Positions 1 to 64,000 of a DNA stretch of 64,000 nt are shown one piece after another. Numbering within the stretch: position 1 is the first letter of the stretch; each line of letters starts with the position of its first letter. A model generated the notes under the pieces. That model saw only the letters and a program-made list of their open reading frames with translations, had not been told where the DNA came from and did no database searches. The DNA comes from Bolinopsis microptera (Eukaryota > Ctenophora > Tentaculata > Lobata > Bolinopsidae): positions 5,924,169 through 5,988,168 of the forward strand of contig NC_087079.1 of assembly GCF_026151205.1 (NCBI RefSeq), given 5' to 3'. The position numbers and the translations under genes are program-made.

Positions 1-1595
1 GATAGGATGCACTGGAAGAAACTTGTATCCTTGGAATCAGGTTCTACCAGCTTGATGTGGGCGCTTTTAGCATGCCTCTCAAAACAGGTTCCTGATGGGA
101 AGGACTTGAGACAAACATCACAGGTCCTACACAAACACGGTATATCGTGTTCAGGTACCTTGGTTTTCTTGCAGGAGATACACTTTATACCCACCACCTT
201 GTGAACTGTCTTCATGTGTTTTATTATATTCATCTGAAGTTTGGGTGAGGTCCAGTTCTTCATTTTCTTGTTTAGAGCTACCCTGCAAAGTGGGCAGGTT
301 GTGATGTCTCTAATGGCTTGCATGGACAGGTCTTTAGACTCGTACAGTTGTTTGTAGCTGATGATTTGGTTAACAAGTAGGAGTGGAGTTGGCTGAAAAT
401 GTTCCCGTAAATTTACTAAAGGCTCCTCGGTAACTTCCTTTAGCTTTTTAGTGTTATTATCCAAGATTACAACAATCGAAGTATCGCTGGGAGCTGGTGT
501 TGTCAATTTAGTTTTCTTCAAGGTAACGGGCTCGAGTATGAAGTGAGCAGGCTGGATACTTTCCACCTTTTGGTGAAAATCCGAGTTTGGTGTAGAAGAT
601 GTTTCGAGGTTCGACGTTAATGGTGTTTCAAGGTTCGACTTTAGACTTGATATTGAGGATGCTTCAATGATCGATTTGAGATTTGATGTTGAGGGTGCTT
701 CAAGGTTCGACCCCAGGTTTGATGTTGAGGGTGATTCAGGGTTTGATTCGATAGTGGGCTCTAATTCTTTAAAGAAACTGTTGACCGAGGACAGGCTGAA
801 TGCCTTCGGCTGGGTTGGTTCAACAAGTTTAGTTCCGTGTTCTGCAGAGTGTTTACTGTCGCGATTAGGGGAATATAAATTATCTGAGAGACTCACAACT
901 GAGCTGACCTGTATCCGAGACACTGAGGATTGTCCTGCCACAGGAGCTGAAGAAGAGGACTCGAGCGACCGAGTCATAGGGTCAACTACCTCACTCGGAG
1001 GATTGAGAGAAGTTTCCTTGTTCCAGTGCCAGTGTTCTTGTTGTCCAGCAAGGCTAACAATTGAAGTCAGCTTCAGATCCACTGTCCGGAGTGAATCACT
1101 CGGATCACTGCATCCTATCTGACAAGTTCTTTGTGACTCCAGCTGCTTCCTCATTGCTGGTGTGACACGTTCAGGGATCAGAGCGCAGTCTCGACCACTA
1201 TCATCATCTGACAAGACGATGAGCTCTGAACGAGGTAAGGAATATGGGGGAGAGGGTGCGGGGACATGGTGAGGTGAAGGTTGAGAAGTGAAGGGGGTGA
1301 GGGAGGCCGAGGGCGGGTTAGAGAAAGGGGAGATGGAATGCGAGGGAGAGAAATGTGTGTAGGAGTGTAGCTGAGGGTAAGGGGCCATGGAATGTGGAGG
1401 AGTGAAGGGGCTGAGAAGGGGTGAAACTGGGATGTGTGGCGGGTACTGTAAGAAGGAGGGATTATTTAAGAGGGAGAGTGGTGGAGTGAAGGGGTTGAGG
1501 AAGGGTGGAGGTAAGAAGGAGCTGAGTGATACCAATGGTGGGTGAGGGGTAACAGTGACGTTAGGTGGTGAAAATGGTAGGATGGGAAGTTCCAT
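1..1595 (-). CDS. C2H2 zinc-finger protein with SUMO-interaction-like motifs, 3' truncated by window edge
   Basis: One uninterrupted frame of 531 codons runs from an ATG at 1595 to the window edge, so the C-terminus is missing. Residues 1-120 are Pro/Ser/Phe-rich. IVLSDDD at 126-132 and VVILDNN at 375-381 look like SUMO-interaction motifs (hydrophobic core followed by acidic residues). Residues about 288-335 hold imperfect repeats around STSNL. A wide-spaced C2H2 finger lies at 434-465, a Cys cluster at about 472-495, and a classic finger (C-X2-C-X12-H-X4-H) at 492-513. The role is inferred as nuclear, nucleic-acid or chromatin binding; no orthologue is recognised. A good acceptor (pyrimidine tract then CAG) lies about 31 nt upstream of the ATG, and the frame stays open to it, so the true start may lie in an upstream exon. 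The frame has no stop codon and the Cys/His spacing is regular, so I am confident it is coding. Confidence 0.8.
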   Translation of the reverse strand, partial: MELPILPFSPPNVTVTPHPPLVSLSSFLPPPFLNPFTPPLSLLNNPSFLQYPPHIPVSPLLSPFTPPHSMAPYPQLHSYTHFSPSHSISPFSNPPSASLTPFTSQPSPHHVPAPSPPYSLPRSELIVLSDDDSGRDCALIPERVTPAMRKQLESQRTCQIGCSDPSDSLRTVDLKLTSIVSLAGQQEHWHWNKETSLNPPSEVVDPMTRSLESSSSAPVAGQSSVSRIQVSSVVSLSDNLYSPNRDSKHSAEHGTKLVEPTQPKAFSLSSVNSFFKELEPTIESNPESPSTSNLGSNLEAPSTSNLKSIIEASSISSLKSNLETPLTSNLETSSTPNSDFHQKVESIQPAHFILEPVTLKKTKLTTPAPSDTSIVVILDNNTKKLKEVTEEPLVNLREHFQPTPLLLVNQIISYKQLYESKDLSMQAIRDITTCPLCRVALNKKMKNWTSPKLQMNIIKHMKTVHKVVGIKCISCKKTKVPEHDIPCLCRTCDVCLKSFPSGTCFERHAKSAHIKLVEPDSKDTSFFQCIL

Positions 1596-2336
1596 GATTA
1601 TCAAAGCGTCGAGCTCATTACATCTGGAAAGAGGAGGTGTTGCTCTACTTCATAATCCTGGGTGTGCGTTAGTTTCAGTAAATTAACAATTTCAAACATT
1701 CAGATAGTACAGATAAAAACCGAGGCAAGTCACAGAAAGCAACAACGAGGAAAATAGGCAGAAAACAAGACTAGCAAATAAGACTCAAACTAACAATTAT
1801 TGAGCAACATTGAAAGTTGAGGGATCGTTTCAGAAACCCAGAGTAGATTTGAAGATAATTACCAATGTTGGTGGCACTTCCTGGCTCCCATTACAGCGGA
1901 TCAACATTAAACATCAAGGTGCCAGCTCTAACGCCATACCTCATAGCAAAAGGCACTTTTGTATCGACACAGACAATGTAACATGAGCATAATTTTAGAT
2001 TTAAGCTGCGTCTAGTTTCTCGATGAGTTTGTATAAATAAATAAATTCTAACATTTAATACACGCTTCGACATTAAAACTATAGCCAAAGCTAAAGAAGA
2101 CGTACATTTAAGTCATGCCAGTGAAACTTAGTGTGGGAAAGAATTATGCACTTTTAATTCAAGAATAGAGAAGCTATGTACGTGGTTATGTGAGAAGTAT
2201 GGGGTTTTTTAATCAGTATGAGGTTAGTTAATTTTTGGGAACCAGTAACCACATGGAAGTTATGAAAATACTTTATGACCTTAAATATTAATGATTTAAA
2301 CGGAAAGGCGATTAATGAGATTCAGTTGGAAACTAC

Positions 2337-2377
2337 TGACGTCACCATGACATCATGGTTAATAACTGCTTACGTCA
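2337..2377. promoter_or_regulatory. Cluster of three CRE/bZIP-like sites
   Basis: TGACGTCA (2337-2344), TGACATCA (2348-2355) and TTACGTCA (2370-2377) fall within 41 bp. They lie about 0.7 kb upstream of the zinc-finger ORF at 1-1595, in a stretch (1653-2734) with no gene I can support. A regulatory role is inference only. Confidence 0.3.
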
Positions 2378-2734
2378 CAGAAAGGAGACAGAATGGTATT
2401 ACACGATTATATATACAATATTATAGTCACGTGAGACGCTGTCACTTGATTAATCAAATATTAGTTACTTCTATACTAATTCCATAATAGTAAACGAGAA
2501 TGAACGATTTGAGTGGTGAAAAACATTTAATTTTGTCTAAATGTTAAGACTTGAGGAAAGATTTGAAGAAACAATGATGAACCGAATCCCCTTAAAATGT
2601 GGTCCCTACATTGCCATGGCCATTGGCCAATGGTGTGATATAATGTGATTCTTCCAATTGAAAATACGGAACAGAATATTAAATTATCCCAGCACAATCG
2701 TGACTGCACCATGACCATCATGTTTCAGGGGTTC

Positions 2735-3220
2735 GACTGACCTGAATTTTCACTTTTTCGTCCGATCATCTTGGAAAGTTTTTTGTACATCCCCATAGAC
2801 GTAAATAGTAACCAAAAAAATTATTTTTGAAAAATTCGGAAATTTAGGTGTTCCCCAAGCCGTTTCCATGACAACCGCGCTCGCGAACCTCAGAAATCTG
2901 GAAAAATTCGATATCTCAGGACCCATTGCACCTACAGAGCTAAAATTAGGCTTAAAAGATGCGGAATCAGCACATTTATATGAGACTTATTAATAAACAT
3001 ATAGCCTAAAGTGCTCACTTTCGTCAAAAATTGCAAAAAACACATTTTTTGTACATTTCCATGGCAACCGCACCCTAAAATTTGGATGTGCATCTCTATT
3101 TTTCAGTCAAACTATGAACAGCTCAGAACTACAGGGGGATAACTACAGGGGGAGAACTAGAGGGGAGAGAACAGCTCAGTACTACACCCGAGGAAGAACT
3201 ACAGGAGGGAGAACAGCTCA
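2735..3220 (+). repeat. Left long terminal inverted repeat of foldback element
   Basis: It matches 5025-5509 in reverse complement almost base for base. It contains a 95-bp module (2949-3043) that also occurs three times, diverged, at 57.34-57.76 kb. Its inner end runs into the tandem core. Confidence 0.85.
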
Positions 3221-5014
3221 GAACTACAGGGGGGGGGGGGAGAACTACAGGGGGGAGAACAGTTCAGAAGAACTACAAGGGGAGAACAGCTCAGAACTAC
3301 AGGAGGGAGAACTACAGGGGGAGAACAGCTCAGAACTACAGGAGGGAGAACTACAGGGGGAGAACGGCTCAGAACTACAGGAGGGAGAACTACAGGGGAG
3401 AGAACAGCTCAGAACTACAGGGGGAGAACAGCTCAGAACTACAGGGGGAGAACAGCTCAGAACTACAGGAGGGAGAACTACAGGGGGAGAACAGCTCAGA
3501 AGTATAGGGTGGGAGAACTACAGGGGGAGAACAGTTCAGAACTACAGGGAGAGAACAGCTCAGAACTACAGGGTGGGAGAATTACAGGGTAGAGAACAGC
3601 TCAGAACTACAGGGGGAGAACAGCTCAGAACTACAGGAGGGAGAACTACAGGGGGAGAACAGCTCAGAACTACAGGGTGGGAGAACTACAGGGGGAGAAC
3701 AGTTCAGAACTACAGGAGGAAGAACTACAGGGGGAGAACAGCCCAGAACTACAGGAGGGAGAAATACAGGGGAGAGAACAGCTCAGAACTACAGAGTACA
3801 GGGGGAGCACTACAGCGGAGAGAACAGCTCAGAACTACAGGGTGGGAGAACTACAGGGGGGAGAACAGCTCAGAACTACAGGAGGAAGCACTACAGGGGG
3901 AGAACAGCTCAGAACTACAGGAGGGAGAACTATAGGGGCAGAACAGCTCAGAACTACAGGGTGGGAGAACTACAGGGAGAGAACAGCTCAGAAGAACTAC
4001 GGGGGAGAGAACAGCTCAGAAGAACTACAACGGAGAACAGCTCAGAACTACAGGAGGAAGAACTACAGGGGGAGAACAGCTCAGAACTACAGGGTGGGAG
4101 AACTACAGGGGGAGAACAGCTCAGAAGAACTACAGGGGAGAGAACAGCTCAGAACTACAGGGGGGAGAACTACAGGGGAGAGAACATCTCAGAAGAACTA
4201 CAGGGGAAGAACAGCTCAGAACTACAGGGGGAGAACTACAGGGGAGAGAACAGCTCAGAACTACAGGGGGAGAACAGCTCAGAACTACAGGGCCGGGGGA
4301 GCACTACAGCGGAGAGAACAGCTCAGAAGTACAGGAGGGAGATCTACGGGGGAGGGGGAACTACAGGGGGAACAGCTCAGAACTACAGGGGGAGAACTAC
4401 AGGGGGGGAGAACAGCTCAGAACTACAGGGGGGGGGGGGGAGAATTACAGGGAGGGGTAACTACAGGGGAGGGGGAGAACTACATGGTGGAACAGCTCAG
4501 AAGAAACTACAGGGATGGGGGAGAATAGCTCAAAAGAACTACATGGGGAGAGAACAGCTCAGAACTACAGGAGGAAGAACTACAGAGGGAGAACAGCTCA
4601 GAACTACAGGGGAAGAACTACAGGGGGAGAACAGCTCAGAACTACAGGGGGAGCACTACAGGGGAGAGAACAGCTCAGAACTACAGGGAGGGAGAACTAC
4701 AGGGGAGGGGTAACTACAGGGGGAACAGCTCAGAACTTCATGGGGGAACAGCTCAGAAGAAACTACAGGGAGGGGGGAGAATAGCTCAAAAGAACTACAT
4801 GGGGAGAACAGCTCAAAAGAACTACATGGAGAGAGAACAGCTCAGAACTACAGGGGGTGAATTACAGGGGGAGCAGCTCAGAAGTACTATAGGGGGAGAA
4901 TTACAGGGGAGAGAACAGCTCAGAACTACAGGGAGAGAACAGCTCAGAACTACAGGAGGGAGAACTACAGAGGAGGGGGAGAACTACATGGGGGAACAGC
5001 TCAGAATTATGTAG
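3114..5014 (+). repeat. Tandem array of AGAACTACAGGGGG / GAACAGCTCAGAACTACAG units
   Basis: Short units built from GAACAGCTCAGAACTACAGG and GGAGAACTACAGGGGG repeat for 1.9 kb with many variants (GGGAGGG insertions, GAAGAACTA forms). All copies share one polarity up to the right arm. Several frames stay open across it, giving artificial RTTGGENSSELQ-type polypeptides; no start context or non-repeat domain supports translation. Confidence 0.9.
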
Positions 5015-5024
5015 TTCTAACTTC

Positions 5025-5509
5025 TAAGCTGTTCTCCCTCCTGTAGTTCTTCCTCAGGTGTAGTACTGAGCTGTTCTCTCCCCTATAGTTCTCCCCCTGT
5101 AGTTATCCCCCTGTAGTTCTGAACTGTTCATAGTTTGACTGAAAAATAGAGATGCACATCTAAATTTTAGGGCGCGGTTGTCATGGAAATGTACAAAAAT
5201 GTGTTTTTTGCAATTTTTGACGAAAGTGAGCACTTTAGGCTATATGTTTATTAATAAGTCTCATATAAATGTGCTGATTCCGCATCTTTTAAGCCTAATT
5301 TTAGCTCTGTAGGTGCAATGGGTCCTGAGATATCGAATTTTTCCAGATTTCTGAGGTTCGCGAGCGCGGTTGTCATGGAAACGGCTTGGGGAACACCTAA
5401 ATTTCCGAATTTTTCAAAAATAATTTTTTTGGTTACTATTTACGTCTATGGGGATGTACAAAAAACTTTCCAAGATGATCGGACGAAAAAGTGAAAATTC
5501 AGGTCAGTC
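5025..5509 (-). repeat. Right long terminal inverted repeat of foldback element
   Basis: Reverse complement of 2735-3220. It begins inside the array with inverted copies of the unit (CTGTAGTTCT) and ends at GTGAAAATTCAGGTCAGTC. Confidence 0.85.
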
Positions 5510-5830
5510 TAAGTCGACCAACGTGCATGTTAACTGTTAAGACTCTGGCCTTTGCTCTGAATTACTTCAATTGCAAAATGAAACATGGAATTCATGGCCC
5601 TAATTACAAATCTAGTCCAATGAGAAAATGGATGAGAAAATATTATCCAATCATGGCAGATCATGAAGCGGCCAGATAATAATATTACTTATCAAGAAAC
5701 CATGGTTGTTCACTTATTTGAATAATATTATACCGTACAGGCATAAATATCTTGAACTGAACAGGTCAAGGCATAGTCTAGACATAAATTCAGGAACAGT
5801 ATTCCTGAATCAGTGTCTAGACTTGGACTA

Positions 5831-6373
5831 AAGAACAGTCTAGAAACAGAGTGAAGAACAGTCTAGAAACAGAGTGAAGAACAGTCTAGAAACAGAGTGA
5901 GGAACAGTCTAGAAACAGAGTGAGGAACAGTCTAGAAACAGAGTGAAGAACAGTCTAGAAACAGAGTGAAGAACAGTCTAGAAAGATAATGAAGAACAGT
6001 CTAGAAACAGAGTGAAGAACAATCTAGAAACAGAGTGAAGAACAGTCTAGAAACAGAGTGAAGAACAGTCTAGAAACAGAGTGAAGAACAGTCTAGAAAC
6101 ATAATGAAGAACAGTCTAGAAACAGAGTGAAGAACAATCTAGAAACAGAGTGAAGAACAGTCTAGAAACAGAGTGAGGAACAGTATAGAAACAGAGTGAA
6201 GAACAGTCTAGAAACAGAGTGAGGAACAGTCTGAAAACAGAGTGAAAGACAGTCTAGAAACAGAGTGAGGAACAGTCTAGAAACAGAGTGAGGAACAGTC
6301 TAGAAGCAGAGTGAGGAACAGTCTAGAAACAGAGTGAAGAACAGTCTAGAAACAGAGTGAAGAACAGTATAGA
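5831..6373 (+). repeat. 23-bp minisatellite, about 23 copies
   Basis: The unit is close to GAACAGTCTAGAAACAGAGT plus GAA. Each copy holds the palindrome TCTAGA. Variation is low (A/G in GTGAAG/GTGAGG, a few GATAATG or ACAATCT variants). There are no unique spacers, so it is not CRISPR-like. No gene is seen between the foldback element and 7215. Confidence 0.9.
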
Positions 6374-7215
6374 TAACTGTAAGAAACCTAAAATACGCCT
6401 TCATGAAGTATAGAAGGTAGAAGTGTATAATATAATAATTGTAATTATTACACTCCACCATGCGCGTGAACAGGATAACTGATGAAATATCTCAGATATA
6501 TGTGAAATAACCTGAAGGTCGTTTAAACAGCAGGACCCCTTACCTAAATTTGATGAAGCTTTGTTATTAGGAAATTAGACAGATTGGAGGTGTACAATCT
6601 AAAATCTACATCATGGGGCTAATTTGTTTAAATACGCTGTATCAATGAGTGTGTCGTATTTTACATTTAATTAGATTGTAATAAACAGTTAAAAGTGTAC
6701 TGATTTGGAGTTGGGTAAGTCTGGTTAACGGCGATCGAGAAGCAAGTGTCCGGTCGTAACTAAAAGGAATTTAAAATAAATGTGTATAAATGGTTGAGAG
6801 CCAAATAAATGGTTGAGAGGCAAACATGCCTATTGCCTAATCAATAAAGCCTAATTACAGGGACACATATGTGGGCCTCACAAAGACAGATAACAAAAAT
6901 ATGTTCAAATAAAAGAGAAGAATATTTAAACATAACCACTGCATCATTACTCAATTCATCTTCACTGATAAAGACTTTTCTTGTGAAAAAGTAATTAGGA
7001 GCAGCTCTCAAACAAAAGGTACTGGCCCGGCCCCTATATAACTATAAACCTTCTTTGTTTGAATCAATACACCAATTGGTCAGAAGCTGAAGGCAGACAG
7101 ATTTCTAACTAATTCGACAGTTCAGACTGAATTAGTTCAACACGAAAAACATCTCAATTCCATACCTTGAGAAAGTCTAATGTGCAGGCAATATACTATA
7201 ATCTAAAGTGCATGT

Positions 7216-7595
7216 TATAGCCTGGCAGCAGCTCTACTGTTGCAAAATAAGTGTGGTTCGAAAAAGGATGCATATATTGCAGCTGCATATATTACAGCTG
7301 CTGCACGCTCCACATACGACCACTCATTCGCAGTGAGAGCTGGAAGACTCTGGAATGTTCTCCCAAAAATTGTCAATACTCAAAGGACTTTGACAAGCTT
7401 CAAGACATCTCTTGGAAACTTCCTAGACACCCTTCCAGACAAGCCCCCTACTCCTGGATACAGTGCAGAAAACTCTAACTCGATAATAGACTGGTGCAGT
7501 CAAGGAGGTGGTCCGCAGATTGCGTGATGGCCGTGAAGATGCCTACTTCTAAACCTATCAATAGGTTCAATAGGTAGGTATTGAATTCTCGCAAC
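7216..7595 (+). pseudogene. 5'-truncated non-LTR retrotransposon (LINE) 3' end
   Basis: The 95-residue frame ending at 7527 contains SFAVRAGRLWNVLPK followed by a TSFKTSLGNFL segment and a DKPPTPGY-like end. This pattern is typical of the extreme C-terminus of LINE reverse transcriptases (jockey/CR1-like ORF2). No RT catalytic domain precedes it, so the copy is 5' truncated. The following 3' tail (GGAGGTGGTCCGCAGATTGC onward) recurs at 44537-44610 within the M3 peptidase gene, which confirms a dispersed element. Confidence 0.7.
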
Positions 7596-8440
7596 AGGAT
7601 TATATTATTTGAATATCATTGTAAGCTTCCAAGTGGTCCTTTCTAAAAAGCTAGACGTCTATCTACGCGACTTTATTGGCTTCTCACTACTGGTAGTTAA
7701 ACTGCACTGCAAAGTGCAGATGCTTTAATATCTGCTCTATAAACATTAAACATACATAATATTTAATATATTGGATATTGTAAAGGGATGTCATAATGTA
7801 GAACGTTAAAAACTGACCTTAGGCTATATTATAATATAAGAAATTCAATAAACAGAAGACACGATAAAATAAGAAATTTAGTTTCGCATAATTTTACAGA
7901 TATTCCAAAACCACATCAACTCAGGAGGATAAATTTACAGTGGGGCTGTGCTAGGAGGACTGTACGTGCCACCCCAGTATGAGCAGCATTAGATTAAATT
8001 ATATTATAAATTATGGACGTTTAATTATAATTCTGGAGGTGTCGCCGTGAAAGGCGGTTAATCTGAATAATAATCCAGCAAGTTGGTGAACTGCCTTATG
8101 TCTAGAAATGTTGGAGAGCATATTGTATGTTGGGGGAATTATGTGGGACCTTATTATGGGGGATTTCCAAAATCCATTAAGGCATTCCCCAAGATACCAC
8201 AGAATACCCTTGGCTTCCCCCCTAGGTTACATACAGCTTCGTACATGTTACACACGTCTTCACAAAGTTTAGACTATAAAGGGAAGAATTATAATTGTAA
8301 TTATGATTAATTAATTAATTAATTGTAATTAAAATTATACCCCATGCTACTAGAGTCTAGACTTGGATAAGATCAAAGGGTATACGTATGATATGATAAG
8401 TTTTAGAAGCTGATGTAATGTGGTCTAGGGCGTGGGGGCC
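7596..8440. other. Gene-free AT-rich stretch
   Basis: I see no coding exon or RNA gene here. There is a short (TTAA)n-like run near 8308-8330. Confidence 0.5.
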
Positions 8441-8914
8441 AGGGGGGGGGGGGGGGGTCAGGTACTAAGTGCCGTACGTGGGGGGGGGGGGGTCAGGTAC
8501 TAAGTGCCGTACGTTACGTCGACTAAGTGCAGTTTGGACTTTACAAAAAGGACCCACCCTACAAATTATACCCACTATTTAGTAGGGGTTTTGTTTTCAA
8601 TGTAGTCGAATTAGATAAAAAGTTACAAACAAATTTTAAAAATTACAAAAAACCCAAAAAAATCAAAAAAACCTCAAAACCCATTCCCAAAATTAAAATT
8701 TGAGGTATAGTAAAATGGGTTTTTTGGGGTTGGACACCCAAAAAATGAGGTCCCTTAGTACCATGTACTAACTACTTTTCTGTGAAATGAGCAGCAGACC
8801 CACCACTTAGTACAAGAGTACTAACTGCGTTTTGGAAGAAAATATGACCCACCCGACCCACCCAACGTCACGTACGATTCTGATCATATGATCCCCCCCC
8901 CCCCCCCCCCCCCC
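8441..8914. repeat. Poly-G duplication and poly-C tract, possible degraded inverted-repeat element
   Basis: A poly-G run followed by TCAGGTACTAAGTGCCGTAC is present twice in tandem (about 8441-8515). The far end (8861-8914) has an ACGTACG motif followed by about 20 C residues. The ends show partial inverted similarity (CGTACGT/ACGTACG and GCAGTTT/AAACGCAG), so this may be a decayed MITE. The poly-G/C lengths are prone to sequencing error. Confidence 0.4.
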
Positions 8915-10660
8915 GCCGTTCAGGGATGAAGTAACAATTAATATAAATAGTCTCATATAAGTAAAATGTAAAGACTTTTAGAACATTAGGAGTAAATCTG
9001 AGCTGCTCATTGTACGATTTGTCACATACATGGGATGCAATATAGTGAAATGTAATCAATGCAATCAACAGCCGATTAGTATCATGTTTTACTAATTGAA
9101 ATATGATACAGTCTTACAGTCCATATTGGAAATTGATATGCAATGGGTGTGAATTTCTTGAACGCTAATAGGATCCAATCAAGAAGCAAGTCGGAAACTA
9201 GAAAGAATATTGTCTATAATGCAGAAAAGGTGATGAGCCAAATTCAAATGCGCACCTAATCGATGTAACTTGATTATACGTGAAGCCAACAAATTTACAG
9301 ACACTGATAACAAAAACATAATGAAAATATTTCATAAAAAGGTTAGATCACCGCTGGATTAAACTTAAAATCTGATAAAAAGTCTCTTCTGCTGAGAAAT
9401 AATTAGCACCGACCTAACGAAAATTGCCGCATTAAAAGTTAAAAGGAGACCAGAGATGAAGACAGCGGTAAAATATGGAACAAAACAGAACAAAGTAAAC
9501 ATATTTCAATGTTGCTTTGGGGTGGTAACTTGGTAAGTCCCCTTTCATCGCAGTCCGCTAGTTTTACTGCCTCTCAATATATGCAGTACGAATCCTAATC
9601 CTCCTCGTGTACACTAAGACGACGTTTCTCTTATAATAATAATAATAAATTGAAATTTAATCTTAAATTTATTAATTTAATTTATTAATTTAATTTATCA
9701 TTTTATAATTTATCTTATATGGAGCGGTGAAAAATTGAAGTTCTTAATTCATATTATGGTACTGTGTTCAGTGTTGATGAGCACATCATCAAACAAGTCT
9801 CAACTATCAATTCGGAAGAAAATTGAAGCAATGTAATATATAAGTAAACGTTTAAAATAATGATAAGGGATGAATATAAAATATGTTTTTTATGGTATAA
9901 AAATGTTTAAAAGGAGTAAAAACTGTATCTGGAGGTTTAGAACTGATTAAGGTGGGGTTTAGCCTGAAATTTATGTGAAACTAGATTTCGTAGCTGAAAG
10001 AAGCAAAATAGGAAAAAAGAATAACAGAACAAAGGTAACAAGTACAGGCGATGACTGGGAAGAGGATTAAGAGAGATATGTACAAGGTATGTAAGGAGGG
10101 GAGTAAGGAGGGGAGTAAGGAGGGGAGTAAGAGGAGGAGAATATTTCCCAACATATCTCAAGCGTTAATGAACACTAAACAGCTAGTTCAACTTTATGCC
10201 TCAACATTCAATACCAAGTAAAAGTACTTAGAAACAGCTCTCAAAAACTTAGGTAAGTAAGGCCATTAATATGTTCAGAGTCTCGGGAAACAACGGTGAT
10301 AATACCACGATGATACCCAACATTCAACAAGAGAAATAACCAACCCAACACCAAGCTTGTCACCTAGCAACCAGGCTTGTCACCTAGCAACATTGCGAAT
10401 GTAAATAGCTGCACTGATGGTGATTTATTCATACTAGGAAGCCGTTGTAGTGAGCTGAAGGAGTGTTATTACACACATCACACATTATCACACATTATCA
10501 CACAATAACAGCCACATGTATAGTTGTTATTAAACGGCACAAGTACGGAACAATACAGTTGTAGTAACACGATATCATATACCTATTGTACATGCTGTTA
10601 ACCTTACTGTTGTCATGGCAACAGCTCTGTGACTCGTGTGAGTTCACTACTGTTCATAAT
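8915..10660. other. Gene-free region with a small GGAGTAAGGAG repeat
   Basis: There is no supportable gene. A short direct repeat of GGAGGGGAGTAA occurs about four times at 10093-10137, and AT-rich runs lie near 9638-9720. ACACATCACACATTATCAC repeats at 10470-10505. Confidence 0.5.
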
Positions 10661-11166
<506 letters not shown>

Positions 11167-11399
11167 ATTGCATGTTACAACATAAACATATTATAATGAC
11201 ACTCGACATGATAATATTACTTCCTTTCCTTCACCTGCCGCTTCCGTTTAAAACCCTTCAACGTTATGTTCTAATCATTTGTCCGGTTTCTCTAATGATG
11301 GCCCGTTATCAGATAATCTGAGGTTCACTGTCTTGTCCGCGCTCGAAAACTGCACACCCTGGACTCTCTTAGTCCCTCACAGTCATCCTCGCTAACCAG

Positions 11400-11600
11400 C
11401 CAGTCAGCTCTCTGTATTTCAGTCACGTGATCGTAACTGGCCAGTCAGAGCACTGCAGCAGTTGTACAGAGTACGCCACCGTCAGCTAAATGCAGCCTAA
11501 ATATGCACGCCTCCTCATTGGTTGCCCGGGTGATCACATGACTCACATCTCTGCTTCCTATTGGTCAACGTGACTGGCCAGCGCGCACACGTGTCCGTGA
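11400..11600. promoter_or_regulatory. Promoter-like segment with CCAAT and E-box motifs
   Basis: The segment holds two inverted CCAAT boxes (ATTGG in CATTGGTTGC and TATTGGTCAA), CACGTG at about 11422, CACGTGT near 11588 and several CpGs, unlike the flanks. No gene is recognised downstream because a G-rich array starts at 11780. It could be a promoter of an unrecognised transcript or chance. Confidence 0.2.
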
Positions 11601-11779
11601 ATGTTTAATACTATTACAGCAAAAGGAGGGAGATTATTCCTTATTTGGCATAATACGGTGAGTAGAGGAAATACTGTGATAACATTTCTCTCAGAGAGCA
11701 CTGTGTGTTGCGAGCTACGTGAGGGGAGAGTCAGCTCTTCTCTCTGTAGCTGTACTGTACTGCGTGTCTGTTGGGGACA

Positions 11780-14040
11780 GTGAGGTGTGGGGACTGTTAG
11801 AGTTTGTGTGGGGGCGGGGTGGGGGCTGTTAGAGTTTGTGTGGGGACTGTTAGAGTTTGTGTGGGGGCGGGGGCTGTTAGAGTTTGTGTGGGGCGGGGGG
11901 GCTGTTAGAGTTTGTGTGGGGGGGGGACTGTTAGAGTTTGTGTGGGGGCGGGGGGACTGTTAGAGTCTGTGTGGGGGGCTGTTAGAGTCTGTGTTTGGGG
12001 ACTGTGAGAGTTTGTGTGGGGGCGGGGTGGGGAGCTGTTATAGTTTGTGTGGGGGACTGTTAGAGTTTGTGTGGGGGCAGGGTGGGGGACTGTTAGAGTT
12101 GGTGTGGGGGACTGTGAGAGTTTGTGTGTGGGGGCTGTTAGAGTCTGGGTGTGGGGGACTGTGAGAGTCTGTGTGTGGGGACTGTGAGAGTTCGTGTGGG
12201 GGACTGTGAGAGTCTGTGTGTGGGGGACTGTGAGAGTCTGTGTGTGGGGGACTGTTAGAGGGCTGTTAGAGTTTGTGTGGGGGAGGGGCCGGGGCCGGGT
12301 GGGGGGCTGTTATAGTTTGTGTGGGGGACTGTTAGAGTTGTGTGGGGGCGGGGTGGGGGACTGTTAGAGTTTGTGTGGGGGGGGGGCTGTTAGAGTTTGT
12401 GTGGGGGCGGGGGGCCGGGGTGTTATAGTTTGTGTGTGGGGACAGTGAGAGTCTGTGTGTTCGGGACTGTTAGAGTCTGTGTGGGGGGGCTGTTAGAGTC
12501 TGTGTTTGGGGACTGTGAGAGTTTGTGTGGGGGCGGGGTGGGGAGCTGTTATAGTTTGTGTGCGGGACTGCTAGAGTCTGTGTGGGGGGCTGTTAGAGTC
12601 TGTGTTTGGGGACTGTGAGAGTTTGTGTGGGGGCGGGGTGGGGAGCTGTTATAGTTTGTGTGCGGGACTGTTAGAGTTGTGTGGGGGCGGGGTGGGGGAC
12701 TGTTAGAGTTTGTGTGGGGGGGCTGTTAGAGTTTGTGTGGGGGCGGGGGGCCGGGGTGTTATAGTTTGTGTGTGGGGACAGTGAGAGTCTGTGTGTTCGG
12801 GACTGTTAGAGTCTGTGTGGGGGGCTGTTAGAGTCTGTGTTTGGGGACTGTGAGAGTTTGTGTGGGGGCGGGGTGGGGAGCTGTTATAGTTTGTGTGTGG
12901 GACTGTTAGAGTCTGTGTGGGGGGCTGTTAGAGTCTGTGTTTGGGGACTGTGAGAGTTTGTGTGGGGGCGGGGTGGGGAGCTGTTATAGTTTGTGTGGGG
13001 GACTGTGAGAGTCTGTGTGTGGGGGACTGTTAGAGTCTGTAGCTGTGTGTGGGGACTGTTAGAGTTTGTGTGTGGGGAACTGTTAGAGTTTGTGTGGGGG
13101 ACTGTTAGAGTTTGTGTGTAGGGGACTGTTATAGTTTGTGTGTGGGGGAATGTTAGAGTTTGTGTGGGGGACTGTTTGTGTATGGGGGACTGTTAGAGTC
13201 TTTGTGGGGGACTGTTAGAGTTTGTGTGGGGGACTGTTAGAGTTTGTGTGGGGGACTGTTAGAGTCTTTGTGGGGGACTGTTAGAGTTTGTGTGGGGGAC
13301 TGTGAGAGTTTGTGTGTGGGGGACTGTTAGAGTTTGTGTGGGGGGCTGTTAGAGTCTGTGTGGGAGACTGTTAGAGTCTGTGTGTGGGGGACTTTGAGAG
13401 TTTGTGTGGGGGACTGTTAGAGTTTGTGTGGGGGACTGTTAGAGTTTGTGCGGGGAACTGTTAGAGTTTGTGTGGGGAACTGTGAGAGTCTGTGTGTGGG
13501 GGATTGTTAGAGTCTTTGTGGGGGACTGTTAGAGTTTGTGTGGGGGACTGTGAGAGTTTGTGTGGGGGACTGTTAGAGTCTTTGTGGGGGACTGTTAGAG
13601 TTTGTGTGGAGGCTGTTAGAGTTTGTGTGTGGGGGACTGTTAGAGTTTGTGTGGGGGACTGTTAGAGTTTGTGCGGGGAACTGTTAGAGTTTGTGCGGGA
13701 AACTGTTAGAGTTTGTGTGGGGGACTGTTAGAGTTTGTGTGGAGGCTGTTAGAGTTTGTGTGGGGGACTGTTAGAGTTTGTGTGGGGGACTGTTAGAGTT
13801 TGTGCGGGGAACTGTTAGAGTTTGTGTGGGGGACTGTGAGAGTCTGTGTGTGGGGGACTGTTAGAGTCTTTGTGGGGGACTGTTAGAGTTTGTGTGGAGG
13901 CTGTTAGAGTTTGTGTATGGGGGACTGTTAGAGTTTGTGTATGGGGGACTGTTAGAGTTTGTGTGGGGGACTGTTCGAGTCTTTGTGGGGGCTGTTAGAG
14001 TTTGTGTGTGGGACTGTTAGAGTCTGTGTGCGGGGGACTG
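11780..14040. repeat. G-rich minisatellite, 20-30 bp units, 2.3 kb
   Basis: Units resemble GGGGACTGTTAGAGTTTGTG with variable inserts such as GGGGGCGGGGTGGGG. The first half is richer in long G runs than the second. The plus strand has many clusters of four or more nearby G runs, so it is G-quadruplex competent. Higher-order repeats are visible: blocks at 12500-12660 and 12820-12990 are near copies. Confidence 0.95.
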
Positions 14041-17000
14041 TGTGTCTGAGTATTCTATCTGAGAAACTGCCTTTGTTACATGTGGATCCAGTCTGTGTAT
14101 CAGTTGATCTGTGTTTGTCTGAATGTTGGTCTGTGTAACAGTGGATCTTCGTTTGTGTTTTGGTTTGTGTGTCCGTGACTTATATGTATAGTAAATTCTA
14201 CATACCTTTTTATTTCGATGTGTCGTGATCTCAGCAATGTCTCGTGGTACAACAATGAAACCTCGTTTAACTGTATTGAGATCAATAGTCACACATCCTC
14301 TAAATATGAGCGTATGTTTACGTGGTGTGGTGGAGTGTAAGGTGTGTTCAACTGGAATGTTCAACTGGAATGTTCAACTGGAATGCATGAGAGTGCACAA
14401 TGTAAGTCAGTCAGAAAGGACAGCTCGGAACCTTGCTTAACAAAGTACGTAATGCTTACGAACAGGCTTCATCTTGGTGCGATTTTGTGTGTTCTGTAAA
14501 AGTTGTGATCTGCTAAACATGTTATCACCAAGTACATCAAACCTCGATTTCAAGAGACTATTCAGTAAATTTAGGATTATTTTTTCGAAAGAAAATTCCG
14601 TTAAATACGGATCTGGTTTTGTATTGTACTGTGTCATGCAAATCACTACTTTTTGGTGCACTACACTCCACTACACTTCACTACACTTCACTACACTTCA
14701 CTACACTTCACTACACTACGCTACGCTACACTACACTACACTACACATAACTACTATACACAATACAAATACACATAACTACGCAAGACGTCATTTTAGA
14801 AAATTACATTATATTTTATAAATCAAGGAAATAATATAGGATAACCGGAAATTAATGAACCGCTAAAATACAGAGGTTGTGACTGCTGATAACTAGCAAT
14901 GGTACTGTAACCACATCACACATTTGACACGTTGTTTTCTAGCCAGTCAGCAAGTAGAGTAAATCATCATGTAAACTAAAAGATGGAAAGAGTGGAACGA
15001 GTCTTAAAAGCTACGTGAGTATTCCGTCAAAGAAAGTTTAACCTCAACAAAAATGATAAAGCTAGAGACTCGTTTGATAGCGTAGCTGAAGCAGAAATAG
15101 ACATTATGATCTGTAACGCGTTACAAATAGACATTATGATCTGTAACGCTAATTGCAGTAGTACTCCAGGCCATAGTCCATAGGATACAGTTATAGCTGT
15201 TGTCTGTAATCGTATACTGGTAACTGCACTGGTGTCAGTAAAATGGACATTATTTCAATTCCATATAATATTATGTATTTCACAGTAATTCACTTTAACA
15301 TTATTTCACTTCCACCTTATTATGTATGGAAACCTGGAGGTAACGTGGATATTTCGACAACGCCACATTAAGCTGTTACTGGTTAGCTAAATTCCTAACA
15401 CTTAGCTTTTCTTTAAACCCAAAGTTACACTGTCACGAAACCATATTTTGGGTGCTAAAACTTGACCGACAAAAATCAGCAGAATTTGGTAGCGCATAAA
15501 TATACATAAATGTACGTAAATGTACATAGATAAACATAACCGGTAGCAACGAACAACTTGTACTGCAATAAAGGACCCGTGTTCAGCATCTGACAAAATA
15601 GAACAATGAAATGTAAGGGGCCGGGGAGAGAAAAGAGTCAAAAGAATGTGCTAAAGAGACAAAGGAACCTCACCTCATACCCAAACAATGCACCAACTAA
15701 TGTAATGTGTTCTGATCACCCCTATTAATGCGCCGTACGTGAACTATTATAACGTGACGTGTTAATAGCACAGATATACTTTAATACGTGCTAATCATGA
15801 TGAATTGTGAGTAAATATTTACTGTAATTCTTGGAAGTGGAATATCATGAAATTAGAGAGCACAGCACACGAACTTGCTGTCACATTAATTTGGTCGTTG
15901 AGTAAGACACTGATTACACATACCAACAAATGCACATTAAATCTGAGAGAAGAGGGTGTAAATTTCAGTGATAAATTCATTTGACAACATTCCACAGTTC
16001 AGTTACAAAGCGGAATTCCAGACTTAAAAGCTTGAGTATAATCATTACATTTAACTTCAGACCTACTGACGCGCGGTTATTAAGGTAGAGTCTAACTAGC
16101 TGGGGGCTAAGAGTTCCAAATAACATACCTCATTGCTTTATCTATTTATAGACATAGTACACGTACGGACAAAGTATTATAGGATTTCTTAGAACATTAA
16201 CAAATTAACAAATCAAAAACAGGTTTGCTGAGCTGTGGCCTGTACAATGTACAATGTACAATGTAATAAAACAGTGCTGCTAGACTGACGTTATAACGTA
16301 CCAGAGGGACAACTCAACCAGTTACGGACACAACTAATATCGAAGATTGTGCGTGTTATTATACCGAACTGAACCGGAGCAATTATTAACAACAATTGAC
16401 TGAGAGTCACGTGACAAGATGACGTGACGAGGTTTGGAGATGCTGATCTGTTGTCATGACACCTCACACCAGACTGGAACTTTCGTTTCTCAGAGTATTC
16501 CACGAAACTATCACGAAACTATCACAGACAACGTGGCACAAGTAAAAGTGTAGAAAGACAACAAATTCAAACAATTTTAACACGTATTCCTAGCCCTCCC
16601 TGTTAGGTCATTAGTTAACATAATTATAGGTATTATAAGGCAAAGTTCTTTGTGTCTCGGCCATGCGAGAATTTAATCAGACCCACGAATAGAGGGGCTT
16701 TAGAGCTTCACATTCTTTCAATGAGATTCTGTGAGCATCAAATAACGTGCAATTATTGGGCTATTATTGGACTAATTATGGGACTAATTAGTGAAACTAA
16801 TTGTGCCACTCACGAATCTGTGCGTCGACCACCGGTAAGAGCCAAGAGGAGTAATTAACGACGCACGTGTTAAATTATTGCGAAGTAATGTAAATTCACG
16901 TATTATAAGAGTTATTTTGCGTTTATAATGTTTATTTAACGCACTTACCATATCCAATGTTTGCATGTAGATTAAGATAAAATAAAAGAAGTTTGTTAAA

Positions 17001-18273
17001 AGATTTAGATTGGGAACAAATCTCTTTCAGTATTGGAATTGAAGAAAGTTTTAATTGCTTCAAGTGCAATTTGTTTCGTATTATACAGTTACCACAAAAT
17101 TGCAGAAGGATTCATGTAATTGAATTATTTACCTAAAACTATCATCAGCCTATCATTTATTCATAAAATTTTCTAATCAAAAGTTCCTAATTTCTAATAA
17201 AAGTTTCTGATTTGTAAATAAAAGCAATGAAACAAATATAATTTCGAAAATTAGCGATACGTAATTATAGTAGAAAATTTCTGCACATTAATATGCAAAT
17301 TAGAAATAGTAGAGTGTGTTGCAACGACAACTAATTTACTATATTTCGGATGTAATTGATAAATCAATTCATTAATCAATTGCCATAATTAATGACCATG
17401 CAACAGAAGATTAAATTGGTCATTATTGTCGTTGCAAGACTAAACAATAAACTATTTTAAGTCCGCGAATCTGAAAACTACTTTCTATTTAATTTACCAC
17501 CGAATTTTAAGATATCATACAGTGCGCTTCCTTTCACAATATCGATCACATACTGGCATCCTGTTATCGAATTTACTTAAAAAAGGTCACAAAATGGGCG
17601 AAAAGGCTTTTTGTGTAATTTAATTGAAAACGGACTGAAAAATTAAAGTTAACCTGCTATACTACCGCCAATCGTCAAGAATAGAAAGTCTAAGCATTGG
17701 ATCGCAGCCAAACTAAATTATCTAAATTCCAGAGATTCTCAAATCATATCACTACACCGGTCCGAAAGCCTCTGAAATGTAAAATGTAACACCGAGGCCT
17801 GGATCCCTAAATACAATATTCAAAAAGTCAACATTCGGCTTTAAATCTAAAAGTTTAACGTCTACGTGTGGGGAAGCTGACTAGTAATAACCATCAGACA
17901 ACTTAAGACACATTCACAAAAATACTCACATTTAAGAGCTGCAGATAAACGAGGGACAATTAAATGTGCAATAATTACTCGAAATTCCACGGAAGTTTTC
18001 TATCATGGATATTTGATAATGTTTGCTATTTCATGGCTAAGATACCACACAAAATATTTCATATAGCGGGAAAGGTATGCTTCGATGGAATGCTTTTCTT
18101 ACGTTAAATTATTTTCCAATGGTCCACAAGACACAGCACTAAAATGACAAATAGAACCCCAAATCACGACTAATCACGTGATTACATATAATATAAATAA
18201 TTTAACTTTTACTGCCACGCAAATTTGATTTCTGAAAAGGTACGTACATTAAAAACTGAAAGTTTGTGTGTGC
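14041..18273. other. Gene-free AT-rich region with minor repeats
   Basis: I find no exon supported by homology. It contains a CTACACTTCA microsatellite (14661-14749), a 30-bp direct duplication at about 15098-15150 (GACATTATGATCTGTAACGC), ACAATGT triplication at 16243-16264 and a small inverted-repeat element (17319-17437). The part next to 18273 is the 3' flank of WAPL. Confidence 0.5.
17319..17437. repeat. Short inverted-repeat (MITE-like) sequence
   Basis: TTGCAACGACAA at 17319-17330 is repeated inverted at 17426-17437, and the interior is rich in ATTGATAAATCAAT-type palindromes. No clear target duplication is seen, so a MITE is only one possibility. Confidence 0.35.
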
Positions 18274-20703
18274 TCACAAGACAGCGTTGAGCCAGTGTAC
18301 AATCGACCTGATCTGTTGCATGCCAGACTTGCTCGCAGCGGCGGAAGTCAGCGACATCATGTTCATAAACTGGAGGAACTTCTTTAGCACCTCAATGAGG
18401 ATCTTCGGTTCTGGCATGAGCTTCTGTACCGTCTCCAGATGGTCTTCCTCTTTGGTGAGGATGCCGATTAACAGGGCTAGGTAGGAGCCAATCATACTCT
18501 CCTCCATGTGCTCACCAGCTTTCTCTATCATGTTGTCCACCACCTTCTTTACTTTTTCACTGTTCTTGTTATCTTTCTTGTCAGCAGGCTTCTTGAATTC
18601 AACAGCAGGTTCTTTGTATCCGAAAGGATCGTCACCGTTCTTTTCCTCCTCTGACTTGCTAGCTGAAGAAGCTGAGTTGCTCTCTCGTTTCTCCAGTCCT
18701 GGCTCCTCAATCTCCAGCTCAACTTCAGTAGGTTCCTCCCCCTCCTGCATACAGAGGGACTCTGCCTCGGAGAACGTCTGCTTCTCCAACTCAGCGGAAC
18801 TGTTGTGGAACTTCAGGAATGTTTGTATGATCAGCTCTACTGAGGTCTTGTTCCTATCTTCAATAGAATCCTCAACAGCATCAAACCAAGGAGATGAGTC
18901 AAACCTACACTTGGCCAGGATGTTTCTGTTAGAGGGTACCTCTCCGAGAAGGTTGATGAGTAATCCTAAACCAAGAGTATAGCAATCCAGCTTGTGCTTT
19001 GTTCCGGCGTTGGAAGGCAAGAACAAGATAGTCTCCAGTATTACCTCTATCATGCCGTTGTATTTTCCTATCTCTGTACAGGTATACTCGTTTCCGTGGG
19101 TCAGATTCAACATCATCCTAAAAGTTGAGAACAGGCAATCAAAGACGTTGTCTAGATTCTTGCTCTTCCCCAACAACTTTATCTTGTTAGACCTGCTTTT
19201 GTGAATAACTGAAAGGCAATTCGTGAGTGTTCCATGTGTAGACTTGACGATCATTTTATTTTTGAAATTCAGAGCATAATTTTGGTTATCACTGTTCATG
19301 TAAGTCAAGTTTTCCAACATCTGGAGACACCTTTCGATCTTCGAAAATCTCTGACAGTTTTCGTTTGAAACTCTATGATACTTATCCAGTCGTGAAAGTA
19401 TGAAATTGAAGCTTAGTATGAAGAAGTCAACTCCGCCCATGGTTCTGATAAACTCCCTGAAGTCAACATCTGCGGTAGGGGCTGTAAGGAAGATAAGGAC
19501 CTCGTGTACCAGATCAGCTGTACTGATGTTATCAAGATCAATGAAATCAACTGTTTTCAACTCCTGACGAAACAGATCACCTATCTTCTTTCTGAAGTTC
19601 GTTAGACTCTTAGTAGGTTTCTGTACAGGGAAAGTGCCTTTCCTAGAAATGTGCTCTTCCTCTGTTTTTAAGATTTTCAGGATTATTTCAATGGCATCCT
19701 TTGAAAAATCAAAGTGCTGATCGTCTATTGCAATGACATAAAGAAAGGCAGCAGTGCACAAAGCCAAGCTGGGATCCTGATCTGCATCAGAGAGTTCTTT
19801 GAAGATGGTTTTCAGGAAATTGTTCTTTCTGATACTATGACGGAAGTCTTTGGTAAAACAGTTTTTAGTCACATTGAATGTACTGAGAAGTCGCACAGCC
19901 ATAGGTTCTGTCTTTTTCATTCCATCAAACAAATAATCAAACTCGTCGTAGAATGTTTGATTAACTCCAGCCTTGATGCAATTACCAGAGTCTTTGACAT
20001 TGGCGATCATCGTTGTCTCTTCATCAGGTTTATCACCAGGCTTCTCGATTTCTATCTCAATAAAGTCGATCGGAACTAGGTTCTCTTCACCATCATCATC
20101 CTTAGGAATGTCAAACAGTCCGCAAAGTCGTCCATTTGATTTAGCAGGTTTTAAAGCTTTCATGTTCAGCTTTGCTTTCTTGGGACCAGGTTTGAATATT
20201 TTCTGTGTTTTTGCCTTGATCTGTAGTTCCTTCTCCTCAGTGGGGAAATCAAATGATGAGCCAACCATTTTTCTGTGCTTTGAGGGAGATTCTGCCTTTA
20301 ATGGACGTTTTGAAGGGATGGATGGATTCAAAGTCATTCTATCAATCTCAGGAGGTTCTCCAAAGTCAAACACTCCTCGATTAGGCTTCTGAGTCCCGAA
20401 CTTTCCCTTGTTCTTGTTGATTATCTTTCCCCTGGCAGCTCTGTTGCAAATCTCATCCAGGTGATTAATCTTGGGTAGCTTGTTCATATTATCCTTCAGG
20501 GGCAGTTTGCGTTTTCTAGAGTCTTGGGTGCAGTGGTTGTGGACAGAAGGATCAGATTTCTTATAACGATCTGACCAGAAAAGCGACGGAACGGGAGCAC
20601 CTTCTGACTGATTAGTCTCTTTGATGTCATCAAAATCAAATTCACTGTTTGAGGACTTTATCTTTGAACGACAACCGTACAGTTTTTGTCGCTTAACGTC
20701 CAT
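18274..20703 (-). CDS. WAPL: WAPL cohesin-release factor
   Basis: Single-exon frame of 809 residues. The C-terminal half (about 240-805) matches the WAPL helical-repeat domain: the FDYLFDGMK region (about 255), the LSLCTAA-like segment SLALCTAAFLY, LGLGLLINL, and the end AGEHMEESMIGSYLALLIGI and VLKKFLQFMN. WAPL opens the cohesin ring with PDS5 to release cohesin from chromatin. The N-terminus (1-230) is Lys/Ser-rich and unstructured, with FDF at 22-24, FDFG at 112-115 and FDF at 151-153; these may replace the FGF motifs that vertebrate WAPL uses to bind PDS5/SA. Between about 640 and 720 lies a Glu/Lys-rich insertion. A pyrimidine tract and AG end directly at the ATG (20704-20705), so the 5' end is probably spliced. 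Shorter than human WAPL because the N-terminal tail is reduced. Confidence 0.92.
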   Translation of the reverse strand: MDVKRQKLYGCRSKIKSSNSEFDFDDIKETNQSEGAPVPSLFWSDRYKKSDPSVHNHCTQDSRKRKLPLKDNMNKLPKINHLDEICNRAARGKIINKNKGKFGTQKPNRGVFDFGEPPEIDRMTLNPSIPSKRPLKAESPSKHRKMVGSSFDFPTEEKELQIKAKTQKIFKPGPKKAKLNMKALKPAKSNGRLCGLFDIPKDDDGEENLVPIDFIEIEIEKPGDKPDEETTMIANVKDSGNCIKAGVNQTFYDEFDYLFDGMKKTEPMAVRLLSTFNVTKNCFTKDFRHSIRKNNFLKTIFKELSDADQDPSLALCTAAFLYVIAIDDQHFDFSKDAIEIILKILKTEEEHISRKGTFPVQKPTKSLTNFRKKIGDLFRQELKTVDFIDLDNISTADLVHEVLIFLTAPTADVDFREFIRTMGGVDFFILSFNFILSRLDKYHRVSNENCQRFSKIERCLQMLENLTYMNSDNQNYALNFKNKMIVKSTHGTLTNCLSVIHKSRSNKIKLLGKSKNLDNVFDCLFSTFRMMLNLTHGNEYTCTEIGKYNGMIEVILETILFLPSNAGTKHKLDCYTLGLGLLINLLGEVPSNRNILAKCRFDSSPWFDAVEDSIEDRNKTSVELIIQTFLKFHNSSAELEKQTFSEAESLCMQEGEEPTEVELEIEEPGLEKRESNSASSASKSEEEKNGDDPFGYKEPAVEFKKPADKKDNKNSEKVKKVVDNMIEKAGEHMEESMIGSYLALLIGILTKEEDHLETVQKLMPEPKILIEVLKKFLQFMNMMSLTSAAASKSGMQQIRSIVHWLNAVL

Positions 20704-21968
20704 CTAACAGGTCACAAGAGGTTACGTAGTCATCTTTTATTTTCCTAAATGAGAGATCAGATTTATATTTAGTTATTATTAATCATAAATGAGTATGATG
20801 GCCTCATTAAAACATTAAGCCTGGGACAATTATAATGAAAGAGAATGTTCAGAGAAATAGAAGCACATCACAGGTGGGTTTTAATGAAAGTAAGGTTTTG
20901 GAAAGACTTTTAGTTTGATTAGGGAGCTAAGCTAGTTTTTGAGGATATCTTGAGGTTTTACATCATAAAGATTTAATTGAAATATTCAAACAAGAACGAA
21001 TCACAATTTAATAATTTAATGATTTTGGTTACATTTGTACTACATGGTTATTAACATAACAAATATAATTCATAATGTTGAATAAAACAACAAGAATAAA
21101 ACAACAAGAATACAAGTGGGGAAGTCTATCATAATATACTACCAACAGTAAGAAACAATTCAAAATTACAAACTTCTTATCAGCCATATTTTTGCAAGAT
21201 CTGTCTTAAATAATGGTCACGATATTATTGTGATCTTGTAGCTTATACTGGATTAAAAACGCAACACTATAGTACAATTATATAGAAATAAATTCGTATG
21301 GCACATTTTGAATGGCAGATTATATTTTACTTGTAAATATCAATTTGCAGACTGGAAATTTTATTGAAAGTTAAGTAATCTAATCAAAACCTAAGCATCA
21401 GAACAGTATACATTTTTCTAATTTCAAACCCTTCATTAAAATTTTAAAACCTGACAGATAAAAATAAGATCTACCAACTTAATTTATATAAATCAGTCTA
21501 GTTTTCACATTGTAACAATCCAATGAATTTACTTTCTGCTAAAAACTTGCAAAACCTAGAAAAATTGGTCTTTTTTCACTCCTAAAAATTCGAAATTACT
21601 GAACATAATATGATCAAGTTATTTCATCTGCTTTCAGGTATGTAATCAGTTTTCTGAAAATCTCCAATATGTGATGAATCTACATTTTATTAATGCATGT
21701 ACTAAAACTGTAAAAATCTATAAATTATTCTTACCACCAGGTGAAAGAAATACAACTATTTCCATCAATTACATAGGAATCTTTTAGTATTGAACAAATA
21801 GTATTTTTGATTTATACATTTAAAACTAATGAACATTAAATTAAAAAGTTTCAAGTGCTTGAATTACATCTGAGGGTACAACATCAGCTGAGGTGCTCAC
21901 AACCAATTCACACCTTTTAGAAAGATGGGAACACACATTATTTTACAACATCCAGCCTCAATTATTCG
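20704..21968. other. AT-rich intergenic region between WAPL and the ING gene
   Basis: The side next to 20703 is the WAPL upstream region and the side next to 21968 is the ING 3' UTR. No other gene or notable repeat is seen. Confidence 0.5.
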
Positions 21969-22632
21969 TTATTTGTTCATTTCCTTAGAGCATAGGGGAC
22001 AAAACCAACTCCCTTTTGGTTTAGCAGATAATCCAACACAAGCAAAATGAAACCATTCCACAGGACAATCCCCATTATCACACCCTATCATTTCACCATA
22101 GGAAACTTGATGGCACAAGCAGTAAGTAGGTTCATTTGGATCAACTGGCATGTCAAGACCTTCACCCTGCCCCACTGATGAGTGAAAATGGTAACGAGGT
22201 AGTGGGTTCTGGGGTTTGAGGTTGTGATCCTTTCTTCTTTTTCTTTTTGTCTGACGTTTTGTCCACAAACATTCGAGAGTCTGATTTTTTGTCTTGATTT
22301 CGCTGTTTTGCTTCCAGTCTCTGCAGATCAGTATCTAATCTTCTGATATGTTTGTCTACCATTTCATAAGTTTGCATTGCAAGTTGAACTTTGTCATCAC
22401 TGAATGTGTTTGATTTATCGAACTTCTGACGAATGTCTGAAAGATATTTTGCTTTCTCTGAGTTTTCCAGCTCACCTGCCTTTTCAATATACTGACTGTA
22501 TATTGTTTCTATTTCTTTCATAAGGTCCTGAACTCTTTTATCAAGATCATGCATCATATTAAAGTTTCGTTGCAATTCCCCAGGCACTGATTCAATGCTC
22601 TCTAAATAGCTAGCAAGGAAAGCACTAGCCAT
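21969..22632 (-). CDS. ING4/5-family PHD-finger protein with a one-base frameshift
   Basis: The N-terminal part (start 22632) is an ING domain: [15 protein letters not shown] and [20 protein letters not shown] match ING4/ING5. The C-terminal part (stop 21969-21971) is a C4HC3 PHD finger, [20 protein letters not shown] then [10 protein letters not shown] and WFCPLC, preceded by [12 protein letters not shown] as in ING4/5. Such PHD fingers read histone H3K4me3 within HAT complexes. The two parts lie in different frames: the first reaches a stop just after a [11 protein letters not shown] segment, and the second frame overlaps it at about 22160-22268. One base must be skipped in about 22180-22260, a Lys-rich, homopolymer-rich linker. 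A sequencing error, a real lesion or an unrecognised micro-intron are all possible. An acceptor (TTTCAG) lies 8 nt before the ATG. Confidence 0.85.
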
Positions 22633-22910
22633 AATTCTACCTGAAAGTAAATCTAAGGAATAATTATTATTAATGAGACATAACAATTCATTCAAATCAA
22701 TAGATAAAAGACAATAACATTACTGTAATCAACACAAAGAAAAATATTATCAACTTAATAAGATGATGCAGATAGGTGTTCCAGCAGAGAATAAGCATAC
22801 ACATGTTTAAAGATTGATTGATTGAGGAGCACTACCCGAAGGCATTACTCGGCACTAACGCCTTAAAATCTTTAATTACAATAAAATATAAATATATGCA
22901 CACAAGATCT

Positions 22911-22984
22911 GATCACATCACCTTTTTTGATCACATCACCTTTTCTGATCACATCACCTTTTCTGATCACATCACCTTTTTTAT
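22911..22984 (+). repeat. Four tandem copies of TGATCACATCACCTTTT
   Basis: An 18-19 bp unit repeated about four times, upstream of the ING coding exon. No other feature is seen between 22700 and 23100. Confidence 0.85.
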
Positions 22985-23109
22985 GATAACACAACAAAAC
23001 TTGTAGGCCTTTGATAGACCTTTACAATGAAAGACACGGATTCTAGAAGATTGTCTTACAAATTTTCAACATCATTAATAATGTTTAATGATCTTGTTAG
23101 TAGTGCAAT

Positions 23110-23538
23110 CAGAGCTCGACCGGGATACCGGCCGGAATTTGGCAATTTTGTACCAGTATCGATACCGGCCGGGATTTTGGTTTTAGCCGGGATTTTTCCA
23201 AAATAAATTCAGTTTTTTCAACGTAAATTTGAGTCCAAAATTTGCAAATCTGTAAACTTTTTTCTAAAACATTTTGATGAAATCATTGAACGATGGAGAC
23301 TGGAGTCAATCTAGATTTAAAATAATCATGGGTTTTAATGCCAGATCACAAATATGAGTTCTGTGTCAGTTTTGACTTACGTATATAAACATATTTCAGT
23401 TTGTCTTTGAAGGTTTTATTTAAAATTTTTTCATTCTAACGGAGTAACCGAGAAATATTGGAAAAATCCCGGTACCGGCCGGTATGACGCTGATCCCAGT
23501 ACCGGCCAGGACAAAATTTCGATCCCGGTCGACCACTG
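23110..23538. mobile_element. Non-autonomous hAT-type MITE with 8-bp target duplication
   Basis: The element starts CAGAGCTCGACCGGGAT and ends ATCCCGGTCGACCACTG, a 17-bp imperfect inverted repeat with the CAG...CTG ends typical of hAT elements. It is flanked by perfect 8-bp direct repeats AGTGCAAT (23102-23109 and 23539-23546), the hAT target-duplication length. Subterminal ACCGGCCGG motifs recur in both halves. It is 429 bp with no ORF. Confidence 0.88.
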
Positions 23539-23950
23539 AGTGCAATGATTTGATTTAATCAACAATTACGTACATAAATCCCTTGATTTTATTGAATCAA
23601 GTTGTCGAATCTGTCAGTATGGGCAGGCTTTTAACTGTCGACAAACATTTGAATTAAGCCATAACATCTTCACCAAATTCTCCTTATAATAAAAGGTGAT
23701 TTTGGACAACTGTGCAATAGACATTTGCCTCGAGAATTCAGACAAAATCTTGACAGTCTTGTAGTTCCACAAACTCACCTTGGGCTGAATATTTTTACTC
23801 TTTTTCTGTAACAAAATCACTCTTGAATGCAACAATTTTATATTAATGTTTAACAACCACAGATCAACTGGGTAACAAATTCTACAGCAGTATTTATAAC
23901 ATGATTGAGAGAAGTAAGATCAAGAAAAAAATGTGTAAAACTGATTACAG

Positions 23951-24002
23951 AGGGGGGTAAAAATGTTCCAAAAGGTGATTACATAACATGTGAACGACCC
24001 CT
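23951..24002. mobile_element. Fragment of a GGGGTCGTTCACAT-end MITE
   Basis: The end GATTACATAACATGTGAACGACCCC is close to the right end of the complete 121-bp element at 42062-42182. The left end was not found. Confidence 0.45.
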
Positions 24003-25360
24003 AACACATTTGGAAGACTGCACTGGTTTGTGAATCCAGGTTGATCTGGTATTAGGAGAGAAATCCTAAATGTTTAGCTGAATCTACTAGAGTATCCAAT
24101 GACATGCTTCCCAGTTCAAGGAACTGAACATGAATGAAACTTATTTATGGTGCTCATTGCTCATGCTGTGTCTATGAAGTCTGTTTCTCATCATTCAGTT
24201 TTAAGAAGATTGGTGTGGTATCTGGATTTGACTTGATAGTTTGCGTTGTACCTCTTGAGATCAAACCAGTGTGTGCTGCAGACGTGAACATTTTATTAAC
24301 GATAATTAAGAATATATTAAGACAAATTTACAGATACAGACTGATGAGTTGGGATGATAGAGCTGCCACTAGAACTGGAATATTTATCTAAGTCGATAAA
24401 AATATAAAGAATACACTATCATTCTTTTCTATTGTGTATGCTATACTATTTTAGTAATAAGGGGCCATAATTGTTTCAATTATGTAACTGTATAGAATTA
24501 TTATTATTACTAGTTTAGTTAAGCATGCATTCATCTCTAAAGTTAATCTGTTTATTAAACAATCTAGCCATGTAAATTGAGAAACCATCTTTAATCTGGT
24601 CTCACCTTGCAGAAGCTCTGATTCACAAATAATTATAATTCATTCAATTGAGATAAATAAAATAGCCCAATCGCTACGTGTATTGTACCGTTTGCGCAAA
24701 GAATACGATTTCTTGCACAATAATAAATGGATCGAACATCGATATATTCGAGACTTCTATGTTCAGCTTTTGACAAATAAGTCAAAGTAACTACAAGCAT
24801 CGAGATGCGACAATAAAAACTATAATGCCAAAAAAGTTGGCTTACTATGGTTTAGATTTTAAAAGATTTGACACTTGTATGCCCAAATCATCGAACCTAG
24901 CCAGATCGTCGAAACTAACCCATTCACTGCGAGCGTACTTAATCTTTTCAGATCAGCCAGCTGGAACTTCAAAAAAATGTTCTTCATTTTTTCGTTCACT
25001 TGGTTTTGCATTAAGTTGATGTGTGTCGATCAAAATCATGCTTTTCATGAAAAAATGACAAGCAAGACAACTCGTTGTTTGATTTATAGTACATAGTACT
25101 CTAAGCCTTACTTAACTAATTAAACTGGGATGGACGCGGGCCCAATAGTTTCCCGGCCCAGTTATAACTACTACGAGTTGAGCTTGAGATGAATTTAATT
25201 GTTCTGTTTGATAGACTAACCGGGCGCGCATTATATTACTTTTGTACTTCGCTGTTCGCAGCACTTTGCTTTGGGCCATTATATTTCGAATAAAAGCTAA
25301 ACACACTACTTCGAAGAAATTTAATGTTTAAACAATGCAAATATCATCTGTGCAAAATTT
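24003..25360. other. Gene-free AT-rich stretch
   Basis: The small open frames here (for example an 85-codon frame at 24134-24391) show no recognisable domain or coding bias. No RNA gene was identified. Confidence 0.45.
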
Positions 25361-25737
25361 ACTGGGCGGCACTCAGCCTGTCATTCCGTCTAATCTCTAT
25401 TCGGAACATATTATTATTTGGAGGACTTCGCCGCTTCGACGCGCCGCGCAAACTAGCATTCTTAATTCGCATCTTCATGACAAGATTGTTGCTTTACTTC
25501 ACAAAGCAATAATCTGAAAGGGTTGACATTAACAGGTGATACTCGTAAAATATCTGTTCCAGGACCGTCGAAGAGTCCAACTCGGCGCGCGTCCTGATAG
25601 GTTGTAAACCTACAAGGGTTGACATCGTCAATCAAGATTATGAACGATAAAATAAAATAGCTTGGGGACCCCAGGTAATCAAAAATAAAAGTCATTTTGA
25701 GACAAATTAAAATGGGCCCACCCCAGTTTATGGTTTT

Positions 25738-25820
25738 AGTTATTTATTTAGTTATTTATTTAGTTATTTATTTAGTTATTCATGATTAGGTTTAGGGTTA
25801 GGGTTAGGTTTAGGGTTATG
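25738..25820 (+). repeat. TTATTTATTTAG repeat and interstitial telomeric repeats
   Basis: Four copies of a 12-bp TTATTTATTTAG unit run directly into TTTAGGGTTAGGGTTAGG-type sequence (about 25785-25820). More TTAGGG-like runs occur at about 26778, 26815, 26912 and 26955. The TTAGGG type is the ancestral animal telomere repeat. Confidence 0.75.
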
Positions 25821-27498
25821 CGATCAAAGTAACAATTGTTGTTTGAAGTGGGATAGATCTCGCCTCCCATTGCAAGCTTGGAGGACTTCGCCGCTTCGAC
25901 GCGCCGCGCAAACTAGCATTCTTGATTCGTCTATCTTTGCTCTGCTTCGCAGAGCAACGATCTCGATGGGTTGACACCGTCAATCAAGTTGTAAGCCCGC
26001 CGCGCATGACAAGTGCACGGCTGTATCGTGGCTTTCGTCGCGTCCCGATTTCATTAAGTTGTAAGTTCACCTAGCCATGAGTCTACGCGTACTGAGTGAC
26101 ACGCTTGTTTCACAAGCGCGGTCAGTCGCGCGCTACTGCAAGCGAGAGGGCTCTGGATAGAGCAAAGTTGTAAGCGTGCTAAATCACTTTACAGTTGATT
26201 TTTGATGGACGATGTCAATCCGTCGAGATCGTTCGCGTTGCTCTGCGAAGCAAAGCAACGATCGACAACGGATTCACCTAACCATGTGCTTTCGCGCCAC
26301 TTCGGGCACGCTTGTTTCACCGCCGTGAGGCGGGCGCGCGCTACTGCAAGCGCAAGGGCTCTGGATAGAGCAAGACAACGGATGCAAGCAAGAATGCGAA
26401 GCAAGAATGCTAGTTTGCGCGGCGCGTCGAAGCGTCGAAGTCCTCCAAAGTTGATTTTAGAGATTGTTCTTAAAGGGCTCCCGACAATTGAAACCAACTT
26501 TAATCGATGTATCTTCGGCGCGGACGCTGATTCCGAATCACCTCCGATCCCATGACCCATGACATATGGTTAAAATGCTCCCCTGACGTTACCTGGGGAC
26601 CCCAGGCTATTATGTTCATTAAAATAGAGATTAGGCGGAATGACAGGCTGAGCGCGGCCCAGTAACCCTGACGGGATATTGGCGAAAAACTGTTTCGATC
26701 ACGTAATATGATCATATCACGCGATCCGATCGAGATGATCGATACGACCGTATAAAGAAGTTAGTTTAACTTTTTGTAAGGGTTAGGGTTTCAGTATATG
26801 CTTTTGTTAAGGATTGGGTTAGGGTGATACTCGTAAAATATTTGTTCCATATATTGGACCGTCGACGAGTCCAATTCGGCGCGCGTCCTGGTAGGTTGTA
26901 AACCTACAAGTTAGGGTTAGGATTGGGATCAAATAATTGGACTTGGAGGGTTACTGTTAGGGTTCCGAATAGTCGTTCAGGACCAGCTTTGCTCTATCCA
27001 GAGCCCTTGCGCTTGCAGTAGCGCGCGCCCGCCTCACGGCATGAAACAAGCGCGCCCGCAGCGGCGCGAAAGCACATGGTTAGGTGAAGACCAGCTAGAG
27101 AACGGGTTGAAAAAGTCACGTGACAGTCGAGTGTAGAGTGATTAATCATCATCCCGGAGCGGCCCACTTTACAGCACTAATGGTGCGATGCCCGGCGGCC
27201 AATGCCGCGATGTACTACTGGGTCGTGCGAGGCAGTATCGAATATAACGATGCGATTTGATTCACGATGTCAATCCTTCGCAGCTCGGTGAGGCACAGTG
27301 GTGCATATCGCCGATCTACCGAAGGTGGTTGCGAGAAGCATTATTGGATGCGCGCGCGCGACCCAGTAATGCATCGCGCTACAACGATGCGATATACTTC
27401 ATTACTTCAGCTAACTGGACACTAGCAGTTAAACTATAACTTGTATCATATCCCAAACTATGTTAGGTATCGGCCCATGAAAGCAACCCAAAGAGATT

Positions 27499-27920
27499 TC
27501 GGCAATTCGGTAGTGTGGCATAACACGGTTAACGCACGGTTAAGGCACGGTTAAAGCACAGTTAAGGCACGGTTAAGGCACGGTTAAGGCACAAGGGTTA
27601 CATAAGGCACGGTTCTTAAGGCACGGTTAACGCACGGTTAAGGCACGGTTAAGGCACGGTTAAGGCACAAACTGCCCAAAAGCAACCTTTATGGTCGCTT
27701 AAGGCACGGTTAACACACGGTTAACGCACGGTTGGGGAAATATAACATATAATTATAAACATACAAGTGGTTAACTAAGGCACGGTTAAGGCACGGCTAG
27801 GGAACAAGGGTTACATAAGGCACTTGGTTGCGTTAACCGTGCCTTAAGAACCGTGCCTTATGTAACCCTTGTGCCTTAACCGTGCGTTAACCGTGTTATG
27901 CCACACTACCGAATTGCCGA
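27499..27920. mobile_element. Small foldback element with CGGTTAAGGCAC core
   Basis: TCGGCAATTCGGTAGTGTGG at the left end is perfectly inverted at the right end (27888-27920). Both arms continue into the same CACGGTTAACGCACGGTTAAGG sequence, and the interior consists of the 12-bp unit CGGTTAAGGCAC. The arms also share ACAAGGGTTACATAAGGCAC. It has long inverted repeats with tandem repeats inside, the same design as the element at 2735-5509 but unrelated in sequence. No clear target duplication. Confidence 0.8.
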
Positions 27921-28616
27921 GATGGCAACAGCTAGTAGTAATAGTATAGTGCATAGTGATAGTGTGATTGACGTAATGTGTCAAGACCGTACCCAGAAAT
28001 TATATACTTGTGCAAATAAAAATCATGTCATGATCCGACTGGGATTTTTAAATGATTTCGATTGAACATGTTTATACGCTTTATGATTTAGAATTGTAAT
28101 TATGCGTTACACGTGATAGTTGATATTTCGATTTGTTGACCGTCCATTTTAATTATACATCTGATCGAATTCAATGGTGATTAGAAATAGAATTGGACCT
28201 ATCCGTGTAGGTGCATTATAAACGTTTATTTCTTGTATAAAAAGGGCCCGAGGGGATTATATGGAGTAACACAGATCGATATATTTTTGGACGCTGATTC
28301 ATGATTTCGAATCATCCCCTACTAAACCCATGAGTGGAGGGGTTAACGGGTGATACTCGTAAAATATCTGTTCCATATATCGACGAGTCCAACTCGGCGC
28401 GCGTCCTGGTAGGTTGTAAACCTACAAGTGGAGGGGGTGCATGCGAAGCCTTACAAGAGAATCAAAAATTCAGTTTGGTCCAGTTCAATCGTTATCTGGT
28501 TTGAGTGTTTTAACTGTCCAAATTTTACTTAAAATGTAAAATCGGTGCCAAAAATTTTAGGATTACAACATCAAACATTGAAGTTGAACATTAGAACATA
28601 TTTAAGATATTTGGTT

Positions 28617-28651
28617 GCCAGCCCTACGTATTGAACATACGTAGGGCTGGC
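28617..28651. repeat. Perfect 15-bp-stem hairpin
   Basis: GCCAGCCCTACGTAT and ATACGTAGGGCTGGC are exact reverse complements separated by TGAAC. No T-run follows, so no terminator or known RNA is implied. Confidence 0.7.
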
Positions 28652-29430
28652 TAATTATATTAGTCCGATAAATAATATTTGATAATGCTTCGGAGATTAA
28701 CAATAACCGACCGCACACCTTGAGTTAATTGAATAAATGTGGCACACAGATCCGCCTTTAGAAGCTAAGTTGGCCTGTGTTTTTAAGTGGAATTGGAACT
28801 TTAACCACAACAAAATCTAATATCATTATTTGACCGTCACGGGCCCGGGCAACCAACTTGCAATTTTTTGTGATTTCATTACGTGCGATCCCCAGTTTTC
28901 CATCAGTATAATCTTATTCTTACTGATGCACTAATTAAGTTTTTAGATTAACTTAAAACTCTGGACCAGGACAAAGAACATGTTAATTAGATTTGTGGTT
29001 CATTCAGTGGAAACCCTGAGCTGGCATCAATCCGTGGGATCATCCAGTTAATTGGGGGTCGCTCTTATCTCCTGATCAGGCATTCTTCGAGTTCGACTCT
29101 AAGTGTCCTTCTTTTCGAATATTGAGAAGTATTAACTTAAAACTGTTAACATTAGTCAGCTTGGGCCTTTTTCTTTGCTAACAGTAACCATTTTGGATCA
29201 GTACAGTTATATAAGTGTGTGGTTCCAGTATAAATATAATTTAGCCAAATATGGAGATTTACAGGTTATACTTATAGTAAACTATGCTATTCACAATTGA
29301 TATCAACAGTCTTTCTTTGCTATTAAATGGCTGCAGATTTAGTGTGTGGTGTATGTTTCCCCTTTGTTCGGTGCCAAATATTTGGTGTCCTACACTTTAA
29401 TTTTACTTCGGTTCTTTTAACACTAACAGT
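28652..29430. other. Gene-free stretch upstream of the acid phosphatase gene
   Basis: No exon or known RNA is supported. GAGTTCGACTC near 29088 resembles a tRNA T-arm or B-box, but no cloverleaf can be drawn around it. Confidence 0.45.
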
Positions 29431-29478
29431 TACCAGCAAATTACAAGTAGCCGCAGGCTACCTGTAATTTTGCTGGTA
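29431..29478. repeat. Near-perfect 22-bp inverted repeat (hairpin)
   Basis: TACCAGCAAATTACAAGTAG at the left pairs with CTACCTGTAATTTTGCTGGT at the right with a GCC-type tip, one mismatch and one single-base bulge. It lies about 310 bp upstream of the acid phosphatase start. Confidence 0.65.
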
Positions 29479-29787
29479 CAGGTTCCCGACCGCATTTATG
29501 GCTCTTACATCTAAGCTAATCCCAGGAACTCTCATGTCTAAACTTTTGATTACTAGTTCTTTCTTAAAACATTTTATTTCAAAGCAACCAGTTCGTTTCA
29601 CAATTTCACACGTAAGAAAGATCGTCTCCTTTTGCATTTGGAGCTGGTCAGATGTTGGGTCTAAACTAGGGCTGACCAGGAGTTCAAGCTGATCTTTCTT
29701 TAATATTAATCAACTTTATTTATCATCCATAAACCATTGGTTTAATCATTAATCCTCATTACACTGTAACTCCTTTTTAGAAATATA

Positions 29788-31585
29788 ATGGAAGGCAGGC
29801 CGGTTTTACTTCTTCTGCTAGCCACAGCCGCCCTTGTGTCTGGTAAAATGGACTTGAAAAAACCGGAAGACCGTCTTTCCAACATAGTGGAATGGTCAGA
29901 TTTGGACTCTGACGATAGTTACATTTACAAACTATCCGACGATGATAAGGAAGAGTACGAATATACCATACCTTACGACTGGACTATGGACGAGTTCACT
30001 GGGATTGACACTGAGAACTCAAGGTGTGGAGATGAAGTTGAGATGCTGGACGTGTCCAAGATGAAGAAACCTCACCAGATCAGGCTATCGTTCACCGGAA
30101 ACCCAACTGAGATGGCTATAACATGGACTACAAACGGACGAACTGAACATGAGCTGGTAAACTACGGACCAGTAAAATCTGACCTAAACTACACGTCCAC
30201 CTCCATCTCCCATCAGTACAAATGGCACTGGGACGCGGAGCTGAGTCAATGGTACTACACCAGCGGCTTTATACACGAGGCTCTCATGATTAACCTTATC
30301 CCTGGTATGATCCACTACTATCAGATTGAGAGTAATGGGGAGAAGTCAGCCGTGATAAAGTTTGTGGCTGCCCAAGAATCAGGTTCTAGGGCACCTCTCT
30401 CCTTCATGCATGTAGGAGACGTTGGAACATTTGGGACCTCAGTGATGGTGACAAATGACATGATGAAGAGGATGGAAGAACAACAGTTTCATGGCTTAAT
30501 CCACTGTGGGGATATCAGCTATGCTAACGGATTCAACCACAGCCGTCCAACGAACGCAGAGCAGAAAGTGTGGGACACCTGGGGTCAGATGGTGGAGCCG
30601 GTTGGAAGCAAGATGGCTTACATGGCAGTTCCAGGCAACCACGAGCTGGATATTTACGATTCGACCAACGAGAACGGCACAATCTACACCAAGCGCTTCA
30701 TTATGCCGGGAAATGAACGTTATTTCTCATACGGAGTGGGTATGGTGCAGTTCGTTGCAGTTTCTACTGACGAGTCTATTGATGCCAACTCCACTCAGGG
30801 GCAGTGGTTCAAGAACGTTCTGAAGAAAGCAAATCAAAACAGAGATAGCCGACCATGGTTAGTTGTCTTCCAGCACAGGCCTATTTACAACTCAAACAAT
30901 AAGCACAAGCACTGGAAAGGTCGGCAGTTCAACACCAGTTCCCGGTACGTAAACCCGGAGATAATAGGGTGGACAGACAACTACCCCACCCTGCTGGTGG
31001 AGCAGAACGTGGACCTGGTCCTCATGGGACATGTTCACCACTATGAGAGGACCTGGCCAATGAAGAACCTTACAACCTACGATACAAGGTTCGTGGGCAA
31101 TCGCACAGCTGAGAATTTGATTAGTGCACCGGTTTAGAATTAGTGGTTGAGATCTCTGATAATTTGAATCGTTAATGCTTTCAAAATAATAAAGGCAGTA
31201 ATAATTTAATTACTAGTTAATTACAGTCTAATTACTAATTAATTACAGCTACAAGAACGTGAGGTACCCAGTGCACATAACCTGTGGCCACGGAGGAAAG
31301 TCTCTGTACAGGTTCTACGACTACTACAGGAACGGGACCTACTTCGACTCTTACTACAAATCAGACCCGGGATGGGTTGCTCAACGGGACAATTCTCACT
31401 GGGGTCATTGTGAGCTGGATTTTATTGATGATACGACTGTGGAGCATAGGATGTACAAGATGAACGAGGCTGATCCTACGGTCAAGGTGCTTTTAACAAG
31501 GTCTAAAGAGAGATGGTCTTCAGGGACAGCACTCGCCTTCTCATCTGCTCTTATTTTCTTATCTGTAGGTACCTTACTTTGGTGA
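29788..31585 (+). CDS. Purple acid phosphatase (ACP7/PAP-like), secreted or GPI-anchored
   Basis: Exon 1 is 29788-31131 and exon 2 is 31256-31585, about 557 residues. The junction is provisional: the CCG|GTTTAG donor joins in phase with CAAG|AAC, although TTACAG at 31243-31248 is the stronger-looking acceptor. A signal peptide (RPVLLLLLATAALVSG) starts the protein. The five metallophosphatase blocks are present: HVGDVG, GDISYANG, GNHELD, VFQHRPIY and GHVHHYER, which hold the Fe/Zn ligands. A fibronectin-like domain precedes them (about 90-200). The tail (GTALAFSSALIFLSVGTLLW) is hydrophobic to the last residue, like a GPI-attachment signal. Acid phosphatase activity outside the cell or in lysosomes is inferred from the family. 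An acceptor (TCCTTTTTAG) ends 7 nt before the ATG. It converges with SLC35F5. Confidence 0.9.
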
Positions 31586-32701
31586 AATTAGGGGTTTTGC
31601 TGTAGTTATGCAGACCAGCAGACAGTGTTATTTCTATTAATTTTTACGATGCACGTTCAAATATGAAGTTCTGATAGTCGAATAAACCGGACTTTATAAT
31701 TCAACGAAGAGATGTATTTTGAGGACACTGTTGACCCTTCATGACTACTGGATAGTGCGATTATCATATCTTGATTTTGTGACCCAATCGATGATAACGC
31801 AATTTAATATTTCTATGGTTTATACGGTTTTGTTTACAAAAAATCGAACTTGTTTGATTTGATGATTGATCTAATTAACAAGAGTGTATCAGCTAAACCC
31901 GTAACATTTCACAGAAATTGTCGAACAGTACTGCAGCTAGAGAACACAACAATTCCTTTTTTGAAATGTTTACAGCAATTTTTATCACAGTAATTCTGAA
32001 TCAAAATCATGCCAACATCGGAAAAAATCAATAAAATACATTAATTTACACCGTTAAACGGTGTTTTATTAATTAATTAATTAGTTAATTAATAGCAGTC
32101 AGCTCTTTAGCAACATAACGCCTACAGTAGCTGGAATGATTTTAAAACTTTAGGTTATCCTACCAACTATTATAATATCAAAATGATAATTATTCAAATA
32201 TTATCATTTCCGGATCCTCACATATTGAATTTGATCGCATATAGAAAATACCAATGATTAAAAAACAAAATACGTGCAACACTAAAAACAATGTAGTGAC
32301 AATGTAAGACTAAATATAGTGCTCTCATCTTAAGTTGGCCCCTCAGACGAAGAAGAAAATAATGAATTTAAATACAATTAAAAACTTTAAAAAGTGAGAT
32401 GGTGATAATTTTAGTGATCCCAGGGGCTAACTTCAACTAAAAACACTATAAAATCATGGTGATACTTATAATTTAAAAATTCAAAAAATCATGCGATAAA
32501 AATTTCACCTCAGTCTCAATTTATTTGAAATTATAATCGAAATGTGGGGTTTAAAAATAAAACTAACACTATGTTCTTATTTAGCAGGAGCAGCAAAAAT
32601 CATAATACAATAATCAATTTTAAAATAAAGTTCCAATACTATACAAGCCAGGAAGTATGATCACTTGATAAAAAGATGGTATCACGTGACATAAAAAGGG
32701 G
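31586..32701. other. Convergent 3' flanks of the phosphatase and SLC35F5
   Basis: AT-rich sequence, probably the two 3' UTRs. A TTAATTAATTAATTAG run lies at about 32072-32092. No gene seen. Confidence 0.5.
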
Positions 32702-35700
32702 CTATGAGGGTGAATGTAAAGTTCTGCTATTACTGTTCTGATCAGCAGTTGTTGTTCCCTCCAGCAACCCCTGAATCTCAGATTGAGTCCTACCATTACC
32801 CCACCCCATCTTCAACTCAACCACCCCATACATCCTCCGTGACCACTCTAAAACCGGATCATAGTACTCTATCAAACACAAAATATTCAGCACGACGAAG
32901 CTGATTACGATAAGAACTGTTCCCACGAAGAAGGAAACGGAGAAAGTCTGTTTGTTAACCATAATGTCTACGATAATGGAGGTAGGAGATGTGAGTCCGA
33001 GTCCGATGGTAGCAATAAGAGAGGATGTAAGGAGCGTGGACCACAGCCACAGCAGATCTGAGATTACAGTCCCCAGAATGGCTGTAAGGATCAGGAATTT
33101 CCACTCTTTTTGGGCAGGCCAGGCGAAGGTTTCAATTCCGGAGAAGTGTAGGATTGGGAAGAGAGGTAGGAGCAAGACAGCGGAGATTATACCAACTGTA
33201 CCAAAAAACAGAACGATATCAACCCGATCGTCTGATCCGTCAGCTGAGCCGGCTACTCGACGGAAATAAACAATATAAATGGCGTAGAGAAGAGAGGAAG
33301 CAATGGCGAACATGATCCCAAACATTCCAGACGCTGAATCAGTGGTTCCTGCATCATCGGGAGTTTCATTTTTCTTAGACAGACACAGAATGACGACCCC
33401 GCTCATATTCAAACCTACCAGCAGAAACTTAGTGAGAGAGATCTTATCCTGGCTGCCAACCGGGAACGCGGCGCTCATGAGCAGAACGAAAACAGAGGAG
33501 GTGACAGAGAGTACTTCCACGTAGGACAGAGCCGTTTTCTCTAGAGCCAGTGCGTTCAGATAGTTCCCAATAAACCACAGTATAGAGTAAACAAACGCAA
33601 CTCTTATGTGTTCTTTGAAAGATAGCTTCACGACCTCACTCCTAGAGTTGAATGGCCGGCGAGCCTCACGTTGGAGGGTTACATCATGTGAGGCTAGACA
33701 GCGAACCTCTGCTAGAGACCGGAACTTTATCCGTTTAGAGGTGGAACACTCCAACATAGGGGTGTCAGATGTTGGGGAGGGTAGTGTCACGTGGTGTGCT
33801 CCGATAGAGGCTTCTTGTAGGTGGAGGTCCAGACCTAGGGGGTTGGTCAGGGAGGAGGAGGAGGTTTTCTTTAGGGCACTTTTCTTTGGTCGGGGAGTGG
33901 TGGGCCGCTGTGTCGGTGGTTCACTGAGGTATTCTGTGTTACTTTTTAGTAATATCCCAGATTTTCAAATTGTTATGATTTGAAGAGAGCTAGAAACTGT
34001 ACGACATGTTTCTTCTGAGATATGAAAGTACAATTTAACATGGTAATAAATGAAGTAAAATAATGAATCTGACTAACTTGATCTCGGTCTCAGTGGAGAT
34101 AAGAACCTCGTCGTCACTCTCACTCGCCATTTCACTACCACTATCAGATCGGTCGAACTCAAGCCTGAATATCACTGTGTAACACTGTGTAACACTGTGT
34201 AACGCTGTAACACTGTGTAACGTCTGTAACACTGTGTAACGCTGTGTAACACTGTGTAACACTGTGTAACACTGTGTAACGCTGTAACACTGTGTAACAC
34301 TGTAATGCTGTAACACTGTGTAACACTGTAACGCTGTGTAATACTGTAGCACTGTGTAACACTGTAACACTGTGTAACACTGCGTAACGCTGTAACACTG
34401 TGTAACGCTGTAACACTGTGTAACACTGTAATGCAGTAACACTGTGTAACACTGTGTAACACTTTGTAACGCTGTGTAATACTGTGTAATAATGTGTAAC
34501 GCTGTAACACTGTGTAACGCTGTGTGACACTGTAATGCTGTAACACTATAACACTGTGTAACACTATAACACTGTGTAACACTGTAATGCTGTGTAACAC
34601 TGTGTAACACTGTGTAACGCTGTGTAACACTGTGTGTTTGTAACACAGTGTAACGTCTGATGTATTTTACTACTTATGTTATTAATGTTGATGTATTTTA
34701 GCGGTGCTTGTTGGAAAATGAAAGATACTCCTCTAAAAAAGAAGTTGATTTAAGCGATATGATCATAGAATTTATATATAAATTTATATACAAATTCAAT
34801 ATATATATTGATTAAATCGGTTGAAATGTTCGCCTTAGGCCAAAGGAAGTCAGTTATTTAAAGATAATCTAAAAGCGAATAATAATAATAGAAGTGTTAG
34901 ATAAAAGTGTTAAACTACCTCTCATAGCTGGAAGGACCGAGAAGTTCCTGAGGGTTCCTCACCGGTACAATACAATAACTAAACAACTTGGGAACATACT
35001 TCAAAAGTTTCAACAAGTACACGATGAACATGGAGGACTTGAAGTACACCAGGAAGAAGGGTTTATCGTACTTCTCCTTGAAGATTATTTCAGTTAGCTC
35101 GTCCCCTCCCACCCAACATATCACTACCAACAGTATTATACCTGTAATTAAATCATTTGTTACGGATCCTTCACGTGTTACGTATTTGTCAAGTATTGGC
35201 TATTTTAGACCCTTCCTCTTGCTCAAAGTTCACGATTAGGCATAACTTACACTGTGCACACCCCCCTCATCCTCTAGGCTGGCTAACTTAATAATATGTG
35301 AAAAATCTCTGGCGATATTATGTACGGGACGATATTATGTATACATTTCATTCATCTGGTGGGCCAGCATGGTCTCATTAAGCTAACTGAATCAAGGTAG
35401 GAAGGTAGTACGTTTTCGTGAAAAGTCGGGGTGAGATGTGCCGCTCTCGGCAGTCGCCACAATTATATGCATGCATAGTTGCAACCTTACATTCCTTGGA
35501 CCTGGATTCTTCGGCTTATTAAACATAGCATGAAACACGGCTGGAATCCCACCCCCATTAATACATACCTACATGATATTAACACTTTATTTTTATTTTT
35601 TGAGAGTAAAATTTGTTTCTTCAATTATTGTTCTCCAATATTTTGATACACAAATGGCCATGTAAATTTAACCTGGAGTAAATTTTAGTAAATTGGTCCA

Positions 35701-36063
35701 CCCAATTTTTCTCGGGTTTCCAAACTAAAACTAGGAAATCTCACGGTCAATATGATACATTACTTGTTATCCTGGTGAAACTTCAGGTCTAAATTGAGCA
35801 ACAAGAGCGACATTTGATACACCCAAGGTGGGTATATATTTCTTTTGAAATACATTCCATTTCTGCGGAATGAACAAGCTGTAACCTTATCAGGTTATCA
35901 GGCTTAACATTGAAAAATGTTTGATGTAGCCAGAGAATCACCTTTGTAAAAAAAAGTTCATCAAAGTCAGGAAAATTAATTCAAAGTTCTGAAACTAACC
36001 CAGACCAAGGACGTATCTTCTTCTGGGACCCTCAGTAATCGGTAACCTCTGTGTCAATGCCAT
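32702..36063 (-). CDS. SLC35F5: SLC35F5-like multipass membrane transporter
   Basis: Four exons in compatible phases: 36063-36006, 35141-34919, 34164-34078 and 33941-32702, giving 535 residues (human about 523). Exon 1 supplies MALTQRL...GPRRRYVLG, matching the RRRMALG start of the family; its GTCTGG donor is weak, so exon 1 is the least certain. Exon 2 carries TM1 (IILLVVICWV) and ELTE...KYDKPFF...SSMF as in SLC35F5. Exon 3 is acidic (SDSGSEMASESDDEV). Exon 4 holds the remaining TMs, with HIRVAFVYSILWF, LLYAIYIVYFRR, and LWLWSTLLTSSLIATIGL diagnostic of SLC35F3-5. The family belongs to the nucleotide-sugar/drug-metabolite superfamily; the substrate is not established. Intron 2 ends in a tandem array (34172-34640). 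Confidence 0.9.
34172..34640. repeat. GTGTAACACT tandem array abutting a 3' splice site
   Basis: Units of GTGTAACACT and GCTGTAACACT alternate for about 470 bp and stop 6-8 nt from the AG (34165-34166) of SLC35F5 exon 3. On the minus strand no frame of the unit contains a stop, and one frame runs straight into exon 3. Confidence 0.95.
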
Positions 36064-36130
36064 TACCAGTCCTTATATGGTAATATTGTTCCCAGTCCTT
36101 ATATGGTAATATTTTTCCCAGTCCTTCCTA
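36064..36130 (-). repeat. 26-bp direct repeat directly before the SLC35F5 start codon
   Basis: In gene sense, GGACTGGGAACAATATTACC with ATATAA is repeated about 2.5 times, and the last copy ends at the ATG (36063). Confidence 0.7.
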
Positions 36131-37758
36131 CTCGGAGTACAAGCATTAATGTTCTAGTGTTAACCAATGCTGAATAAAAACATAAATTTTAAACACATTA
36201 TTCAGATAGGAAAGAGAAATACCAAGACAGATATAAAGGAACAATTAGTTTTCTACATTTTCTAAAATTATAGGATATGGATAATAGCATTTCTAAGAAT
36301 TACCAAGATCAGTGATCACATAAAATTATCTTACTTCTTAAAGAGAGAGAGATACAAACACTATATCGATTTAATTAATTAAACAATTTTGTCAGCAGTA
36401 GTACAAGTCTAAACAGTAAAAGTGATAGTAAAGATTAATTTATAGGGAAGGTTGTGTGTGGTCCAGCAATTGTGAGCGCTACTCAGATGGTAAAAAGAGA
36501 AAGCAACTTCTTAGAAATCAAATCGTATTTCAAAGAAAATTGCGAGCATTACAGAGCTGCACTGTTAAATATTATTGTTGAAATGGCTAAAGTGCTTTTC
36601 AGGGGACACGCAACACAAAGTAATGTTCGAGCAGATTGGATCAAAGAAATGCTGCCATCCTTATTTTGCATTGAGGGGGGTGATTGTTTGATAAAATAAT
36701 ATCAGTGTGTAAGCAATGAAGCAACACTCATATTCATAACTTCTAAATAAACAAATTCATTACTTCTAAATAAACAAATAAAACAATTCAAACTAATAAT
36801 ACTTTCAATTCTGTTGATTAAGACAAACAAATAAACTGCTCACATCTTCCATCTTCAATTCTTCACGTTCAGAATACACAAAATCCCAGCAAAAGAACTA
36901 AAAACATGAAATGAGCAGCCGAGTAAAACGGTGCCAGCAACTACATAAGTAGGCGTATAAAAGTAGGAAGTACAATTGAAGGCGGGCCTAGCTGAGGTAA
37001 CGTGAAGGTATGAAACTGAATATCTTCAATATCTTGACTGTTATCTTGGATGGAGTACGGGTATATGTAACGTGATTAAGTATCTTGGCCCCTTTATTAT
37101 TGGTATAGGTCTGAACTCTGATTTTGTGGCAGGTTGATGTTGGCAAGTTTTTTGTCGGGAAGTCTCGTCTGGGAATTTGACACCGTTTAGAAAGCCAGGA
37201 TATTATTACATTGGTTTAACATTTTCTCGATCTTTCTAGGAGCAGTATTGCAAAAACTGGAGAGTTAAAAACTAAAAATAGTGTTTGTGATTTAAATAAT
37301 TTTAAACTTTTCCCTAAGTAACAAATGGTCTTTGATAAATGTGAGATAAAATTTGATATTGAATATTTGTTAAAAATAGATTCCCAAAACTTTCAGCTAA
37401 AGATAAAGCTATATTTCCGGTTGGCATCTCATACATGTTATATCACATCGTGAGAAAAAGCTCGCTCAAATATCGGGTCTCGAGTTACGAGGAAAAGTAA
37501 TTGCAGCTTTCAAGACTGGCATGAATGGTATAACATAAAATCATAAACATAAAATACAAATTTAATAAGTTACATAATATAAAAATACCTTTTATTTAAA
37601 AAATAAAATTTGACAGTGCAGTATTAGTGACCAAACATACGAATTCTGAGTAAACCGAACAAACCGACAAACCAATACATATTTGAATGAAATTCGTCGC
37701 GTAAGTTGTTGAAAACAATTATTAAATTCATGAAAAACCTTCAGTCTAAAAGTCTATT
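36131..37758. other. Intergenic region between SLC35F5 and the zinc-finger gene
   Basis: An 81-codon open frame at 36454-36699 (+) has no recognisable domain, so I do not annotate it as a gene. Otherwise AT-rich. Confidence 0.4.
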
Positions 37759-40700
37759 TTAACGTTGCAGTTTAGTTTCTAACTTTGTGACCTTATGCGT
37801 TATCTTCTGAACAAGTGAACTGGTATCGTTCATCATTTTAATGACATTTCGTAACATTGACTTGAGATCGTTTATTTCTTCTCTAGTCGATACGCGGTCT
37901 AACTCGCTTGAGTTTCCCAAATCTTCTGGAGAATGAGGTGGGAAGTCATGAGGTGAGAAGTTATGAACTGTCTGTTCCGAAGATTGGGATGGATCATCAA
38001 CAAGGACACCCCCAGAAGGCTGTGAAGGAGAAGGTTTGGTGGTCATACAATTATCCCCTGGTCGAGATGCATCACGTTGAGAACTGTGACAACTTTTATG
38101 TGACATTTGTGACGAGTAATGTGACATTTGTGACGAGTTATGTGACATTTGTGACGAGTTATGTGACATTTGTGACGAGTTAGATGGTTTACTGATTTTT
38201 ACAGTAGGCTGGGAAGGTTTGTTGGCCCACACCACACGTGACCGGCTACTGACAGAACATGTTTCTGATTGGACGAGGTTCGAAGTACTGTCTTTTGATT
38301 GGACGAGGTTTGGAGTACTGTCTTCTGATTGGACGAGGTTGGAAGCACCCTCTGTGTCTGATGAGTCGGTTGAGCTGGACAATGCCATGACGTTATCACA
38401 ATTGGGACGCATTATCAGTCCTGAGTGTTTCATTGGTTCTGGTTTGGATTGAGATGAGTTGGAGGGAGTAGGCTGATTCTCTGTCTTCTCCATTGACAAC
38501 TCACCGACAATTGAAGACGTAGACTGTTCAGTTTCAATCAACTCAGTTGAGACGGCTGAGGAGCTTGCTTCCGAATCTATCTTTACTTTTGATGTTTGAA
38601 CTGACTTGGTGGAATCACCATCTGATTTGAATTGATTTGTGCTGGGTAATGCAGCTTGCGGGGCAGTGTCCCGGCTGCGATCAAGGGACATAACAGTGAG
38701 ATTAGGGTATGAAGTTGTCCGGGACTGGACAGTCACAGGGACCAGTAATGGAGCTGAAGGTACACTGAACACTGTAACAGGGATATTCACGAAGTTTATC
38801 ATGTTAGTGTGAAGTATGGCGGTGACTGGAACAAGTGGGGTTACTAGAGGAGGCTGTGTGAGTGGTATCAGACGTGTTGAGCATACTTCCACACTAGTTC
38901 CAGGAATAGTGGAGGGTTGGGAGGTAAAGGGAGGAGGGTTCACCATGGGTGAGGAGAAAGGACTGTCTGTAGGCTCAGAAGTTGATGTTTTACTGCGAAG
39001 TTTTTTAGTTTCGTTATTAAGGACGGTTGCTTTTTTATCAGGGATACTTCCAGAAGGGTCTGACATGACACTGGCGCTCTCCAATAACCCCTTTTTGAAC
39101 GACCTTGCTGTGTCCTGGTTAATCTTGCAGGATACGTTTCCTGTGTCCAACTTTTTCAAATATCCTACTTTATCGAGTATCTGACTTTTGGAAGCTGGAC
39201 CTTCTTCAATCTTAGATCGTTTCTCAGGGTTTTCAGGAGGAGAACATCCTTTATGTACCACCTCAGGAATTATTTTCGCTTGTTCTTCAGATACCAACTC
39301 AGGAATAATTTCCGCTTGTTCGTTTTCTTTCCACGAGCATCTCGTATCTATTAATATCTTAGCACGCCTCTTACTCTTTGTCTTCGTTTGACCGTTCTTT
39401 GAAGGGTTCGAATAAGCGGTTCCAAGGTTCGAATAAGCGGTTCCAAGGACAGAACGCCGCCAATTTGCATGTTCCAAACTAGGAGCAGGATCCAGCGGGA
39501 ATACAGGAACTAGTGGTGCTGATTGTTGTGGGTGTTTACAGTCCATCACCTCCTCTTTTACCTGAACCGTGTCTTCGTTTACCTTCATCCGGTCCATGTA
39601 GAATCTATGTCTGATCTCCTCTAAAGATTCTCGTTCTCCTTCAAACTGAGTCAGAGGAAGAGCCCCAGAAAGACAGCCGGTTTCACCCATATGTCCAATC
39701 TCTGATGTTTCGCTGACACTTTGAGCTTCAGTCTGCAGGACATTGGACACACTAGGAGTGGTTTCCGCTTTAAATTGAGTATCGTTCAATTTAGTCTTAT
39801 TTACTGGGACCTTGGAAAGAGAGAACACAGAAGTGTCTAGAGGTCGTGTCCGGGAAAGGTTTGATCTGGAGAGTTTACCAGGAGATATGGAGGGATCATA
39901 TTTAGAGAGTTTACCAGGAGATATGGAGGGATCATATTTAGAGAGTTTACTTGGAGATATGGAGGGATCATATTTAGAGAGTTTACTTGGAGATATGGAG
40001 GGATCATATTTAGAGAGTTTACTTGGAGATATGGAGGGATCATGTTGATGTAAATACTCTGCAGTAGGCTCTAAAAATGATTCCAATGTCGTAAGATATC
40101 TGTCATAAGCACCCAATATCTCTGACTGGTACTCTAATGTTTCTAGCCGTTTCTTTTGGGCGTCCGATAATCCAGACTGAGATTTCACTTTTGAGTCATT
40201 TTTCTTCCGAGCTTCCGATGGATCAGCGTCCTTGGAGTCAAGTTTTGCTTTATATTTCTTTTCAGCTTCCGAAAGTACAGACTGGTATTTCCACTTTGCT
40301 AGACACTTCTTTTGTGGGTCCGATAGTGTTAACTCCCCGTTTTCCCATTTTTCCATACATTCCCTTTTGGCGTCCGATACCTCAGACTCCCGGATTTCCC
40401 ACTCTGTTCGGAATTTCTTTTGGGAGTCCGATAATTCGGAGTTTTCAGAGTACCACTCTGCTAGACAAGTCTTTTGAGCATCTACTAGCTCTAATTGTGA
40501 TTCAAGCGTAGCGAGATATACCTTTTGACCGTCCGAAAAAAGAGACTCGAGTCCAACTTGAGCTTCATCTTCAGAAGCTGGCGAAACTTCGTTAGGATCA
40601 TTTTTCGAAACTGGTTTTCGTTTTTTAGAAGACCGAGAATCAGGTTTTTGTTTTTTAGAAATCTTGGGGACAGATTTTTCTTTTTTAAGTTTTTGTGGAC

Positions 40701-40866
40701 TCCCTACCGAAATTCCTCCGTTAAGATCTTGACTCTGAGAACTTTCGTCAAAATCGTTTTTTTGAGCAGAAAGAACATTGTGAAGTTTTATGTGTTTTCC
40801 AACCTTGGTTTTGTCTTTTGATTTGTAAGAACACCGGGAACAACGGTATGTCGTGACTTTTGGCAT
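37759..40866 (-). CDS. Single-exon C2H2 zinc-finger protein with internal repeat domains
   Basis: Frame of 1035 residues. One C2H2 finger lies at 7-29 (C9, C12, H25, H29). A basic stretch (60-90) resembles an NLS. Residues about 111-258 form eight imperfect 17-18-residue repeats of the type SDAQKKCLAKWEYQSEL, probably helical. Residues 275-334 are five copies of the 12-mer YDPSISPSKLSK, each with an SPxK site. Later come LVQSEDSTPN-type repeats (11 residues, about 870-900), SSQMSHN repeats (8 residues, about 925-960) and a C-terminal coiled coil (about 985-1035, from REEINDLKSML). The order finger, linker, coiled coil suggests a multimeric nuclear protein. No orthologue is recognised and the function is unknown. 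An acceptor (CTCCACAG) lies about 55 nt before the ATG. Confidence 0.8.
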   Translation of the reverse strand: MPKVTTYRCSRCSYKSKDKTKVGKHIKLHNVLSAQKNDFDESSQSQDLNGGISVGSPQKLKKEKSVPKISKKQKPDSRSSKKRKPVSKNDPNEVSPASEDEAQVGLESLFSDGQKVYLATLESQLELVDAQKTCLAEWYSENSELSDSQKKFRTEWEIRESEVSDAKRECMEKWENGELTLSDPQKKCLAKWKYQSVLSEAEKKYKAKLDSKDADPSEARKKNDSKVKSQSGLSDAQKKRLETLEYQSEILGAYDRYLTTLESFLEPTAEYLHQHDPSISPSKLSKYDPSISPSKLSKYDPSISPSKLSKYDPSISPGKLSKYDPSISPGKLSRSNLSRTRPLDTSVFSLSKVPVNKTKLNDTQFKAETTPSVSNVLQTEAQSVSETSEIGHMGETGCLSGALPLTQFEGERESLEEIRHRFYMDRMKVNEDTVQVKEEVMDCKHPQQSAPLVPVFPLDPAPSLEHANWRRSVLGTAYSNLGTAYSNPSKNGQTKTKSKRRAKILIDTRCSWKENEQAEIIPELVSEEQAKIIPEVVHKGCSPPENPEKRSKIEEGPASKSQILDKVGYLKKLDTGNVSCKINQDTARSFKKGLLESASVMSDPSGSIPDKKATVLNNETKKLRSKTSTSEPTDSPFSSPMVNPPPFTSQPSTIPGTSVEVCSTRLIPLTQPPLVTPLVPVTAILHTNMINFVNIPVTVFSVPSAPLLVPVTVQSRTTSYPNLTVMSLDRSRDTAPQAALPSTNQFKSDGDSTKSVQTSKVKIDSEASSSAVSTELIETEQSTSSIVGELSMEKTENQPTPSNSSQSKPEPMKHSGLIMRPNCDNVMALSSSTDSSDTEGASNLVQSEDSTPNLVQSKDSTSNLVQSETCSVSSRSRVVWANKPSQPTVKISKPSNSSQMSHNSSQMSHNSSQMSHYSSQMSHKSCHSSQRDASRPGDNCMTTKPSPSQPSGGVLVDDPSQSSEQTVHNFSPHDFPPHSPEDLGNSSELDRVSTREEINDLKSMLRNVIKMMNDTSSLVQKITHKVTKLETKLQR
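39865..40044 (-). repeat. Five coding 36-bp repeats (DPSISPSKLSKY)
   Basis: Near-identical 36-bp units inside the zinc-finger ORF. Two of five have SPGK in place of SPSK. High nucleotide identity points to recent expansion or homogenisation. Confidence 0.95.
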
Positions 40867-41419
40867 GGTGAAGAAGCTTCAGATAGGGTGGTCAGACACC
40901 AGAATACGCTGCTAATGCGTCCTGTGGAGACAGTTGTGTAAAACAAACATTGATTATGTTTATATGTTGTTTTATTATGTTTAAATGGGCCCAGATACTT
41001 GCTGATAAACTCCGATCCTGTTATCTAAATTAAAAGCAATCGCAAAAAAGAACTTACAGGATTGCTGGAATTTAAGTCGAGTCTGCCACTGGGACTTGGG
41101 AGGCTAACACACCTTCCGATATCATGCTATTTCTGATGAAATTTGCGATTATAAACAGATAATATGGCAATAAATAATCAGTCTGAATCCTTGTAACAGA
41201 TTAAATATAGACTGGACAGAATGGGAATTGTAAATTTTTATTAACTTCATAATCAATAAATTCTCAAAAGGCATAATGATACAATCAAGATTAGAGACAT
41301 TAAGTGAAAATAATATCAATACAACATGAAAAAACGAAAACCACTTAGTACTAAAACATACCATAATATACCACAGAAATGTTCCTAGCTTCACCACCAA
41401 ACTAACTAAAACTCAGCAC

Positions 41420-44400
41420 TTAAGCAAATCCTTTAGCTTTAAAGAAAGCATCAGAGTTAGGATCTCTTCCCAGCATATTCTTTAACATATCAAAAGCATC
41501 AACAGATCCCCCGGGCTGTAAAATACAGGTCCTGTACTTCATACCTCCTTCAGGTGAGAGAACGCCAGTTTCTTTAAATACCGTCTGGAACATGTCCTCG
41601 CTGTACACCTCGCTCCACATGTACCCGTAGTACTGTGCGTCGTATCCGCCTGGGTAACAACACCAGAATAAGTATTTCCCGGACAAAATGTGCAGTTTAC
41701 TGCGACAAGGAAAAGGCTCTTATCAGGATAAGTAATTGTTCTACGTTTCAATTTAACAACATCGTATTCATTCGTATTCATTCCAGGGTAAGTGTTGGGT
41801 TCAGTGTCTGAACTTTTAGGGGGGCTAAACAAATGGTGTAATAGGGACTTTATTAGGAACGGAACCACAAGATAAACAGACTAAAAGTGGTTAATCGTGG
41901 CAAAAGCTGCTTTAATTGGTTGCTCAGTTAGTTTATCTGTGCCCGACTGAAAGGGGGAATTTCTAACCAAATGATAATGTCACATTACCGTTAAATCCCA
42001 ATCCCCTTTTCTTACAACTTCTTAAACCTGTTTAACGAACGTAACCTTTTGATGCCCCTTAGGGGTCATTCACATATTACGTAATCATGGCCTGACCCCC
42101 CCCCCCCCCGTAATCAACCGTAAGCATTTGGAAACCCCCCCCCCCCCCCCCTCGACTGATTTCGTTATATGTGAACGACCCCTTAATACACAGCACTCCT
42201 ATCGACATTTGATTATTGTCTTCAATATAAAAACATGCTATTTAAACAACTACCAACCTGCCATATGACCGAACTGAGCAGCGAAGTTGGTTCCCTCTGG
42301 AGCAGGGTTACCCATTACTAGTGAGTGGGCGTTACTGAAACACTGTGCTGTGTCCGCATTTTCTCGGGTGTGGATATCTTGGTCGAACAAACCGAACACT
42401 AGCTGTCTGCAGGGAATTGTGTTAGAAACAGATAATGCGAATATGTAATTATGATAAATATCGAGGGTAACGAGTAGGCTATTATATATGGTTATCACGG
42501 GGTTCTACAGTGATAAATCTATCAGTTAGTTTCCAGTGGCGTAACGAAGGGCCTCGCTGACCCCGCGTTAACATACAACGGTACACCACTGCTAGTTTCA
42601 TCAGCTTATCAAATCCCAAAATCGTTGTGTCAAGTGTAGAGCAAACCTACGCCACCTCCTCCTAAGGCACCTCTTGTTTAGGGTATTTGGGGGAGTTTCA
42701 TTGGAACCAATGGTCATTATTAGGGTCGATGGTCATAATTAGGCTGGGGCAAATTACTTTCAGTTATGCAGTGACCAATTAGCACCCACAAGTTTGGAAG
42801 CCCTCAATTCTCAAATAGACGAAAATTTATAAAAGGTGATAGTTAGTTCAACTACTACAAGTACCTGCAAGTAGTGGTGGCAACATTAGCAAGCTTGCTG
42901 CTTACAAGCTTCTCCAACAAATCACATGGAATGGCAGTTCCATCCTTGTAATGTCCGGACATCATCTTTAAACTGTCTTTCTCCCAACACCAATTCTCCA
43001 ACATTTGGGAGGGTGCTTCCACAAAATCTCTCTCGACTCTGGTACCTGAGGTTTAGTCTAGTGTGATGGTGTGATTCTTATTCAGTGGGTATTTTGTCTA
43101 TTTGGAGAATAGCCGTGTCGTGTTTTTCTTTATTGATATTTAATATCAATAGAAATCTTAAGCGTGTTGTTAAAAAGGTCATATAAATAAAGCTTTACGA
43201 AAAGGCAATTGACATTATGACTCATTTCAGTTTTCCTGTGATACATTTACCGGAGTTTTCCGCCGCTGAAAATCAAGATAGCCATGCAACGCGCGTGAAA
43301 ATGTGCGTGACAAAGTGTTGACAAAGCAAAGAAACCTTCAGCGCGCGTTACAAATTTAACATGCGTGCGTGGTGGTGCAGAATTGGCAACCCAGCGCCAT
43401 CTAAAGGAACGATTAATAAACTTAATAGACCACGCATGATCTGATCCATCATCCACCCCACCAAAATATACATTCAGGGCGGTTGCAAGCATTTTGTTAA
43501 AGATGTTTCTACCTGAAAAGTAGGTATGCTCGGTCTGAGAACAGATCTGATGCATTGCGTGCCCAAACTCATGGAAATAGGTCTCAACCTCGCTGTGGTA
43601 CAGTAGTGATGGTTTGTCTGCAGTAGGCGCTGTAAAGTTACACACCAGCGCACACACGGCTGGCTGCCGTTCCCCGTCAGATTTAACACACCCGGGCTGT
43701 AAACCAAATACCGCTGCGTGACCGTACTTCCCGTCACGTGGGTGCAGGTCCATGTAGAATTGCCCTAAAAATGCGGAAGTTGTTTTGTCGAACACTGAGA
43801 AGAGTTGGACATCAGGATGCCAAACGGGCGCATTCTCGATCTTTTCAAAGCGGAGGTTGAAAATAAGTTGGTAGATCTCCAGCAAGCCCTTCGTGACAAT
43901 ATCCATTGGGAAATATTGTTTCAGAAGTTCAGTATCGACTGAATACTTCTCTTTTTCTGTGATCTGAAAAATTTGATTTCGTTTCAGAACGTAATAGAAA
44001 TCTTTTTCAAAGCCGTTATTATAGCATCAAGGAAGATATAAATTAAAAGAATACCTCGCTAAAATTATCACTGACCTGCATATAGTGATAAATATCCCAA
44101 GGTTGCACACTTCCACAACATTCCTCTCCATTCTCCTTACACTCCCTCTCCTTAATCTCCAAGAATCCCTCAAATTCGGCACTCAACGGCTCCTTCATCT
44201 TACCGACCATATCCGTTAGAAACGTTTTGACTGTGTCTTTGGTTTTAGCCATGCGCGCATCGAGGATAAAGTCTGAGTGTGTGGGGTATCCGAGTAAACC
44301 TGCTTTCTCTGCTCGCAGTTTAACTAACTCCTGGAATGGCAAAACATTCTTTAATACCGATCTCATAAAATAGTGAAGTTCTTAATTTTGTTTAATCGAG

Positions 44401-47032
44401 ATTATTCTAGTTTTTTCTAGATTTTCCTATATTTTATTCCACCTGTACTGTTAAGTGTAGTTTGTAAGAATTCTAAGGGAAAGGAAACGTTTGGGTCGGG
44501 GATAATCAAAACTCTAAAATGGGAGTGTTAAAATCTAGGAGGTGGTCCGCAGATTGCGTGATGACCGTAAAGGTGTGAAGGTGCCTACTTCTAAACGTCT
44601 CAATAGGTAGGATCTATACATACCTCTAAAATGGGAGTGTTAAGATCTTTGCACATAGAGTATCTAGTAATAAGAAGTTGTTTTCTGGTTGCCTCCACGC
44701 TACACTGTTTTAGTATGGGGTACAAACATGGGTACTGTAATGTAACCTTGTGTTCGCCTGCCTCGTTCCTTTCTAGCCCTGGTCAGGTGGTTAATAGCTA
44801 AACACTCGTGCAGCTATTACTTGGGGGGGGGGGGGGGGGTGTCCGGTATGGTCAATTTAATGTCCTGTGGCGTATCTCCCCCCTATTTATATTGACGGTA
44901 AGATCAATATCTCGGTAAATCTGAGGTAAGTTAAGTATAGATTGCGTCGTATTTAGGGGTGAACGCGAAGTTATGAACTCATAAGATCTACGATTTCTTT
45001 TCAAGTATTATTTAAACTTTAAAAAGATTCAATTTAACATATTCATACCAGTATTCACCTTTAACGAAGTCCTCAGAACAACCTTTTAGCTGCTCAGTTT
45101 TAAAGAACATCGCTGTTTTGTCTTCGTTCATGTTGTTTTGAAACTCAATACCTGACAAGCGTTTATAACTTTGGTAACCATGGTGATAAGAGACAACTAT
45201 TTGAGGGTGTTGTCAAGTTCTCATAAGTATACAATATACAATATACAATATACATGGTATGTTGGTATGTTATATTTATACAGCTCTCTATAGTCTATAG
45301 TCTATAGTCTAAAGAATGTTACCAACCCCTCTGGCCTCTAGCTTTACAGTTATCATAAATAAGCTGTTAGCTGAAGGACAAAATCGAACCAACACAATTC
45401 TTAAATTCTTACCTAAACTACTCATTTTCGAGTTGATTTCTTTGATACGATCCTGTTTTGCCTTTTCTAGGTGTAAACCTACTCTTTTGCCATCACGAAT
45501 AACTCGAGCCAGCAGTCTAACCTGAACAATACAATATACAATATACTTTACAGATATTCAGTTAAAATCACGTGTTGTAAGTCAAGATTCAGTAAGGAAA
45601 ATATCTTTAAATAGTGTAAGTTTAGTGTAGATTTTGCGTGGCTTATATGGTTGATATTATTATTATGTTGATATACGCGGCGTATAATACGTACCTTTTA
45701 CTAGCAAGTAAATGATGTTATATCTCCTGGGATTCGCAAAAAAAATGTGCAACATAATAATCACGATTTATTTTCTACTTTATAAGTAAACATACTGATT
45801 CTGGTGTAGGTGGAGTGTAAGTTTCACCGTAGCTGCACATCACATCAAACACATCCTTACGGGCGCTCATTGCGACACTGAAGTCTGATAACACTCTATC
45901 TGCTTCTACAGCTGCAGGTAATAACGGTGATAAGTTATACTGTGCAGGTATAACGGTAAGTTATAATGTGTATACTGTATAATCATGATAATAGTGAGTT
46001 ATTGGCTTCTTTAACTTGGAGTTTTAGAACACTTTCCCAACCTTTTAAACAACTTTAATTGACTTTCGAAACTGATATAGCAATTCAATGTTCGATTTGG
46101 AGCATAGCTAATTAGTGATTATTTGCAAGTTCACAGTTATGATCAGTGATCCCGTGTGTAACGTGTGATCACGTGTACTGTGTCTTATCAAATGGTACAT
46201 TGTACAATTCTATTTAACAGATAACTTACAAGCATCTCTAACTGCTTTATCAGCTGAAACCTGTGAAGGAAAGTCGTACAAACAGGACAAACTGTCGTAA
46301 TATCTGTGTACTTCTGTCAGCTTGGACAGAGCCTCTGATACCTGCAAATATTGTGAGTAATAGACACAATTAGATTTAAGAATTAGATTAACTGTTTAAC
46401 TTTAAAGAATATCCAATTAACATTCACATCATTTATTTACTGTATTGTATTGTCCGGCAGTTAAATCATAATCCTAGGAAATGTTGCTATATTATATATA
46501 TATAAGTATCTCTTTCTCTTTCACTAAATTCACTTTCCTCACCTTCTCTCCCTGAAGAGCAGATATTTCATCGTACATTCCAGTTGTTTTGTTCATCAAC
46601 TCCTTAACTCCGCCCTCAATATCACCTGCACTCAACGTCCATTTCGTCATCTGAGCCTCCATCGGGATTACCTGGAGTAATAACCACTGGTTATTACTGG
46701 TAATTACTGGTAATTACTGGTTATTAAACAGTTGAGAGATCTAAAAACTGACAAAATCAAGTAGTGAATATAATTTACATGTTATTAAACACATGAGAAT
46801 AATGACAAAACTGAAGCAATGAGTTGAATCTGATTCTAGAAACATTGATAACCCCTGTGCTGATAACAAATAACAGCAAGACATCATCAGCAACTGATCT
46901 TACCAAGGATCTGGATAGAGTAAGAGTAAGGGTGGTAATACGAGGAAATACTGTAGAGGTTGTTGTTATTGTTGGAGTAACACTTGTTGTTAGTCGAGAT
47001 GTTAATACTAACCGACTAACTGACCTTAACAT
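41420..47032 (-). CDS. M3 metallo-oligopeptidase (neurolysin/thimet oligopeptidase) with mitochondrial presequence
   Basis: Twelve exons join in phase: 47032-46904, 46671-46543, 46341-46230, 45911-45796, 45521-45413, 45151-45059, 44772-44624, 44330-44076, 43963-43513, 43045-42865, 42406-42258, 41649-41420; 2103 nt, 700 residues (human NLN 704). HEFGH at about 495-499 is the zinc-binding HExxH of family M3. Other family blocks: [50 protein letters not shown]. It cleaves short peptides. Exon 1 (43 residues, rich in Arg/Ser/Thr, almost no acids) looks like a mitochondrial targeting sequence, which favours neurolysin over cytosolic thimet oligopeptidase. Met47 in exon 2 could give a cytosolic form. 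An acceptor lies 7 nt before the ATG. Introns hold a TTA-flanked MITE and a LINE tail. Confidence 0.93.
42062..42182. mobile_element. 121-bp MITE, TTA target duplication, intron 11 of the M3 peptidase
   Basis: GGGGTCATTCACATATTACG at the left and CGTTATATGTGAACGACCCC at the right are inverted repeats, flanked by TTA on both sides (42059-42061, 42183-42185). The centre has two long poly-C runs. A relative of its right end is at 23951-24002. Confidence 0.7.
44512..44648 (+). mobile_element. LINE 3' tail inserted at the exon 7 donor, with 25-bp target duplication
   Basis: 44537-44610 matches the LINE 3' tail at 7503-7575 (GGTGGTCCGCAGATTGCGTG, GTGCCTACTTCTAAAC, CAATAGGTAG). The flanks are 25-bp direct repeats starting CTCTAAAATGGGAGTGTTAA (44512-44536 and 44624-44648, one mismatch). 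The right copy is the coding end of exon 7, and the GT donor (44622-44623) lies on the insertion side of the boundary. Confidence 0.75.
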
Positions 47033-47642
47033 ACACTTACTGGGAAAATCAAATTCAGTGTTTGTTTTTTAAATCATTTAAAATCGTTAAATTATGGTTC
47101 TGGAAATATATTGTTCTTTCGAACGCTTTAAAACAACAGGCTCGGTAATCTCAGTAACTAAATTACTTGGTAGCGGAGTTTCGTTTCTAACAACTTGTAT
47201 ATTTTTACTTTTATTGATGCAAAAATCAAAGAAATTGTGATATGAAGTTTATTTGGGCTATTCAGCGCAAGATATAAATAGTAGACATAAGAAGAAAAAA
47301 GTGATTTTAGATATGAATAAATTAAATTTATATTTAAAATGATAAAAATAACAATTTTTAAAACATCTATTATAAAAGTTGAAGGAAACATGACGTATAG
47401 ATTAGTTCCACTGCTCTAGAAATAAAGCGCCCATGTATGCAATCTCTTTTCAGCCAAAACATCCATTTCATCTTATCCTTTCAAACACAAAACACCCCTT
47501 AGGAGTAAGACAAATTTCAAAAACTTTCACTACTCAAATTTTCAGAAAGAAAATTCCGAGCCAATATTTCTGACGTACAAAACAGCAATCAATGAACCCA
47601 TTTCTAACAATACCATATTTAAAGGTACTTTAAATAATAACA

Positions 47643-48014
47643 TTACCAAATATGGTAATGTCCTCATGACTTTACCAAATATGGTAATGTCCTCATGACT
47701 TTACCAAATATGGTAATGTCCTCATGACTTTACCAAATATGGTAATGTCCTCATGACTTTACCAAACATGGTAATGTCCTCATGACTTTACCAAATATGG
47801 TAATGTCCTCATGACTTTACCAAATATGGTAATGTCCTCATGACTTTACCAAATATGGTAATGTCCTCATGACTTTACCAAATATGGTAATGTCCTCATG
47901 ACTTTACCAAATATGGTAATGTCCTAATGACTATACCAAATATGGTAATGTCCTCACGACTTTACCAAATATGGTAATGTCCTCATGACTTTACCAAATA
48001 TGGTAATGTCCTCA
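47643..48014 (-). repeat. 29-bp tandem array forming the GTF2H3 3' end, 13 copies
   Basis: In gene sense each unit is TCATGAGGACATTACCATAT then TTGGTAAAG. The first unit includes the last codon and stop (TCA TGA, 48017-48012). Each unit can fold as TTACCA-TATT-TGGTAA. If transcribed, the 3' UTR would carry about 13 small hairpins. Confidence 0.9.
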
Positions 48015-51000
48015 TGACTTCCCGTTCTCAAGTTTCCTTTTACCAGTAACTTTCTTCCCCTTCAACAGAGCAGTAGGTAGTTTAAAGTGAGCATTACAAG
48101 TCATGCACATGGGTCTGAAGTTACAGTAAACAGACATGCAGACTGAACAGACGTAGCCCACATCGGTCATCTTGCTGTGACACTGACACGCTGCCCTGAA
48201 GTCAACCTGAAAACAGTGGTCAAGTGTTAAACATTAAGCAGTGGTCACGTGTTAAACAGTGGTCACGTGTTAAAGAGTGGTCACGTGTTAAACAGTGGTC
48301 ACGTGTTAAAACAGTGGTCACGTGTTAAAACAGTGGTCACGTGTTAAACAGTGGTCACGTGTTAAACAGTGGTCACGTGTTAAAACAGTGGTCACGTGTT
48401 AAAACAGTGGTCACGTGTTAAGCAGTGGTCACGTGTTAAACCAGTGGTCACGTGTTAAAGAGTGGTCACGTGTTAAACAGTGGTCACGTGTTAAACAGTG
48501 GTCACGTGTTAAAGAGTGGTCACGTGTTAAACAGTGGTCACGTGTTAAAACAGTGGTCACGTGTTAAGCAGTGGTCACGTGTTAAAACAGTGGTCACGTG
48601 TTAAAACAGTGGTCACGTGTTAAACAATGGTCACGTGTTAAACAGTGGTCACGTGTCAAAACAGTGGTCACGTGTTAAACAGTGGTCACGTGTTAAGCAG
48701 TGGTCACGTGTTAAACAGTGGTCACGTGTTAAACAGTGGTCATGTGTTAAACAGTGGTCACGTGTTAAACCAGTGGTCACGTGTTAAACAGTGGTCACGT
48801 GGTAAACAGTGGTCATGTGTTAAACAGTGGTCACGTGTTAAACAGTGGTCACGTGTTAAACCAGTGGTCACGTGTTAAACAGTGGTCACGTGTTAAACAG
48901 TGGTCACGTGTTAAACAGTGGTCACGTGTTAAACAGTGGTCACGTGTTAAGCAGTGGTCACGTGTTAAAACAGTGGTCACGTGTTAAACAGTGGTCACGT
49001 GTCAAAACAGTGGTCACGTGTTAAACAGTGGTCACGTGTTAAACAGTGGTCACGTGTTAAGCAGTGGTCACGTGTTAGAACAGTGGTCACGTGTTAGAAC
49101 AGTGGTCACGTGTTAGAACAGTGGTCACGTGTTAAACAGTGGTCACGTGTTAAACAGTGGTCACGTGTTAAACAGTGGTCACGTGTTAAACAGTGGTCAC
49201 GTGTTAAAACAGTGGTCACGTGTTAAAACAGTGGTCACGTGTTAAAACAGTGGTCTCGTGTTAAACAGTGGTCACGTGTTAAACGTTAAAAAGCATTTCA
49301 AGTGAAATTTGAATGTTCTACTAATTATAATAAAACTGTTACGAAGTTCCCCGAATAAATTAATAATGATAAAATAGTGTTTTTGAGCAGGAATTGAGGA
49401 ATTTGTCGTTTTATAACAGTATTTACATTCCTCATTCCATAACAGAGCACATTCCACCGAATTGACGAAAGCAAAAGCACCCACCTTAGCAGCTGGAGGG
49501 GTATGAAAACTCTTCCTAAACTCCACCCCCATCAGGAACACTCCCAACAGATACTGAGTAAGTTTACTGTGCTCCCCCACCCTCACGTACGTTCCTCCTG
49601 TTATCTCGCTAGCTTGCTGTAGGAACGTGGAGTCTTCACCCAACACGCACGAGTCTATAGAGACTTTATTCTTCTGGGCGGCGAAGATGGAGTTCATGAT
49701 GGCCATGTACTGGGATCGGCTATCAGGGGAACCTGGTGTTGGTAGGTAGGGTTAATTATTGAAACATGTACTGGGACCGGCTATCAGGGGAACCTGGTGT
49801 TGGTAGGTAGGGTTAGTTATTGAAACATGTACTGGGACCGGCTATCAGGGGAACCTGGTGTTGGTAGGTAGGGTTAGTTATTGAAACATGTACTGGGACC
49901 GGCTATCAGGGGAACCTGGTGTTGGTAGGTAGGGTTAATTATTGAAACATGTACTGGGACCGGCTATCAGGGGAACCTGGTATTGGTAGATAGGGTTAGT
50001 TATTGAAACATGTACTGAGACCGGCTATCAGGGGAACCTGGTGTTGGTAGATAGGGTTAGTTATTGAAACATGTACTGGGACCGGCTATCAGGGGAACCT
50101 GGTGTTGGTAGATAGGGTTAGTTATTGAAACATGTACTGAGACCGGCTATCAGGGGAACCTGGTGTTGGTAGATAGGGTTAGTTATTGAAACATGTACTG
50201 GGACCGGCTATCAGGGGAACCTGGTGTTGGTAGATAGGGTTAGTTATTGAAACATGTACTGGGACCGGCTATCAGGGGAACCTGGTGTTGGTAGATAGGG
50301 TTAGTTATTGAAACATGTACTGAGACCGGCTATCAGGGGAACCTGGTGTTGGTAGATAGGGTTAGTTATTGAAACATGTACTGAGACCGGCTATCAGGGG
50401 AACCTGGTGTTGGTAGATAGGGTTAGTTATTGAAACATGTACTGGGACCGGCTATCAGGGGAACCTGGTGTTGGTAGATAGGGTTAATTATTGAAACATG
50501 TACTGAGACCGGCTATCAGGGGAACCTGGTGTTGGTAGATAGGGTTAGTTATTGAAACATGTACTGAGACCGGCTATCAGGGGAACCTGGTGTTGGTAGA
50601 TAGGGTTAGTTATTGAAACATGTACTGGGACCGGCTATCAGGGGAACCTGGTGTTGGTAGGTAGGGTTAGTTATTGAAACATGTACTGGGACCGGCTATC
50701 AGGGGAACCTGGTGTTGGTAGATAGGGTTAGTTATTGAAACATGTACTGGGACCGGCTATCAGGGGAACCTGGTGTTGGTAGGTAGGGTTAGTTATTGAA
50801 ACATGTACTGGGACCGGCTATCAGGGGAACCTGGTGTTGGTAGGTAGGGTTAGTTATTGAAACATGTACTGAGACCGGCTATCAGGGGAACCTGGTGTTG
50901 GTAGGTAGGGTTAGTTATTGAAACATGTACTGGGACCGGCTATCAGGGGAACCTGGTGTTGGTAGATAGGGTTAGTTATTGAAACATGTACTGGGACCGG

Positions 51001-54000
51001 CTATCAGGGGAACCTGGTATTGGTAGATAGGGTTAGTTATTGAAACATGTACTGAGACCGGCTATCAGGGGAACCTGGTGTTGGTAGGTAGGGTTAGTTA
51101 TTGAAACATGTACTGGGACCGGCTATCAGGGGAACCTGGTGTTGGTAGATAGGGTTAGTTATTGAAACATGTACTGGGACCGGCTATCAGGGGAACCTGG
51201 TGTTGGTAGGTAGGGTTAGTTATTGAAACATGTACTGGGACCGGCTATCAGGGGAACCTGGTGTTGGTAGATAGGGTTAGTTATTGAAACATGTACTGGG
51301 ACCGGCTATCAGGGGAACCTGGTGTTGGTAGGTAGGGTTAGTTATTGAAACATGTACTGGGACCGGCTATCAGGGGAACCTGGTGTTGGTAGGTAGGGTT
51401 AGTTATTGAAACATGTACTGGGACCGGCTATCAGGGGAACCTGGTGTTGGTAGATAGGGTTAGTTATTGAAACATGTACTGAGACCGGCTATCAGGGGAA
51501 CCTGGTGTTGGTAGATAGGGTTAATTATTGAAACATGTACTGGGACCGGCTATCAGGGGAACCTGGTGTTGGTAGATAGGGTTAGTTATTGAAACATGTA
51601 CTGGGACCGGCTATCAGGGGAACCTGGTATTGGTAGATAGGGTTAGTTATTGAAACATGTACTGGGACCGGCTATCAGGGGAACCTGGTGTTGGTAGGTA
51701 GGGTTAATTATTGAAACATGTACTGGGACCGGCTATCAGGGGAACCTGGTGTTGGTAGATAGGGTTAGTTATTGAAACATGTACTGGGACCGGCTATCAG
51801 GGGAACCTGGTGTTGGTAGGTAGGGTTAGTTATTGAAACATGTACTGGGACCGGCTATCAGGGGAACCTGGTGTTGGTAGGTAGGGTTAGTTATTGAAAC
51901 ATGTACTGGGACCGGCTATCAGGGGAACCTGGTGTTGGTAGATAGGGTTAGTTATTGAAACATGTACTGGGACCGGCTATCAGGGGAACCTGGTGTTGGT
52001 AGATAGGGTTAATTATTGAAACATGTACTGGGACCGGCTATCAGGGGAACCTGGTGTTGGTAGGTAGGGTTAGTTATTGAAACATGTACTGGGACCGGCT
52101 ATCAGGGGAACCTGGTGTTGGTAGGTAGGTTAATTATTGAAACATGTACTGGGACCGGCTATCAGGGGAACCTGGTATTGGTAGATAGGGTTAATTATTG
52201 AAACATGTACTGGGACCGGCTATCAGGGGAACCTGGTGTTGGTAGGTAGGGTTAATTATTGAAACATGTACTGGGACCGGCTATCAGGGGAACCTGGTGT
52301 TGGTAGGTAGGGTTAGTTATTGAAACATGTACTGGGACCGGCTATCAGGGGAACCTGGTGTTGGTAGATAGGGTTAGTTATTGAAACATGTACTGGGACC
52401 GGCTATCAGGGGAACCTGGTATTGGTAGATAGGGTTAGTTATTGAAACATGTACTGGGACCGGCTATCAGGGGAACCTGGTGTTGGTAGATAGGGTTAGT
52501 TATTGAAACATGTACTGGGACCGGCTATCAGGGGAACCTGGTGTTGGTAGGTAGGGTTAATTATTGAAACATGTACTGGGACCGGCTATCAGGGGAACCT
52601 GGTGTTGGTAGATAGGGTTAGTTATTGAAACATGTACTGGGACCGGCTATCAGGGGAACCTGGTGTTGGTAGATAGGGTTAATTATTGAAACATGTACTG
52701 GGACCGGCTATCAGGGGAACCTGGTGTTGGTAGATAGGGTTAGTTATTGAAACATGTACTGGGACCGGCTATCAGGGGAACCTGGTGTTGGTAGATAGGG
52801 TTAGTTATTGAAACATGTACTGGGACCGGCTATCAGGGGAACCTGGTGTTGGTAGATAGGGTTAGTTATTGAAACATGTACTGGGACCGGCTATCAGGGG
52901 AACCTGGTGTTGGTAGGTAGGGTTAGTTATTGAAACATGTACTGGGACCGGCTATCAGGGGAACCTGGTGTTGGTAGATAGGGTTAGTTATTGAAACATG
53001 TACTGGGACCGGCTATCAGGGGAACCTGGTGTTGGTAGATAGGGTTAGTTATTGAAACATGTACTGGGACCGGCTATCAGGGGAACCTGGTGTTGGTAGA
53101 TAGGGTTAGTTATTGAAACATGTACTGGGACCGGCTATCAGGGGAACCTGGTGTTGGTAGGTAGGGTTAGTTATTGAAACATGTACTGAGACCGGCTATC
53201 AGGGGAACCTGGTGTTGGTAGGTAGGGTTAATTATTGAAACATGTACTGGGACCGGCTATCAGGGGAACCTGGTGTTGGTAGGTAGGGTTAGTTATTGAA
53301 ACATGTACTGGGACCGGCTATCAGGGGAACCTGGTGTTGGTAGAAGGGTTAGTTATTGAAACATGTACTGGGACCGGCTATCAGGGGAACCTGGTGTTGG
53401 TAGATAGGGTTAGTTATTGAAACATGTACTGGGACCGGCTATCAGGGGAACCTGGTGTTGGTAGATAGGGTTAGTTATTGAAACATGTACTGGGACCGGC
53501 TATCAGGGGAACCTGGTGTTGGTAGGTAGGGTTAGTTATTGAAACATGTACTGGGACCGGCTATCAGGGGAACCTGGTGTTGGTAGATAGGGTTAGTTAT
53601 TGAAACATGTACTGGGACCGGCTATCAGGGGAACCTGGTGTTGGTAGGTAGGGTTAGTTATTGAAACATGTACTGGGACCGGCTATCAGGGGAACCTGGT
53701 GTTGGTAGGTAGGGTTAGTTATTGAAACATGTACTGGGACCGGCTATCAGGGGAACCTGGTGTTGGTAGGTAGGGTTAGTTATTGAAACATGTACTGGGA
53801 CCGGCTATCAGGGGAACCTGGTGTTGGTAGGAAGGGTTAGTTATTGAAACATGTACTGGGACCGGCTATCAGGGGAACCTGGTGTTGGTAGGAAGGGTTA
53901 GTTATTGAAACATGTACTGGGACCGGCTATCAGGGGAACCTGGTGTTGGTAGATAGGGTTAGTTATTGAAACATGTACTGGGACCGGCTATCAGGGGAAC

Positions 54001-57000
54001 CTGGTGTTGGTAGGAAGGGTTAGTTATTGAAACATGTACTGGGACCGGCTATCAGGGGAACCTGGTGTTGGTAGATAGGGTTAGTTATTGAAACATGTAC
54101 TGGGACCGGCTATCAGGGGAACCTGGTGTTGGTAGGAAGGGTTAGTTATTGAAACATGTACTGGGACCGGCTATCAGGGGAACCTGGTGTTGGTAGGAAG
54201 GGTTAGTTATTGAAACATGTACTGGGACCGGCTATCAGGGGAACCTGGTGTTGGTAGATAGGGTTAATTATTGAAACATGTACTGAGACCGGCTATCAGG
54301 GGAACCTGGTATTGGTAGATAGGGTTAGTTATTGAAACATGTACTGGGACCGGCTATCAGGGGAACCTGGTGTTGGTAGATAGGGTTAGTTATTGAAACA
54401 TGTACTGGGACCGGCTATCAGGGGAACCTGGTGTTGGTAGATAGGGTTAGTTATTGAAACATGTACTGGGACCGGCTATCAGGGGAACCTGGTGTTGGTA
54501 GATAGGGTTAGTTATTGAAACATGTACTGGGACCGGCTATCAGGGGAACCTGGTGTTGGTAGATAGGGTTAGTTATTGAAACATGTACTGGGACCGGCTA
54601 TCAGGGGAACCTGGTGTTGGTAGATAGGGTTAGTTATTGAAACATGTACTGGGACCGGCTATCAGGGGAACCTGGTGTTGGTAGGTAGGGTTAGTTATTG
54701 AAACATGTACTGGGACCGGCTATCAGGGGAACCTGGTGTTGGTAGATAGGGTTAGTTATTGAAACATGTACTGGGACCGGCTATCAGGGGAACCTGGTGT
54801 TGGTAGATAGGGTTAGTTATTGAAACATGTACTGGGACCGGCTATCAGGGGAACCTGGTGTTGGTAGGTAGGGTTAGTTATTGAAACATGTACTGAGACC
54901 GGCTATCAGGGGAACCTGGTGTTGGTAGGTAGGGTTAATTATTGAAACATGTACTGGGACCGGCTATCAGGGGAACCTGGTGTTGGTAGATAGGGTTAGT
55001 TATTGAAACATGTACTGGGACCGGCTATCAGGGGAACCTGGTGTTGGTAGATAGGGTTAATTATTGAAACATGTACTGGGACCGGCTATCAGGGGAACCT
55101 GGTGTTGGTAGATAGGGTTAATTATTGAAACATGTACTGGGATCGGCTATCAGGGGAACCTGGTGTTGGTAGATAGGGTTAGTTATTGAAACATGTACTG
55201 GGACCGGCTATCAGGGGAACCTGGTGTTGGTAGGTAGGGTTAATTATTGAAACATGTACTGGGACCGGCTATCAGGGGAACCTGGTGTTGGTAGGTAGGG
55301 TTAGTTATTGAAACATGTACTGGGACCGGCTATCAGGGGAACCTGGTGTTGGTAGATAGGTTAATTATTGAAACATGTACTGGGACCGGCTATCAGGGGA
55401 ACCTGGTGTTGGTAGATAGGGTTAGTTATTGAAACATGTACTGAGACCGGCTATCAGGGGAACCTGGTGTTGGTAGATAGGGTTAGTTATTGAAACATGT
55501 ACTGGGACCGGCTATCAGGGGAACCTGGTGTTGGTAGGTAGGGTTAATTATTGAAACATGTACTGGGACCGGCTATCAGGGGAACCTGGTGTTGGTAGAT
55601 AGGGTTAGTTATTGAAACATGTACTGGGACCGGCTATCAGGGGAACCTGGTATTGGTAGATAGGGTTAATTATTGAAACATGTACTGGGACCGGCTATCA
55701 GGGGAACCTGGTGTTGGTAGATAGGGTTAGTTATTGAAACATGTACTGGGACCGGCTATCAGGGGAACCTGGTGTTGGTAGGTAGGGTTAGTTATTGAAA
55801 CATGTACTGAGACCGGCTATCAGGGGAACCTGGTGTTGGTAGATAGGGTTAGTTATTGAAACATGTACTGGGACCGGCTATCAGGGGAACCTGGTGTTGG
55901 TAGGTAGGTTAATTATTGAAAATTGCTAAATGCTAATTGACTTAAAGGACCAGTTAACTGAAAAATTTGTAGTCTCCAATTTGGCTAAGATTTAAATCAG
56001 CTGTGACAAACTGGTAAAGAGTCGTATCGCCGAAAGAACCAACTCTCTAGCGTACGTGTAACGCGTGTTATTGCAATAATAAGCTGTGGCCTCGTGACGT
56101 CATAAAGTCCCTCAGTGCGCGCTTGCATAGCGTAATTTACATTACAAATGTTTATCATCGTCAATAAAACACGTGTAACTCACTCAAATTTTAGAATTAT
56201 GACTATTACCCTAGTTCTCCAAAATCCTTATAGTTTTGGCTATCATCCTAACTAAAGGAATAGCTGATTGGATGTACAGTGCTCACGTCATGATTTTAAA
56301 CAGTGATATAGGTTCTTGAACAGTGGCGGGTGAATGTAAGGTTAGAAAGTTTCTGCTATTACAACTTATGTCATGTGTGATAATTTTGGATTGTTTTCAT
56401 TGCTTAATTACACAAACAGGGAGACTGTACCGATTATTTTTCCCCAGTCCATGAAACTCTAACGAATTTAGAAAGGATCTAGATAAGTAGGAGTTTGTTC
56501 AATTCCGATCGAGCAATTATATTTATAGCATAGCGAAATTTCTAAGTTTAATCCGCATGTGTCAGCCAGTACAGGAGACAAGAAGTCTGGCTACTTTACG
56601 GCCGTTCCTCTGGGACCATTAGTAGAAGTAGCTTCTATCAGAACAGTGCCGTGGGAACAGAATTCCCGCCAAAATACCCGGTCTCGGGTCTACCAAATAG
56701 TAATGTACTGATTGGAGTGTACGGTGTGCGGTGTGTTTTGAATTAGACTTACGGCTTACCTAGTTGTTATCCTAATTGCATTATCATCGGTACATAACAT
56801 AAATAAACTACTGGTAAGTTTAAATACCAAGTGCAAACGTGTTCAGTCAATCGACCCACTGAACAACTATAGAATTTCCAAGACCCTATTATTCTCTGGC
56901 CATATATTACGGCACGATCGATTGTTAGATGGCTAAACGACCAACGTTAATCTATTCAATTCTAAAACTATGAGCTAGCACTTTAATCTAAAAATACACT

Positions 57001-59140
57001 TTATATAACTCCTGATTTTTACATTTCACGTAAAACATTGTCGCCACAGGTTGATCATGGACACTAACAGCTTAATTTGAGATAAATGACTTATGAGTTT
57101 CTCTAAAGTTAACTCTAAAGTTGTGTAGTCCAGTCATTTATGGACATTTATGGAAATGAACCTGCAAATGTTCAAATACTCACGAAACTTTGCACAGACC
57201 TTCCCGAAGGTATGAATAAACGATTTTCGTTTGGAGACATTTTTTTGACCATGGAGAAAACCCAGGAGGGCCACGCCCATATTGACCCAATAACGTAACC
57301 GACCCCTTGCTTCTGAAGGTCGTAGAGACTTCAAAATAGGCTTAAACGAAGCCGCATATGCATGTTTATATAGAAGTTATTGAGCAACACATGGCGTAAA
57401 ATCCTTACTTTTCGAGAAATTCGCCAAAAACCATTTTGGGCGTGGTGCTGAGCCCATTTTCGATAGGATCGTGATAGAGTCTTTAGACAGGGTGCAAAAG
57501 AACCGCAATTAGCATATTAATATATGACTTACGAACAAACATATGCCTTAAAGTGCTTACTTTTTCAATTATTGGCGAAAAACTGATTTTCGGTTCCAGA
57601 AATCATGCAAAACTATGGGTATCTGGTAAATTGGGCTATGAAGGCCCTAAAGGTTCTTGAATGTGTGCAAATTGTGCAGAATGGCCATGTTTATATACAA
57701 CTTATGAAGCAACATGTACCCTAAATTACTTACTTTTCGAGTTATTCGGGGAAAAACATTGTATTATGCCCATTTTCTACCTGTAAAATACAGTCTCACG
57801 AGCTCTTCTGCGCGCAAGGGACTTTATGACGTCATCGCCAAAATAATACAAACGCTATTTACACGCGTTAGAGAGCAGTTAGAGATTTAGGAATTTCGAC
57901 TCGTTGCTTAGTTTGCTATTTGTCACAATCTGTCAAAATACGAGGATAACTTTTTTTTCAGTTAACTGGTCCTTTAAGTGATTGGTTACTGTTATTATAA
58001 GAGATGAGGTGGCGTCCAGAAGTGCAGTTGGTATATTTATATGATACTAAAGTTTTGGAGAATGATGATTGGTCAAGTACGGATATGATTTGTGTCAAAC
58101 AGTAAAATAGTAGTAAAATAGTAAACAAATCCTTCATTGATTTTTAAACAGACCTTTCATGACCAGTATTCTGGATTGAAGTATACTTCCAAGAGAAAGA
58201 TTCTTTGACATAACGTTACAGTGACATAGAGCTTTGATCAGTGCGCCACTCAACAGTGAACCTGCAGATTTGACAAATCTGAGCAACATTTCGATAGGTC
58301 TACAATTAAAGATATAGGAAAACTCTCTTATTTAAAGGAATATGAAAAATCGCTCGTTTAAAATTTGCTCTAATCTTTAGTTAATTGATTTCATAAGATA
58401 AAATTAAAATGAAGCTCAGTTTAGAGCCTTGAATAAAGATCTAGTCTGTACGAGCACACCACACAGACAGTACAATCAAGATAACAAGACACACAAACCA
58501 TCAAGTTGTCTGTGCTCCTCAGGGTTATCACACTCCAACATCACATCCTTTATCTTCATCAGTATCGTGGTGTTCACCACATCAAACCCCTCGAACTTGC
58601 CCGCAGTGCTCTCTCCAACCACTAGGTTCTCTTCGTCTGGGTACAGCTTGTAAACTCCCGTGTTCATGTAACCGTATACACTCAACTGTGGAGGAAGTGT
58701 CAGCTTTATTCTACCTTTATTTTGATTATAAATATTGAATAAAGGTAGATTAAATCATATGTCCAGAATAGAGTCTAGCAACCATTGTGATTATTTTATA
58801 GATTTGCATAAATTTGTAAACAAAATCATATTGAACTTAAATTTTTAAGAAACTATATTTAATCCTATATTACTACAGATTCTATGGAGCTATGGAAGCT
58901 TCTAGTAATATCCACCATGTAACTACAGTGCAGAAGCAGGTAATAGTACACAAACACAACAGGTAATAGTACACAAACACCAGTATATTAACAACGAACC
59001 TTATTAAGTGGGCTCTGGAGAAGATGCGCGTTAGCGAGGATTAGAGAGCTCTGGATGACCTCAGTCAAAGAGTGGTTAGCCCACCAGACAGGGTGGAGAT
59101 CCACTACAATAACAAGGAGATTACCCACCCTGTCTCCCAT
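48012..59140 (-). CDS. GTF2H3: TFIIH core subunit p34 (GTF2H3/Tfb4)
   Basis: Five exons join in phase: 59140-59000, 58685-58499, 58261-58154, 49732-49485 and 48206-48012; 879 nt, 292 residues (human 308). Exon 1 encodes NLLVIVVDLHPVWWANHSL, the vWA-type start of p34. Exon 3 holds LLSGALIKALCH and SRILVMKG; exon 4 holds YMAIMNSIFAAQ and QQASEITGGTYVRV; exon 5 holds DFRAACQC and the C4-type zinc-binding YVCSVCMSVYCNFRP with CMTC. p34 pairs with p44 in the TFIIH core, needed for transcription initiation and nucleotide-excision repair. Intron 3 (8.4 kb) and intron 4 (1.3 kb) are mostly tandem repeats, and a third array covers the stop codon. The start is the first ATG of the conserved block; acceptors lie about 46 and 90 nt upstream. 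Confidence 0.93.
48213..49287 (-). repeat. E-box (GTCACGTG) array in GTF2H3 intron 4, about 56 copies
   Basis: Units of 18-20 bp, in gene sense TTAACACGTGACCACTGT, run to within a few bases of the exon 5 acceptor; the acceptor sequence TTGACCACTGTTTTCAG is itself a partial unit. Nearly every copy keeps CACGTG. Confidence 0.95.
49704..55919 (-). repeat. 61-bp array in GTF2H3 intron 3 duplicating the exon 4 splice acceptor, about 102 copies
   Basis: In gene sense each 61-bp unit has 32 bases of intron end (ending ACTAACCCTATCTACC and AACACCAG) followed by 29 bases equal to the start of exon 4 (GTTCCCCTGATAGCC...). The exon itself differs at one base (CGATCC against CGGTCC in the repeats); one distal unit near 55141 has the exon-type base. 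Variants (GGGAC/GAGAC, AGATAGG/AGGTAGG/AGGAAGG, GTGTT/GTATT) mark subfamilies. There are no spacers. Confidence 0.97.
55941..57978. mobile_element. 2.04-kb long-TIR DNA element in GTF2H3 intron 3
   Basis: CTTAAAGGACCAGTTAACTG at the left is perfectly inverted at the right end (57959-57978). Imperfect complementarity continues for about 190 bp, including TGACGTCATAAAGTCCC and a GCGCGC motif in both arms. TGA on both sides could be a 3-bp target duplication. The interior has no transposase ORF; 57339-57760 holds three diverged copies of a 95-bp module also found in the foldback element at 2735-5509. Confidence 0.8.
57339..57760 (+). repeat. Three diverged copies of a 95-bp module
   Basis: Copies start near 57339, 57491 and 57663. 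They share a pattern of TTATAT, ACTTAT, AACATAT, CTAAA, CTTACTTTT and a GCGAAAAAC-type end in fixed order and spacing, with about 60-70% identity by eye. Confidence 0.65.
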
Positions 59141-59621
59141 GGTGTGGGAGTGGCGAGGGAGTGGAGGGGTTAGTTCAGGAGATGAGCTTGGGAGAGGAGG
59201 TGGGGGATAGCAGTGCAGATAATGTCATGTTGGTGTCAAAGTTGGGCTAGAGAGGGATTTTAGTGTTAAATTTTTAAGTATTGTCTAACATCTTATTTTG
59301 TATAAATATAATTGTTAATTTTTTAATTATTGGTGACTACTGAAAACCTATCTGGCAATTTCGATATTTTGTTTATTTTATTTTAAATCAACAACGGGAG
59401 CAAATTTTTTCTGAGCAGTAAAACTAAAACCGATTTTGAAGATGTCAAAGTTTTGCTTAAAAAGGGTAAAACTGGTAAGTTAGAATGGACGGACAATTGT
59501 AAATAAAATTTGGAACTTTAAACCTACAGCAATAAATTACTGATAGTAATAAATTAAGAAAGATCCCCAAAAAACCGCAGATAAAATGTGTTTAAAAACC
59601 ATCACGTTACACTCTTTCACC

Positions 59622-61451
59622 TCAACAAGTGTTTAAAAATTCCAGCAACTTATCTCTACCAGCACACTGCTCGAAACTAGTAACATCACTCTGCTTCAAA
59701 CTACTGACCAGTTCATCGTGTTTGTCCGTAGTTTTCTGCTCGATCAATCTGAGGACAGAGAAAGCACCTCGATTTGTCTTGGCCCAATTAGTGATGTCAT
59801 CCAGGGGGATCTTGCTGGTAACTATGTCATTGAACTGCTTCTGATGGTCTTTGTTCTGCTGGACACTTCTCATGAGGATGTGCATGGTTGTTGTGTCAAC
59901 AAGTGATAGATCACTGGCTAACAGATCAACAATTGCTGTTAAAAGGTCGGTTATGTCACAATTGGCATGAGTAACTGCAGATGTAAGGAGTAAGGTCCTT
60001 GTGTTTTCCATCAACATACTCTCAACATTATCTTTGAAGTTGTCTATGATTCCGGGGGAAGCATAGGTTAAAAGCTCTTTTCTTCTCGCTTCGGGGTCTT
60101 TCTTGGACACACTGTTTGTATCTCCAATCTTCAGAAAGTCAATTATACTGGGAGGGAAAAGTTTAGTTGATCTTGGTGCCAGGATATAGTTTAGCAATAA
60201 TCTTCCACAATGTGACATGGTGATGGTGTCAATGCTTTCCATAATCTCTGATAAGATTGCTTTTTTGAGTAAAACTGTATCATCAACACAATCAAATAAG
60301 GCACACAAAACAAGATAACCGTTTTCGTTCATGCACATGTCCTTGACATGACCCTTGAAGGTTCTGATGATCAGTTTTCTTTCCTTAGCTTTGCTGTACC
60401 ACAAACACCTCATTGCTATCTTGGAGCCTTCTTTAGTGTGAACAAACTTAACAATCTGTTCAATAAGCTTTTCGGACACTAACTCTTGAATGGTTTCTTC
60501 GGTGCCATGAAGGAAATACTGTAACATGAGATGCTGTACAATTATGTGACCTGTGAGTCCCTTTTCTATGAACACCTGGGTGTGGTTTAAAAGTTCTTCT
60601 AAAACCTTTTCTTTCTTATCAGGATACAGTTCTATAACCTTGGTAAAGTGCTCTGACAAAAGATCTCTGTAAAGATATAGCTCTTTTCCGTAGAATTCTG
60701 TGATCATTTCTGTTCTTTCTTTGCTGGTAGCATAGTCGTTGTACATGGTATCAATTACAGTTACAGCCTCTGCGTGAAGTGTAAGTTTCTTGAATTGTCC
60801 TTTCAATGCCTTGAAGATTAGTTTTCTTTGTTTAGGAGAAGTGTTTTTCAGCATGCAGTTTACAGTAAATTTACCATATTTTGCTTTAGATAGCTCACAC
60901 ACATGGGGAAGTAGCTCTTGGACGATGAAATTATTGTCTTCGGATTTTCCAAGTCTTAAGAGAAGTTGGACTACTCGCGCAAGATCATGCTTGAACATGA
61001 GGGACTCTACTTTTCCTTCCATTAACTCCTTAAGCTCTGCAACAATCTCTGCTCGTTTGGAATCAGCAATGTCATTTACTCTGCCTTTTTCCCACAGTGC
61101 TTTTATCTTGGTAAGGTTTTCATATTCATTGTCTTCACAAGCTTTTCTAACCTTTTTCAGAGCTTTCTTCTTCAGAGGTTCTTTTGGCTCTTTGGGTTCG
61201 GATGATTTCCTCTTCTTCGGGTTCTTCTTTTTCTCTTCAAGCGCCTCTTTTCGTTTATCTTGCTTTTCTTTTCTATTTTCTTTTAGTGCTTCCAAAACTT
61301 CTTTAGGAACAAGTGCCTTCTTACCACTTTGTGGAATAGTCTGTTTGCTGGACTTTCTTGTTTTCCCTGCTGCTTTCTTCTTCACAGGGTCTTTCTTCAA
61401 GTCAGTCCTGCCATATTTACCAGATTTTCCGGCTAAAGCTCTCTTGACCAT
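59622..61451 (-). CDS. PUM3: Pumilio homologue 3 (PUM3/Puf6-like) nucleolar RNA-binding protein
   Basis: Single exon, 609 residues. Residues 1-110 are Lys/Glu-rich with strong basic nucleolar signals (KKKNPKKRKSS). From about 120 the protein follows PUM3: FKHDLARVVQLLLRLG, ELSKAKYGKFTVNCMLK, HAEAVTVIDTMYND, TKEGSKIAMRCLWYSKAKERK, FDCVDDTVLLKKAILSEI, GRLLLNYIL and SKKDPEARRKELL, then a CPL-type C-terminus with WAKTNRGAFSVLRLIEQ. PUM3/Puf6 folds into an L-shaped Puf array binding RNA or DNA without the classic PUF code and acts in ribosome biogenesis. Good AG acceptor (ATTTTCAG) 2 nt before the ATG, so a 5' UTR exon or trans-spliced leader is likely. It lies 541 bp downstream of ABCB10 on the same strand. 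Confidence 0.92.
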   Translation of the reverse strand: MVKRALAGKSGKYGRTDLKKDPVKKKAAGKTRKSSKQTIPQSGKKALVPKEVLEALKENRKEKQDKRKEALEEKKKNPKKRKSSEPKEPKEPLKKKALKKVRKACEDNEYENLTKIKALWEKGRVNDIADSKRAEIVAELKELMEGKVESLMFKHDLARVVQLLLRLGKSEDNNFIVQELLPHVCELSKAKYGKFTVNCMLKNTSPKQRKLIFKALKGQFKKLTLHAEAVTVIDTMYNDYATSKERTEMITEFYGKELYLYRDLLSEHFTKVIELYPDKKEKVLEELLNHTQVFIEKGLTGHIIVQHLMLQYFLHGTEETIQELVSEKLIEQIVKFVHTKEGSKIAMRCLWYSKAKERKLIIRTFKGHVKDMCMNENGYLVLCALFDCVDDTVLLKKAILSEIMESIDTITMSHCGRLLLNYILAPRSTKLFPPSIIDFLKIGDTNSVSKKDPEARRKELLTYASPGIIDNFKDNVESMLMENTRTLLLTSAVTHANCDITDLLTAIVDLLASDLSLVDTTTMHILMRSVQQNKDHQKQFNDIVTSKIPLDDITNWAKTNRGAFSVLRLIEQKTTDKHDELVSSLKQSDVTSFEQCAGRDKLLEFLNTC

Positions 61452-61992
61452 CCCTGAAAATTATAGGATCAGCATGATCATTTAAATATTGTACTAGAAT
61501 AGAGGCAGCAAAAAATCATAGATAAGATTGCATGCTCCTAATGGAAAATTTGGTAAATGATTTTCATGAAGAATGTTATAGTAGTTTTCAGGTAGTTATA
61601 AACAGAGACCAGAATGAAGCAATTTAAAATTCGCATATAAAGGACAAAAATATGATTTTATAAACAGTAGCTAGAAGTATTTATATATAAACGCTTGCAG
61701 CTTCTAAAAACTGTATAAAGTTGTGTCAATGGAAAATTAAATGTGTATTATCACATGATGTATTGTTTAAACACTCAAGAATTTTCTAACACATTTGGTT
61801 ATTATGCTTCTCACAGACAAGAAATGGGGAAATTACAACAATATGCAACACAGTCTTTTCCAAATACTAACTCATTTGTTTTATCCGAGACTTAATCAGA
61901 TACAAACGTTTTAACAATTATTCAATTCTTGTAACTAATTTTCGAATTCACAGGCAGGTCTACTAAGGGTCACAAATATTTTAATTGGAATG

Positions 61993-63876
61993 TTAGGAGT
62001 CAAGACTTTTTTCTTGAAGCTTGACTAATTCACTAAACATTCCTCCAGCATTAACAAGAGAATTATAGTTGCCAACTTCTTTAACAACCCCCTTGTCCAT
62101 AACAATAATCTTGTCTGCTTTAATGATGGTGGACAATCTGTGGGCGATGACAATTGTGGTACAATCGATGTTATCTTCTATGTTCTTTAAGACCTTTCCT
62201 TCAGTTGCAGAATCAAGTGCACTGGTAGCTTCATCTAAAATAAGAATGTCTGGGTTTCTAACAATAGCTCTTGCAATAGCAATTCTCTGCTTCTGACCTC
62301 CAGATAAGGAAGACCCTTTATTTCCAACCTCTGAGTGGATCCCATGTTCAAACTCAGCAACAAAAGGAAGGACCTCAGCAATCTCAGCTGCTTTTATTAC
62401 TTGATCCTCAGTCAGATCATCCTGGCAGCCATATGCAATGTTGTAATGAATAGAAGCTGTAAACAAAGGTGGTTCCTGAGATACAATCGATACATGGTTA
62501 GCCAGTTGTTTACTGGGAATGTCCCTGATATTAAAACCTCCGATAGTGATGGCTCCATTTTCACAGTGATACAAACCAGCTAATAGCCATGTCACAGTGG
62601 ACTTTCCACAACCACTTGAACCAACAAGGGCTGTTACTTGGCCCTTTTGAAAAACCTCAGAAAAATCATTCAAAATAACCTCATCAGGACGAGAAGGGTA
62701 TCTGAACTTTACATTCGAAAGCTGTATGTCCTTTGCAAAGCATTCATGTGGTATTGGTTGGCGCAAATCTTGTGGTGGTGCAGTGTCTATAATCTCAAAT
62801 AATCGCTGTCCTGCACCTGCTCCAGCCATCAGTGCACCATATGCCTTGCCCAATCCTGCCACTCCAATACCACTGTACACTGTATAAAGAAGAAATCCTG
62901 TTAATGTTCCTGGTGATATAGATCCTGATAAACTCAATTGATATCCACTGTAAAGAACAACAAGTAGAGCAAAGTTACCGGAACCACCAAGAAATGACCA
63001 GTATAAAGAGTTCACAGCAGCACTCTTGTAGCCAAGAGAAAGAATTTTATTAAGGTGATTACCATATAGACCAATTTCTTTTTCTTCAGCACCAAATGCT
63101 TTAACAACTTTTATTCCAGAAAAACCTTCTTCTGCTCTAGCTGTTGACAGAGCCAAATTATCCTGAAGTTCCTTTGAAATACGGCGCACAATTTTACCAG
63201 CAAAATAGGCAACAATCATAATTGATGGTACAATCAAAGAAGCTCTTAAGGCAAGATCAGGAGCAACATATACCATGAGGCCAATGGAAACAATAGATTG
63301 TCCAAAGGATCTCAAAATATCACTCACATTCTGAGTCAAAACATCCCCTACCAACTGACAATCTGCTGATAAACGATTCACCAACTCTCCTGATGTGGTG
63401 TTGTCAAAATATGGCATATCATTCCTCATTAGTGAAGATAACACATTGAGACGCAAATCTCGAACAACTCTACAACTTGCAGACTGGATAAACCATATTC
63501 TACCAGTGTTTGCTAAAGCACCAATAGCAAATAAGCCAGCAAATCCAAGGCACACTTGTTCAAAATCGAGATTTTGAAGTAAACTGGAACTTTCAGTTGT
63601 ACTGGTCTTGAATATAGCATCAACTGTATGCTGAACACACAATGGCACTGATAAAGTCACAGCAGTACTCACACCCAACAGACTTACAGCAGCCAGACAA
63701 CTGAATTTTTCTGGTGCAAGCAAAGATAAAAGCCTTTTCAAAGATCTGTTCTTTGGTTTTGGTTTCAGCGACATCTTGTCAGTATCACTATTCATGGCAA
63801 TTAAAGTACGTGGGATCCAGATGCGCTTCTTGGTGATGTGATTGATGCTTGAGATGACTTTCAGTCTATTCAGCAT
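61993..63876 (-). CDS. ABCB10: Mitochondrial ABC half-transporter ABCB10
   Basis: Single exon, 627 residues. The first 35 residues are basic and hydroxylated without acidic residues before Asp31, fitting a mitochondrial presequence; Met28 and Met35 are alternative starts. The TM domain (about 58-350) has six predicted helices, with GELVNRLSADCQLVGDVL and EEGFSGIKVVKAFGAE typical of ABCB10. The ATPase domain (about 385-625) has Walker A GSSGCGKST (419-427), Q-loop Q467, signature LSGGQ (524-528), Walker B ILILDEA (544-550) and H-loop H579, all intact. ABCB10 is an inner-membrane exporter linked to heme synthesis and oxidative-stress defence. An in-frame TAA lies directly before the ATG, and acceptor-like AGs lie 4 and 21 nt upstream. 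Confidence 0.93.
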   Translation of the reverse strand: MLNRLKVISSINHITKKRIWIPRTLIAMNSDTDKMSLKPKPKNRSLKRLLSLLAPEKFSCLAAVSLLGVSTAVTLSVPLCVQHTVDAIFKTSTTESSSLLQNLDFEQVCLGFAGLFAIGALANTGRIWFIQSASCRVVRDLRLNVLSSLMRNDMPYFDNTTSGELVNRLSADCQLVGDVLTQNVSDILRSFGQSIVSIGLMVYVAPDLALRASLIVPSIMIVAYFAGKIVRRISKELQDNLALSTARAEEGFSGIKVVKAFGAEEKEIGLYGNHLNKILSLGYKSAAVNSLYWSFLGGSGNFALLVVLYSGYQLSLSGSISPGTLTGFLLYTVYSGIGVAGLGKAYGALMAGAGAGQRLFEIIDTAPPQDLRQPIPHECFAKDIQLSNVKFRYPSRPDEVILNDFSEVFQKGQVTALVGSSGCGKSTVTWLLAGLYHCENGAITIGGFNIRDIPSKQLANHVSIVSQEPPLFTASIHYNIAYGCQDDLTEDQVIKAAEIAEVLPFVAEFEHGIHSEVGNKGSSLSGGQKQRIAIARAIVRNPDILILDEATSALDSATEGKVLKNIEDNIDCTTIVIAHRLSTIIKADKIIVMDKGVVKEVGNYNSLVNAGGMFSELVKLQEKSLDS

Positions 63877-64000
63877 TTACCTAAATCATACATATTCCTG
63901 AAACATATAAAGTAATTAATAATTATGGGTTAAGTCGATTGCGGGGTTAAAACAACCATGGTATTCAAATGTGTGACAATTTTACAAGCTCTCATCAGCA

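Follow-up and report, generated by a model that had tools for sequence, protein, structure and literature searches.

A tandem array of 102 units spanning the intron 3/exon 4 boundary of GTF2H3 in the ctenophore Bolinopsis microptera

Minisatellites at intron-exon boundaries

Tandem repeats that lie across an intron-exon boundary and repeat the splice signals along with it have been described from amphioxus as "mirage" minisatellites, the reported cases being Adh3, the globin genes BflGb6 and BflGb9, TnC and PGBD5 (PMC3087553, PMC3902484). Regular mRNA is reportedly formed and splicing not interfered with. The 61-bp array in intron 3 of GTF2H3 from Bolinopsis microptera belongs to this kind, already in print for amphioxus (PMC3087553), and it resembles BflGb6 in that the unit combines the 3' end of an intron with the 5' part of an exon (PMC3087553, PMC3902484). 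On the other hand, the amphioxus globin cases are reported with 150-160-bp units, 6 in one and 3 in the other, as opposed to 102 units in the ctenophore gene, and a splice signal is described for many but not all of the amphioxus units (PMC3087553), whereas it is present in 102 of 102 in GTF2H3. Judging from titles and abstract openings among the matches listed, the literature search yielded no mirage case from a ctenophore.

Two further systems are comparable in part. Minisatellites in human segmental duplications likewise feature expanded units at exon-intron boundaries; these are reported as averaging 30 bp per unit and four copies, in duplicated gene families and in part altering introns (PMC2812944), while GTF2H3 is a lone, single-copy gene whose intron is older. 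Introns may also be gained when a segment containing AG/GT is duplicated in tandem (PMC3087553, PMC4974935), and the segment is of the kind found in GTF2H3. Such a gain was rejected for B. microptera, since P0129, a genomic fragment of another ctenophore, already has 46 non-exon codons, with no array in them, ahead of exon 4. Comparison with ctenophore relatives was made through predicted proteins.

The GTF2H3 gene and its arrays

The window, i.e., the whole stretch of 64,000 nucleotides that was analysed, contains the following features (positions are those of the window).

59000..59140, minus strand: GTF2H3 exon 1, coding part from the ATG (gene model; own-genome protein match)
58499..58685, minus strand: GTF2H3 exon 2 (gene model; own-genome protein match)
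58154..58261, minus strand: GTF2H3 exon 3, 108 nt, missing in NCBI isoform X2 (gene model; own-genome protein match)
55940..57979, no strand assigned: transposon of 2.04 kb bounded by 26-bp terminal inverted repeats, TTAA at either end (inverted repeats; family; ends)
49704..55921, minus strand: 61-bp tandem array, 102 units (TRF; unit split; own-genome search)
49485..49732, minus strand: GTF2H3 exon 4, 248 nt, its first base 49732 following the last (true) acceptor (gene model; own-genome match; P0001 and P0003)
48234..49284, minus strand: 18-bp tandem array in intron 4, about 57 copies, ending 28 nt short of exon 5 (TRF)
48012..48206, minus strand: GTF2H3 exon 5, stop codon TGA at 48014-48012 (gene model; own-genome protein match)
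47643..48020, minus strand: 29-bp tandem array, 13 copies, running from the last two codons into the 3' flank, with the stop codon region repeated (TRF)

The five-exon model, with exon 3 ending at 58154, gives an intact Tfb4 protein of 292 aa (Pfam Tfb4, E 6.5e-78), and the 264.65-Mb genome matched the Tfb4/GTF2H3 gene at one locus only. Intron 3 accounts for 8.4 kb of the 11-kb gene. A preliminary description had claimed about 102 tandem copies of a complete 3' splice site in this intron, each composed of 32 intron and 29 exon 4 bases, so that about 101 decoys would precede the true acceptor, and our results confirm this. TRF reported period 61, 102.0 copies, 97% matches and a score of 11778 for 49704-55921, and splitting the minus strand at CCAGGTTCCCC produced 102 units whose first exon bases run from 55890 down to 49732. 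The 32-nt intron 3 end and the 29-nt exon 4 start were seen in all 102 units, as was AG/GT; spacing is gap-free, 61 in 98 and 60 in three of the 101 intervals, and therefore no unit lacking AG/GT intervenes. The array is far beyond chance. All 102 own-genome matches of the unit, a number that represents a lower bound, fell inside it in the 264.65-Mb genome, and a dispersed element of the introner type was rejected on this single locus.

Variation among the 98 units free of indels relative to the consensus is confined, as regards substitutions, to six sites. The branch-like motif reads TAACTA in 80 and TAATTA in 18 of them. The true last acceptor belongs to the latter, less common class, and the motif of most decoys is nearer to CTAAC than its own. 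Likeness between adjacent units does not clearly exceed that in shuffled orders (equalled in 292 of 2000 shuffles), unit order being near random. At the array edges, the first unit carries an indel relative to the consensus and the last one three departures, and the same variants also occur inside the array. The exon-type base noted earlier in one distal unit was recovered in unit 13 of 102 (acceptor 55159), which has a G-to-A change at unit position 49 in common with the last unit. Its proposed origin by gene conversion between exon and array found no support: of the three departures in the last unit, unit 13 has a single one, and this is a CpG-to-CpA change of the type that can recur by mutation.

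Besides the 61-bp array, GTF2H3 has two further arrays at exon edges, and the transposon abuts the 61-bp array directly upstream, inside intron 3. The family of this transposon comprises 708 candidates, 40 of which were scored, including this copy; identity across 300 nt was 97-100%. The 18-bp unit is present as a single copy just ahead of the exon 5 acceptor in a close relative. A similarity of the unit to the exon 5 junction itself was considered and rejected as not significant (412 of 1000 shuffles were equally good). Because the 61-bp array is without counterpart in P0129 and the 18-bp unit is single-copy in the relative, acceptor regions have, on the sequences compared, seeded local tandem expansion twice in GTF2H3. 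Arrays in the window (11) and in a 200-kb sample (53), 64 in all, were surveyed by a crude coding score, in which 739 reading frames were scored and the best 45 of the 739 inspected. No further convincing splice-site array emerged; this says nothing on rarity, as the score was close to zero for two of the four exon pieces of GTF2H3, too.

Acceptor choice in intron 3

When exon 3 is joined to the first decoy, the model translation is ...GSPDSRSQYMFQ and then stop, while the five-exon model via 49732 remains intact, as had been predicted for decoys and last copy, respectively. Two proteins are joined to the last acceptor: the NCBI model for B. microptera (isoform X2, P0003, without exon 3) and a 292-aa database protein from a close relative or allele (P0001), the source of which must be spliced, since its 1,305-bp contig is too short for an 11-kb gene. 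Of the suggestion that GTF2H3 output depends either on distal acceptor choice or on removal of the array, the first part is in line with these two proteins; there was no sign of the second.

We consider it probable that the array is a tolerated minisatellite of the mirage type, in which the exon-proximal acceptor would be picked through exon definition. A 61-bp stretch over the existing intron 3/exon 4 junction would first have been duplicated in tandem, and the duplicated unit would then have been amplified and homogenised, probably via slippage or unequal exchange. In an intron of this length, exon 4 would be recognised across the exon, such that the acceptor nearest to its donor wins, the 101 decoys would be tolerated as a consequence, and transcripts spliced to a decoy would meet the stop after 11 codons and probably be degraded; the array would have no function of its own. 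This explanation is preferred because of the array anatomy, the single locus, the intact frame with its Tfb4 domain and the junctions of P0001 and P0003. In addition, no decoy product was returned when a decoy-ending protein served as query (2 matches among 35 candidates, in a search limited by clustering), an exon no longer than 500 nt would result from only four of the 101 decoys, and masking of decoys by RNA structure found no support, the fold not being unusual (two units, z -0.68; last unit together with exon 4, z +0.62). The array-free fragment P0129, the parallel event in intron 4 and the reportedly undisturbed splicing of amphioxus mirages point in the same direction. In long-intron architecture, the sites nearest across the exon are reportedly favoured, although exon definition is described as leaving the preference for upstream 3' sites only "significantly reduced" (PMC9225289), and this counts against the explanation. 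So do the branch-like motif of the decoys, the omission of exon 3 in the NCBI model, given which splicing around intron 3 may not be undisturbed, the possibility that P0001 may stem from a sister species, and the lack of clear neighbour similarity, which simple local amplification would predict.

It is unlikely that the array acts as a dosage rheostat, in which a sizeable share of transcripts would be diverted to decoys, stopped early and degraded, array length thereby tuning the GTF2H3 level. Each unit does carry an acceptor, all of them lead to one stop, and the common decoy motif is the one nearer to CTAAC. However, nearly all decoys are too distant from the exon 4 donor for the usual exon size, there is no sign of conservation given the array-free exon 4 upstream region of P0129, and the search for decoy-ending proteins was negative, though degraded RNA would stay invisible to it.

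Rather improbable is also an assembly product, i.e., a small number of real units that consensus building from long reads and polishing with short reads would have expanded or blurred. The published B. microptera assembly, which we infer to be the one analysed, is reported to have been made with wtdbg2 and to have undergone gap closing as well as polishing with Illumina reads (PMC10232365), and the restriction to six substitution sites as well as the near-random unit order would fit. Against this, long reads can reach across a 6.2-kb array, and long minisatellites are common in this genome (53 arrays, 9.9% of bases and six arrays of at least 1 kb across 20 sampled stretches), with 13% tandem repeats being reported for the sister ctenophore Hormiphora (PMC8527503). 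The exact array length depends on the assembly, in which one haplotype is represented.

Leader trans-splicing is reported as common in ctenophores (PMC8527503). There is a slight chance that in such an animal a hundredfold acceptor array forms a length-set splicing sink, the units competing for the exon 2/3 donor and the leader, and that its length, being unstable between individuals and between cells, determines in what proportion full-length TFIIH p34, exon-3-less p34 and short products are made. Very doubtful is the narrower proposal that the acceptors capture spliced leaders to give short capped RNAs, a C-terminal part of GTF2H3, from Met155 onward, being the product at the last unit. The B. 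microptera genome contains a candidate cluster of leader genes; the Hormiphora leader, with 3 mismatches allowed in 38 nt, had no match there, and a shorter 3' piece of it did. The last three bases of the unit are ATG, and in the last unit this ATG opens an in-frame reading of 138 aa, and EukProt P0122 (another species, 135 aa) begins within exon 4, which may equally reflect a clipped gene model. By contrast, no RNA joined to a leader was seen, the other inspected exon 4 fragments from Met155 read on into intron 4 or end where it begins, as if they were open frames predicted from genomic DNA, and the ATG of the decoys gives M-F-Q-stop only.

Recursive splicing, in which every decoy would rebuild an AG/GT junction and be spliced onward unit by unit to the last, is scarcely credible and was rejected: GT follows AG in every unit, but GTTCCC does not match the donor consensus GTRAGT at +3 to +6, and none of the four GT contexts per unit resembles a good donor.

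Implications

The GTF2H3 array extends the mirage phenomenon to a ctenophore, an animal distant from amphioxus. As the true acceptor comes after about 101 near-identical competitors, the array puts the choice of a 3' splice site to an extreme test in nature, and junction reads at the array would directly separate exon-proximal from first-site choice. The single-copy intron 4 unit of the relative offers a view of how such arrays begin.

The 61-bp array within the GTF2H3 gene

In the third intron of the Tfb4/GTF2H3 gene, 174 nt precede a 2.04-kb transposon, which is separated by 18 nt from an array of 61-bp tandem units; the array accounts for 73.5% of the intron's length. In the five-exon gene model, introns 1 to 4 measure 314, 237, 8,421 and 1,278 nt, respectively.

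GTF2H3 exons (five-exon gene model) and repeats in intron 3, window positions
59140-59000, minus strand: exon 1
58685-58499, minus strand: exon 2
58261-58154, minus strand: exon 3
55940-57979: 2.04-kb transposon with 26-bp terminal inverted repeats and TTAA at its ends (inverted repeat detection)
55921 to 49704, minus strand: 61-bp tandem array, 102 copies, 97% matches (tandem repeat detection)
49732-49485, minus strand: exon 4
48206-48012, minus strand: exon 5

Splitting the array at CCAGGTTCCCC yielded 102 units, spaced by 61 nt in 98 of 101 cases and by 60 nt in the other three, each composed of 32 nt from the end of intron 3 and 29 nt from the start of exon 4, in agreement with the preliminary description. 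Among the 98 units free of indels, substitutions relative to the consensus occur at six sites only (in 39, 18, 14, 7, 5 and 2 units), and the two variable sites in the exon part are both silent in the exon 4 frame. Mean pairwise identity of the units is 97.9%, and adjacent units are barely more similar than units in shuffled order (292 of 2000 shuffles did as well as the real order). Low variation and near-random order fit thorough homogenisation or, alternatively, blurring by polishing. The published B. microptera assembly is reported to be built from PacBio reads with wtdbg2 and then gap-closed, purged of haplotigs and polished with Illumina data (PMC10232365), and the sequence analysed here probably stems from it. 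An exon-type base had been noted in one distal unit and was recovered in unit 13, the 13th of the 102 units. Gene conversion between exon and array, proposed on that basis, is not needed, because the base is a CpG-to-CpA change and the other two departures of the last unit are absent from unit 13.

Searches of the organism's own genome (264,652,675 bases, 232 contigs) returned at least five matches to the GTF2H3 protein, one per exon and all five at this locus, and at least 102 to the 61-bp unit, all 102 inside this array. A 300-nt end piece of the transposon gave 40 long matches, its own copy included, from the 40 candidates scored out of 708; their identity of 97-100% over 300 nt marks a young family. 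TTAA flanks the intron 3 copy on both sides as well as the one viewed end of three other copies, which suggests what we take to be a piggyBac-like element. Upstream of GTF2H3, two adjacent long open frames without visible introns occupy 59620-63880 on the minus strand; by eye, one presumably encodes an ABC transporter, the other a Pumilio-type protein.

Decoy acceptors and choice of the true site

A complete acceptor is present in each of the 101 units preceding the true exon 4 acceptor, and in 80 of 98 units the branch-like motif of these decoys is nearer to CTAAC than that of the true acceptor. As predicted in the preliminary description, decoy use would lead to a premature stop: the translated join of exon 3 and a decoy ends after 11 codons. 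Since a long distance separates this stop from the exon 4/5 junction downstream, decay of the RNA is expected. RNA folding of the units gave no sign of decoy masking. What distinguishes the last acceptor from the decoys is that the exon 4 donor is only 248 nt away, the implied exon being 500 nt or shorter for just four of the 101 decoys. We favour a reading in which the decoys are tolerated and the exon 4 acceptor would be picked by exon definition. For long-intron architecture, transcriptome data have been reported to favour the alternative sites nearest across the exon, while the text of the same study describes the upstream preference as significantly reduced for 3' sites (PMC9225289).

Two known GTF2H3 proteins appear to derive from the last acceptor. 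P0003, the NCBI model of GTF2H3-like isoform X2 of B. microptera, equals the window translation minus exon 3; in it, exon 4 follows exon 2 and begins at the last acceptor. Loss of exon 3 (58154-58261) is in frame and removes 36 aa, and GTTC begins both exon 3 and exon 4 in the same phase. Since exon 3 is missing from the one B. microptera protein retrieved, there is room for disturbed splicing near intron 3. P0001 (292 aa, 99% identical to the window protein, two residues different) comes from a contig no longer than 1,305 bp; as the gene exceeds 11 kb here, this contig should be spliced RNA, and its source label 'lgn' presumably denotes assembled public reads. The genomic fragment P0079 carries both P0001-specific residues together with a diverged intron 4, which makes a sister species a possible source of P0001; the array there may differ from that in the window. 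A decoy-ending protein used as query retrieved two proteins among 35 candidates, neither with a decoy-type end, from a database of predicted proteins clustered at 90% identity in which decoy products could be hidden or missing for other reasons.

Leader trans-splicing is reported to be common in ctenophores (PMC8527503). A 17-nt pattern comprising the leader 3' end plus GT, with at most one mismatch, gave 23 matches vs. five for the reversed control; seven of them, with the four exact ones among them, fall in a 98-kb stretch of contig C13, all on the plus strand.

G000:C13, 12811471-12894453, plus strand: candidate spliced-leader RNA genes L038-L041 (leader pattern and flanks)

The four exact matches have leader, donor and conserved downstream sequence in common; in a flank comparison that left out L042 and L043, the flanks of L044 and L045, located elsewhere, were unlike theirs. 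L038-L041 share the leader end ACAAATTAATTTGAG, followed by the GT donor and a conserved 3' sequence with a TCTTTTGG stretch that we take to be Sm-like. Because trans-splicing is common in ctenophores and candidate leader genes exist in the genome, array units could also meet the leader. The C-terminal part as query returned 27 proteins from 33 candidates, and among the 11 sequences inspected, P0079 included, nothing favoured leader use at the array beyond P0122 (EukProt), which starts inside exon 4 and continues through exon 5; it may represent a short product in another species, or else its gene model may be clipped.

Relatives and further arrays of the gene

In P0129, from a 188-kb contig of another ctenophore, 46 upstream codons lead directly into exon 4. 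Because exon 3 residues are missing, P0129 is probably an open frame read from genomic DNA and not the product of a spliced model. Its 46 codons and the translated array have no more than four consecutive residues in common, compared with 25 for the corresponding window stretch, so in that species the array next to exon 4 appears to be absent and the intron already present.

Further arrays of GTF2H3, window positions
48234-49284: 18-bp tandem array, about 57 copies, bulk of intron 4 (tandem repeat detection)
47643-48020: 29-bp tandem array, 13 copies, starting at the last two GTF2H3 codons and repeating the stop codon region

P0123 (111-kb contig) reads NLTRDHCFQ and then continues into exon 5, and the 18-bp unit of the window with the acceptor, TTAACACGTGACCACTGTTTTCAG/GTTGAC, translates to LTRDHCFQVD; the relative thus has one copy just before the exon 5 acceptor vs. 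about 57 in the window. When P0079 and P0123 are joined, which may stem from different species and whose sequences diverge further on, intron 4 comes to about 201 nt in the relative or relatives; in the window it measures 1,278 nt, with 1,051 nt contributed by the array. All three arrays of GTF2H3 sit at exon edges. In the next gene downstream, a 26-bp unit occurs 2.1 times at 45913-45970, directly before an exon acceptor apparent by eye, and is perhaps a two-copy acceptor duplication.

Comparison with known boundary minisatellites

The GTF2H3 array shares with the mirages of amphioxus a unit that spans an intron-exon boundary, while it differs from them in phylum and scale. For amphioxus, RT-PCR is reported to suggest undisturbed splicing, and somatic instability has been described for Adh3 (PMC3087553); PGBD5 and TnC are additional lancelet cases (PMC3902484), and boundary minisatellites reported from humans are related (PMC2812944). 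In 20 sampled 10-kb stretches of the genome we counted 53 tandem arrays, six of them of at least 1 kb, covering 9.9% of the bases by summed lengths, and 13% tandem repeats are reported for Hormiphora, another ctenophore (PMC8527503). Long minisatellites are thus common, which makes one across a splice site less surprising than it would be in a genome with few repeats. The GTF2H3 array itself is confirmed and striking, and its kind is already known.
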